Assembly (NCBI GenBank): GCA_025362195.1
Contig: JANYHV010000492.1
Location: 1-36,016 of the forward strand
Source of the DNA: Fimbriiglobus sp.
GTDB lineage: Bacteria > Planctomycetota > Planctomycetia > Gemmatales > Gemmataceae
Length of the DNA: 36,016 nucleotides
Direction: 5' to 3'
Part shown: positions 1 through 36,016 of the stretch, piece after piece
Numbering within the stretch: position 1 is the first letter of the stretch
Layout of the letters: each line of letters begins with the position of its first letter
Made by a program: the position numbers and the translations under genes
Notes under the pieces: model-generated
The model's input: only the letters and a program-made list of their open reading frames with translations
What the model was told of the DNA's origin: nothing
The model's database searches: none

Positions 1-49
1 CGCCCGGAGTTGCGTGCGCTACAAACTCCGCCGCACGCAACTCCGGGCG
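1..49. repeat. Perfect 18-bp inverted repeat, 3' of the Ser/Thr kinase gene
   Basis: Bases 1-18 (CGCCCGGAGTTGCGTGCG) are the exact reverse complement of bases 32-49, with a 13-base loop. The hairpin begins 24 bases beyond the stop codon of the minus-strand kinase gene, so it may help end that transcript, although no T-run is visible before the window ends. It may also be a copy of a dispersed palindrome; the window edge cuts off its outer context. Confidence 0.7.
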
Positions 50-72
50 CTCACGCTTCCGGCTCGCCATTG

Positions 73-2976
73 TCATTGTCCGGCCGGGGGGACGCCGACG
101 GGGCCTTGCGTCGCGCCGCCGGTGGCGAGTCTGTGCCCCGACGAGTAGCGCAGGAAGGTGTCGTCGTCCTGCGGGTCGAGGCCGACCGTGGACACCTTGT
201 CCTTGACCATCGTCGTCCGCTTGCTCTCCAGCACGGGGTACCCCTCGGGGCTGAAGTAGTCGCGGACGTTGCCATCGACCGTCACCCGGAGGCGGCGCTG
301 CTCGCCCTTCCAGTAGGCGTCCACGGACGAATCCCAGACGGTCTCCCGCCAGGGGAAGTTGATCTGGGCGTCGGTCCAGGCCTTCGGGGCGGCCCACTTC
401 GCGTCGTCGAACCCGGCCTTCGTCCAGTTGTCGCCCTTGACCTTCGAGGACTTCCACGGGTCGTCGGACGTGAGCAGCGTCTTCGGCGTCTCGGCCCCTT
501 CGGTCATCTTAACCAGGAACGCGGCCGCGGTGGCAAAGCCGGGCGAGAACGGGTCCACTTTGTTGGTCCCCTCGATGGCGACGGCGTTCACCCCGGCGAC
601 GAGGTCGGCGGTCACGTCGAAGGCGTAGACCCGCTGGCTGAAGTCGTCGTGCGTACTCTTGCCGACTTCCTTGCCGTTGACCCAGACGGTGAAGCTCTCG
701 TCCACCCCGACGTTCAGCGTGACCGGGCCGGCCGGCTTGGCGTCCAGCTTGAACTCGGCCCGGAAGTACCGCGGCTCGGCCGGGACGTTCGTGTTCTTCT
801 CAGGCGTCCAGTACCAGCCCGGGATCGCGTCCGGGGCCAGCGTTGTCCCGGCCAGCATGGCCAGCCGCTTGGTCGAAATGAACAGGTTGTCGAGGACGCT
901 GATGCCGGCGGTCTGGCCGGCGGGCGTGGCCGGGATCGAAGCGAACTCGATGCCGGTCGCCGTCTCGTAGAAGGTGTTCGAGCGAACCTGGGCGGTGAAC
1001 GGCACCGGGGAGACTGCCGCCTGGTAGTGGACGCCGGCCCGGGTGCGGTAGAAGCGGTTGCGGCGGACTTCGAGGTTGATCGTCGGGCCGCTGACGGCGA
1101 TCCCGGCGGCGAGCGGGCCTTCGAAGCGGCTGTCGAGGATTTTGACGTAGCTGTTCAGGTCGCCGGTGTCGAACTGCACGCCGACGCCGGAGTCGCTGCC
1201 GCCGATCGCGCGGAGCTTGCGGAACGTGACCGGCCGGTCCTCGAACCCGACGGCCCCGCTGACGCTCACGCCGGCGCGGGAGAAGCCGACGAGGGTCGCG
1301 TCCTCGACGACGAGGTCGGGGCACTTGCCGCTCACCCGGATCGCGTCCGAGACGCGGTTCTGGCCGTCGAACTTGAACCCGCGGACGCGGACGCCCTCGA
1401 CGCCGTTGAGTTCGAGCATCGCCTTGTCCGAGGCGTTGGCCGGCGCGAGCCAGGTGACCTGATTCTGCGGGAACCCGGACTCGATCGTGACGTTCGCGTG
1501 CTTGGCCCCGGCCAGCGTGAGTTGCTCGGAGTGGACGGGGTTGCGGACGACGATCAGCTTCTTCTCGCCCGGCTTGAGCGTCGCCAACGCCTCGGCAATG
1601 GTGGCGAAGCGGGGCAGCGGGCCGTCGGCCGCGACGAGCAGCGCGCCGGCCGGCAGGGGGGGCAAGTCGGCGACGTTCGGCAGCGGCGGTGAGGTCTTAC
1701 CGGTATCCGGCATCGCGGCGACGGCCCCACTGCCCCCGGCGGGGTCGCCCGACTTCGTGCCCCCGCTCAACACGGCGACCGCCACGCCGACGCAGGCGAT
1801 GATCGACACGCCGAGGGCCGCCCCAATGGCCGGCAGCAGCCACGACCGCGGTTTCGGCGTCACCGCGGCCGGGTTCGCCAGAGTCATCCGGCTGGACGTG
1901 CGGCCGGACAGGCGGGTCAGCGTCGCCGCGACCGTCTTGGTCTGGTTCGCGGCCAGTGCGCTCTGCGACAACCACGGGGCCAGGGCTTCGATCACGTCGG
2001 CCGGCTGCTGGTAGCGGTCGTCGGGCTTCTTGGCCATCATCGTGGCCAGGATCGGCTCGATCTCCGGCGGGGCCTTCGCCCGCAGCGCGTTCAGCGACGG
2101 CGCGTCCTTGAGTTGGTGCTGCAACAGCTTCTGGGCCGTCGTCCCGCCGAACGGCGGCTTGCCGGTCAGGAGCGCGTAGAAGGTCACGCCCAGCGAGTAA
2201 ATGTCGGTGCGGATGTCCACCGGCATGTTCAGGGCTTGCTCCGGGGCGATGTAGTCCGGCGTGCCGACGACGCTGTCCGGGTCGATGACGGCCGTCAGGT
2301 TGCCCTCCGAGTCGTCGGCGACGCGGGTCAGGCCCATGTCGAGGATTTTCAGCGTCCCGGACCGGTCCACGATGAGGTTCTCGGGCTTGATGTCCCGGTG
2401 GACGAACCCCCGGTCGCCGGCCTCCTGCAACCCGGCGGCGGCCTGCGCGATGTAGTCGGCCGCGGTGGCGAAGTGCAGCGGGCCGTTCGCCTCGATCATC
2501 TGCGCGAGCGTCCGGCCTTCGATGTACTCCATGGCGATGTAGTGGACGTTGCCGTACTGCCCGACGTCGTAGACCTTGACGATGTTCGGGTGGTCGAGGG
2601 CCGCGGCCGACTGGGCCTCGCGGTAGAACCGCTCCATGCCGATCGTCGTCCCGGCCTGGTCGTTCGACAAGACCTTGACGGCCGCCTTCCGCTTCAAACT
2701 GGTGTGCTCGGCCAGGTAGACGGTGCCCATGCCGCCGCGGCCGATCTGGTCGAGCAACTTGTAGTTGCCCAGCATCAACCCGCGGTACTTGCCCGCCAGC
2801 AGGAGTTTCGCCTGGAATTGCGTGAGCAACCCGGCGCGGATCAGCGCGGTCGCCATCGCCTGGGCGTCGATCGCCAGAGCCGGCTGCCCCGCGTAGTCCG
2901 CCAGACTCGCCTCGGTCACCAGTCCGCTGCGGCGGAGGAGGTCGAGGAATTTTTCGCCCGTGACCGACGCTGTCAT
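73..2976 (-). CDS. Transmembrane serine/threonine protein kinase with extracytoplasmic beta-helix and beta-sandwich region
   Basis: This is a membrane-bound eukaryotic-type protein kinase of about 967 residues. Residues 1-70 form a small helical domain of the kind seen before planctomycete kinases. The kinase domain (about 72-340) has the glycine loop GRGGMG (79-84), the ATP lysine in AVKVL (K101), the catalytic loop HRDIKPEN (D195), DMG in place of DFG (D213) and APE (244-246), so it should be active. A single membrane helix lies near 379-403. Beyond it are beta-helix-like repeats (about 480-700, right-handed parallel beta-helix style) and a jelly-roll-like segment with DESFTVWVNGKEVG. The ATG at 2976 is preferred because a GAG lies 9 bases upstream; an in-frame ATG at 2985 and GTG at 2997 are alternatives. 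The ligand is unknown. An outward-facing sensor role is inferred from topology. Confidence 0.88.
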   Translation of the reverse strand: MTASVTGEKFLDLLRRSGLVTEASLADYAGQPALAIDAQAMATALIRAGLLTQFQAKLLLAGKYRGLMLGNYKLLDQIGRGGMGTVYLAEHTSLKRKAAVKVLSNDQAGTTIGMERFYREAQSAAALDHPNIVKVYDVGQYGNVHYIAMEYIEGRTLAQMIEANGPLHFATAADYIAQAAAGLQEAGDRGFVHRDIKPENLIVDRSGTLKILDMGLTRVADDSEGNLTAVIDPDSVVGTPDYIAPEQALNMPVDIRTDIYSLGVTFYALLTGKPPFGGTTAQKLLQHQLKDAPSLNALRAKAPPEIEPILATMMAKKPDDRYQQPADVIEALAPWLSQSALAANQTKTVAATLTRLSGRTSSRMTLANPAAVTPKPRSWLLPAIGAALGVSIIACVGVAVAVLSGGTKSGDPAGGSGAVAAMPDTGKTSPPLPNVADLPPLPAGALLVAADGPLPRFATIAEALATLKPGEKKLIVVRNPVHSEQLTLAGAKHANVTIESGFPQNQVTWLAPANASDKAMLELNGVEGVRVRGFKFDGQNRVSDAIRVSGKCPDLVVEDATLVGFSRAGVSVSGAVGFEDRPVTFRKLRAIGGSDSGVGVQFDTGDLNSYVKILDSRFEGPLAAGIAVSGPTINLEVRRNRFYRTRAGVHYQAAVSPVPFTAQVRSNTFYETATGIEFASIPATPAGQTAGISVLDNLFISTKRLAMLAGTTLAPDAIPGWYWTPEKNTNVPAEPRYFRAEFKLDAKPAGPVTLNVGVDESFTVWVNGKEVGKSTHDDFSQRVYAFDVTADLVAGVNAVAIEGTNKVDPFSPGFATAAAFLVKMTEGAETPKTLLTSDDPWKSSKVKGDNWTKAGFDDAKWAAPKAWTDAQINFPWRETVWDSSVDAYWKGEQRRLRVTVDGNVRDYFSPEGYPVLESKRTTMVKDKVSTVGLDPQDDDTFLRYSSGHRLATGGATQGPVGVPPAGQ

Positions 2977-3170
2977 GGTGTTCATCTCAGTGCACACTCG
3001 ACGGCATGAATAGCCGCACCGTCCGCCGCCCGCGAGTCGCGGGGGGCGAGAAAAGTGCGGCCGTGGGTATTATGCGGGGAGACGCTGCGAGAACCGTAGC
3101 ACAAATTCGCCCGCCAACCCGAAACACGCCGCGGAGTCGAACGGTCACGCCGGTCGTGACGGGCCGAAGT
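2977..3170. other. Intergenic region upstream of the kinase gene
   Basis: This gap separates two minus-strand genes. Read on the minus strand it contains a -10-like CATAAT at 3074-3069, but no convincing -35 hexamer sits at the right distance. No clear hairpin with a T-run and no small gene with a ribosome binding site was seen. Confidence 0.4.
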
Positions 3171-4976
3171 CTACCCGCGGTCCTGGCTGAAGATCAGCAC
3201 GCTGTACGGGGCGATGTCGATCATGGCCTGCTTCTCGGTCACGTCCACGTCGCCCGTCGGGTCGCCGTGGAAGGCTTCGCTGTAGCCCTTCCAGTCGCTG
3301 TTCAGGCGGAGCTTCCACGTGCCGGTCGCGGGGAAGTCGATGGCGTACCCCTGGCGGCCGTCGCGGTGGAAGTTCAACACGACGACGACCTCGTCCCCCT
3401 TGCCCCCGTCCTTCCACCGGCGGAAGGCGATCATGTTGGAGTCGTCGTTGACGTGCAGCAACTCGACCGACTGGCCGCTCAGGCCGCGGGTCGTGTCGAA
3501 GTAGTTGAGCCGCAGGCGGATCAGGTCGCGGTACAGCCGGACGATGCCGCGGAACTCGTCCCGCTTGTCCCAATCGACGGGCACGGTGTCCCGGAACCAT
3601 CCGCCTTCGAGGAACTCCTGGCCCTGGAAGATCATCGGGATGCCGGGGGCCGTGAACACCAGGGCCGCCGCCAGGGTGGACCGCTTCTGGGCGAAGTACC
3701 CGTTCGCCCCGCTCGGGTCGATCTCGTGCGGCACCCGCGCGCGGCCGTTCGACACCTCGTCGTGCGACTCGCTGTAAATGACCCGCTGGAAGGCGTCGTC
3801 GTTGTACCGGTGCGTGATCGCCTTCGCCACGGCGTCCATCGACCGGTGCTCGTCGGCCATCGTGATGACGGCCTCGCGGACCGGGTGGACGAACTGGTCG
3901 TCCCACTGGCTGCCGAACCCGGCCCCGCCGGCCTCGACCTTCGCCGTCAGGGCGTCGCTCTTCTGCAAGTCCTCGGCGATGGTGATGGCGTTGGGGAACT
4001 TCTGGCGGACCTCGGAGTTCACCCACTGGAGCAGGCTGAAGCCCTCCGGCAGGTTCGGCTCGCCGTCCGCCCGGACGCTGCGAATGTACAGGGTCATGTC
4101 CATGCGCAGGCCGTCCACGCGGTAGTCGCCGAGCCACATCAGGGCGTTGTCCCGGATGTACTCGCGGACCTCCTGGCGGCCGTAGTCCGGGCGGGTGCCG
4201 CCCCACGGGGTTTCCTTCCGCCAGTCGTTGTAGAAGTAGATGCCGCCGCCGTCGTTTTCGCTCCACCCGTCGAACTGCCAGATGTCCAGGTCGCCCGGGC
4301 CGAAGTGGTTGTACACCACGTCCACGATCACCGCGAACCCGTTGGCGTGGGCGTCCTTGACGAACTGCTTGAACGCCGCCGGGCCGCCGTAGCAACTCTC
4401 GACGGCGAAAATGTGCGCGGGGTTGTACCCCCACGACAGGTCGCCGGCGAACTCGGCGATCGGCATGACCTGGATCGTGTTGATGCCCAGCTTCTTCAGG
4501 TGGCCGAACTTGGCCGTCACGCTGGCCAGCTTCGAGGTCAGGTTCTCCGCCTCGGGGGACTGGTTGAACGTGCCGACGTGCAACTCGTAGATGACCATCT
4601 CGTTCCAGTACGGCGACGTAAAGTTCCCGTCGCCCCAGTCGAAGTCGGGGTCGGCGACCACGGCGTTGCCGATCGAACTGGTCACCTGCTTCGCATACGG
4701 GTCGATGCGGTTGAGCGTGCCGCCGTCGGCCGTCGTGAGCAGGAAGCGGTACTCGTCGCCCACCCCGGCCGCCGGCACGTCGGCGGACCAGTACCCGTTC
4801 GACTCGGACGCCATGCGGTCGGCGTCGGGCTTCCACTGGTTGAACGCGCCGATCACGGCGACGGCCGTCGCGTGCGGTGCCCAGACGCGGAAGGCCACTC
4901 CGTTCTCGTGGGGGACGGCACCCATTCCGGCGCGAGCTGTTGACACGGGCTTGTCCACGGTTTGAGTTGTCGGCAT
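3171..4976 (-). CDS. GH13 alpha-glucan-active enzyme, branching-enzyme-like (CBM48 + GH13)
   Basis: This 601-residue protein acts on alpha-glucans and most resembles 1,4-alpha-glucan branching enzymes. An N-terminal CBM48-like beta domain (about 20-115, with AFNQWKPDA) precedes a TIM barrel carrying all four GH13 regions: DVVYNH (219-224), GLRMD with the nucleophile D293, TIAED with the acid/base E335, and SHDEV with the transition-state Asp D406. A C-terminal beta domain follows. It is shorter than E. coli GlgB and lacks the extra N1 module. The ATG at 4976 fits the CBM48 boundary and lies just downstream of a candidate promoter, which would exclude the ATG at 5024. Its neighbours are stress-type genes, so a role in glycogen or osmolyte metabolism is plausible. 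A trehalohydrolase of the TreZ type cannot be fully excluded. Confidence 0.88.
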   Translation of the reverse strand: MPTTQTVDKPVSTARAGMGAVPHENGVAFRVWAPHATAVAVIGAFNQWKPDADRMASESNGYWSADVPAAGVGDEYRFLLTTADGGTLNRIDPYAKQVTSSIGNAVVADPDFDWGDGNFTSPYWNEMVIYELHVGTFNQSPEAENLTSKLASVTAKFGHLKKLGINTIQVMPIAEFAGDLSWGYNPAHIFAVESCYGGPAAFKQFVKDAHANGFAVIVDVVYNHFGPGDLDIWQFDGWSENDGGGIYFYNDWRKETPWGGTRPDYGRQEVREYIRDNALMWLGDYRVDGLRMDMTLYIRSVRADGEPNLPEGFSLLQWVNSEVRQKFPNAITIAEDLQKSDALTAKVEAGGAGFGSQWDDQFVHPVREAVITMADEHRSMDAVAKAITHRYNDDAFQRVIYSESHDEVSNGRARVPHEIDPSGANGYFAQKRSTLAAALVFTAPGIPMIFQGQEFLEGGWFRDTVPVDWDKRDEFRGIVRLYRDLIRLRLNYFDTTRGLSGQSVELLHVNDDSNMIAFRRWKDGGKGDEVVVVLNFHRDGRQGYAIDFPATGTWKLRLNSDWKGYSEAFHGDPTGDVDVTEKQAMIDIAPYSVLIFSQDRG

Positions 4977-4994
4977 CGCTATCACTCGGAGTAG

Positions 4995-5024
4995 ATTGTA
5001 AAGAAAAGGACCGTCGGGGAACAA
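4995..5024 (-). promoter_or_regulatory. Candidate sigma-70 promoter of the GH13 gene
   Basis: On the minus strand a -35 TTGTTC (5024-5019) is followed after 18 bases by a -10 TACAAT (5000-4995), which matches TATAAT at five of six bases. It lies between the upstream gene's terminator hairpin and the start at 4976, giving a leader of only about 12 bases. Confidence 0.4.
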
Positions 5025-5026
5025 AG

Positions 5027-5053
5027 CGAGCCTGCCGAATCTCGGCAGGCTCG
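5027..5053 (-). terminator. Rho-independent terminator of the DUF1328 gene
   Basis: A perfect 12-bp stem (CGAGCCTGCCGA paired with TCGGCAGGCTCG) with a 3-base loop lies 26 bases past the DUF1328 stop. On the minus strand it is followed by CTTTGTTCC, a short T-rich tail. This separates the small gene from the GH13 gene. Confidence 0.65.
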
Positions 5054-5078
5054 ACGAACGCGTGCAGTCACAACCCGA

Positions 5079-5252
5079 TCAAACCGTGTCGATCGGCGTA
5101 CGGCGATTGAAGACGATCGAGACGATGAACAGGACCAGGAACACGAAGAACAAGATTTGCGCGGCGAAGTACGAGCTACCGGCGATGGTCGTGAACCCGA
5201 GCGCCCCGGCGAGCAGGGCGATGAGCAGGAAGACGATGGAAAAGCGTAGCAT
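5079..5252 (-). CDS. DUF1328 (YtjA-like) small membrane protein
   Basis: This 57-residue protein begins MLRFSIVFLLIALLAG, continues through an FTTIAG turn, and ends FNRRTPIDTV. It has two hydrophobic helices, and its length and layout are those of the DUF1328/YtjA family of inner-membrane proteins, which has no known biochemical function. The start is well supported: GAAGGAG lies 8 bases upstream of the ATG at 5252. A sigma-54-type promoter lies about 120 bases upstream and a clear terminator lies downstream, so it is probably its own transcription unit. It sits beside two other small stress-type genes, and a role in envelope or osmotic stress is an inference from that grouping. Confidence 0.85.
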   Translation of the reverse strand: MLRFSIVFLLIALLAGALGFTTIAGSSYFAAQILFFVFLVLFIVSIVFNRRTPIDTV

Positions 5253-5370
5253 GGCGTGGACTCCTTCAAGAGGTCGAGGGCGTGGGACGGGCGGGGAAAC
5301 GGTCTATGTCAACCGGACGCGACCCGTCGGGCGGAGTCCGGGTTGTTGTTGGTGGGGGCGACAATGTTGA

Positions 5371-5386
5371 TGCATGTCCCGTGCCA
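5371..5386 (-). promoter_or_regulatory. Sigma-54 (-24/-12) promoter of the DUF1328 gene
   Basis: The minus strand reads TGGCACGGGACATGCA, with GG and GC separated by exactly 10 bases. It differs from the consensus TGGCACRNNNNTTGCW at one base. Transcription would start near 5360, leaving a leader of about 108 bases. The site begins directly after the stop codon of the upstream gene. Two similar sites occur within 1.1 kb, beside a sigma-54 activator gene. Confidence 0.72.
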
Positions 5387-5389
5387 AAC

Positions 5390-5869
5390 TCACGCGGTCG
5401 CATTCTCGACCGACGCGATCATCAGTTCGAGTTGGCCGACGTGCTTGAGGCAGCGGGGCAGCAGGTCGGTGCGGATGACGTTCTTGCACTCGGCCGTCAG
5501 CCCGTCGTTTTCGAGCGCCTTCTCGTACTGGCTGATGCCGTGCTCCTCGCCCTGCTTGAGCGCGGCCAGCACACTCTGCGGGCCGATGATCTTGGCCGTG
5601 CCGGTCACGAGCGTGGCGAACGTGCCCCACGGGCCGGACCCGGTGGACGGCTCGCCGTTGTAACTGAGCACGCGGTCGCGCAGGGTGTCCGCCGCCCGGT
5701 CGTGCTCGTCGCGGACCTTGGTCAGGCTGACCTTGTGCGCCGAGTCGTCGAACTTCTCGACGGCCTGCTGGTACGTCTCGACGGCCGAGATTTCGCCGCG
5801 GAGCAGCGAGTTCAGCGCGTCCACGTCGCAGGTCATCGCCGTGGTGGTCGGGGAATTGCTATTCGCCAT
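5390..5869 (-). CDS. PA2169/DUF2383 family four-helix-bundle protein
   Basis: This 159-residue, mostly helical protein has the features of the DUF2383 (PA2169) ferritin-like family: NSLLRGEISAVETYQQAVEKF near the N-terminus, KVRDEHDRAADTLRDRV in the second helix, then an alanine/glycine-rich stretch, and EEHGISQYEKAL in the later helices. The repeated Glu and His residues at helix faces resemble a carboxylate-bridged metal site, but no function is established for the family. The ATG at 5869 is chosen because AGGA lies 9 bases upstream and the conserved region starts shortly after. In-frame sequence further upstream is low-quality and overlaps a promoter. The gene has its own sigma-54-like promoter and lies between CsbD-like and DUF1328 genes. 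Confidence 0.85.
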   Translation of the reverse strand: MANSNSPTTTAMTCDVDALNSLLRGEISAVETYQQAVEKFDDSAHKVSLTKVRDEHDRAADTLRDRVLSYNGEPSTGSGPWGTFATLVTGTAKIIGPQSVLAALKQGEEHGISQYEKALENDGLTAECKNVIRTDLLPRCLKHVGQLELMIASVENATA

Positions 5870-5927
5870 GAGCGTCGGTCCTGGGAAGAATGGGATGGGG
5901 TCGGAGCGGGTCACAGGATGTCGGACT

Positions 5928-5943
5928 TGCAACGCCGGTGCCG
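5928..5943 (-). promoter_or_regulatory. Sigma-54 (-24/-12) promoter of the PA2169-family gene
   Basis: The minus strand reads CGGCACCGGCGTTGCA. GG and GC are separated by 10 bases and the -12 half TTGCA is perfect; two bases differ from consensus. The predicted start near 5917 gives a leader of about 48 bases to the ATG at 5869. Confidence 0.68.
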
Positions 5944-5978
5944 GACCGGCCCGGGCGGCGGAAAAGCCCCCGAAATGA

Positions 5979-6008
5979 CGACGGCCCGGGGACATCCCCG
6001 GGCCGTCG
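5979..6008 (-). terminator. Strong hairpin 3' of the CsbD-like gene, probable terminator
   Basis: A perfect 13-bp stem (CGACGGCCCGGGG) with the 4-base loop ACAT lies 21 bases beyond the CsbD-like stop codon. On the minus strand the bases after it are TCATTTCGG, a weak T-tract. It is also 36 bases upstream of the sigma-54 promoter at 5928-5943, so a second role as a protein-binding dyad is possible. Confidence 0.6.
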
Positions 6009-6029
6009 CGTCGTCCCGTTAGGCGGGAG

Positions 6030-6344
6030 TTACTTGGCTTGCTTCTTGACCTTGTCGCCGGCGTCCTTCATGGCGTTGCCGGCGTCGGTGGCCGCGTTGC
6101 GGGCCTTGTCCTGCAAGTTCTCGGCGGTGTCCTTGGCCTTCTCGCCGACCTTGTGGGCCGCGTCCTTGACGTCTTGCTTGACTTCGCCGGCCTTGTCCTT
6201 GGTGGCTTCGGTCGCGTTGTGGACCTTGTCCCGGACGACTTCGGCCGCGTCACCGACCTTTTCGGCGACCTTTTGGCCGGCGTGCTTCACGGCTTCGGCG
6301 GCGTCGATGACAGTTTCCTTGATCTTCTTCCCGGTTTCCGACAT
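6030..6344 (-). CDS. CsbD/LEA-like amphipathic-helix stress protein
   Basis: This 104-residue protein is made almost wholly of charged amphipathic helix, with degenerate 11-residue repeats of the type VKHAGQKVAEKVGDAAEVVRDK and DKAGEVKQDVKDAAHKVGEKA (each split here by family variation). It is rich in Ala, Lys, Asp and Glu and has no cysteine or tryptophan. Such proteins resemble late-embryogenesis-abundant, apolipoprotein-like and CsbD-type stress proteins; exact family assignment needs a profile search. AAGGAT about 7 bases upstream supports the ATG at 6344. It lies directly downstream of the sigma-54 activator gene and carries its own sigma-54 promoter, with a dyad in the leader. Desiccation or osmotic protection is inferred. 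Confidence 0.8.
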   Translation of the reverse strand: MSETGKKIKETVIDAAEAVKHAGQKVAEKVGDAAEVVRDKVHNATEATKDKAGEVKQDVKDAAHKVGEKAKDTAENLQDKARNAATDAGNAMKDAGDKVKKQAK

Positions 6345-6375
6345 GGTCGTATCCTTCGCGATGGTGCTGGAGAAA

Positions 6376-6394
6376 GCAGGCAACTGTTGCCTGC
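6376..6394 (-). promoter_or_regulatory. 19-base perfect palindrome in the leader of the CsbD-like gene
   Basis: GCAGGCAACTGTTGCCTGC has 9-bp arms around one base. It falls between the predicted sigma-54 start (near 6402) and the ribosome binding site, and on the minus strand is followed by TTTCTCC. It could be an mRNA hairpin, an attenuator, or a binding dyad for the adjacent Fis-type activator. The sequence alone does not decide. Confidence 0.5.
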
Positions 6395-6412
6395 TCGACG
6401 AGGGACTGCAGA

Positions 6413-6428
6413 AGCAGCCCGCGTGCCA
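6413..6428 (-). promoter_or_regulatory. Sigma-54 (-24/-12) promoter of the CsbD-like gene
   Basis: The minus strand reads TGGCACGCGGGCTGCT: GG and GC are 10 bases apart, and only one base differs from TGGCACRNNNNTTGCW. The predicted start is near 6402, with a leader of about 58 bases. It lies 40 bases after the stop of the sigma-54 activator gene. Confidence 0.74.
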
Positions 6429-6438
6429 AACACCGTCG

Positions 6439-6454
6439 CGCCCCGCTCGGGGCG
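6439..6454 (-). terminator. Hairpin after the sigma-54 activator gene, possible terminator
   Basis: CGCCCC and GGGGCG flank the 4-base loop GCTC, 14 bases past the activator's stop codon. The following minus-strand bases include GTGTTTGG, a poor T-tract that runs into the next gene's promoter. Termination here is plausible but weakly supported. Confidence 0.4.
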
Positions 6455-6467
6455 GGCGGATTCGCCC

Positions 6468-7877
6468 TTAGTCTTGCTTAAACTCGGCTTTATCAATTTT
6501 GTACTGCGCGATCTTGTCCGTGATGCTCCGCCGCGACAGCCCGGTGAGCGCGGCGCACTTGCCGACGTGGCCGCGGGTTTTGCGCAGCGCCTTTCTCAGG
6601 TACCGTTCCTCGAATGCCGAAGTCAATTCGCCCATCTGCTCCGTCAGCGTCCGGCTCAAGTCCACCTGGTACGGGTGCCTGGCCCCCTCGGTCCGCTTGG
6701 ACACGTCGGACGGCAGGTTCTTGACGCCGATCACCCCGTCGGTGCAGGTGATGCACGCCCGCTCCATCGCGTTTTCGAGTTGCCGGACGTTGCCCGGCCA
6801 CTCGCACTTCACGAGGACGGCCATCGCCTCGGGGCCGACCGTCGGGACCGGTTTGCCGGCCCGGGCGTACCGCTGGCAGAAGAAGTCGGCGAGCACGGCC
6901 ACGTCCTCCGGCCGCTCGCGGAGCGGAGGGATTTCCATGCGGATGACGTTCAGCCGGTAGTACAGGTCCTCGCGGAACTTGCCTTCTTTGACGAGCTTTT
7001 CGAGGGACTGGTGCGTCGCCGCGATCACCCGCACGTCGATCGGGATCGACTCGGACCCGCCGACCCGCTCGAACTTCCGCTCCTGGAGCACCCGCAACAA
7101 CTTGACCTGCATCGACAGCGGCACGTCGCCGATCTCGTCCAGGAACAGGGTGCCGCCGTTGGCCAACTCGAACCGGCCCTTGCGCTGCGCGGCCGCCCCG
7201 GTGAACGACCCCTTCTCGTGCCCGAACAGTTCGCTCTCGAGCAGCGACTCGGGCAACGCCGCGCAGTTAATCGCCGTGAACACGCCCGACCGGAACGGCT
7301 TCGACGCGGTGTGGATGGCGCGGGCGACCTGCTCCTTGCCGGTGCCGGTCTCGCCGAGGATCAGCACCGTGCTCGCCGTGTCCGCGATGCTGGCGATCAG
7401 CTCGAACAGGTCGTACATGCGCGGGCTTTTGGTGATGACGTTCTGGAACGAGAACTGGCCCTGCAACTGCGAGCGCAGGGCGGCGACTTCGTCGTGCAGG
7501 GCGCGCGATTCCAACGCCCGGGCCACGACTAGGCACAGATGTTGCGGGTCTGCCGGTTTGACCTGGAAGTCGAAGGCCCCTTGCTTCATCGCCAGGACGG
7601 CCTCGGCCACGCCGCCGTGGCCGGTCGTGACGATCGTGGTGACGGGAATCTTCTCGGCCCGGATGGCCTCGATGAGTTGCATGCCGGTTTTCTTGGGCAT
7701 GCGCAGGTCGGTGATCAGGACGCTGTACGGCCGCGCCCGTAGCATTTCGAGGGCGATCGCGCCGTCCGCGGCGGTATCGACTTCGAGGCCGAGCTTGAGC
7801 TGCAAGAGTTCCTGCAAACTCTCGCGGGTGTCCTGAACGTCTTCGGCGACGAGGAGGCGTTGGTGAGACGGGTTCAC
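6468..7877 (-). CDS. NtrC-family sigma-54-dependent response regulator
   Basis: This 469-residue activator drives sigma-54 RNA polymerase when phosphorylated. The receiver domain (about 6-120) has phosphoacceptor D57 in LITDLRMP and K107. The AAA+ domain (about 145-385) has Walker A GETGTGKE (175-182), a GSFTGA loop (223-228) in place of GAFTGA, and Walker B GGTLFLDE (D247, E248). A C-terminal Fis-type helix-turn-helix carries [11 protein letters not shown]. The start is GTG at 7877, giving [13 protein letters not shown]. The minus strand has GAGAG upstream, and the longer reading frame runs into the divergent kinase gene. It is divergent from a histidine kinase 106 bases away, its likely partner. 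Three small genes just downstream carry sigma-54 promoters and are candidate targets. Confidence 0.92.
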
Positions 7878-7983
7878 GATGATCTCTCGCGGGAGTGATT
7901 CAGACCGTAATGTATCCACTCGGCCGGGGGGCGGGAATGAGCAGTCCGGTTCCCGCCCGAACGCCCACCGCTCGGAAGGCTCC

Positions 7984-10209
7984 ATGAATCGGGACACTCT
8001 CCTCTGGGTCATGGCCGCCCTCGCGGTGCTGGTCAACGCGGTCGTCGGCATCTTCAACATCGACCGCATGTTGCAGCGGGACCGGGCCGTCAAGGCCCGC
8101 ATCACCGCCCAGTTCGAGTTGACCGAAGTCCTGTCCGACATGAAGGACGGCGAGACCGGGCACCGCGGGTACATCATCACCGGCGAACCCGGCTACCTCA
8201 AGCCTTTTCAGGACGCCGAAGAGGCGATCCCCGTCCGCCAGCAGAAACTCCGCCTCATGCTCGCCGATCAGCCGGCCCAGTTGGCGCGGCTCGACGAACT
8301 CGACCGGGTCATCGCGGACAAGTTCGTCGAAATGAAGCGGACGATTGCCGTCCGGGACGCCGCGGGTCTGGCCGCCGGTGCCGCCGCCGTCGCCCAGGAC
8401 ATCGGCAAAAACCTCATGGAACAGATTCGGGCGGAAGTCGCGGCCCTTGCCGCGGAGCAGGCGCGGCTGTTGGAAGTCGATCAAGACAAGTCGGTCGAGC
8501 AGCGCTGGACGGCCCTGCTCACGCTGGTCATCGGGGCGGTCATGGCGGTCGGCATCATCTTGACCGCCGCCGCGATCGTCCGCGTCGAGATGGCCCGGCG
8601 GATGGCCGCGTTCGCCGCCGTCCAACGGGCCAAGAACGACGCCGAGTCGGCGTTGAACCAGCTCGACGCCTACTTCCGCAACGCCCCGTGCGGCATCGCC
8701 TACTACGACGCCGACCTGCGGTGCATCCACATCAACGAGGCGTTCGCCAAGCTCAACCGCCTGCCGGCCGCGGAGTTGATCGGCAAGTCGTTCGACGAGG
8801 TGCCGCCGAACTTCCCGTTGAAGTTGCAGGAGGAGTACCTGGAAGTCTCGAAGAGCCTGCAGCCGGCCGTCAGCCGCCGGTTGGCCATCGCCGACGAGAT
8901 TTGGGAGATTTCCGTCTTCCCCGTCAAGGCGACGAAGGTCGAGCGCACGGGGCTGGGCATCATCGGCATCGACGTGACCGCGGCGGCCGAAGCCGAGGCC
9001 CGCATCCTGGAGAGCGAAGCCCGCTTCCGCACGATGGCCGAGGCGATGCCCCAGATCGTCTGGATGACGCGGCCGGACGGGTACCACGAGTACTACAACC
9101 TGCGGTGGTACGAGTTCACCGGCCTGACCCCCGAGCAGAGCATCGGCTGGGGCTGGAGCCTTCCCCTGCACCCCGAGGACCTGGCGCGGAGCAAGGCCCG
9201 CTGGCAAATCTCCGTGGACAACGCCATCCCCTACGAGGTCGAGTACCGCTTCCGCGGGGCCGACGGCGGCTACCGCTGGTTCCTCGCCCGGGCCAACCCG
9301 ATCCGCAACGAAAAGGGCCAGGTCGTCCGCTGGCTCGGCACGTGCACGGACATCGACGACAGCAAGCAGCAGGCAGAGAAGCTCGAAGAACTCATCGACA
9401 GCCGCACCGCCGCGCTCCGCCGCAGCAATCAGGAGTTGGAGAAGTTCGCGTACATCGCGTCGCACGACTTGCAGGAGCCGCTGCGCAAGATTCAGGCCTT
9501 CGGGGACCGCCTGAACACGCGGTACAAGGCCGGCCTCGGCGAGCAGGGCCAGGACTACATCGCCCGGATGCTCGACTCGGCCGGGCGGATGCGGCGGCTC
9601 ATCGACGACCTGCTGTCGTTCTCGCGGATCACGTCCAAGGTCCAACCGCTCGCCCCGGTCGACCTGAACGCCGTCGTCCGGGACGTGCTGTCGGACCTCG
9701 AAATCCGCGTCGCCCAGTCCGGCGGGCGGGTCGAAGTCGGCCCGCTCCCGACCCTGCCGGCCGACTCGGTGCAGATGCGGCAACTGTTCCAGAACCTCGT
9801 CGGCAACGCGCTGAAGTTCCAGCGGCCCGGCGTCCCGCCCGTCGTCACCGTGCGGGCCGAACCGCTCCGCCAGTTCCCGCCCGACCCGCCGTCGAACGGG
9901 ACGACCGCGCCCCCCCGCCGGACCGGGTACCGCATCACCGTGGCGGACAACGGGATCGGGTTCGAGGCCCAGTACGCCGACCGCATCTTCGAGCTGTTCC
10001 AGCGGTTGCACGGCCGGCACCAGTACGAGGGGACCGGGCTGGGCCTGGCCATTTGCAAGAAGATCGCCGACCGGCACGGGGGGGCAATCTCGGCCAAAGG
10101 GTATCCGGGCGAGGGATCAACGTTTATAATCGACCTTCCCACGTCTCAGGAGGCAGAAGCGCACCATGCCACACCGACCCCAGCCGGTGACAATTCTCGT
10201 CGCCGATGA
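7984..10209 (+). CDS. CHASE3-PAS-PAS sensor histidine kinase
   Basis: This 741-residue membrane sensor kinase has a first membrane helix (about 6-26), a CHASE3-type extracytoplasmic helical domain with GETGHRGYIITGEPGYL (about 30-172), and a second helix (176-198). Two PAS domains follow (about 225-340 and 352-480; the second, with HPEDLARSKARW, is PAC-like). The HisKA segment has SHDLQEPLRKI with phospho-acceptor H494. The ATPase domain has N-box NLVGNALKFQ, DNGIGF and GTGLGLAICKKI. The ATG at 7984 is preceded by GGAAGG and begins just before the first membrane helix. The 3' end overlaps the next gene by 44 bases, so translation is probably coupled. The divergent sigma-54 regulator and the downstream CheY-like protein are both possible partners. 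Confidence 0.92.
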   Translation: MNRDTLLWVMAALAVLVNAVVGIFNIDRMLQRDRAVKARITAQFELTEVLSDMKDGETGHRGYIITGEPGYLKPFQDAEEAIPVRQQKLRLMLADQPAQLARLDELDRVIADKFVEMKRTIAVRDAAGLAAGAAAVAQDIGKNLMEQIRAEVAALAAEQARLLEVDQDKSVEQRWTALLTLVIGAVMAVGIILTAAAIVRVEMARRMAAFAAVQRAKNDAESALNQLDAYFRNAPCGIAYYDADLRCIHINEAFAKLNRLPAAELIGKSFDEVPPNFPLKLQEEYLEVSKSLQPAVSRRLAIADEIWEISVFPVKATKVERTGLGIIGIDVTAAAEAEARILESEARFRTMAEAMPQIVWMTRPDGYHEYYNLRWYEFTGLTPEQSIGWGWSLPLHPEDLARSKARWQISVDNAIPYEVEYRFRGADGGYRWFLARANPIRNEKGQVVRWLGTCTDIDDSKQQAEKLEELIDSRTAALRRSNQELEKFAYIASHDLQEPLRKIQAFGDRLNTRYKAGLGEQGQDYIARMLDSAGRMRRLIDDLLSFSRITSKVQPLAPVDLNAVVRDVLSDLEIRVAQSGGRVEVGPLPTLPADSVQMRQLFQNLVGNALKFQRPGVPPVVTVRAEPLRQFPPDPPSNGTTAPPRRTGYRITVADNGIGFEAQYADRIFELFQRLHGRHQYEGTGLGLAICKKIADRHGGAISAKGYPGEGSTFIIDLPTSQEAEAHHATPTPAGDNSRRR

Positions 10210-10633
10210 CGACGCCGACGACCGCCAACTCGTCGCGGAAGCGTTCGAGGAGGCGAAAGTCGTGAACGACCTCCGTTTTGTGGAAGACGGGGTCGAACTC
10301 CTGGAGTACCTGCAGCGCCGCGGGAAGTACGCCGAGCCGGCCGCGTCCCCCCGCCCGGCCCTGATCCTGCTCGACCTGAACATGCCGCGGATGGACGGCC
10401 GGGAGGCCCTGAGCCGCATCAAGGACGACCGCAACTTGCGGGCCATCCGAGTCATCATCATGACGACCTCGAAGGCCGAGCAGGACATCGTCCAAGCCTA
10501 CGACCTGGCCGCGTCGTCGTACATCACCAAGCCGGTCAAGTTCGAGAGCCTGGTGGACGTGGTCAAAACGATCGGCAAGTACTGGCTCGAAATCGTGGAG
10601 TTGCCCCCGGATGAGCTCGACACTCTCGCCTGA
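10166..10633 (+). CDS. CheY/Rcp1-like single-domain response regulator
   Basis: This 155-residue protein is a lone receiver domain of the Rcp1 type that often accompanies PAS/phytochrome-like kinases. It has the acidic pocket DDD (14-16), phosphoacceptor D70 in LLDLNMPRMDG, the switch Thr in MTTSKAEQD, and the Lys of TKPVKF (K122). There is no output domain, so it probably relays phosphate or binds a protein partner. AGGAGG lies 12 bases before the ATG. The gene begins inside the 3' end of the histidine kinase and overlaps the next gene by 23 bases, so the three are likely co-translated and work in one pathway. Confidence 0.92.
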   Translation: MPHRPQPVTILVADDDADDRQLVAEAFEEAKVVNDLRFVEDGVELLEYLQRRGKYAEPAASPRPALILLDLNMPRMDGREALSRIKDDRNLRAIRVIIMTTSKAEQDIVQAYDLAASSYITKPVKFESLVDVVKTIGKYWLEIVELPPDELDTLA

Positions 10634-11786
10634 CGGCCCGGTCCGGGTCCTGCTCGTGGACGACGACGAGGACGACTACGTCATGACCCGGGACGTGGCC
10701 GCGAACATCCCCGGCCGGCCGATCCGCCTCGACTGGGTGGCGGACTACGCCGCCGGCCTGGCCGCGATGGCCCGGAACGAGCACGAGGTGTACCTCATCG
10801 ACTACCGCCTGGGCAAGCGGACCGGCCTCGAACTCCTGTTCGAAATGCGCCGGGTCGGGTGCGTCGGCCCGGCCATTCTGCTCACCGGCCAGAGCGAGTT
10901 CGAGATCGACCTGGAGGCGACCGCGGCCGGCGCGGCCGACTACCTCGAAAAGGGCCGGCTCGACGAGGTCGTCCTCGAACGGTCCATCCGGTACGCCATC
11001 AAGCAGCACGCCCAGGAGGCGGACCTGGAGCGCAAGGTCCGCGACCGGACCGCCGAGCTGGCCGCCGCGAACGCCCGGCTGCGCGAGGCCGACCGCCGCA
11101 AGGACGAGTTCCTGGCGACCCTGGCCCACGAACTCCGCAACCCGCTCGCGCCGATCCTGAACGCCGTCGAAATCTTGCGGATGCAGCCGGACAACCCGAA
11201 GGTCCTCGACACGGCCCGCGGCCGCATCGAGCGCCAGGTCGCGCACCTCGTCCGGCTCATCGACGACCTGCTCGACGCGTCCCGCATCACCCGGGACAAG
11301 TTGAGCCTCACGCTGGAGGCGATCGACCTCCGCGAGCCGCTGCAAATGGCCGTCGAGACGAGCGGCCCGGTCATCGAAGCCGGCGGGCTGACCCTGGACG
11401 TGGAGTTCCCGCCGGACGACGTGCCCCTGCCGGTGTCCGGCGACCGCGTCCGGCTCGCGCAACTGTTCACGAACCTGCTCAACAACGCGGGCAAGTACAC
11501 CGAGAGCGACGGCCGCGTGGTGCTGCGGGTCGAGACCGACGGCGAGGAGATCACGGCCCGGGTGATCGACACCGGCGTCGGCATCCCGCCCGAGATGCTC
11601 ACGAGCGTTTTCGAACTCTTTTCGCAGGTGGACCGCACCTTGAACCGGTCCCAGGGCGGCCTCGGCATCGGCCTGGCGCTGGTCCGCCGGCTCGTCGATC
11701 TGCACGCCGGGGACATCACCGCGTTCAGTGAGGGGACCGGCCGCGGGTCCACGTTCACCGTGACCCTGCCCGTCCGCCGGGGTTAG
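10611..11786 (+). CDS. Hybrid receiver-histidine kinase
   Basis: This 391-residue cytoplasmic protein has an N-terminal receiver domain (about 11-130; acidic DDDE at 17-20, phosphoacceptor D64 in LIDYRLGKRTG, K114), a coiled-coil linker (about 132-165), a HisKA domain with H173 in LAHELRNPLAPI, and an ATPase domain with NLLNNAGKYT, DTGVGIP and GGLGIGLALV. There is no membrane helix and no sensor domain other than the receiver, so it is probably switched by phosphorylation from the upstream kinase. The phosphate source is an inference from gene order. It overlaps the upstream regulator gene by 23 bases and ends before a 49-bp-arm palindrome. Confidence 0.92.
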   Translation: MSSTLSPDGPVRVLLVDDDEDDYVMTRDVAANIPGRPIRLDWVADYAAGLAAMARNEHEVYLIDYRLGKRTGLELLFEMRRVGCVGPAILLTGQSEFEIDLEATAAGAADYLEKGRLDEVVLERSIRYAIKQHAQEADLERKVRDRTAELAAANARLREADRRKDEFLATLAHELRNPLAPILNAVEILRMQPDNPKVLDTARGRIERQVAHLVRLIDDLLDASRITRDKLSLTLEAIDLREPLQMAVETSGPVIEAGGLTLDVEFPPDDVPLPVSGDRVRLAQLFTNLLNNAGKYTESDGRVVLRVETDGEEITARVIDTGVGIPPEMLTSVFELFSQVDRTLNRSQGGLGIGLALVRRLVDLHAGDITAFSEGTGRGSTFTVTLPVRRG

Positions 11787-11836
11787 AACAGTTTCCAAGT
11801 TCGTGTGCCGGAAACCTACGCTGGCGGGGGTGGGTA

Positions 11837-12001
11837 GCTCCGCCGCAGGCGACTCTTGTTAGCCCGACGCGCTAGCGAGGGTCGATGGGTCATTGATGGC
11901 GTTCGGGGTCGTGGGCCGTGCGGTCATCGACGGCCACCTTGCCTTCGACCGCTCGACCCTCGCTAGCGCGTCGGGCTAACAAGAGTCGCCTGCGGCGGAG
12001 C
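11837..12001. repeat. Long palindrome with perfect 49-bp arms (family A)
   Basis: Bases 11837-11885 are the exact reverse complement of 11953-12001, separated by a 67-base loop. The arm holds an outer module AGCTCCGCCGCAGGCGA (from 11836) and an inner module TTGTTAGCCCGACGCGC, then T, then AGCGAGGG (11856-11881). The inner module recurs at 35914-35939 with one mismatch. The element lies between convergent genes, where a two-way terminator would be useful. No coding potential, transposase or target duplication was seen. Confidence 0.9.
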
Positions 12002-12070
12002 CGAAAACCTTGCCGCAGCCCGCGGGGTGCGTCGGAATCAGCGACTCGCTACGACGACTCGAATTCCGCT

Positions 12071-12421
12071 TCAGCCGATCGCCGCCTTGTACGCGGCCGG
12101 GTGGAAGCCGACGAGGACCGTCTTACCGACGACGGCCGTCGGGGCGCGGAGGTTGCCCGTCGGCCCCATGATCTTGCTCAGCAGCGTCGCGTCGTCCGGC
12201 CGGGCCGCGGCCAGGTCGAAGGTCTCGACCTTCGTGCCCTTCACGGCGACCAGCGTGTCGATGCCGGCGAGCAGCCCGAGGGCGTCGGCCGGGCCGTACC
12301 GCACCTTGACCGCGTCCACCGTCTCGGCCGGCGTCGCCCCGAGGTCGGCCAGGTACGCGTCGGCCTTCTTGCACGTCGTACACGACCGGCGGGCGTACAT
12401 CCACGAAATCGACTTGGGCAT
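12071..12421 (-). CDS. ArsC/Spx-like thioredoxin-fold protein
   Basis: This 116-residue protein starts MPKSISWMYARRSCTTCKKADAYL in spirit of the ArsC/Spx family: a beta strand, then a CxxC (C14, C17) followed by KKA at the start of a helix, and a later cis-Pro region LRAPTAVVGKTVLVG. Family members include arsenate-reductase-like proteins (YffB) and Spx regulators. No residue here settles which, and arsenic genes are absent nearby. The ATG at 12421 is chosen because the fold begins there and GGTGAG lies upstream; the longer reading frame runs into a palindrome. The C-terminal PTAVVGKTVLVGFHP is more thioredoxin/glutaredoxin-like, so a redox role is likely, but the substrate is unknown. Confidence 0.78.
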   Translation of the reverse strand: MPKSISWMYARRSCTTCKKADAYLADLGATPAETVDAVKVRYGPADALGLLAGIDTLVAVKGTKVETFDLAAARPDDATLLSKIMGPTGNLRAPTAVVGKTVLVGFHPAAYKAAIG

Positions 12422-12500
12422 GGGACCACTCACCGGGGTGACGAAAACCGTGCCCCAGTCATAGCCGCAATGCCCACCGACAAGCAAGCCGGCCGAAGCT

Positions 12501-12669
12501 CCGCCGCAGGCGAAAAGGCGAGCGGCGGGTGTCAGCCCGCCGGTCCGACCTGGAACGGGAAGTCGTAACCCGGCGGAAGTGTCGATCCCTCGCCGGGGCT
12601 GTCGCACGCATTCCGGGCTGGACCGGCGGGCTGACGCACCGCCGCTCGCCGGGATTTCGCCTACGGCGG
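12501..12669. repeat. Long imperfect palindrome (family B, shares end module with family A)
   Basis: Arms 12501-12546 and 12620-12669 pair with a few mismatches and a small insertion; the inner 16 bases (GTCAGCCCGCCGGTCC and its complement) pair exactly. The left end reads AGCTCCGCCGCAGGCGA (12497-12513), identical to the outer module of the 11.8-kb palindrome, while the inner part differs. It lies between the TPR gene's stop, 4 bases away, and the start of the ArsC-like gene. Confidence 0.8.
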
Positions 12670-12672
12670 CCG

Positions 12673-13092
12673 TTACCGGCTGCCGTGGGCTTTCAGGAGG
12701 TCGTGGAAGCGGGGGTCTTTACGGATCGATTCGAGGTCGCGGTCCTGGGTCATCGACTGGAAGTCGCTGTACCCGAGCTCGACGGCCTTGCGCAGGGACT
12801 GAATCGCCAGGTCGGGCTGGGCCAGGCGGGCGTACCGGCAGGCCAGGTCGTAGTGCGCGGCGGGGTCGGCCGGGCGGAGCCGGACGAGCGCCTGGTCGAG
12901 CTTCAACCCTTCCTTGACCATGCCCTTTTCGCACAGGTTCTCGGCCTGCACGCGGAGGGCGTCGGTGTGGTCGGGGACGACCCGCAGGAGCGCGGAAAAG
13001 AAGTCGAGTTCGAAGTCGAGCTGCGGCCGCTCGGACAGTTGCAACAGGACGGCGTTGCCCTGGGAGGACGGGCGCTTCTTGGGGCTGGGCAT
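12673..13092 (-). CDS. TPR-repeat protein
   Basis: This 139-residue protein is built of helical pairs. AHYDLACRYARLAQPDLAIQSLRKAVELGY is a clear TPR unit (given here only as its A-x3-A-C spaced pattern), and the end, with DLESIRKDPRFHDLLKA, is the capping form common at the C-terminus of planctomycete TPR proteins. Earlier segments (LDFELDFFSALLRVVPDHTDAL and ENLCEKGMVKEGLKLDQAL, each a degenerate unit) suggest about three repeats. It probably mediates protein contacts; no partner is evident. The ATG at 13092 has GGGAG 7 bases upstream. A promoter with a perfect TATAAT lies about 60 bases upstream. Its stop codon abuts the long palindrome at 12501-12669. Confidence 0.82.
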   Translation of the reverse strand: MPSPKKRPSSQGNAVLLQLSERPQLDFELDFFSALLRVVPDHTDALRVQAENLCEKGMVKEGLKLDQALVRLRPADPAAHYDLACRYARLAQPDLAIQSLRKAVELGYSDFQSMTQDRDLESIRKDPRFHDLLKAHGSR

Positions 13093-13149
13093 GGCGTGTC
13101 TCCCGCGTTCCGACCGTGACCGGGCAAGACTCCGGCGGCACACAGGGGG

Positions 13150-13177
13150 ATTATAGCGGGGCGTCGCCGGGTCTCAA
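13150..13177 (-). promoter_or_regulatory. Sigma-70 promoter of the TPR gene
   Basis: The minus strand has -35 TTGAGA (13177-13172), a 16-base spacer, and a perfect -10 TATAAT (13155-13150). The predicted start near 13143 lies about 50 bases before the ATG at 13092. Confidence 0.65.
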
Positions 13178-13283
13178 TTTCCCGGCGGGCGGATGCGGGG
13201 GATTTCGGCCGGATTGCGCCGCACCGTCGGGTTCCCGCGAGCGGCGCTGGCGGGCCGGCCCGTCAGCGCCTCGGTCGGCCGAT

Positions 13284-13586
13284 TTAGAGGGCCGCCGGTT
13301 TGGCCGGCGGTTCTTCCTCGTCGTCGTCCTCGTCGTCCTCGTCGTCGTCCAGGTCGTCGAGGTCGTCCTCGTCGTCGTCCAGGTCGTCGAGGTCGTCGTC
13401 GTCGAGGTCGTCGTCCAGATCGTCGTCGAGGTCGTCGTCCAGATCGTCGTCGTCATCGTCGTCGTCGTCGTCCTCCACCTCTTCGGCGTCCGCGGCGCGG
13501 ATCGTCGGGGGCAAGAACTCGGGCTCGAGGTCCGGGAGGCCGGTCGCGGGGAGAGCCGCGAGGGCGAACAAGCGTCGTGCGGACAT
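13284..13586 (-). CDS. Small Asp-rich low-complexity acidic protein
   Basis: This 100-residue protein has an N-terminus MSARRLFALAALPATGL that could be a weak signal or membrane-targeting segment. Beginning near residue 37 it is almost only Asp (roughly 40), with Leu at 3-5 residue intervals and a few Glu, ending PPAKPAAL. It is real rather than a chance frame: GAAGGAG lies 5 bases before the ATG, a consensus promoter lies upstream, and the frame closes cleanly. The Leu spacing could give weak amphipathic order on metal binding. Calcium or other cation binding is suggested by composition only. No family is recognised. The coding DNA is a GTC-type triplet repeat, so length may vary between strains. 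Confidence 0.78.
   Translation of the reverse strand: MSARRLFALAALPATGLPDLEPEFLPPTIRAADAEEVEDDDDDDDDDDLDDDLDDDLDDDLDDDDLDDLDDDEDDLDDLDDDEDDEDDDEEEPPAKPAAL
13316..13480. repeat. GTC/GAC triplet-repeat tract
   Basis: The plus strand is a run of CGTCGTC units with scattered CTC and CAG variants, coding Asp with spaced Leu and Glu on the minus strand. Larger blocks such as GTCGTCCAGGTCGTCGAGG (13364-13410 area) recur, which points to slippage and short tandem duplication. Confidence 0.85.
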
Positions 13587-13714
13587 GCAGGCTCCTTCAA
13601 GGGTTTCGACAGCGGCCGGCGGGGGCCGTCAACGGATCGGACCCCGCCGGCGTAGACACCAATTTCTCGGCGACTCCGCGGGGAAACGTCCCCCGCGTCG
13701 GCGTGTCAGGCGGT

Positions 13715-13743
13715 TCTTTAGGGACACTCCCAAACCCTGTCAA
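13715..13743 (-). promoter_or_regulatory. Consensus sigma-70 promoter of the acidic protein gene
   Basis: The minus strand has a perfect -35 TTGACA (13743-13738), a 17-base spacer, and -10 TAAAGA (13720-13715). The predicted start near 13707 leaves a leader of about 120 bases before the ATG at 13586. Confidence 0.65.
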
Positions 13744-13801
13744 GCGAATCGCCGGGGGAAGTTTTTTTCCCGGGTTCGCCCGGGCCGGACCGGCGGCCGG
13801 A

Positions 13802-14950
13802 CTAGGCCGGCAATTGCGCCCGGCCGGCGGCGATGACTTCGGTCAACAGCGGCGGCGGGGCGGCGAATTTCGCGGCGTACTCCGCGGCCGTCGGGGCGAG
13901 CCGGACGGCCATTTTGCTGGCGTGGTGCAAGCCGATGTCGGCGAACTTGTGGTCCAGGAACGGGTTCTTGAACCGCTCGACCGTTTGCGCCGCGAACCGC
14001 CCGGCCGCATCGACCCGGCCGTCCAGCGTCGGGACGATCTCCTCGGCCAGCAGCCGCGCCAGCCACGCCCCGAGTTCGGGGTCGTTCACCGCGTCCCGGA
14101 CGATCGTGAACCCGCGCGGCACGGCCTTGATGAGCAGGGCCGTGTGCGCGGCGTTCAGGATGCGGACCTTGCGCAAGAAGTACGGCTCGACGTTCGGCGT
14201 GCGGACGACGGCCGGGTGCTTGAGCCGGAACCGCGACTTCGGGTCGTCCTCCAGGGCGAACAAGGCGAACGGCTCGGCGACGATCAGCATCGGGTCGGTC
14301 GCCAACAGCGGGTGGTCGGCCGGCGTGCCGGTGACGATGCGATCGACCAGCGTGTGCAGCCAGACGCACTCCTCGGTCAGCCACGTCAAGAGCGGCGTGC
14401 CGCGGCCCCAGCGGACGGCCAGGTCCATGACCTTCGCCCGCAACAGGGTCGCGTTGAACTCGATGAGTTCGCACGGGATGACCGTCGGCCCCGGCAGCCC
14501 GGCGTCGAACCGGGCCTGCAAGACCGCGAGCAACTTCGCCGGGAACGACCGCGGCACGGCGTCGGTCGGCAGGTCCTCCATGTCGAGCGTGTACCCGGCC
14601 TCGGTCGTGTTCGACAGGATCGTGTGCAAGTCCGGGGACCGCGCCAGGTCGAGCACGTCGGCCCACCCGGTCGCCGCCGGGATGACGCGGCTGACGCTCT
14701 CGCACGCCTCGACGCGGTCGATGACCTGGTCGTTTTCGTACCCGCGGACGGCGACGTGGTAGCGGCCGTCCTGCTTGTTCAGGCCGTCGGTCCGCCCGCC
14801 GCCGCCCGCGGTCGATTGCACGATGACGACGCGGCCGATGTTCTGGCCGTCGGCGTTGCCGTGGTGGATGAACAGGTCGGCGAACGCGCGGAGGAACCGC
14901 CCGGACCCGAACTGGAGGACGGTTTCGGTCAGCGGGGTCGCCGTGGGCAT
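13802..14950 (-). CDS. Mannitol dehydrogenase / tagaturonate reductase family oxidoreductase
   Basis: This 382-residue NAD(P)-dependent polyol or uronate reductase has an N-terminal Rossmann domain starting VLQFGSGRFLRAF, and a C-terminal helical domain with KVRILNAAH. That matches the K-x4-N-x2-H catalytic pattern of mannitol dehydrogenases and UxaB-type altronate oxidoreductases. It is shorter than E. coli UxaB, mainly in the C-terminal domain, so the substrate (tagaturonate, fructuronate or a hexitol) is uncertain. The ATG at 14950 begins right before the nucleotide-binding strand; upstream in-frame sequence is the antisense of the neighbouring transporter gene. It is divergent from that transporter, with no other uronate-pathway gene nearby to fix its role. 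Confidence 0.85.
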   Translation of the reverse strand: MPTATPLTETVLQFGSGRFLRAFADLFIHHGNADGQNIGRVVIVQSTAGGGGRTDGLNKQDGRYHVAVRGYENDQVIDRVEACESVSRVIPAATGWADVLDLARSPDLHTILSNTTEAGYTLDMEDLPTDAVPRSFPAKLLAVLQARFDAGLPGPTVIPCELIEFNATLLRAKVMDLAVRWGRGTPLLTWLTEECVWLHTLVDRIVTGTPADHPLLATDPMLIVAEPFALFALEDDPKSRFRLKHPAVVRTPNVEPYFLRKVRILNAAHTALLIKAVPRGFTIVRDAVNDPELGAWLARLLAEEIVPTLDGRVDAAGRFAAQTVERFKNPFLDHKFADIGLHHASKMAVRLAPTAAEYAAKFAAPPPLLTEVIAAGRAQLPA

Positions 14951-15082
14951 AGTGGCACTCGGGAAACGGGGGAGTCGTGGGGTTCGATTACCCGCCGGCG
15001 GGCGAACGACAACGCCAAGTCGGTCCCTATCATGGGCGGACGGCACTCGGCCGGGACCATTTCGGGCAAGGGCGGGGTTTCC

Positions 15083-15967
15083 GTGTCGCAATCGTCGGCG
15101 TCGGTGCGGGGCGGCTTCCTGTTGGGCGTGATCGCCTACGCCTGGTGGGGACTCATCCCTCTGTACTTCCGGCAAATCCGCGACGTGGACGCGGTCGAAA
15201 TCCTCTCCCAGCGCGTCGTCTGGTCGGTCGTGCTGCTCGCGGTCATGGTCGCCGTCCTCGGCGGCGGGCGGGACATTTGGCGCGTGCTCCGCGACCGCAA
15301 ACTCGTGCTAACGCTGGCTCTCAGTGCCGCGCTGATCGCCGTCAACTGGCTGCTGTACATCCACGCGACCGTGACCGACCGGGTGACCGAGGCGGGGCTG
15401 GGGTACTACGTGATGCCGCTGGTCAACGCCTTCCTGGCGACGATCTTCCTGGGCGAGAAGTTACGGCCGGCCCACTACCCGGCGTTGGCCCTCGTGGCCG
15501 TCGGGGTGGCCGTGCCGCTCGTCGTGCTGGGCAGCGGCTGGCTGGCCATCGTGCTGCCGCTGAGCTTCGGCTTTTACAGCCTGGTGCGGAAGAAGGTCGC
15601 CGTCGAGAGCTTCACCGGGCTGGCCGTCGAAACGCTGCTGCTGCTGCCGTTCTGCCTCGCCTACCTGGCGTACTGCGAGACGACCGGGCACCTGAGCTTC
15701 GGCGCGGACCCGACCGTCACCGCGCTACTGGCCGGCGGCGGGATCATCACCGTCGTGCCGTTGCTGGCGTTCACGATGAGCCTGCGGCGACTGCCGCTGT
15801 TGGCGGTGACGTGCATTCAGGTCATCTCGCCGACGATGCAATTCGTCGTGGCGATCTTCTGGAACGGCGAGCAACCGCCGTGGCCGATGTGGGTGGCCCT
15901 GGGGTGCGTCTGGGTCGCGGTGGCGATTTTCATTGCGGACGCGGCCCGGCACGCTCGGCGTCCGTGA
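15083..15967 (+). CDS. rarD: RarD-like EamA family transporter
   Basis: This 294-residue inner-membrane protein has about ten hydrophobic helices and RarD hallmarks: GVIAYAWWGLIPLYFR near the start, HATVTDRVTEAGLGYYVMPLVN in the middle, and QVISPTMQFVVAIF near the end. RarD proteins belong to the drug/metabolite transporter superfamily; their natural substrate is not settled. The GTG at 15083 places the first helix at the normal distance from the N-terminus. An ATG at 15032 is the alternative, and neither has a strong ribosome binding site. The 3' end overlaps the convergent SDR gene by 38 bases, so both stop codons lie inside the other gene. Confidence 0.86.
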   Translation: MSQSSASVRGGFLLGVIAYAWWGLIPLYFRQIRDVDAVEILSQRVVWSVVLLAVMVAVLGGGRDIWRVLRDRKLVLTLALSAALIAVNWLLYIHATVTDRVTEAGLGYYVMPLVNAFLATIFLGEKLRPAHYPALALVAVGVAVPLVVLGSGWLAIVLPLSFGFYSLVRKKVAVESFTGLAVETLLLLPFCLAYLAYCETTGHLSFGADPTVTALLAGGGIITVVPLLAFTMSLRRLPLLAVTCIQVISPTMQFVVAIFWNGEQPPWPMWVALGCVWVAVAIFIADAARHARRP

Positions 15968-16736
15968 CCGGCCGGGTCGGCATCTGCTGCGCGTCCAGGC
16001 CGCCGTCCACGGCGATGACGACCCCGGTGGCGTACCGGGCGGCGTCCGAGGCGAGGAAGACGAACCAGCCGGCGATGTCGTCCACGACCCCGATCCGGCC
16101 GAGGGGAATTTGCCCTTCGACGGCCCGGCGGGCGGCCGGGTCGGACCGCAGGCCGTGGTCGGTCAGCGGGGTCTCGACGAGGCCCGGGGCGACGGCGGCG
16201 GTCGTGAACCCCCGCGGCGCGAGTTCGACGGCCAGTTGCCGCGTCAGGGCGTTGATCGCCCCCTTGCTGGCGTCGTACAGGGTGTGCGCCGGCTCGGACC
16301 GCGTGCCGTTCAAGCTCGTCGTGAACAGGATTCGCCCGCCCCGGCCGACCGCTTCCGCCCGCCGCACGACCGCTTGCGTGACGGCGACAGCGACCCAGAC
16401 GTTCAGCCCGAACACGAAGTCGAAGTCCCGGCGGGTCAGGTCGAGGAACGCCGGCTCGCGGAAGGTGCCGACGTTGTTGACCAGCACGTCGATGCCGCCG
16501 GCTAACTCCCACGCCTGGGCGACGAGTTCCTCGGCCGCCCCGTCCCGCGACAAGTCGTGCGGGACGTAACTCGCGTCCGGGAACTCGGCGAGGACCGCCC
16601 GCACTTCGGGGCACGCCTCCAGCGGCCGCTCGGAGGTCAGCACCACCCGCCCGCCGGCCGCGAGCATGGCCCGCGCCGCCGCCAGGCCGATGCCCTGGCT
16701 ACTGCCCGTGACGAGTACCGATTTGCCGCGCAGCAT
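15930..16736 (-). CDS. SDR family oxidoreductase
   Basis: This 268-residue classical short-chain dehydrogenase/reductase has the cofactor motif TGSSQGIG (10-17), NNVG in place of NNAG, the catalytic Ser in FTTSLNG, the catalytic YDASK (Tyr-x3-Lys), and the PGLVETPL segment after the active site. The C-terminus ends with the usual VDGGLDA followed by a short tail. The substrate cannot be told from sequence. The ATG at 16736 (MLRGKSVLVTG) puts the first strand at the normal place; an upstream in-frame start at 16772 would add 12 residues. Its end overlaps the convergent rarD end. Confidence 0.9.
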   Translation of the reverse strand: MLRGKSVLVTGSSQGIGLAAARAMLAAGGRVVLTSERPLEACPEVRAVLAEFPDASYVPHDLSRDGAAEELVAQAWELAGGIDVLVNNVGTFREPAFLDLTRRDFDFVFGLNVWVAVAVTQAVVRRAEAVGRGGRILFTTSLNGTRSEPAHTLYDASKGAINALTRQLAVELAPRGFTTAAVAPGLVETPLTDHGLRSDPAARRAVEGQIPLGRIGVVDDIAGWFVFLASDAARYATGVVIAVDGGLDAQQMPTRPVTDAERAGPRPQ

Positions 16737-16772
16737 GACACGCCCCCCGGGGTGATGGTCCGGCCCCACCAT

Positions 16773-17097
16773 ACCCGCCCCGGCCGCCGGTCGGCGCGAA
16801 GATTCCCCGCGACCGTCGCTAATCTCGGGGTGATGCCGGGCCTCGGACGGCGGTTGGGTTGGTGTGGTCCAGTGGAAGTCGGTTCAGTCCCAGATGCGGG
16901 ACGGTTTCGGGGCAGGTTTCCCAGTTGTGAGAACGCATTTTCGCCGGGAATTGCAGGATTACTCGCAGAACTCGGCGAACCGACTCCGACCGGTCAAGCG
17001 GCTCTGAAATTGCTGAAACAGCCGGTGAATCGCGTTCGGATTCTGGTATCAATAGCCACTCGCCCGGCGACCGCGGACCCCTGGCCCGTTTATCGAG
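16773..17097. other. Intergenic region upstream of the respiratory operon
   Basis: This 325-base gap between the divergent SDR gene and the ACIII operon should hold the operon's main promoter. A sigma-54-like site is at 16999-17014 and a -10-like TATCAAT at 17047-17053, the latter without a good -35. No small gene with a ribosome binding site and no strong terminator was seen. Confidence 0.5.
16999..17014 (+). promoter_or_regulatory. Possible sigma-54-like promoter upstream of the ACIII operon
   Basis: CGGCTCTGAAATTGCT keeps GG and GC 10 bases apart and a perfect TTGCT at -12, but three other consensus positions differ. Such partial matches are not rare in GC-rich DNA, so this is a weak call. 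Confidence 0.28.
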
Positions 17098-17109
17098 ATG
17101 GAACACCGT

Positions 17110-17433
17110 ATGGCCGACGCTGCCCCCGCCCTGACTCCCGTTGCGACGCCGTACAAGGCGACGACCCGCCGCGCGATCTCGACGGCATCGTTCTGCCTGG
17201 GCCTCTGGGGTGCCCTGACGTTTTGGATGTACCCGTTCGGCTTTTTCGTCGCCAACGTGGCCGTCCTGCTCGCCGTGATCTCGATCGTCATGGGCTACCG
17301 GTCGGGCGAGAAGGGCGAGCAACTCGCCTGGCTCGGCCTGCTGTTCGGGGCGACCGGGGCCGGGGCGGCGATCACCTGTTACCGCTTCATGCAGCTCGCG
17401 TTTGAAGGCACCGTGCCGACGATGCTGCCCTGA
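17110..17433 (+). CDS. Small DUF4190-like membrane protein, first gene of the ACIII operon
   Basis: This 107-residue protein has two or three hydrophobic segments: a helix near SFCLGLWGALTFW, another in VANVAVLLAVISIVMGYR, and a third in AWLGLLFGATGAGAAI. The pattern of a small loop with GYRSGEKG between the last two resembles DUF4190-type proteins, whose function is unknown. An in-frame ATG at 17098 would add four residues. No convincing ribosome binding site decides between the two starts. It lies 56 bases upstream of actA in the same direction, so it is probably co-transcribed and could be an accessory or assembly protein of the complex. That role is an inference from position. Confidence 0.72.
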   Translation: MADAAPALTPVATPYKATTRRAISTASFCLGLWGALTFWMYPFGFFVANVAVLLAVISIVMGYRSGEKGEQLAWLGLLFGATGAGAAITCYRFMQLAFEGTVPTMLP

Positions 17434-17488
17434 GACTCTGCCCGGACCGACCGCACGACTCCCGCACGAACGAACCGAGGCTGCCGCG

Positions 17489-18178
17489 ATGGCCCAGATT
17501 TTCCCGAAGAGTATGAACGTCCTGGCCCGCATGTCGATCCTGGCCGTGCCGTTCCTGGCCGCCGGGGGCGGCGCGGCCGGCACGGCGTTCTACCGCTCCG
17601 ACTACACGACCGGTGCCCGGGAAGTGACCGAGCAACCGATCCCGTTCAGCCACAAGCACCACGTCGCCCAACTGGGCATCGACTGTAAGTACTGCCACAC
17701 GTCGGTCGAGGTGTCGGCCAACGCCGGCTTCCCGCCGACCAAGACGTGCATGAACTGCCACCAACAGATGTGGCAGTCGGCCGACCTGCTCGACCCGCTC
17801 CGCAAGAGCTACGCCACCGGCACGCCGATCGCCTGGAACAAGATTCACAACGTGCCGCACTACACGTACTTCAACCACTCGATCCACGTCGGCAAGGGCA
17901 TCGGCTGCTACTCGTGCCACGGCAACATCGACGAGATGAACCTCGTCTACCAGTCGAAGACGCTGCTCATGGAGTGGTGCCTGGCGTGCCACCGGCAGCC
18001 GGAACTGCACCTGCGGCCGAAGGACGAGATTTACAACATCAAGTGGAAGGCCGAGGACGTGACCAACCCGGACACGGGCAAGCCGTACGACCAACTGACC
18101 CTGGGCAAGCTCCTCAAGGAAGCCCACCAGGTCCGCGAAGCGACGGTCCTGACCAACTGCTCCATCTGCCACCGCTAA
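17489..18178 (+). CDS. actA: ACIII subunit ActA, pentaheme cytochrome c
   Basis: This 229-residue multiheme cytochrome carries five CxxCH heme sites: CKYCH, CMNCH, CYSCH, CLACH and CSICH, the last at the C-terminal end. Several distal-type histidines occur, as in FSHKHH and FNHSIHVGKG. An N-terminal hydrophobic segment (about 14-33) anchors or exports it to the periplasmic side. Five hemes and position directly ahead of actB fit ActA of Alternative Complex III, which passes electrons from the quinol-oxidising core toward the ActE cytochrome or the oxidase. The ATG at 17489 is chosen because the longer frame begins inside the preceding gene. Confidence 0.92.
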   Translation: MAQIFPKSMNVLARMSILAVPFLAAGGGAAGTAFYRSDYTTGAREVTEQPIPFSHKHHVAQLGIDCKYCHTSVEVSANAGFPPTKTCMNCHQQMWQSADLLDPLRKSYATGTPIAWNKIHNVPHYTYFNHSIHVGKGIGCYSCHGNIDEMNLVYQSKTLLMEWCLACHRQPELHLRPKDEIYNIKWKAEDVTNPDTGKPYDQLTLGKLLKEAHQVREATVLTNCSICHR

Positions 18179-18226
18179 CGCCACGGCTTGTTGCGACCGA
18201 CACGACGGATTTTGAGGGATTCACGC

Positions 18227-21200
18227 ATGCCGCCCGAGACCACGAAAGCCGCAGCCGGCGAGCAGTACTGGCAGTCGATCGACCAGTGGATGGACTCGAC
18301 GCAGTTCGAAACGCTGATGAAGAACGAGTTCCCCGAGGACGCCGGCGAGTGGCTCGACCCGGTCAGCCGCCGCCAGTTCCTGACCGTCATGGGCGCGTCG
18401 GTCGCCCTGGCCGGCGGCGGCATCGGCTGTAACCCGTCGTTGAAGCCCGCCCCGGCGAAGAAGGCCGTTCCCTACGTCAAGCAGCCGGACCAACTGCTCC
18501 CCGGCGTGCCGCTGTTCTTCGCCACGGCTTACGCGCAACAGTCCGGCGTCGGCCTCGGACTACTCGTCAAGCAGACGGAAGGCCGGCCGATCAAGGTCGA
18601 CGGCAACCCGAACCACCCGGGCAGCCTCGGCTCGACCGACATTTACGCCCAAGGCTCCATCCTCAGCCTGTACGACCCCGACCGCGCCAAGGAAGCGAAG
18701 CTCTCGGGCAAGTCCGGCGGGTACGACAACTTCGTCACGAGCATCAAGAGCGAACTCGAAAAGCAACTCGGCAAACAGGGCGACGGCGTCCGCTTCCTGA
18801 CCGAGCCGAGTACGTCCCCGACGTTCATCGCGCTGCTCGACGAGTTCACCAAGCGGTTCCCGAAGGCGAAGTGGGTCCAGTACGAGCCGATCAGCCGGGA
18901 CAACGCTCGGAAGGCGATCCAGGCCGCGTTCGGTGCCCCGGCCAACGTCGTGTACAAGCTCGACAAGGCCAAGGTCGCCCTGTCCCTCGACGCCGACTTC
19001 ATGGTGTCCGGCCCCGGCGCGGTCCGCTCGGCCCGGGACTTCATGAAGAACCGCAAGGTCCGCACCGTCAAGGAAGCGATCGCCAACGGCGAGGGCATTC
19101 CGGTCGAGTCGATGAACCGCCTGTACGCCGTCGAGACGATGCTGACCTCGACCGGGGCCGTCGCCGACCACCGGCTGACGCTCAAGCCGTCGCAAATCCC
19201 CGACTTCACGAAGGCCCTGGCCGCGAAACTCGGCGTCGCCGGCGTGACCGCCCCGGCCCTGACTGGTCTCGCGGCTCAATGGCTTGAGCCGCTCTCCGCC
19301 GACCTGCTTGCCGCCAAGGGCGCGGCCGTGGTCCTCGTCGGCGACCAACAGCCGGCCGCGGTCCACTTCCTGGCCCTCGCCATCAACGAGAAGCTCGGCG
19401 CGTTCGGCACCACGGTCACCTTCACCGAGCCGATCGAGACGCGGCCGACCGACCTGAACGACCTCAAAGTCTTGACCGACGACATGAAGGCCGGCAAGGT
19501 CGATCTGCTGTTCATCCTGGGCGGCAACCCGGCCTACGACGCCCCGGTCGATTTCGACTTCGCCGGTGCCTTGAAGGGCATGAAGGGCACCAAGGTTCGC
19601 CTCGGGGTGTACGAGGACGAGACCAGCTTCGACGGCCAGTGCCAGTGGTTCCTGAACGCCTCGCACTACCTCGAAACGTGGGGCGACGTGCGGGCCTTCG
19701 ACGGCACCGTGAGCGTCCAACAGCCGCTCATCGCGCCGCTGTACAACGGGAAATCGCCGCTCGAACTGCTGGCCACGCTGCTGAGCTACGGCATCAACGA
19801 CCCGCTCGAACTGGTCCAGGCGACCTGGAAGAAGTTCCACGACGCCACGGTCAAGGGGGCCGACTTCGAGGCGTGGTGGCAGAAGTGCCTGCGGGACGGC
19901 GTCGTCCCCGGCACCGCGATGCCGGCCAAGACCGTCGCCGCCGTCAAGCCGGCCGGTGAAGTCCTCGCCGACAAGGCGTTCGCCGTCCCGGCCGCCAAGC
20001 CGGGTCTCGAAGTCCAGTTCCGCGCCGACCCGACCATTTACGACGGCCGGTACGCCAACACCGGCTGGCTGCAAGAGACGCCCAAGCCGATCACGAAGTT
20101 GACCTGGGACAACGCCGCCATCGTCAGCCCGGCGACCGCCGAGAAGCTGGGGGTCACGAACGCCTTCGGCTGGACCGGCGGCGAGAACGGCCGCACGATC
20201 GCCGACCTGGCGAAGCTCACCCTGGACGGCCGGTCGATCGAAAACATCGCCGTGTTCATCCTGCCGGGCCACGCCGACGACGCGATCACACTGCACCTCG
20301 GCTACGGCCGGACGCACGCCGGCAAAGTCGGCACCGGGGCCGAAAAGGGCGCTCAAGGCCCGGGCTTCAACACCTACGTCCTGCGGTCGTCCGCGGGGCT
20401 GTGGAATGCGTCGGGCGCTGACCTCGTCAAGAAGTCCGACACGTTCCACCTGGCCTGTACGCAAGGCCAATACTTAATGGAGAGCCGCAAGCCGGCCCGG
20501 CACGCGACCGTCGCCCAGTTCAAGGCCGACCGCGAGTTCGCCCAGGTCCCGCCGGCGTCCGCGGCCGAGTACAAGGAGTTACGCGAACTCACCCCGGGCA
20601 CGGTCGAAGACTTCAAGCGGCTCGGCTTCAAGCACCCCTACGAGCAGCACCACGACTCGGCCCACGGCACCGAGCACGCCGCCCACGAGCCGCACGACAA
20701 GCGGATGGTCCCGCTGTCGCTGTACCCGACCAACCCCAGCACCGTGAACGGCGTCGAGGCGTCGAAGTCGTACCGCCGGTGGGGTATGGCGATCGATCTC
20801 GGGGCGTGCATCGGCTGCAACGTCTGCGTCATGGCGTGCGTGTCGGAGAACAACACCCCGGTCGTCGGCAAGGAAACCGTCACCAAGGGCCGGGCGATGC
20901 ACTGGATCCGCGTGGACCGGTACTTCTCCATCCCGGGCGACGAAACGCAATCGGACAGCCTCGGGGCTGCGAACACCTCGGACGCCTACCGCGCCGGCCA
21001 GGTCAAGCGGTCCGACAGCATCCGGACGCACTTCCAGCCGATCGTCTGCCAGCAGTGCGAGAAGGCCCCGTGCGAGGTGGTCTGTCCGGTCGCGGCCACC
21101 ATCCACTCGGCCGACGGCCTGAACGACATGGTGTACAACCGGTGCGTCGGCACCCGGTACTGCTCGAACAACTGCCCGTACAAGGTCCGCCGGTTCAACT

Positions 21201-21607
21201 TCATTCAGTACTCGGACTACAGCACCGAGAGTTTGAAGCTGCTCAACAACCCCGAAGTGAGTGTCCGCACCCGCGGCGTAATGGAGAAGTGTACGTACTG
21301 CGTGCAACGGATTCGCAACGCCGAGATGGAGACCGAGCGGGAGTTCGACAAGCGGAAGGTCGCGGGCAAGACCGACAAGTTCGGCCGGCCCAAGATCATG
21401 GACGGCGAGATCGTGACCGCCTGCCAGGCCGCCTGCCCGACCTCGGCGATCACCTTCGGCGACCTGAACGACGACTCGAGCGCGGTCCTCCGGGCCAAGG
21501 CCGAGGACCACAATTACGGGCTGCTCGCCGAACTCAACACGATGCCGCGGACCAGTTACCTCGCCGCGATCCGCAACCCCAACCCTGCCATGCCGAAGGG
21601 GGCTTAA
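18227..21607 (+). CDS. actB: ACIII subunit ActB, fused molybdopterin-oxidoreductase-like and iron-sulfur protein
   Basis: This 1126-residue protein joins a molybdopterin-oxidoreductase-like N-terminal region (about 80-770) to a ferredoxin-type C-terminal region (about 870-1090). The latter has cysteine clusters CIGCNVCVMAC, CQQCEKAPCEVVC, CVGTRYCSNNC, CTYC and CQAACPTS, enough for three or four iron-sulfur clusters. The N-terminus has the extended Tat-like form with SRRQFL (47-52), then a hydrophobic run ending in C68, which could also be a lipidation site. No cofactor-binding Cys or Sec for molybdenum stands out, as known for ACIII ActB. GAGGGAT precedes the ATG at 18227. The product is exported and sits on the ActC/ActF membrane subunits. 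Confidence 0.93.
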   Translation: MPPETTKAAAGEQYWQSIDQWMDSTQFETLMKNEFPEDAGEWLDPVSRRQFLTVMGASVALAGGGIGCNPSLKPAPAKKAVPYVKQPDQLLPGVPLFFATAYAQQSGVGLGLLVKQTEGRPIKVDGNPNHPGSLGSTDIYAQGSILSLYDPDRAKEAKLSGKSGGYDNFVTSIKSELEKQLGKQGDGVRFLTEPSTSPTFIALLDEFTKRFPKAKWVQYEPISRDNARKAIQAAFGAPANVVYKLDKAKVALSLDADFMVSGPGAVRSARDFMKNRKVRTVKEAIANGEGIPVESMNRLYAVETMLTSTGAVADHRLTLKPSQIPDFTKALAAKLGVAGVTAPALTGLAAQWLEPLSADLLAAKGAAVVLVGDQQPAAVHFLALAINEKLGAFGTTVTFTEPIETRPTDLNDLKVLTDDMKAGKVDLLFILGGNPAYDAPVDFDFAGALKGMKGTKVRLGVYEDETSFDGQCQWFLNASHYLETWGDVRAFDGTVSVQQPLIAPLYNGKSPLELLATLLSYGINDPLELVQATWKKFHDATVKGADFEAWWQKCLRDGVVPGTAMPAKTVAAVKPAGEVLADKAFAVPAAKPGLEVQFRADPTIYDGRYANTGWLQETPKPITKLTWDNAAIVSPATAEKLGVTNAFGWTGGENGRTIADLAKLTLDGRSIENIAVFILPGHADDAITLHLGYGRTHAGKVGTGAEKGAQGPGFNTYVLRSSAGLWNASGADLVKKSDTFHLACTQGQYLMESRKPARHATVAQFKADREFAQVPPASAAEYKELRELTPGTVEDFKRLGFKHPYEQHHDSAHGTEHAAHEPHDKRMVPLSLYPTNPSTVNGVEASKSYRRWGMAIDLGACIGCNVCVMACVSENNTPVVGKETVTKGRAMHWIRVDRYFSIPGDETQSDSLGAANTSDAYRAGQVKRSDSIRTHFQPIVCQQCEKAPCEVVCPVAATIHSADGLNDMVYNRCVGTRYCSNNCPYKVRRFNFIQYSDYSTESLKLLNNPEVSVRTRGVMEKCTYCVQRIRNAEMETEREFDKRKVAGKTDKFGRPKIMDGEIVTACQAACPTSAITFGDLNDDSSAVLRAKAEDHNYGLLAELNTMPRTSYLAAIRNPNPAMPKGA

Positions 21608-21610
21608 CCG

Positions 21611-23068
21611 ATGGCGACCGTAATCAAACCAACGACGACCCCTGCCGCTGCGCCCGGCGCGAAGACGTACAGCGCGGCGACCCAGTTCGCCCCGCACCCC
21701 GAAGGGCTGGTCGGCGGCAACCACGACCTGGCGACCCTCGGGGATAAAATCTCCGACGTGTCGATCCAGATCACCCCCACGCCCCGCGCCTGGTGGCTGT
21801 TCTTCCTGGTCGGCTTCACGCTGCTCCAGGGCATGGTCGTCGGCGTCGCCTACCTGCTCTACCTGGGCACCGGCGTCTGGGGCATCAACCAGCCGGTCGC
21901 CTGGGGCATGGCGATCATCAACTTCGTCTGGTGGATCGGCATCGGCCACGCCGGCACGCTGATCTCCGCGATTCTGCTGCTGTTGCACCAGAAGTGGCGG
22001 ACGAGCTTGAACCGGTTCGCCGAGGCGATGACGATTTTCGCCGTCATGTGCGCCGGGATGTTCCCGCTGCTGCACATGGGCCGGCCGTGGCTCTTCTACT
22101 GGCTGTACCCGGTGCCCGTGAACTTCGCCGCCTGGCCGCAGTTCCGCAGCCCGTTGTGTTGGGACGTGTTCGCGGTGACGACGTACTTCACCGTGTCCGC
22201 CGTATTCTGGTACGTCGGCCTCGTGCCCGACTTCGCCGTCCTCCGCGACGTGGCCCGCAACCGCCTGCAGCGCGCCGTCTACGGCATGTTGTCGATGGGC
22301 TGGCGGGGCAGTGCGATCCACTGGCGGCGGTACGAAAAGCTCTACCTGCTGCTCGCCGGCCTCGGCACGCCGCTGGTGTTCAGCGTGCACACGATCGTGT
22401 CGTTCGACTTCGCCGTGTCCATCGTGCCGCTGTGGCACGCGACCATCTTTCCGCCGTTCTTCGTGGCCGGGGCGATCTTCGCCGGCTTTGCGATGGTGAT
22501 CTGGCTGGCCGTGCCCCTGCGGCAGTTCTACGGCATGAAGGACTTCATCACCGACAAGCACATGGACTTCTGCGCCAAGGTGATGTTGGGCACCGGCCTG
22601 CTGGTGAGTTACGGGTACTTCTGCGAACTCTGGATGGCCTGGTACTCGCACTCGATCTACGAGTGGGACACGACCCTGCAGCGGGTCTGGTACGGCCCCT
22701 ACGCGTGGGCGTACTGGGTGCTGATCCTGACCAACACGTTGATCCCGCAATTGCTGTGGATCAACCCGCTCCGCAAGAACATGTACTCGCTGTTCTTCAT
22801 CGCCCTGTCGGTCCACATCGGCATGTGGTTCGAGCGGTACGTGATCGTCATCACGCTGAGCCGGGACCACCTGCCGTCGTCGTGGGGCCGGTACGCCCCG
22901 ACGGAGTGGGACTACATGCTGTTCATCGGCACCATCGGCATGTTCATCACGCTGTTCAGCCTGTTCGTGCGGTTCGTGCCGATGCTGTCGATCACCGAAC
23001 TCCGCGAACTCCTCCCGCACGCCCAGGGCGGCCGGGACGGGCACGCCGTCATGGAGAACGCCAAGTGA
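21611..23068 (+). CDS. actC: ACIII subunit ActC, NrfD-like quinol-oxidising membrane protein
   Basis: This 485-residue integral membrane protein has about ten hydrophobic helices and belongs to the NrfD/PsrC family. Helices include AWWLFFLVGFTLLQGMVVG and the HAGTLISAILLL segment. ActC is the ACIII subunit thought to hold the quinol-binding site, facing the iron-sulfur protein ActB. The start lies 3 bases after the actB stop, and the stop codon overlaps the GTG start of actD, so the genes are translationally coupled. A second NrfD-like subunit (ActF) lies three genes later, as expected for ACIII. Confidence 0.93.
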   Translation: MATVIKPTTTPAAAPGAKTYSAATQFAPHPEGLVGGNHDLATLGDKISDVSIQITPTPRAWWLFFLVGFTLLQGMVVGVAYLLYLGTGVWGINQPVAWGMAIINFVWWIGIGHAGTLISAILLLLHQKWRTSLNRFAEAMTIFAVMCAGMFPLLHMGRPWLFYWLYPVPVNFAAWPQFRSPLCWDVFAVTTYFTVSAVFWYVGLVPDFAVLRDVARNRLQRAVYGMLSMGWRGSAIHWRRYEKLYLLLAGLGTPLVFSVHTIVSFDFAVSIVPLWHATIFPPFFVAGAIFAGFAMVIWLAVPLRQFYGMKDFITDKHMDFCAKVMLGTGLLVSYGYFCELWMAWYSHSIYEWDTTLQRVWYGPYAWAYWVLILTNTLIPQLLWINPLRKNMYSLFFIALSVHIGMWFERYVIVITLSRDHLPSSWGRYAPTEWDYMLFIGTIGMFITLFSLFVRFVPMLSITELRELLPHAQGGRDGHAVMENAK

Positions 23069-23616
23069 CCACGACCCCAGAAGACGGCACCGCCGTGTAC
23101 GGCCTGTTGGCGGAATTCGACACCGCCGACGGCCTCATCGACGCGACCCGGTCGGCGGCCGCTAAGGGCTACTCGCGGATGGACGGGTACTCCCCGTACC
23201 CCATCGGCGAGGTCGCGGACGCCCTCGGCTTCCCGCGGTCCGAGATCGGCGCGATCATGTTCATCGGCGGCCTGTGCGGGGCGACCTTCGGGTTCCTCAT
23301 GCAGTACTACCTGAACGGCATCGACTACCCGATCAACGTCGGCGGCAAGCCGATGTTCTCGTGGCCGCAGTTCGCCCCGATCACGTGGGAGCTGCTCGTG
23401 CTGACGGCGTCCCTGTCCGGCGTCATCGGCCTGTTCGCGCTGTGCGGGCTGCCGCAGCCGAACCACCCGCTGTTCAACGTGCCGCAGTTCGCCCGGGCGA
23501 CCCGCGACCGCTTCTTTTTGTGCATCGAAGCGACCGACCCCAACTTCGACCTGACTTCGACCCGCGACTTCCTCGACACGCTCAAGCCCTTGAGCGTCGC
23601 GGAGGTGCCGGAGTGA
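23065..23616 (+). CDS. actD: ACIII subunit ActD (DUF3341)
   Basis: This 183-residue protein has the DUF3341 layout: a soluble N-terminal part with YGLLAEFDTADGLIDA and GYSRMDGYSPYPI, then two membrane helices (about IGAIMFIGGLCGATFGFLM and LLVLTASLSGVIGLFALCGL), and a C-terminal tail with DRFFLCIEATDPNFD. ActD is a structural subunit of ACIII. The start is GTG at 23065, read through the overlap GTGA with the actC stop. There is no better internal start, since the conserved YGLLAEF motif begins a dozen residues in. Its end overlaps or abuts actE. Confidence 0.92.
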   Translation: MTTTPEDGTAVYGLLAEFDTADGLIDATRSAAAKGYSRMDGYSPYPIGEVADALGFPRSEIGAIMFIGGLCGATFGFLMQYYLNGIDYPINVGGKPMFSWPQFAPITWELLVLTASLSGVIGLFALCGLPQPNHPLFNVPQFARATRDRFFLCIEATDPNFDLTSTRDFLDTLKPLSVAEVPE

Positions 23617-23621
23617 CCCGC

Positions 23622-24407
23622 ATGACCTCGACTCCCCGTGCCGTCGCCGCCGCCTTCGCGCTCGGCATTGCGGCCCTCGCCGGCTGCCAGCAAAAGATGG
23701 CGACGATGCCGGCCCCGCGCCCCTACGAAGAGAGCGCGATGTTCCCCAACAAGCAGTCGGCCCGGCCGATCGAGAAGGGCGTGGTCCACCGCAACCAGGC
23801 CGTCTCGGACGACCCGCTCGTCGCCTGGCTGACGCCGGCCGGCAAGTCGCCGCAGGTGTCCAAGGCGTGGAAGGACGCGGTCGATCCGAACGGCACGACG
23901 GCCCCGACCGCCGGTGCCCCGACGGACGTGGCGAACTTCGTCACCGAGTTCCCGTTCGAGATCGCCATGACCGACCTGACCCGCGGCCAGTCGCTGTACA
24001 ACGGGGCGTGCGCCCTGTGCCACGGCGGCGCGGGCTACGGCAACGGCAAGATCGTCGAGCGGGGCTTTTTGAAGCCGCCGTCGTACCACATCGACCCCAA
24101 GGGGGAAGAGCGGGACGCCGGGCACTTCGTCGGCGAGGCCCGCAAGGACCTGGCCGTCGGCCACTCCCGCGGCTTCGACCGGTACGGCAAAAAGGTCGCA
24201 CTCAAGGACGTTCCCGTGGGGTACATCTACCAGGTCATCACCTGGGGGTACGGCGGCATGGGGTCGCACGAGACGCAGTTGCCCAACCCGGCCGACCGCT
24301 GGCGGGTGATCGCTTACGTGCGGGCGCTCCAGCAGAGCCAGTACGTTGAAGACAAGGATTTGCCGGCCAAGAACCGGGACGAACTCACGAAGGCGGGGGC
24401 GAAGTAA
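23622..24407 (+). CDS. actE: ACIII subunit ActE, monoheme cytochrome c lipoprotein
   Basis: This 261-residue protein begins with a lipoprotein signal, FALGIAALAGC, whose LAGC is a lipobox. It has one heme site, CALCH, and a downstream GYGGMGSHE whose Met is the likely sixth ligand. This fits ActE, the mono-heme subunit of ACIII that can hand electrons to the terminal oxidase. The ATG at 23622 has GGAG upstream; a GTG at 23613 overlapping the actD stop is the alternative. Its stop codon overlaps the ATG of actF (TAATG), again indicating coupled translation. Confidence 0.9.
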   Translation: MTSTPRAVAAAFALGIAALAGCQQKMATMPAPRPYEESAMFPNKQSARPIEKGVVHRNQAVSDDPLVAWLTPAGKSPQVSKAWKDAVDPNGTTAPTAGAPTDVANFVTEFPFEIAMTDLTRGQSLYNGACALCHGGAGYGNGKIVERGFLKPPSYHIDPKGEERDAGHFVGEARKDLAVGHSRGFDRYGKKVALKDVPVGYIYQVITWGYGGMGSHETQLPNPADRWRVIAYVRALQQSQYVEDKDLPAKNRDELTKAGAK

Positions 24408-25705
24408 TGGCCGAGCACCACGACGACCACCACGGACCCGCGATCCCGACCGACCCCGTCAACGCCGCCGGTCTCAAGACCGTCGCCCTCGGCGCGGCCG
24501 CCGTCGGCCTGGTCGCGTTCGTCGCGATGGGCGTGCTGAACATGGGCCCGGCCGGCGAGTACGGCTGGCGCGACCTGTCGATGACCTACCTCATCGGCTG
24601 GGTCTTCTGGGCCAGCCTGCCCCTCGGGTCGCTGTTCCTGATCCTCGTCGGCATCCTGACGAGCGCGTCGTGGGGCGTGGTCTTGCGCCGCTGCTTCGTC
24701 GCCTCGGTCCGCACCCTCTGGCTCGTGCCGGTGCTGTTCGTGCCGGTCGCCGTCAGCCTGTTCCTCGCGGACGGCGTGCAGTCCCCGTTCTGGTGGGCCG
24801 ACCGTGGCTACCTGGGCGAGGTCGAGACGGTCGCCGCGGCCAAGCACATGCGGCCCGAAGGCGTCGTCGAAGCCCAGCACAAGATTCACGACTTGCTCAA
24901 CCCGGTCCGCTTCCTGATCGTCACCGGCGTCGGCCTCGCCCTCATGGGCGTGCTGGCCGTCTACACGCTGGCCGTGATGAAGAAGAACGACGAGGACAAC
25001 GACCCGGCTGCTTACGCTACCCTCCGCAAGTTCGCCGGCCCCGGGGTCATCCTCTGGGTACTCACGATGACCATCCTCTCGACCATTTGGGTCGCGTCCG
25101 TCGAGCCGACCTGGGCGTCGAGCATGTTCCCCATCGTGTACGGCATGAACTGCTTCCTCACGACCTTCTCGCTGTGCATTTTCGTGTTCTACACGATCAA
25201 CGCGGACAAGACGGACACGATGGCCATCGTGAAGGACAAGTTCCGCATCGACATGGGCACGCTGACCCTGGCCTTCACCATGATCTGGGCGTACGCGTCG
25301 TTCTCGCAGTACATGCTCATCTGGGCCGGCAACCTGCCCGAAGAAGTCGCTTTCTACCGCAAGCGGGGCGACCACGGCTGGGAGTACCTGGCGTACTTCC
25401 TGATGGCGTTCCACTGGCTCGTCCCGTTCGTCGCGCTCCTGTTCCGCGAGGTCAAGACGGACACCCGGCTGATGCGGGGGATGTGCGTCCTGCTGTTCGC
25501 CTCGTGCGTCGCCGACGTGATCTGGTGGGTCTTGCCGTGCGTGCCCCGCGAGTCGTCGGTGCTGCACGTGCCGATGGCCGTCGCCGCGGTCGTCGGCGTC
25601 GGCGGCGTCTGGGGCTTCTTCTTCGCCCGCGAACTCGGCTCCCGCCCGGTCCTGCCGGCCAACGCCGAAGGTCAGTTCGTCGCGTCCTGGGGCCAACACC
25701 ACTAA
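24407..25705 (+). CDS. actF: ACIII subunit ActF, second NrfD-like membrane protein
   Basis: This 432-residue integral membrane protein has about ten hydrophobic helices and a His-rich N-terminus (AEHHDDHHGPA). It is related to ActC but divergent, and matches ActF in order and length. Segments such as LLNPVRFLIVTGVGLALMG and FTMIWAYASFSQYMLIW are typical of this subunit. In ACIII, ActF pairs with ActC across the membrane; whether it binds quinone is not settled by sequence. The gene starts in the TAATG overlap with actE and ends 73 bases before the next gene, with a stem-loop in that gap. Confidence 0.92.
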   Translation: MAEHHDDHHGPAIPTDPVNAAGLKTVALGAAAVGLVAFVAMGVLNMGPAGEYGWRDLSMTYLIGWVFWASLPLGSLFLILVGILTSASWGVVLRRCFVASVRTLWLVPVLFVPVAVSLFLADGVQSPFWWADRGYLGEVETVAAAKHMRPEGVVEAQHKIHDLLNPVRFLIVTGVGLALMGVLAVYTLAVMKKNDEDNDPAAYATLRKFAGPGVILWVLTMTILSTIWVASVEPTWASSMFPIVYGMNCFLTTFSLCIFVFYTINADKTDTMAIVKDKFRIDMGTLTLAFTMIWAYASFSQYMLIWAGNLPEEVAFYRKRGDHGWEYLAYFLMAFHWLVPFVALLFREVKTDTRLMRGMCVLLFASCVADVIWWVLPCVPRESSVLHVPMAVAAVVGVGGVWGFFFARELGSRPVLPANAEGQFVASWGQHH

Positions 25706-25715
25706 CGCCCGCCGC

Positions 25716-25747
25716 GCCGGCGCCTCATTCAAGTGAGGGCGGCCGGC
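25716..25747 (+). promoter_or_regulatory. Operon-internal stem-loop between actF and the next gene
   Basis: GCCGGCGCCTCA pairs with TGAGGGCGGCCGGC (small bulges) around the loop TTCAAG. No T-run follows, so it is more likely an mRNA-processing or stability element than a full terminator. Confidence 0.5.
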
Positions 25748-25778
25748 TCGCGCGGGGCCGACTACCGAGGAGAGACCG

Positions 25779-26576
25779 ATGGCCGCCATGAACCCCAGTG
25801 ACCCGCCCCGCCCGGCCCAGCCGGCCCCGGACCCGTCGCTGAACGTGTTGTTCGCGTCGATGTCCGGCATGGGCGCGGACGAGCACGGCACGCACCCGCC
25901 CGGCGCGACCGTGGAGAGCGTGCAAGCCGGGCACGAGCCGGACCGCTTCAACGCCCGCGCCATCCTGTACGTGCCGCTGTTGATCGTCTGCACGGTGATC
26001 GTCGGCTTCACCATCGTCACGACCCTGTTCGCCACGGTCGTCCGCAAGGCCGAGCCGAACGCGAACACGGACGTGCAGGCCGCCGCCGTCGGCACGCTGC
26101 CGATCAACGAGCGGTTCGCCCGGATCAGCTCGACCGACCCGAACGCCGCCGTGGCCCAGCCGCGGCTGGAGTACTTCAAGCAGGTCGAATCGAGCCCGAC
26201 CGACCCGGCGCACTACCGGTCGAAGCGGCCGATCGCGGTCCCCGGCGCGACCTACGAAATCCGCCCCGAAGACCTGCGGCCGCAGAACTTCATCGACCCG
26301 ACGCGGCACCGCAAAATCCTCATCGAGACCGGCTACGTGGACAAGGACAAGAAGATCGCGTCGATCCCGATCGCGGACGCGATGGAGTTGATCCTCAAGG
26401 CCCACAAGCTGCCGGTCCGCAAGGGGGACGCCGTCAAGGACAAGGACAACCTGGCTTACACCACCGTGAACGACGGGAAAGCCAAGCTGTCGAACTCGGG
26501 CCGCGGTGGTCCGTCGATGCCGGTTGCGGTTAAGACCGAAGTGAAGCCCGCCGCGCACGAGCCGGCCAAGCACTAA
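25779..26576 (+). CDS. Unrecognised single-span membrane protein between ACIII and oxidase genes
   Basis: This 265-residue protein is not recognised. Residues 1-60 are Pro/Asp-rich and lack a signal peptide. One hydrophobic helix (about 63-85, AILYVPLLIVCTVIVGFTIV) is followed by a soluble, mostly charged domain with LEYFKQVESSPTDPAHYRSKRPI, FIDPTRHRKILIETGYVDKDKK and a Lys/Pro/His-rich tail. It has no heme site and no paired cysteines. GAGGAGAG lies just before the ATG. It is the only gene in the operon's core without an assigned role and lies exactly at the ACIII-oxidase junction. A structural link subunit or assembly factor is inferred from position; nothing in the sequence shows function. 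Confidence 0.85.
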   Translation: MAAMNPSDPPRPAQPAPDPSLNVLFASMSGMGADEHGTHPPGATVESVQAGHEPDRFNARAILYVPLLIVCTVIVGFTIVTTLFATVVRKAEPNANTDVQAAAVGTLPINERFARISSTDPNAAVAQPRLEYFKQVESSPTDPAHYRSKRPIAVPGATYEIRPEDLRPQNFIDPTRHRKILIETGYVDKDKKIASIPIADAMELILKAHKLPVRKGDAVKDKDNLAYTTVNDGKAKLSNSGRGGPSMPVAVKTEVKPAAHEPAKH

Positions 26577-26599
26577 CGACTGACCGTCGAGGGGTTGTC

Positions 26600-27646
26600 A
26601 TGAGAGTCGCCGTACTGATGCTGGGGGCCTTCGCCGCGCTGCTGACCGCAGCAGTGCCGGTTCACGCACAAGGTCGGTCGATGGGCTACGGCTTGAAGCC
26701 GATCCCCGGCGACAACGGCCCGAAGGAGCCGGAAGGCGTCGCCTTCACGCAGAACCTCGGCGAACCGGTCCCGACCGACCTTGAGTTCTACGACCACAAC
26801 AACAAGCCGGTGACGTTGGCGGCGTGCATCGCCGGTAAGCCGACGATCCTGGTACTCGCCTACTACCGCTGCCCGAAGCTGTGCAACCAGGTGTTGACGG
26901 GCTTGCTCGACGCCTTGAAGGACCTGCGGGCCAAGGACGCCAAGTTCACCGCCGGGGACGCCTTCAACGTGGTGATCGTTAGCATCGACCCGCGGGAATC
27001 GTCCCTCGGCCTGGCCCGGCCGAAGCGGATCGAGTTCTTGAAGGACTACCTCGGGACGTCCGAAGCCCCCGACGGGCCGGGCTGGTTGTTCCTGACCTCG
27101 AACCACGGCCAGGGCACCGACGTGAAGGCGGCCGACCGCAAGGTCCACACGCTCGCCACGGCGATGGGCTTCGAGTACACCCTGCGGGCGAAGAACCGCA
27201 GCTTCGCGTTCGACGCCGAGCGGGGCGAGTGGGTCGGCAAGCTCGACGGCCGCGTCCTGGAGCAACTGCCCAAGGATTACGACTACGACCACAAGAGCGG
27301 CATCGCCATCGTCACCCCGGACGGCAAAATCTCCCGCTACCTCATGGGCATCAACTACGCCTCGCGGGACATCCGCCTGGGCCTGGTCGAGGCGTCCGGG
27401 GGCAAGATCGGCACCGTGTCCGACGCGATTTCGCAGTACTGCTACGTGTACGACGACGTGAAAGGCCATTACAAGCCGACGCTGAAGTGGACGGCGATCA
27501 TTGCCGTCCCGGTCATGCTCGGCATGTTCGCCATGATCTTTTTGTCCGTGCGGCAAGCCCGCCGCGAGAAGCCGTTTATCGTGACCGCCGCCGGCATCCA
27601 GCCGGGCACACCGACCGCATCCGCCGCCGCCGACGAGGGACGCTAA
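26600..27646 (+). CDS. SCO1/SenC-family copper chaperone, signal peptide and C-terminal anchor
   Basis: This 348-residue protein has an N-terminal signal (VAVLMLGAFAALLTAAVPVHAQ), a thioredoxin-like SCO domain with the copper-binding C-x3-C in YRCPKLCNQVL, and YDHKSGIAIV supplying the ligand His. A C-terminal membrane helix (WTAIIAVPVMLGMFAMIFLSV) precedes a short cytoplasmic tail. SCO proteins deliver copper to the CuA site of oxidase subunit II, encoded immediately after it. Ordinary bacterial SCO proteins are about 200 residues with an N-terminal anchor, so the long form with cleaved signal and C-terminal anchor is unusual. GAGGGG precedes the ATG, and its stop codon abuts the coxB start. 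Confidence 0.9.
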   Translation: MRVAVLMLGAFAALLTAAVPVHAQGRSMGYGLKPIPGDNGPKEPEGVAFTQNLGEPVPTDLEFYDHNNKPVTLAACIAGKPTILVLAYYRCPKLCNQVLTGLLDALKDLRAKDAKFTAGDAFNVVIVSIDPRESSLGLARPKRIEFLKDYLGTSEAPDGPGWLFLTSNHGQGTDVKAADRKVHTLATAMGFEYTLRAKNRSFAFDAERGEWVGKLDGRVLEQLPKDYDYDHKSGIAIVTPDGKISRYLMGINYASRDIRLGLVEASGGKIGTVSDAISQYCYVYDDVKGHYKPTLKWTAIIAVPVMLGMFAMIFLSVRQARREKPFIVTAAGIQPGTPTASAAADEGR

Positions 27647-28717
27647 ATGTTCGCCATCGAGATGTCCGCGATTCTCCCGCCGCAAGCCTCCGAGTTCGCG
27701 GCCGGGTACGACCTGTTCTTCTGGTACATCACCGCCGTGATCGTCGGAGGGGCCGCCGTCGTGTTCGCCATGCTCGCGGGGTTTTCGTACCTGTACGCCC
27801 GCCGGACGCCGACCGACAAGACCCCGCGCATCCTCGGCTCGACCAAGGTCGAGGTGATCTGGACGGTCATCCCGTTCCTGTTCTTCATGTCGTTCTTCGT
27901 GATCGGCGTGCGACTGTACAACGAGCAGGTCAAAATCCCGCCGGACGCCCCGGAGTACTTCGTCGCCGGCAAGCAGTGGATGTGGAAGATGCAGCACCCG
28001 GACGGCGTCCGCGAGATCGACGAACTGCACCTGCCGATTTGCGATGAGCGCGACGCGAGCGGCACCTTGACCGAACCGGGCGTGAAGATCACCGCGACCT
28101 CGGAGGACGTGATCCACGACTTCGGCGTGCCGGCCTTCCGGTCGAAGTTCGACGTGGTCCCCGGCCGTTATATTTCCGTCGGGTACAAGCCGACCAAGGA
28201 AGGCACGTACCACATCTTCTGCGACCAGTATTGCGGCCAAGGCCACTCGCAGATGATCGGCAAGCTGCACGTCCTGTCGAAGGCCAACTACGAGTCCTGG
28301 AAGCAGGGCGTCTACCGCCTGCCGGGCAAGAACCCGGTGGACGGGTCGCCGGCCTGGGAGGGACGCAAGTTGTTCCTCAAGTTGCAGTGCAACTCGTGCC
28401 ACAACAACGAGGCCAACGCCCGCGCCCCGCAACTCGCCGGCATGTACGGCGAGTACCGGCCGCTCGAGGACGGCACCATGCAGAAGTTCGACGACGAGTA
28501 CGTCCGCCGGTCGATCCGCAACCCGATCTCGCAAGTCGCCGCCGGCTGGAAGACGATCATGCCGGCCTACGGGAGCAGCCAGGTGGACGAGATCGAACTC
28601 CGCAACCTGACGGCTTACATCAAGAGTTTGAAGAAGGGCGAGCGGCTGCCCGACCGCACCGAAATGGCCCCGGCCCCGGTCGGTGCCCCGGTGCAAGCGT
28701 CCGAAGGCAACAAGTAA
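27647..28717 (+). CDS. coxB: Cytochrome c oxidase subunit II with fused cytochrome c domain (caa3 type)
   Basis: This 356-residue protein has two N-terminal membrane helices, a cupredoxin domain with the CuA ligands (H in DVIHDFG; CDQYCGQGHSQM supplying two Cys, His and Met), and a C-terminal cytochrome c domain with CNSCH and Met in TIMPAYG. The residue between the CuA cysteines is Gln rather than the usual Glu. It accepts electrons from ACIII and passes them to subunit I. The start at 27647 follows the SCO gene's stop directly, with GAGGGA about 6 bases before it. The fused cytochrome domain marks a caa3-type enzyme that needs no soluble cytochrome c. Confidence 0.94.
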   Translation: MFAIEMSAILPPQASEFAAGYDLFFWYITAVIVGGAAVVFAMLAGFSYLYARRTPTDKTPRILGSTKVEVIWTVIPFLFFMSFFVIGVRLYNEQVKIPPDAPEYFVAGKQWMWKMQHPDGVREIDELHLPICDERDASGTLTEPGVKITATSEDVIHDFGVPAFRSKFDVVPGRYISVGYKPTKEGTYHIFCDQYCGQGHSQMIGKLHVLSKANYESWKQGVYRLPGKNPVDGSPAWEGRKLFLKLQCNSCHNNEANARAPQLAGMYGEYRPLEDGTMQKFDDEYVRRSIRNPISQVAAGWKTIMPAYGSSQVDEIELRNLTAYIKSLKKGERLPDRTEMAPAPVGAPVQASEGNK

Positions 28718-28731
28718 CGGCGAAACTTCCC

Positions 28732-28756
28732 CCCGCCCCGCGGTTCCGCGGGCGGG
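28732..28756 (+). promoter_or_regulatory. Operon-internal GC-rich hairpin between coxB and coxA
   Basis: CCCGCCCCGCGG and CCGCGGGCGGG face each other around TT, with one slipped base. No T-run follows, so it may tune mRNA stability or the coxB:coxA ratio rather than end transcription. Confidence 0.45.
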
Positions 28757-28787
28757 TTGACATTCATCTCCGAGGAGACCCGACCCC

Positions 28788-30554
28788 ATGACCACGAAAG
28801 TGCCCTACCTGCACTATACGCCGCAGTCGATCCCGACGCCGGAACTGCCGCCCGAGCAGGAGAAGAAGCGCAAGCACTACCTGAACCACGACTACGGCAT
28901 TCTGTCGTGGCTGTTGACGGTGGACCACAAGCGCATCGGCCTGATGTACCTCGTCACGGCCAGCGTGTTCTTCCTGTTCGGCGGCCTCGCGGTCATGCTG
29001 GTCCGGTTGAACCTGATCGTGCCGACCGGCGCGATCCTGGAACTCGACCAGTACAACAAGGCGTTCACGGCCCACGGCACGATCATGATCTTCCTCTTCC
29101 TCATCCCGGTCATCCCCGGGGTGTTGGGGAACTTCCTGGTTCCGCTGATGGTCGGGGCCAAGGACATGGCCTTCCCGAAGTTGAACCTGTTGAGCTACTA
29201 CGTCTGGATCAGTGGCGCGCTGTTCTTCGTCTGGCAACTGACGGTCGGCGGCCTCGACACGGGGTGGACGCTGTACCCGCCGTACTCGTCGAAGTACTCG
29301 CACACGAACGTCCTGTACGCCGGCCTGGGGATTTTCATCACCGGGTTTGCGTCCATCCTCACGGCCATGAACATCATCGCCACGGTCCACAAGATGCGCT
29401 GCCCCGGGATGACCTGGAGCCGCCTGCCGCTGTTTATCTGGGCGATGTACGCGACCAGCCTGATTCAGCTCCTGAGCACGCCGGTGCTGGCCGTGACCGT
29501 GATCCTGCTCGCCACCGAGAAGCTGACGGGCATCGGCATCTTCGACCCCGCGCTCGACGGCGACCCGATTTTGTTCCAGCACATGTTCTGGTTCTACTCG
29601 CACCCCGCCGTGTACATCATGATTTTGCCCGGGATGGGCGTCATCAGTGAAGTCATCACCTGCTTCAGCCGCAAGAATATCTTCGGCTACAAGGCCGTCG
29701 CCTGGTCGTCGGTCGGCATCGCCGTCGTCGGCTTTCTGGTCTGGGGGCACCACATGTTCCTGGCCGGCCAGGGCTACTACCTGGGCATGTTGTTTTCGAT
29801 CCTGACGATGCTCGTCGCCGTGCCGTCGGCCATCAAGGTGTTCAACTGGGCCGGCACGATGTACAAGGGGTCGATCAGTTTCGAAGCCCCGATGCTGTAC
29901 ACGATCGGCTTCCTGGTCCTGTTCACCATCGGCGGGACGACCGGCCTGTACCTGGGCGTTATGGGCAGCGACATTCACCTGCACGACACGTACTTCGTCA
30001 TCGCGCACTTCCACTTCACGATGGTCGGCGGGATGTTGATGGCGTGGATGGCCGGGCTGCACTTCTGGTGGCCCAAGATGACCGGCAAGATGTACTCCGA
30101 CTTCTGGAGCCGGCTGGCCGCGGTGGTGACGATCGTCGGGTTCATCATGACCTTCATGCCGCAGTTCGTGCTGGGCTTCAACGGGATGCCGCGGCGGTAC
30201 CCGAACTACGCCCCGGAGTTCCAGTTCTTGAACATCCTGTCCTCGGCCGGCGCGTCGATCCAGGGCATCGGCTACGTCATGCCGCTGTTCTACCTGACCG
30301 CGTCGCTGTTCACCGGCCGCAAGGCGGGGAGCAACCCGTGGCAGGCGACCGGCCTCGAATGGCAGACGCCTTCGCCGCCCCCGATGCACAACTTCGACGC
30401 GACGCCGGTGGTCTACTTCCCGCCCTACGAGTACGCCCTGCCGAACGGCCTGGGCATGCTCGCCGACGCCGGCATCACCCCGGGTAGCAACCCGGCCCTC
30501 GAACCCGCCTTCGCGCCGGCTGCCGGCCAACACGAGGTATCTCATGGCAGCTAA
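28788..30554 (+). CDS. coxA: Cytochrome c oxidase subunit I (A2-type heme-copper oxidase)
   Basis: This 588-residue protein has twelve membrane helices and the metal ligands of heme-copper oxidases: His in TAHGTIMIF, His and cross-linking Tyr in YSHPAVY, the His pair in GHHMF, and the two His in VIAHFHF. The YSHP form in helix VI, replacing the Glu of GHPEVY, marks an A2-type oxidase, where Tyr-Ser is thought to replace the D-channel Glu. It reduces oxygen to water and pumps protons at the cytoplasmic membrane. GAGGAGA lies 9 bases before the ATG. Its 3' end overlaps coxC by 11 bases. Confidence 0.96.
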
Positions 30555-31383
30555 CGCCCACGCCGTCGAAGAGCACGCCGGCCCCGCCGGGCCGGTGGCG
30601 CACCACTTCAACAACATGCGCCAGCAGCAGGCGACCGTCCGCTTCGGCATGTGGTTGTTCCTCGTGACCGAAGTCCTGTTCTTCGGCGGCGCGTTCTGCG
30701 CGTACACCTGCTACCGCATCTGGTTCCCCCGCGAGTTCGAGGCCGGCAGCGCCGCGTTGAACGTCGGCATTGCGTCGGTGAACACGATCCTGCTCATCAC
30801 GAGCAGCCTGACCTGTACGATGGCGGTCCGCTCGGCGTACAAGGCCCACCAGGCCGGCATCAAGTTCTGGCTGTTGACGACCATCGTGCTGGCGGTCACC
30901 TTCCTCGGGCTGAAGGCCCGCGAGTACCACCTCGACTACGAGGAAGGCCTGATGCCGACGGCCAAGATGACCGTCGATCTGCAACCGCAGGCCGACGGCA
31001 GTTACCTGCCGCAAGAGCGGTCGGTGTTCGCCATGAACGTCGAGAAGGCGTTGAAGCACAACCACTACGACACGACGGGCGTCAACCTCGGCCGGGTGCA
31101 ACTGTTCTTCCTGTTCTACTACGTGATTACCGGCCTGCACGTGCTGCACATGATCATCGGCGTGGGCCTGTTGATCTGGCAATTGATCCTCGCCCAGATG
31201 GGGTTCTTCAAGTACGCCGAGCGGCACGTGTACATCGAGGTGATGAGCCTGTACTGGCACTTCGTGGACATGGTCTGGATGTTCGCGCTGCCGCTGCTGT
31301 ACCTGGCCGGCCCGCACACACTGCACCAGGCCGTCGAACAGTTCACGTCGGCCGTCGGTCTCGCCACCGGCGGTAGCCACTAA
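30544..31383 (+). CDS. coxC: Cytochrome c oxidase subunit III
   Basis: This 279-residue integral membrane protein has about five to seven helices and the subunit III hallmarks: [18 protein letters not shown] near the N-terminus, [15 protein letters not shown], and [15 protein letters not shown]-type sequence (here [17 protein letters not shown]) near the end. It stabilises the oxidase core and carries no metal. A soluble insert (about 127-185, with DYEEGLMPT to KHNHYDTTG) is longer than in many homologues. The gene overlaps coxA by 11 bases and is followed 13 bases later by the subunit IV gene. Confidence 0.94.
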
Positions 31384-31396
31384 CAGGAGCGACCTC

Positions 31397-31741
31397 ATGC
31401 ACGCGGCTCACGACACGGACGCCGGCCCGAAGCCGGTGATTTTCGAAGCGGCCGAACACCCGCTGCCCCCGCTGGGCAACGTCCTCGTCACCTTCGCGGT
31501 GCTGATGGTGTTGGCCGCCGTCGCCCTCGCGGTCGGGTTTTCCGACCTGGGGCCGATGAAGGTCATCGCCAGCCTGGCGGTGACGGCGATTCAGGCCACG
31601 GTCCTGGCCGTCTTCTTCATGGACCTCCGCCAGGCCGACAAGCTGACCTGGCTGTGCGCCGGGGCGGCGATTTTCTGGGTGGTCATCCTGTTCACCTTTA
31701 CGATCACGGACTACGTCACCCGGCACATCGTGTCGTACTAG
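31397..31741 (+). CDS. Cytochrome c oxidase subunit IV (prokaryotic type)
   Basis: This 114-residue protein has three hydrophobic helices (LGNVLVTFAVLMVLAAVALAV; VIASLAVTAIQATVLAVFFM; AIFWVVILFTFTITDYV) with the FFMDLRQADK turn typical of small COX4_pro-type subunits. Such subunits pack against subunits I and III and have no catalytic residue. AACAGGAG lies just upstream of the ATG at 31397. It sits right after coxC, the usual location. Confidence 0.88.
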   Translation: MHAAHDTDAGPKPVIFEAAEHPLPPLGNVLVTFAVLMVLAAVALAVGFSDLGPMKVIASLAVTAIQATVLAVFFMDLRQADKLTWLCAGAAIFWVVILFTFTITDYVTRHIVSY

Positions 31742-31760
31742 TCCGCGTCGGGTGGGGGCT

Positions 31761-32936
31761 ATGCGTTCGTACGTCGTCGCCCGCCGGGGCCGGGTGTCCG
31801 CCCGGCTCGCGGCCCTCGGAGTCGCCGCCTGTGCCGGGTTCGCGGCGGTCGCCTGGTTCGGCTGGTCGTCGGCCGCGCCGTCCGGTTACGACCCCGCCCT
31901 CCGCTACCCGCACCGCACCGACGCCATCGTTTTGCAACCGCCACAGTCGGAGCCGCGGGACGCCACGCCCGTCGGGAATTTGATTGCGACCCTCGCCGGA
32001 TACGCCGAGGTGCCCGGGGCGCACGTCGTGTTGCCGGGGGCCGTCCCGCCCGCCGAGCGCGAAGCCTTGACCACTGCCCTCGACGACCTGTTCGGCACCC
32101 CCGCCGCCCCCCGCGTCCCGGACGCTGCGGCGGTCGGCGACCTGCCGATGTCCCCCGGACAACTCGCCGCCGGGTCGCAGGTTTACCGCCGGCTGTGCAA
32201 CCAGTGCCACGGGCTGACGGGGAACGGCCAGGGCAACGCCGGGGACTGGATCCACCCGTTCCCCCGCGACTTCCGCCTGGGACAATTCAAGATCGCGGCC
32301 CACGGGTCGCGGCCCAGCCCCGGCGAGATTCGCCGCATCTTGCGCGAAGGCGTGCCCGGAACGCGGATGCAGGCCTACGACCTGATCTCGGACGCCGACC
32401 TGAACGCCGTGACGGCCTACGTCGTTCACCTGAGCCAGCGCGGCGAGACGGAGTTGAAAGTGCTGGTCGCACTCGCCGACGAAGAGGGGGCGGAGTCGGC
32501 GGAAGTCCCGGCCGTGGTTGTGGTGGCCGCCAAGAAGTCCGTTGCCGACTGGCAAGCCGCGGCCCTGTCGCCCAAGGCTCCGGCCGTGACTTTTCCGTCC
32601 GGGGAGGACGCCTTGCGGCGGGGTCACGACCTGTTCGCGCGGAACTGCCTGGCCTGCCACGCCGGGTACGGGCACGCCGAGAGTTTCCGGTACGACGCCT
32701 GGGGCGTGGCCGCGCGGCTGCCCGACCTGACCCGCGGCGAGTGGAAGTGGGGCCGCGAGCCGGCCGACGCGGTCGCCCGCATCCGCAACGGCATCCCCGC
32801 CGCCGGCATGCCCGCCAACCCGTCGTTGACGGCCGCGGAAGTCCTCGACCTGGCCGCGTTCACCAAGGCGATGAGCCGGCCCGACCTGCTCCCCGCCGAC
32901 GTGCGGGCGGCCGTTTACCCGGACGCCGCCGAGTAG
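31761..32936 (+). CDS. Diheme cytochrome c (two cytochrome c domains)
   Basis: This 391-residue protein has an N-terminal signal or anchor helix (LAALGVAACAGFAAVAWF) and two cytochrome c domains. The first has CNQCH (about residue 150) with Met in GTRMQAY, and the second has CLACH (about 300) with Met in AAGMPANP. An Ala/Val-rich linker joins them. It lies between oxidase subunit IV and heme A synthase, so it probably carries electrons to or within the oxidase. A GTG at 31752 is an alternative start. GGTGGGGG precedes the ATG at 31761. Its heme count and place in the operon make it a candidate extra electron carrier in addition to the heme on CoxB. Confidence 0.87.
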   Translation: MRSYVVARRGRVSARLAALGVAACAGFAAVAWFGWSSAAPSGYDPALRYPHRTDAIVLQPPQSEPRDATPVGNLIATLAGYAEVPGAHVVLPGAVPPAEREALTTALDDLFGTPAAPRVPDAAAVGDLPMSPGQLAAGSQVYRRLCNQCHGLTGNGQGNAGDWIHPFPRDFRLGQFKIAAHGSRPSPGEIRRILREGVPGTRMQAYDLISDADLNAVTAYVVHLSQRGETELKVLVALADEEGAESAEVPAVVVVAAKKSVADWQAAALSPKAPAVTFPSGEDALRRGHDLFARNCLACHAGYGHAESFRYDAWGVAARLPDLTRGEWKWGREPADAVARIRNGIPAAGMPANPSLTAAEVLDLAAFTKAMSRPDLLPADVRAAVYPDAAE

Positions 32937-32973
32937 GGCGTGACGCCGCCCCGCCGCTCGCGGTTCATTCCTC

Positions 32974-34212
32974 ATGACACCACCTATGTACGCCGCCCCG
33001 GAATCCCCCACGCGAATCGTCCCCCGCTGGCTGCGCGCCTGGTCGGTCCTGACCGCGTTGGCGGCCGGCACGGTCGTCGTGCTGGGGTCGCTCATCACGA
33101 CCTTCCGCGTCGGCATGTCCGACCCCGTCTGGCCGACGGAGCCGTGGTTCCTGGTCGTCAACAGCCACGTCTGGGTGCAAGAACCGGCGACCGGCTTTTT
33201 GATCGAGCACACGCACCGCTTCGTCGCCTGGGGCATCGGCCTGTTCGCCGCCGTCCTCGCCTTCGGGGCGTGGGCGACCGAGCCGGACCGCAACCTCAAG
33301 TGGCGCGGCCTCATCGCCCTGACCCTGCTGCTCGCCGCGTACCTCGGCCTGCACGGCGAGATGGGCGCGGCCTGGCGTGCCCGCAAGGCCGGCGGCGAAC
33401 TCCAGTGGCCGTTGAACACCGGGCCGGTCTGTGCCCTCGCCGCACTCGGCGTCGTCGCCGCCTGCGTGTCCTCGGCGCAGGGCCGATCGCCCGGCCGGTG
33501 GTTCCGGGTCGTCGCCGCCCTCGGCCTGGTCGCCGTGATGGTGCAAGGCCTGCTCGGCGGCTACCGCGTCTTCCTCGACCAACTCATGGGCACGCAACTG
33601 GCCGCGATCCACGGCTCGTTCGGCCAGGTCACGCTCGCCCTGCTCGCGGCGACCGTCGTGCTGTCCGCCCCGCGCCGCCGCGAGGACACGCTGCCCTTTT
33701 CGGACCGCTCCGCCCTGTCGAACTTGACCGTCGCGCTGGTCGCCGGGGTGGTGCTGCAACTCGTTTGGGGCGTCTGGGTGCGGCACCTCGCGTCGCCGGT
33801 CGCGCAGCGGCTGCACATCCTGACCGCCTTCGCCGTCGTCGGCCTGGTCGTCGCCGTGCTCATCCGCGTGTTCAAGTCGCCCCCGACCCGGGCGCACCTC
33901 GGCGGCTACGCCTGGCTCCTCGGCCTGATCGTCGTCGGCCAACTCGTCCTCGGCGTCGAAGCCTACCTCGGCAAGTTCGCACTGACCGGCCCGGAAGCGC
34001 TCAAGCCGCCGGAACTGCGGACGATCACCAGCTACGGCGCGGTCGTGCGGACGGCCCACACCCTGCTCGGGGCGGCGCTGCTCACCACGGTCGTGGCTCT
34101 GGCCGTGCGGGTCGCCCGCGGCCCGGCGGTCGTGCCGCTGAAAGCGGTGGCCGACGCCTTCGACGAGCCGACCGTCGCCCGCCAGACCTACGCCACCGCC
34201 GGGGCCGTGTAG
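32974..34212 (+). CDS. ctaA: Heme A synthase (COX15/CtaA)
   Basis: This 412-residue membrane protein converts heme O to heme A for the oxidase. It has eight or so helices in two related halves, and the four conserved His sites are seen in EHTHRFVAW (E78, H81), IHGSFGQ, LHILTAF and AHTLLGA. The Glu and paired His of the first site are the expected catalytic residues. A segment between helices (about 118-160, with GEMGAAWRARKAGGELQW) is longer than in short bacterial CtaA. It begins 37 bases after the diheme cytochrome gene, and its stop lies one base before ctaB. Confidence 0.93.
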   Translation: MTPPMYAAPESPTRIVPRWLRAWSVLTALAAGTVVVLGSLITTFRVGMSDPVWPTEPWFLVVNSHVWVQEPATGFLIEHTHRFVAWGIGLFAAVLAFGAWATEPDRNLKWRGLIALTLLLAAYLGLHGEMGAAWRARKAGGELQWPLNTGPVCALAALGVVAACVSSAQGRSPGRWFRVVAALGLVAVMVQGLLGGYRVFLDQLMGTQLAAIHGSFGQVTLALLAATVVLSAPRRREDTLPFSDRSALSNLTVALVAGVVLQLVWGVWVRHLASPVAQRLHILTAFAVVGLVVAVLIRVFKSPPTRAHLGGYAWLLGLIVVGQLVLGVEAYLGKFALTGPEALKPPELRTITSYGAVVRTAHTLLGAALLTTVVALAVRVARGPAVVPLKAVADAFDEPTVARQTYATAGAV

Positions 34213-34213
34213 A

Positions 34214-35194
34214 ATGACCACTGCCCGACACCCCCGGCGGAGTACGCCCTTGAGTCTCGCCGCGGAAATCCCAGGGGACGCCCCGTTCACGGCCACCCAA
34301 GCGCCGGCGGCCGCCCCGCGGGCGACCCGGTCGCCGTTCGCCGACTACTTCGAGTTGACGAAGCCACGCATCGGCCTGATGGCGTTGATCACCGTCGCCG
34401 CCGGCTACCTGCTCGGATCGGCCGGCGACTTTCACTGGGCCGGCCTCTTGAACACGCTGGTCGGTGCGGGCCTCGTCGCGGCCGGCGGCAGCGCGTTGAA
34501 CCAGTGGCTCGAGCGCAAGCCGGACGCGAAGATGCACCGCACCGCCCGCCGGCCGCTGCCCGCCGGCCGCGTCGCCCCGGTCGCCGCGCTCGCCTTCGGC
34601 GTGACCCTGTTCGTCGCCGGGGTGACCTGGCTCGCGGTGACGCTGCCGTACCCCGGCGCGAGCATCGCCGCCGCCGCCACGGGTCTGCTGTACGTCGGCG
34701 TTTACACGCCCATGAAGCGGCTGACGAGTTGGAACACGGTCGTCGGGGCGATCCCCGGCGCGCTGCCGCCGATCATCGGCTGGTGCGCCGCCGAGGAGAC
34801 GCTCACGCTGAAGGCCGTGTCGCTGTTCGCCATCCTGTTCGTCTGGCAGTTGCCGCACTTCTACGCGATCGCGTTCATGCACCGCGAAGACTACGCCCGC
34901 GGCGGCATGAAGATGCTCCCGGTCGTCGAGCGGCCGGACGGCTTCTACACCGGCCTGGCGACGGTCGGCACGGCCGCGCTCCTCGTCCCGGTCACCGTCC
35001 TGCCGTTCGCGGCCGACGTGGGCCACTGGCCCTACCTGCTCGGGGCGGTGCCGCTGGCCGTCTGGTTCTTGCTCCGCGCCGCCCGCTTCGCCCGCCACCG
35101 CACGCCGGTCACGGCCAAGTCGGTGCTCCGCGGCTCCCTCGTCTACCTGACCGGCGTCATGGTCCTCCTCGCCGTGGACGGCCTCGTCGGCTGA
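34214..35194 (+). CDS. ctaB: Heme O synthase (protoheme IX farnesyltransferase, CtaB/CyoE)
   Basis: This 326-residue UbiA-family prenyltransferase adds farnesyl to heme B, the step before heme A synthesis. Its first Asp-rich site, NQWLERKPDAKMHRT, contains the conserved N-x3-E-x3-D and M-x-R-T pattern, and the second is near YTPMKRLTSWNTVVGA. About nine membrane helices follow an N-terminal stretch of about 45 residues that is poorly conserved and Ala/Pro-rich. An in-frame later start is possible but none has a better ribosome binding site. It begins 1 base after the ctaA stop. Confidence 0.93.
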   Translation: MTTARHPRRSTPLSLAAEIPGDAPFTATQAPAAAPRATRSPFADYFELTKPRIGLMALITVAAGYLLGSAGDFHWAGLLNTLVGAGLVAAGGSALNQWLERKPDAKMHRTARRPLPAGRVAPVAALAFGVTLFVAGVTWLAVTLPYPGASIAAAATGLLYVGVYTPMKRLTSWNTVVGAIPGALPPIIGWCAAEETLTLKAVSLFAILFVWQLPHFYAIAFMHREDYARGGMKMLPVVERPDGFYTGLATVGTAALLVPVTVLPFAADVGHWPYLLGAVPLAVWFLLRAARFARHRTPVTAKSVLRGSLVYLTGVMVLLAVDGLVG

Positions 35195-35205
35195 AAGGAT
35201 TTCCC

Positions 35206-35904
35206 GTGACGACAACGACCCCCGCCGCCCCGCGTTTCCAGCGGCTCAAGACCGCCCTGACGCCGGTGCTGCTCGTCGTCGCCGTCGGCGGGCTGGCGGC
35301 GGTGCTACTGTTGCCGTCGCCGTTCAAGCCGAAGGTCAAGCCGGTCGAGGAGCTGCCGGCGACGTTCTCGCTGCCGATCCCGGATTTCACCTTCACCGAG
35401 CGTTCCGGAAAGCCGGTCTCGCGGGCCGACCTGTTGGGCAAAGTCTGGGTCGCATCGTTCGTCTTCACCCGCTGCACCGGGCCGTGCCCGTCGGTCACCG
35501 CGACGATGGCCAAGCTCCAGGCCGACCTCGACCTCGCGCACAACGACGACGTGCGGCTCGTCACCTTCACCGTGGACCCCGGCCGGGACGGGCCGAAGGA
35601 GTTGCGGGCCTACGCGGACAACTTCCGCGCCCACCCCGACCGCTGGCTGTTCGTCACCGGCCCCGAAGCCGAGTTGCGGCAACTCATCAACGGCGGCTTC
35701 AAGCTCCTCGCGGTGCCGAGCAAGCTGCCGAACCCCGTCGAGGGGCAAGAGGTCGATCACAGTTCGTTCGTCGCCGTCATCGACCGCCAGGGCAACATGC
35801 GCGGCGTCTTCGACGGCTACCGCGGCCCCAACGACGAAGGCGGCGTCCGCTACACCGACGGCCAGAAAGCCATGCGCGACCTGATCGCCGAGTTGCGGAA
35901 GTGA
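35206..35904 (+). CDS. Second SCO1/SenC-family protein
   Basis: This 232-residue protein has one N-terminal membrane helix (VLLVVAVGGLAAVLLL) and a SCO domain with CTGPC (C-x3-C) and the ligand His in DHSSFVAVID. It has the normal length and topology of bacterial SCO proteins, unlike the longer SCO protein earlier in the operon. It probably helps copper insertion or thiol reduction at CuA. The start is GTG at 35206: AAAGGAT lies 5 bases upstream, and the N-terminal sequence MTTTTPAAPRF leads straight into the helix. It is the last gene of the operon, followed by a long palindrome. Confidence 0.92.
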   Translation: MTTTTPAAPRFQRLKTALTPVLLVVAVGGLAAVLLLPSPFKPKVKPVEELPATFSLPIPDFTFTERSGKPVSRADLLGKVWVASFVFTRCTGPCPSVTATMAKLQADLDLAHNDDVRLVTFTVDPGRDGPKELRAYADNFRAHPDRWLFVTGPEAELRQLINGGFKLLAVPSKLPNPVEGQEVDHSSFVAVIDRQGNMRGVFDGYRGPNDEGGVRYTDGQKAMRDLIAELRK

Positions 35905-35913
35905 ACGGCGGTT

Positions 35914-36016
35914 TTGTTAGCCCGACGCGCGAGCGAGGGACGCGCGATGACACCCCGTGGAGGTTGCCACGACCTCCCACCCGGGTGTCATCGCGCGTCC
36001 CTCGCTCGCGCGTCGG
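35914..36016. repeat. Long palindrome at the operon end (family A copy, cut by the window)
   Basis: Bases 35922-35955 are the exact reverse complement of 35983-36016, giving 34-bp arms with a 27-base loop; the right arm probably continues beyond the window. The left side reads TTGTTAGCCCGACGCGC, then G, then AGCGAGGG, matching 25 of 26 bases of the copy at 11856-11881. Beyond that core the arm differs (ACGCGCGATGACACCC). It starts 10 bases after the last operon gene and could act as its terminator. Confidence 0.88.

Follow-up and report, generated by a model that had tools for sequence, protein, structure and literature searches.

The window, the whole 36,016-nucleotide stretch of DNA analysed here, comes from a Fimbriiglobus sp. 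of the Gemmataceae (contig JANYHV010000492.1 of assembly GCA_025362195.1). It holds three consecutive small minus-strand genes, each preceded by a predicted sigma-54 site, with the gene of a response regulator directly upstream of them and a histidine kinase gene divergent from the latter:

5079..5252, minus strand: DUF1328 small protein, 57 aa (PF07043, 7.4e-12)
5300..5348, minus strand: conserved hairpin in the DUF1328 leader, noticed in passing
5371..5386, minus strand: predicted sigma-54 promoter of the DUF1328 gene, TGGCACGGGACATGCA; transcript expected to begin near 5360
5390..5869, minus strand: DUF2383/PA2169-like protein, 159 aa (PF09537, 3.5e-15; TIGR02284 below its own cut-off)
5928..5943, minus strand: predicted sigma-54-like promoter of the DUF2383 gene, CGGCACCGGCGTTGCA; transcript expected to begin near 5917
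5979..6008, minus strand: inverted repeat after the LEA-like gene, read by eye
6030..6344, minus strand: LEA/YtxH-like amphipathic-helix protein, 104 aa (gene 1; sub-threshold profile matches and periodicity)
6375..6395, minus strand: palindrome of 21 bases, found by eye, within the LEA-like gene's leader; mostly preserved in the nearest relative, G007, where changes are paired
6413..6428, minus strand: predicted sigma-54 (-24/-12) promoter of the LEA/YtxH-like gene, TGGCACGCGGGCTGCT; transcript expected to begin near 6402
6468..7877, minus strand: NtrC-type response regulator with receiver, AAA+ sigma-54 interaction domain and Fis HTH
7984..10209, plus strand: sensor histidine kinase, CHASE3-PAS-HisKA-HATPase, divergent from the activator (domain search)

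Two of the small genes keep the family labels of the initial annotation, DUF2383/PA2169 and DUF1328, on the matches given above; gene 1 does not, as no CsbD match was found for it in Pfam or NCBIfam at E 0.001. Its matches there are sub-threshold only (for example YtxH, 26.1 bits with a cut-off of 37.5), and its product has a 7/11/18-residue periodicity, as in LEA proteins. By analogy, the three proteins are probably osmotic, desiccation or envelope protectants. The gene directly upstream, which had been read as a receiver-type sigma-54 activator, does encode receiver and sigma-54 activator domains, and its product has the make-up of an NtrC-family response regulator (bEBP): a receiver phospho-acceptor Asp, AAA+ Walker A and B motifs, the loop and a Fis HTH. 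D57, the Walker A lysine and the Walker B DE occur in 41 of 41 sequences, while the GAFTGA loop has the form GSFTGA (S in 31 and A in 10 of the 41) and the loop residue G227 is S in five. The activator lies below the cut-off of every NCBIfam model listed (25 of 93 matched), the best among those listed being AtoC at 469 bits (cut-off 714). In a scan of genome contigs with the activator, the matches listed have 38–50% identity. The adjacent gene at 7984..10209 supplies the linked kinase expected of a two-component pair; 22 of 37 loci, the window included, have a kinase homologue divergent from the activator gene, and this CHASE3-PAS histidine kinase is probably the activator's partner. The genome also contains an RpoN DNA-binding domain.

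Smaller elements accompany these genes. The inverted repeat at 5979..6008 probably separates the LEA-like gene from the DUF2383 gene, and it is absent from a terminator scan that requires a T-run. The folding energies of DUF1328 leaders have a mean z of -0.95 (n=30), which does not decide the matter, and the count of leader hairpins is biased, having been taken from 13 of 19 DUF1328 leaders picked for showing one. Within the DUF2383 leader, a match to Twister-sister (22.8 bits with a gathering score of 34, E 0.097) was taken as chance. Seven of 47 promoters also carry GTGTC-N2-5-[GA]A[AC]C close to the start, as compared with at most 1 in 100 shuffles.

A motif scan of the window recovered the three minus-strand sites that had been claimed at 5371-5386, 5928-5943 and 6413-6428, all with GG-N10-GC in the same register and with the one, two and one mismatches to the originally proposed consensus that had been reported for TGGCACGGGACATGCA, CGGCACCGGCGTTGCA and TGGCACGCGGGCTGCT. 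The sites at 6413, 5928 and 5371 precede their gene starts by 68, 58 and 118 bases, respectively, and conform to TGGCAC-N5-TTGCW with GG and GC 10 bases apart, strongly at 5371 and 6413 and weakly, though conserved, at 5928. With up to three mismatches allowed, the window has 66 matches where 65.5 are expected, and GG-N10-GC occurs 781 times where 785 are expected; neither is in excess, and such loose counts were therefore not used as evidence. The sites at 5371-5386 and 6413-6428 are, however, the only ones with a single mismatch among the 66, and the strict motif, the position before gene starts and conservation in relatives all support their prediction as sigma-54 (-24/-12) promoters, while the 5928 site is weak on its own. 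A sigma-70 scan of 5000-8050 found none where 0.2 were expected, and is thus uninformative about sigma-70 elements.

A scan of related genomes for the same sites before orthologous genes, named in advance as a check, found them conserved. The nearest relative, G007, keeps all three, and at the 6413 site the 21-base block GTTTGGCACGCGGGCTGCTTC is unchanged there, and no other stretch of the intergenic region stays intact for as long. Among 79 DUF1328 genes of the host family, 22 have an exact site on the sense strand and 53 a site with at most two mismatches, as compared with 0 and 6 on the antisense strand; upstream DNA shuffled in 2-base blocks gave 42 in 1580 at the looser threshold, and control ORFs, a set that includes the window's own activator locus, 2 in 116. 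The remaining 26 of the 79 have more than two mismatches or no site, two genes with short upstream DNA (28 and 95 bases) being counted as lacking one. This test took 79 of the 86 places in the family, 7 of the weakest having been left out. Relatives are not independent of one another, so P values in comparisons of this kind overstate the case. Elsewhere, the site precedes 9 of 11 DUF1328 genes in the host class and 4 of 19 in the rest of the phylum, counted over the 30 loci returned out of 102 genomes with a match.

In the 5.66-Mb genome, strict TGGCACG-N5-TGCW occurs seven times, twice at this locus, and all seven sites stand 52–171 bases before a small gene. The genes behind them encode DUF1328, DUF2171, YflT (a stress family of Bacillus), two LEA-like proteins, one BON-like protein (below cut-off) and one protein without a family; csrA also has a site, with one mismatch. 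The predicted regulon is thus larger than the three genes first proposed. There are 131 one-mismatch sites in the genome, and the downstream genes were read for 23 of these. No genome-wide enrichment was found over the reversed pattern, either for the exact motif (6 versus 4 in this genome, 294 versus 291 over 39 genomes) or with up to one mismatch in this genome (138 versus 493), and our argument is therefore confined to position and clustering.

On this sequence evidence, the small stress-protein genes would very probably be switched on by sigma-54, perhaps through the neighbouring two-component activator. The reading that we favour, and consider likely, is that the three genes are separate sigma-54 units and that a kinase-signalled activator turns on, as a family-wide set, the promoters of small stress and envelope proteins. 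The sites, their position, conservation and clustering at activator orthologues, the RpoN domain and the regulator's own domains and motifs were all computed; the proposed two-component stress response passed its conservation tests, and we infer a stress as the signal and this regulator, in preference to any other bEBP, as the main activator. Control by one or more other bEBPs of the genome, with the neighbouring activator linked for some other reason, appears unlikely but has to be weighed, as there are eight clear sigma-54 activator domains (this one and seven others, each with E ≤1.4e-37). Moreover, DUF1328 genes of the class are preceded by the site outside the host family too, although 17 genomes searched there gave no activator match above 44% identity, and no enhancer was accepted upstream of the promoters from gapped 4-mer pairs, footprints of four orthologue sets or palindromic EM. 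EM motif scores do exceed the first-order null (e.g. 70.8 versus 36–44), but the best upstream motif was rejected because it repeats with a period of 3 bases, as coding DNA does; of the three downstream motifs, two hold CATG, the start codon, and none was accepted. The link to this activator therefore rests on synteny and co-occurrence, and both argue against another bEBP. Loci of activator orthologues have 23 exact TGCA-type sites in 540 kb, versus 0.48 expected and none for the reversed pattern, ~48 times the density in the rest of those genomes. In the 300 bases upstream of the activator, 20 of 40 loci have a site with at most two mismatches on the divergent strand and 6 have one on the other strand, although the window's own activator-kinase gap has no site (best, five mismatches). 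Across 95 genomes, activator and DUF1328 occur together in 36, the activator by itself in 8, DUF1328 by itself in 6 and neither in 45. Finally, where one of the seven exact sites shares a contig with another of the eight domains, more than 11 kb separates them, 11.8 kb (C253) being the shortest distance; the assembly is in 509 contigs.

It is rather less likely that only the 6413 and 5371 sites are sigma-54 promoters and that the 5928 site arose by chance, the DUF2383 gene being expressed otherwise. Nine further sites in the window share its two mismatches, but G007 retains the position and register with TGGCATCGCCGTTGCA, and sites with at most two mismatches precede 6 of 8 DUF2383 genes (window included) and none in antisense. 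That another DNA-binding protein uses the motif as its operator, or that it reflects the composition bias of GC-rich DNA, we regard as very improbable. The loose counts equal to chance, and whole-genome exact counts equal to the reversed pattern, would fit such an origin; the strong strand bias towards the downstream gene would not. Bases that the search pattern did not cover also agree with the sigma-54 consensus: 45 of 47 sites have T or C ahead of TGGCAC, and 28 of 47 have T after TGCW; spacer positions 8–11 carry little information.

Sigma-54 regulons have been predicted in Planctomycetia (Carrera-Reyna et al., 2025; PMC12316311) and in Pirellula sp. strain 1 (Studholme and Dixon, 2004, as cited in PMC12316311). 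As here, those accounts predict sigma-54 promoters before stress genes (UspA, chaperones), ZraR-type regulators and, for Pirellula, csrA, a gene that also has a one-mismatch site in the present genome. The main text of PMC12316311 is without CsbD, DUF, COG5487, COG3237 or COG1295, and its passages on the Planctomycetia regulon do not describe this gene set, its clustering at one activator or the conservation of that clustering. In Salmonella, DUF1328 (YtjA) and the CsbD-like YjbJ are listed as sigma-S-controlled small proteins (PMC5437024). Cargo is thus shared with the general stress regulons of sigma-S, sigma-B and EcfG, but the predicted promoter here is of the -24/-12 type and would need an ATP-driven activator, with no sigma-70-family stress sigma factor. 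ZraSR, AtoSC and NtrBC likewise pair a receiver-AAA+-Fis regulator with an adjoining histidine kinase, but here the kinase is of the CHASE3 type and the target genes are others. In R. baltica, rpoN itself showed no regulation under heat and a decrease under salt, which counts against a sigma-54 stress reading, and 49% of the 62 genes induced by all three stresses were annotated as hypothetical (both in PMC2754498). The small genes RB10954 and RB10956-RB10958 appear in that paper's table of genes shared by heat, cold and salt.

In the mechanism that we favour, with the neighbouring regulator as activator, RNA polymerase with RpoN would wait at the -24/-12 sites of three separate transcription units until the divergent CHASE3-PAS histidine kinase senses a signal and the adjacent NtrC-type regulator is phosphorylated at D57. 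The AAA+ ring of the regulator would then remodel the closed complex, and the family-wide promoter set for small stress and envelope proteins, the three window genes included, would fire. It is possible, though we put it forward tentatively, that in this planctomycete family sigma-54 and one NtrC-type master activator run the general stress response as a whole, with cargo (DUF1328, LEA-like, DUF2383, YflT, BON-like, DUF2171, holin-X and BrkB) of the kind under sigma-S, sigma-B or EcfG in other phyla, with the activator, in some genera, feeding back on the gene for its sensor, and with the leader hairpin adding post-transcriptional control of DUF1328.

Little is known of how planctomycetes regulate their stress responses. 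Here a conserved promoter signature picks out a concrete regulon together with a candidate master activator and sensor, while giving function by association to DUF1328, DUF2383 and LEA-like proteins. Judging by the arrangement, stress cargo may have come under the control of an ATP-gated sigma-54 switch instead of a stress sigma factor, and its recurrence in relatives points to a stress response that is wired unlike the textbook ones.

The three minus-strand sites of the initial annotation, at 6413-6428 before the LEA-like gene, 5928-5943 before the DUF2383 gene and 5371-5386 before the DUF1328 gene, have the positions and strands it gave, with one, two and one mismatches. Its argument that three such sites are unlikely by chance fails for the loose form: the window holds 66 matches with up to three mismatches against 65.5 expected, and 781 instances of GG-N10-GC against 785 expected, so that loose matching carries no meaning. 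The strict form, TGGCACG-N5-TGCW, has exactly seven instances in the 5.66-Mb host genome (a draft of 509 contigs, 87% complete), two of them within a 1.1-kb stretch of the window. Genome-wide, no enrichment of the strict motif over its reversal was found, and the argument therefore depends on where the motif lies. Small genes start 52 to 171 bases downstream of the seven exact sites:

Genes downstream of exact sites in the host genome
1, LEA-like gene of the window
2, DUF1328 gene of the window
3, BON-like protein (24 bits, cut-off 27)
4, DUF2171 protein
5, YflT protein
6, second LEA-like protein (sub-threshold matches)
7, protein without a family

The same genome has 131 one-mismatch sites, of which 23 were read, including one before a gene for a 245-aa protein without a family; csrA has a one-mismatch site 214 bases upstream (G000:C11:3077-3092, locus L045). 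The genome also has 28 PSD1 and 24 TIGR02996 (rpt_mate_G_obs) matches, both with none in 14 control genomes, which suggests a planctomycete of the Gemmata type.

It had been proposed that the sites be sought in relatives, and all three are kept in the nearest one, G007, whose activator is 88% identical to that of the window. Before the LEA-like gene, GTTTGGCACGCGGGCTGCTTC is the longest unchanged run of the intergenic region; the DUF2383 and DUF1328 sites of G007 read TGGCATCGCCGTTGCA and TGGCACGCCATGTGCT.

An independent test came from 79 DUF1328 genes collected by profile search, wherever in a genome they lie, with 250 bases upstream scanned. An exact site is present on the sense strand of 22 of the 79 and on the antisense strand of none; with up to two mismatches the counts are 53 and 6 (controls: shuffles 42/1580, other ORFs 2/116), and 26 of the genes have no good upstream site. 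Six of eight DUF2383 genes, window included, are preceded by a site. The sigma-54 consensus wants T or C before TGG, and 45 of 47 sites comply at this base, which lies outside the search pattern.

Fifty of 95 family genomes have an activator match at E ≤ 1e-100, the best being at least 56% identical in 44 of them, partial copies counted. At the 41 loci read, window included, DUF1328, LEA-like (by eye) and holin-X (PF07332) genes follow exact sites; BrkB (PF03631) and AI-2E transporter genes follow one-mismatch sites. The 540 kb of activator loci contain 23 exact sites of the TGCA type, where 0.48 would be expected from the remainder of the 39 genomes concerned; the reversed pattern is absent there. 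Activator and DUF1328 occur together in 36 family genomes, activator alone in 8, DUF1328 alone in 6 and neither in 45. Because the genomes are kin, P values in these comparisons come out too small. The sequence GTGTC-N2-5-[GA]A[AC]C was seen just downstream of 7 of 47 promoters (≤1 in 100 shuffles), by eye in L065, L070, L071, L074 and L078.

Of 40 loci, 20 have a site with up to two mismatches on the divergent strand in the 300 bases before the activator, and 6 have one on the other strand. Seven of the 20 have exact sites, and feedback on the divergent gene is suggested at five of these (L071, L072, L073, L075 and L078) because that gene is a large sensor gene, with kinase homology at its far end and, in L071, the one locus checked, Pfam PAS, GAF and ETR1_N domains. 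No such divergent site was found in the window's own activator-kinase gap.

Pfam agrees with the DUF1328 (57 aa) and DUF2383 (159 aa) assignments; the CsbD label for the first gene is not borne out, its only matches being sub-threshold ones to YtxH and apolipoprotein, and its protein has periodicities of 7, 11 and 18 residues, as in LEA proteins. The neighbouring gene does encode a receiver-type sigma-54 activator, with receiver, AAA+ and Fis domains. Across 41 sequences, from the window and 40 further loci, there is no change at D57, the Walker A lysine or the Walker B DE; the sigma-54 contact loop, GSFTGA, has S in 31 and A in 10, and a following loop residue, G227, is replaced by S in 5. 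The recognition helix, GLSRRS, varies only at L447 (M in 3). A CHASE3-PAS histidine kinase gene is divergent from the activator gene, and the host genome encodes the RpoN DNA-binding domain. A GlgB/TreZ-like alpha-amylase family gene (3171-4976, minus strand) adjoins the trio, and at 9 of the 41 loci, counting the window, a homologue lies close to the activator; it perhaps links the regulon to glycogen or trehalose.

Long DUF1328 leaders contain a hairpin flanked by YARC and TTSACATA, in the window as follows:

5300-5348, minus strand, leader hairpin of the DUF1328 gene; it is conserved, relatives show compensatory changes in its stem, and its flanks are fixed

In 13 leaders chosen from 19, a choice that biases the count, 78 of 78 stem cells are paired, with both-side changes at five of six stem positions; re-dealt right arms gave a mean of 58.7 paired cells and a maximum of 71. 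An automatic fold of all 19 gave just 4 pairs and almost no energy. A model from nine leaders matched the held-out L065 (E 6.5e-5), L218 (E 0.039) and, at no better than E 3.2, L207, and did not match the held-out L062; across 95 genomes it gave 10 matches at E < 0.001, all before DUF1328 genes and 9 of them training leaders, as well as 4 weaker matches. The window's hairpin has no Rfam match. Some DUF1328 leaders apparently carry two tandem hairpins, and the LEA-like gene leader a 21-base palindrome (6375-6395, minus strand) that G007, judged by eye, mostly retains, its changes there being paired. A Twister-sister match over the DUF2383 leader (5859-5963, minus strand; 22.8 bits, gathering threshold 34, E 0.097) is probably chance.

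With promoter sequence, conservation, linkage and protein motifs observed, the best reading is that RpoN holoenzyme and the neighbouring regulator control a stress cargo. The holoenzyme would sit at the -24/-12 sites; the kinase, as putative partner of the regulator, would act upstream of it on a presumed signal; and the phosphorylated regulator would act directly on the promoters, opening the complex, with the stress cargo genes as output. This mechanism is weakest at the enhancer, for which searches of three kinds yielded no accepted candidate; moreover, the host genome has seven other clear sigma-54 activators.

Sigma-54 promoters before stress genes in planctomycetes have already been predicted. 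They are placed ahead of genes for UspA, chaperones and ZraR-type regulators and of csrA (PMC12316311), csrA of Pirellula is reported to have such a promoter, and one is proposed at a common-stress gene of R. baltica, where rpoN shows no regulation in heat and is lowered in salt (PMC2754498). A Salmonella study lists YjbJ (CsbD-like) and YtjA (DUF1328) under sigma-S control (PMC5437024). Among the open-access matches listed, no paper was found that describes these genes as a set, either under sigma-54 control or in planctomycetes.

Beyond the family, a site with up to two mismatches precedes 9 of 11 DUF1328 genes in other families of the class and 4 of 19 in the rest of the phylum (antisense control, 1/30). 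Near DUF1328 in other class families, sigma-54-like sites precede DUF2383-like genes in L295, L299 and L302 and DUF3309-like genes in L295 and L302, all named by eye. Since the class has these DUF1328 sites but, in 17 genomes, no activator match above 44% identity, the promoters predate this activator or activators have been swapped.
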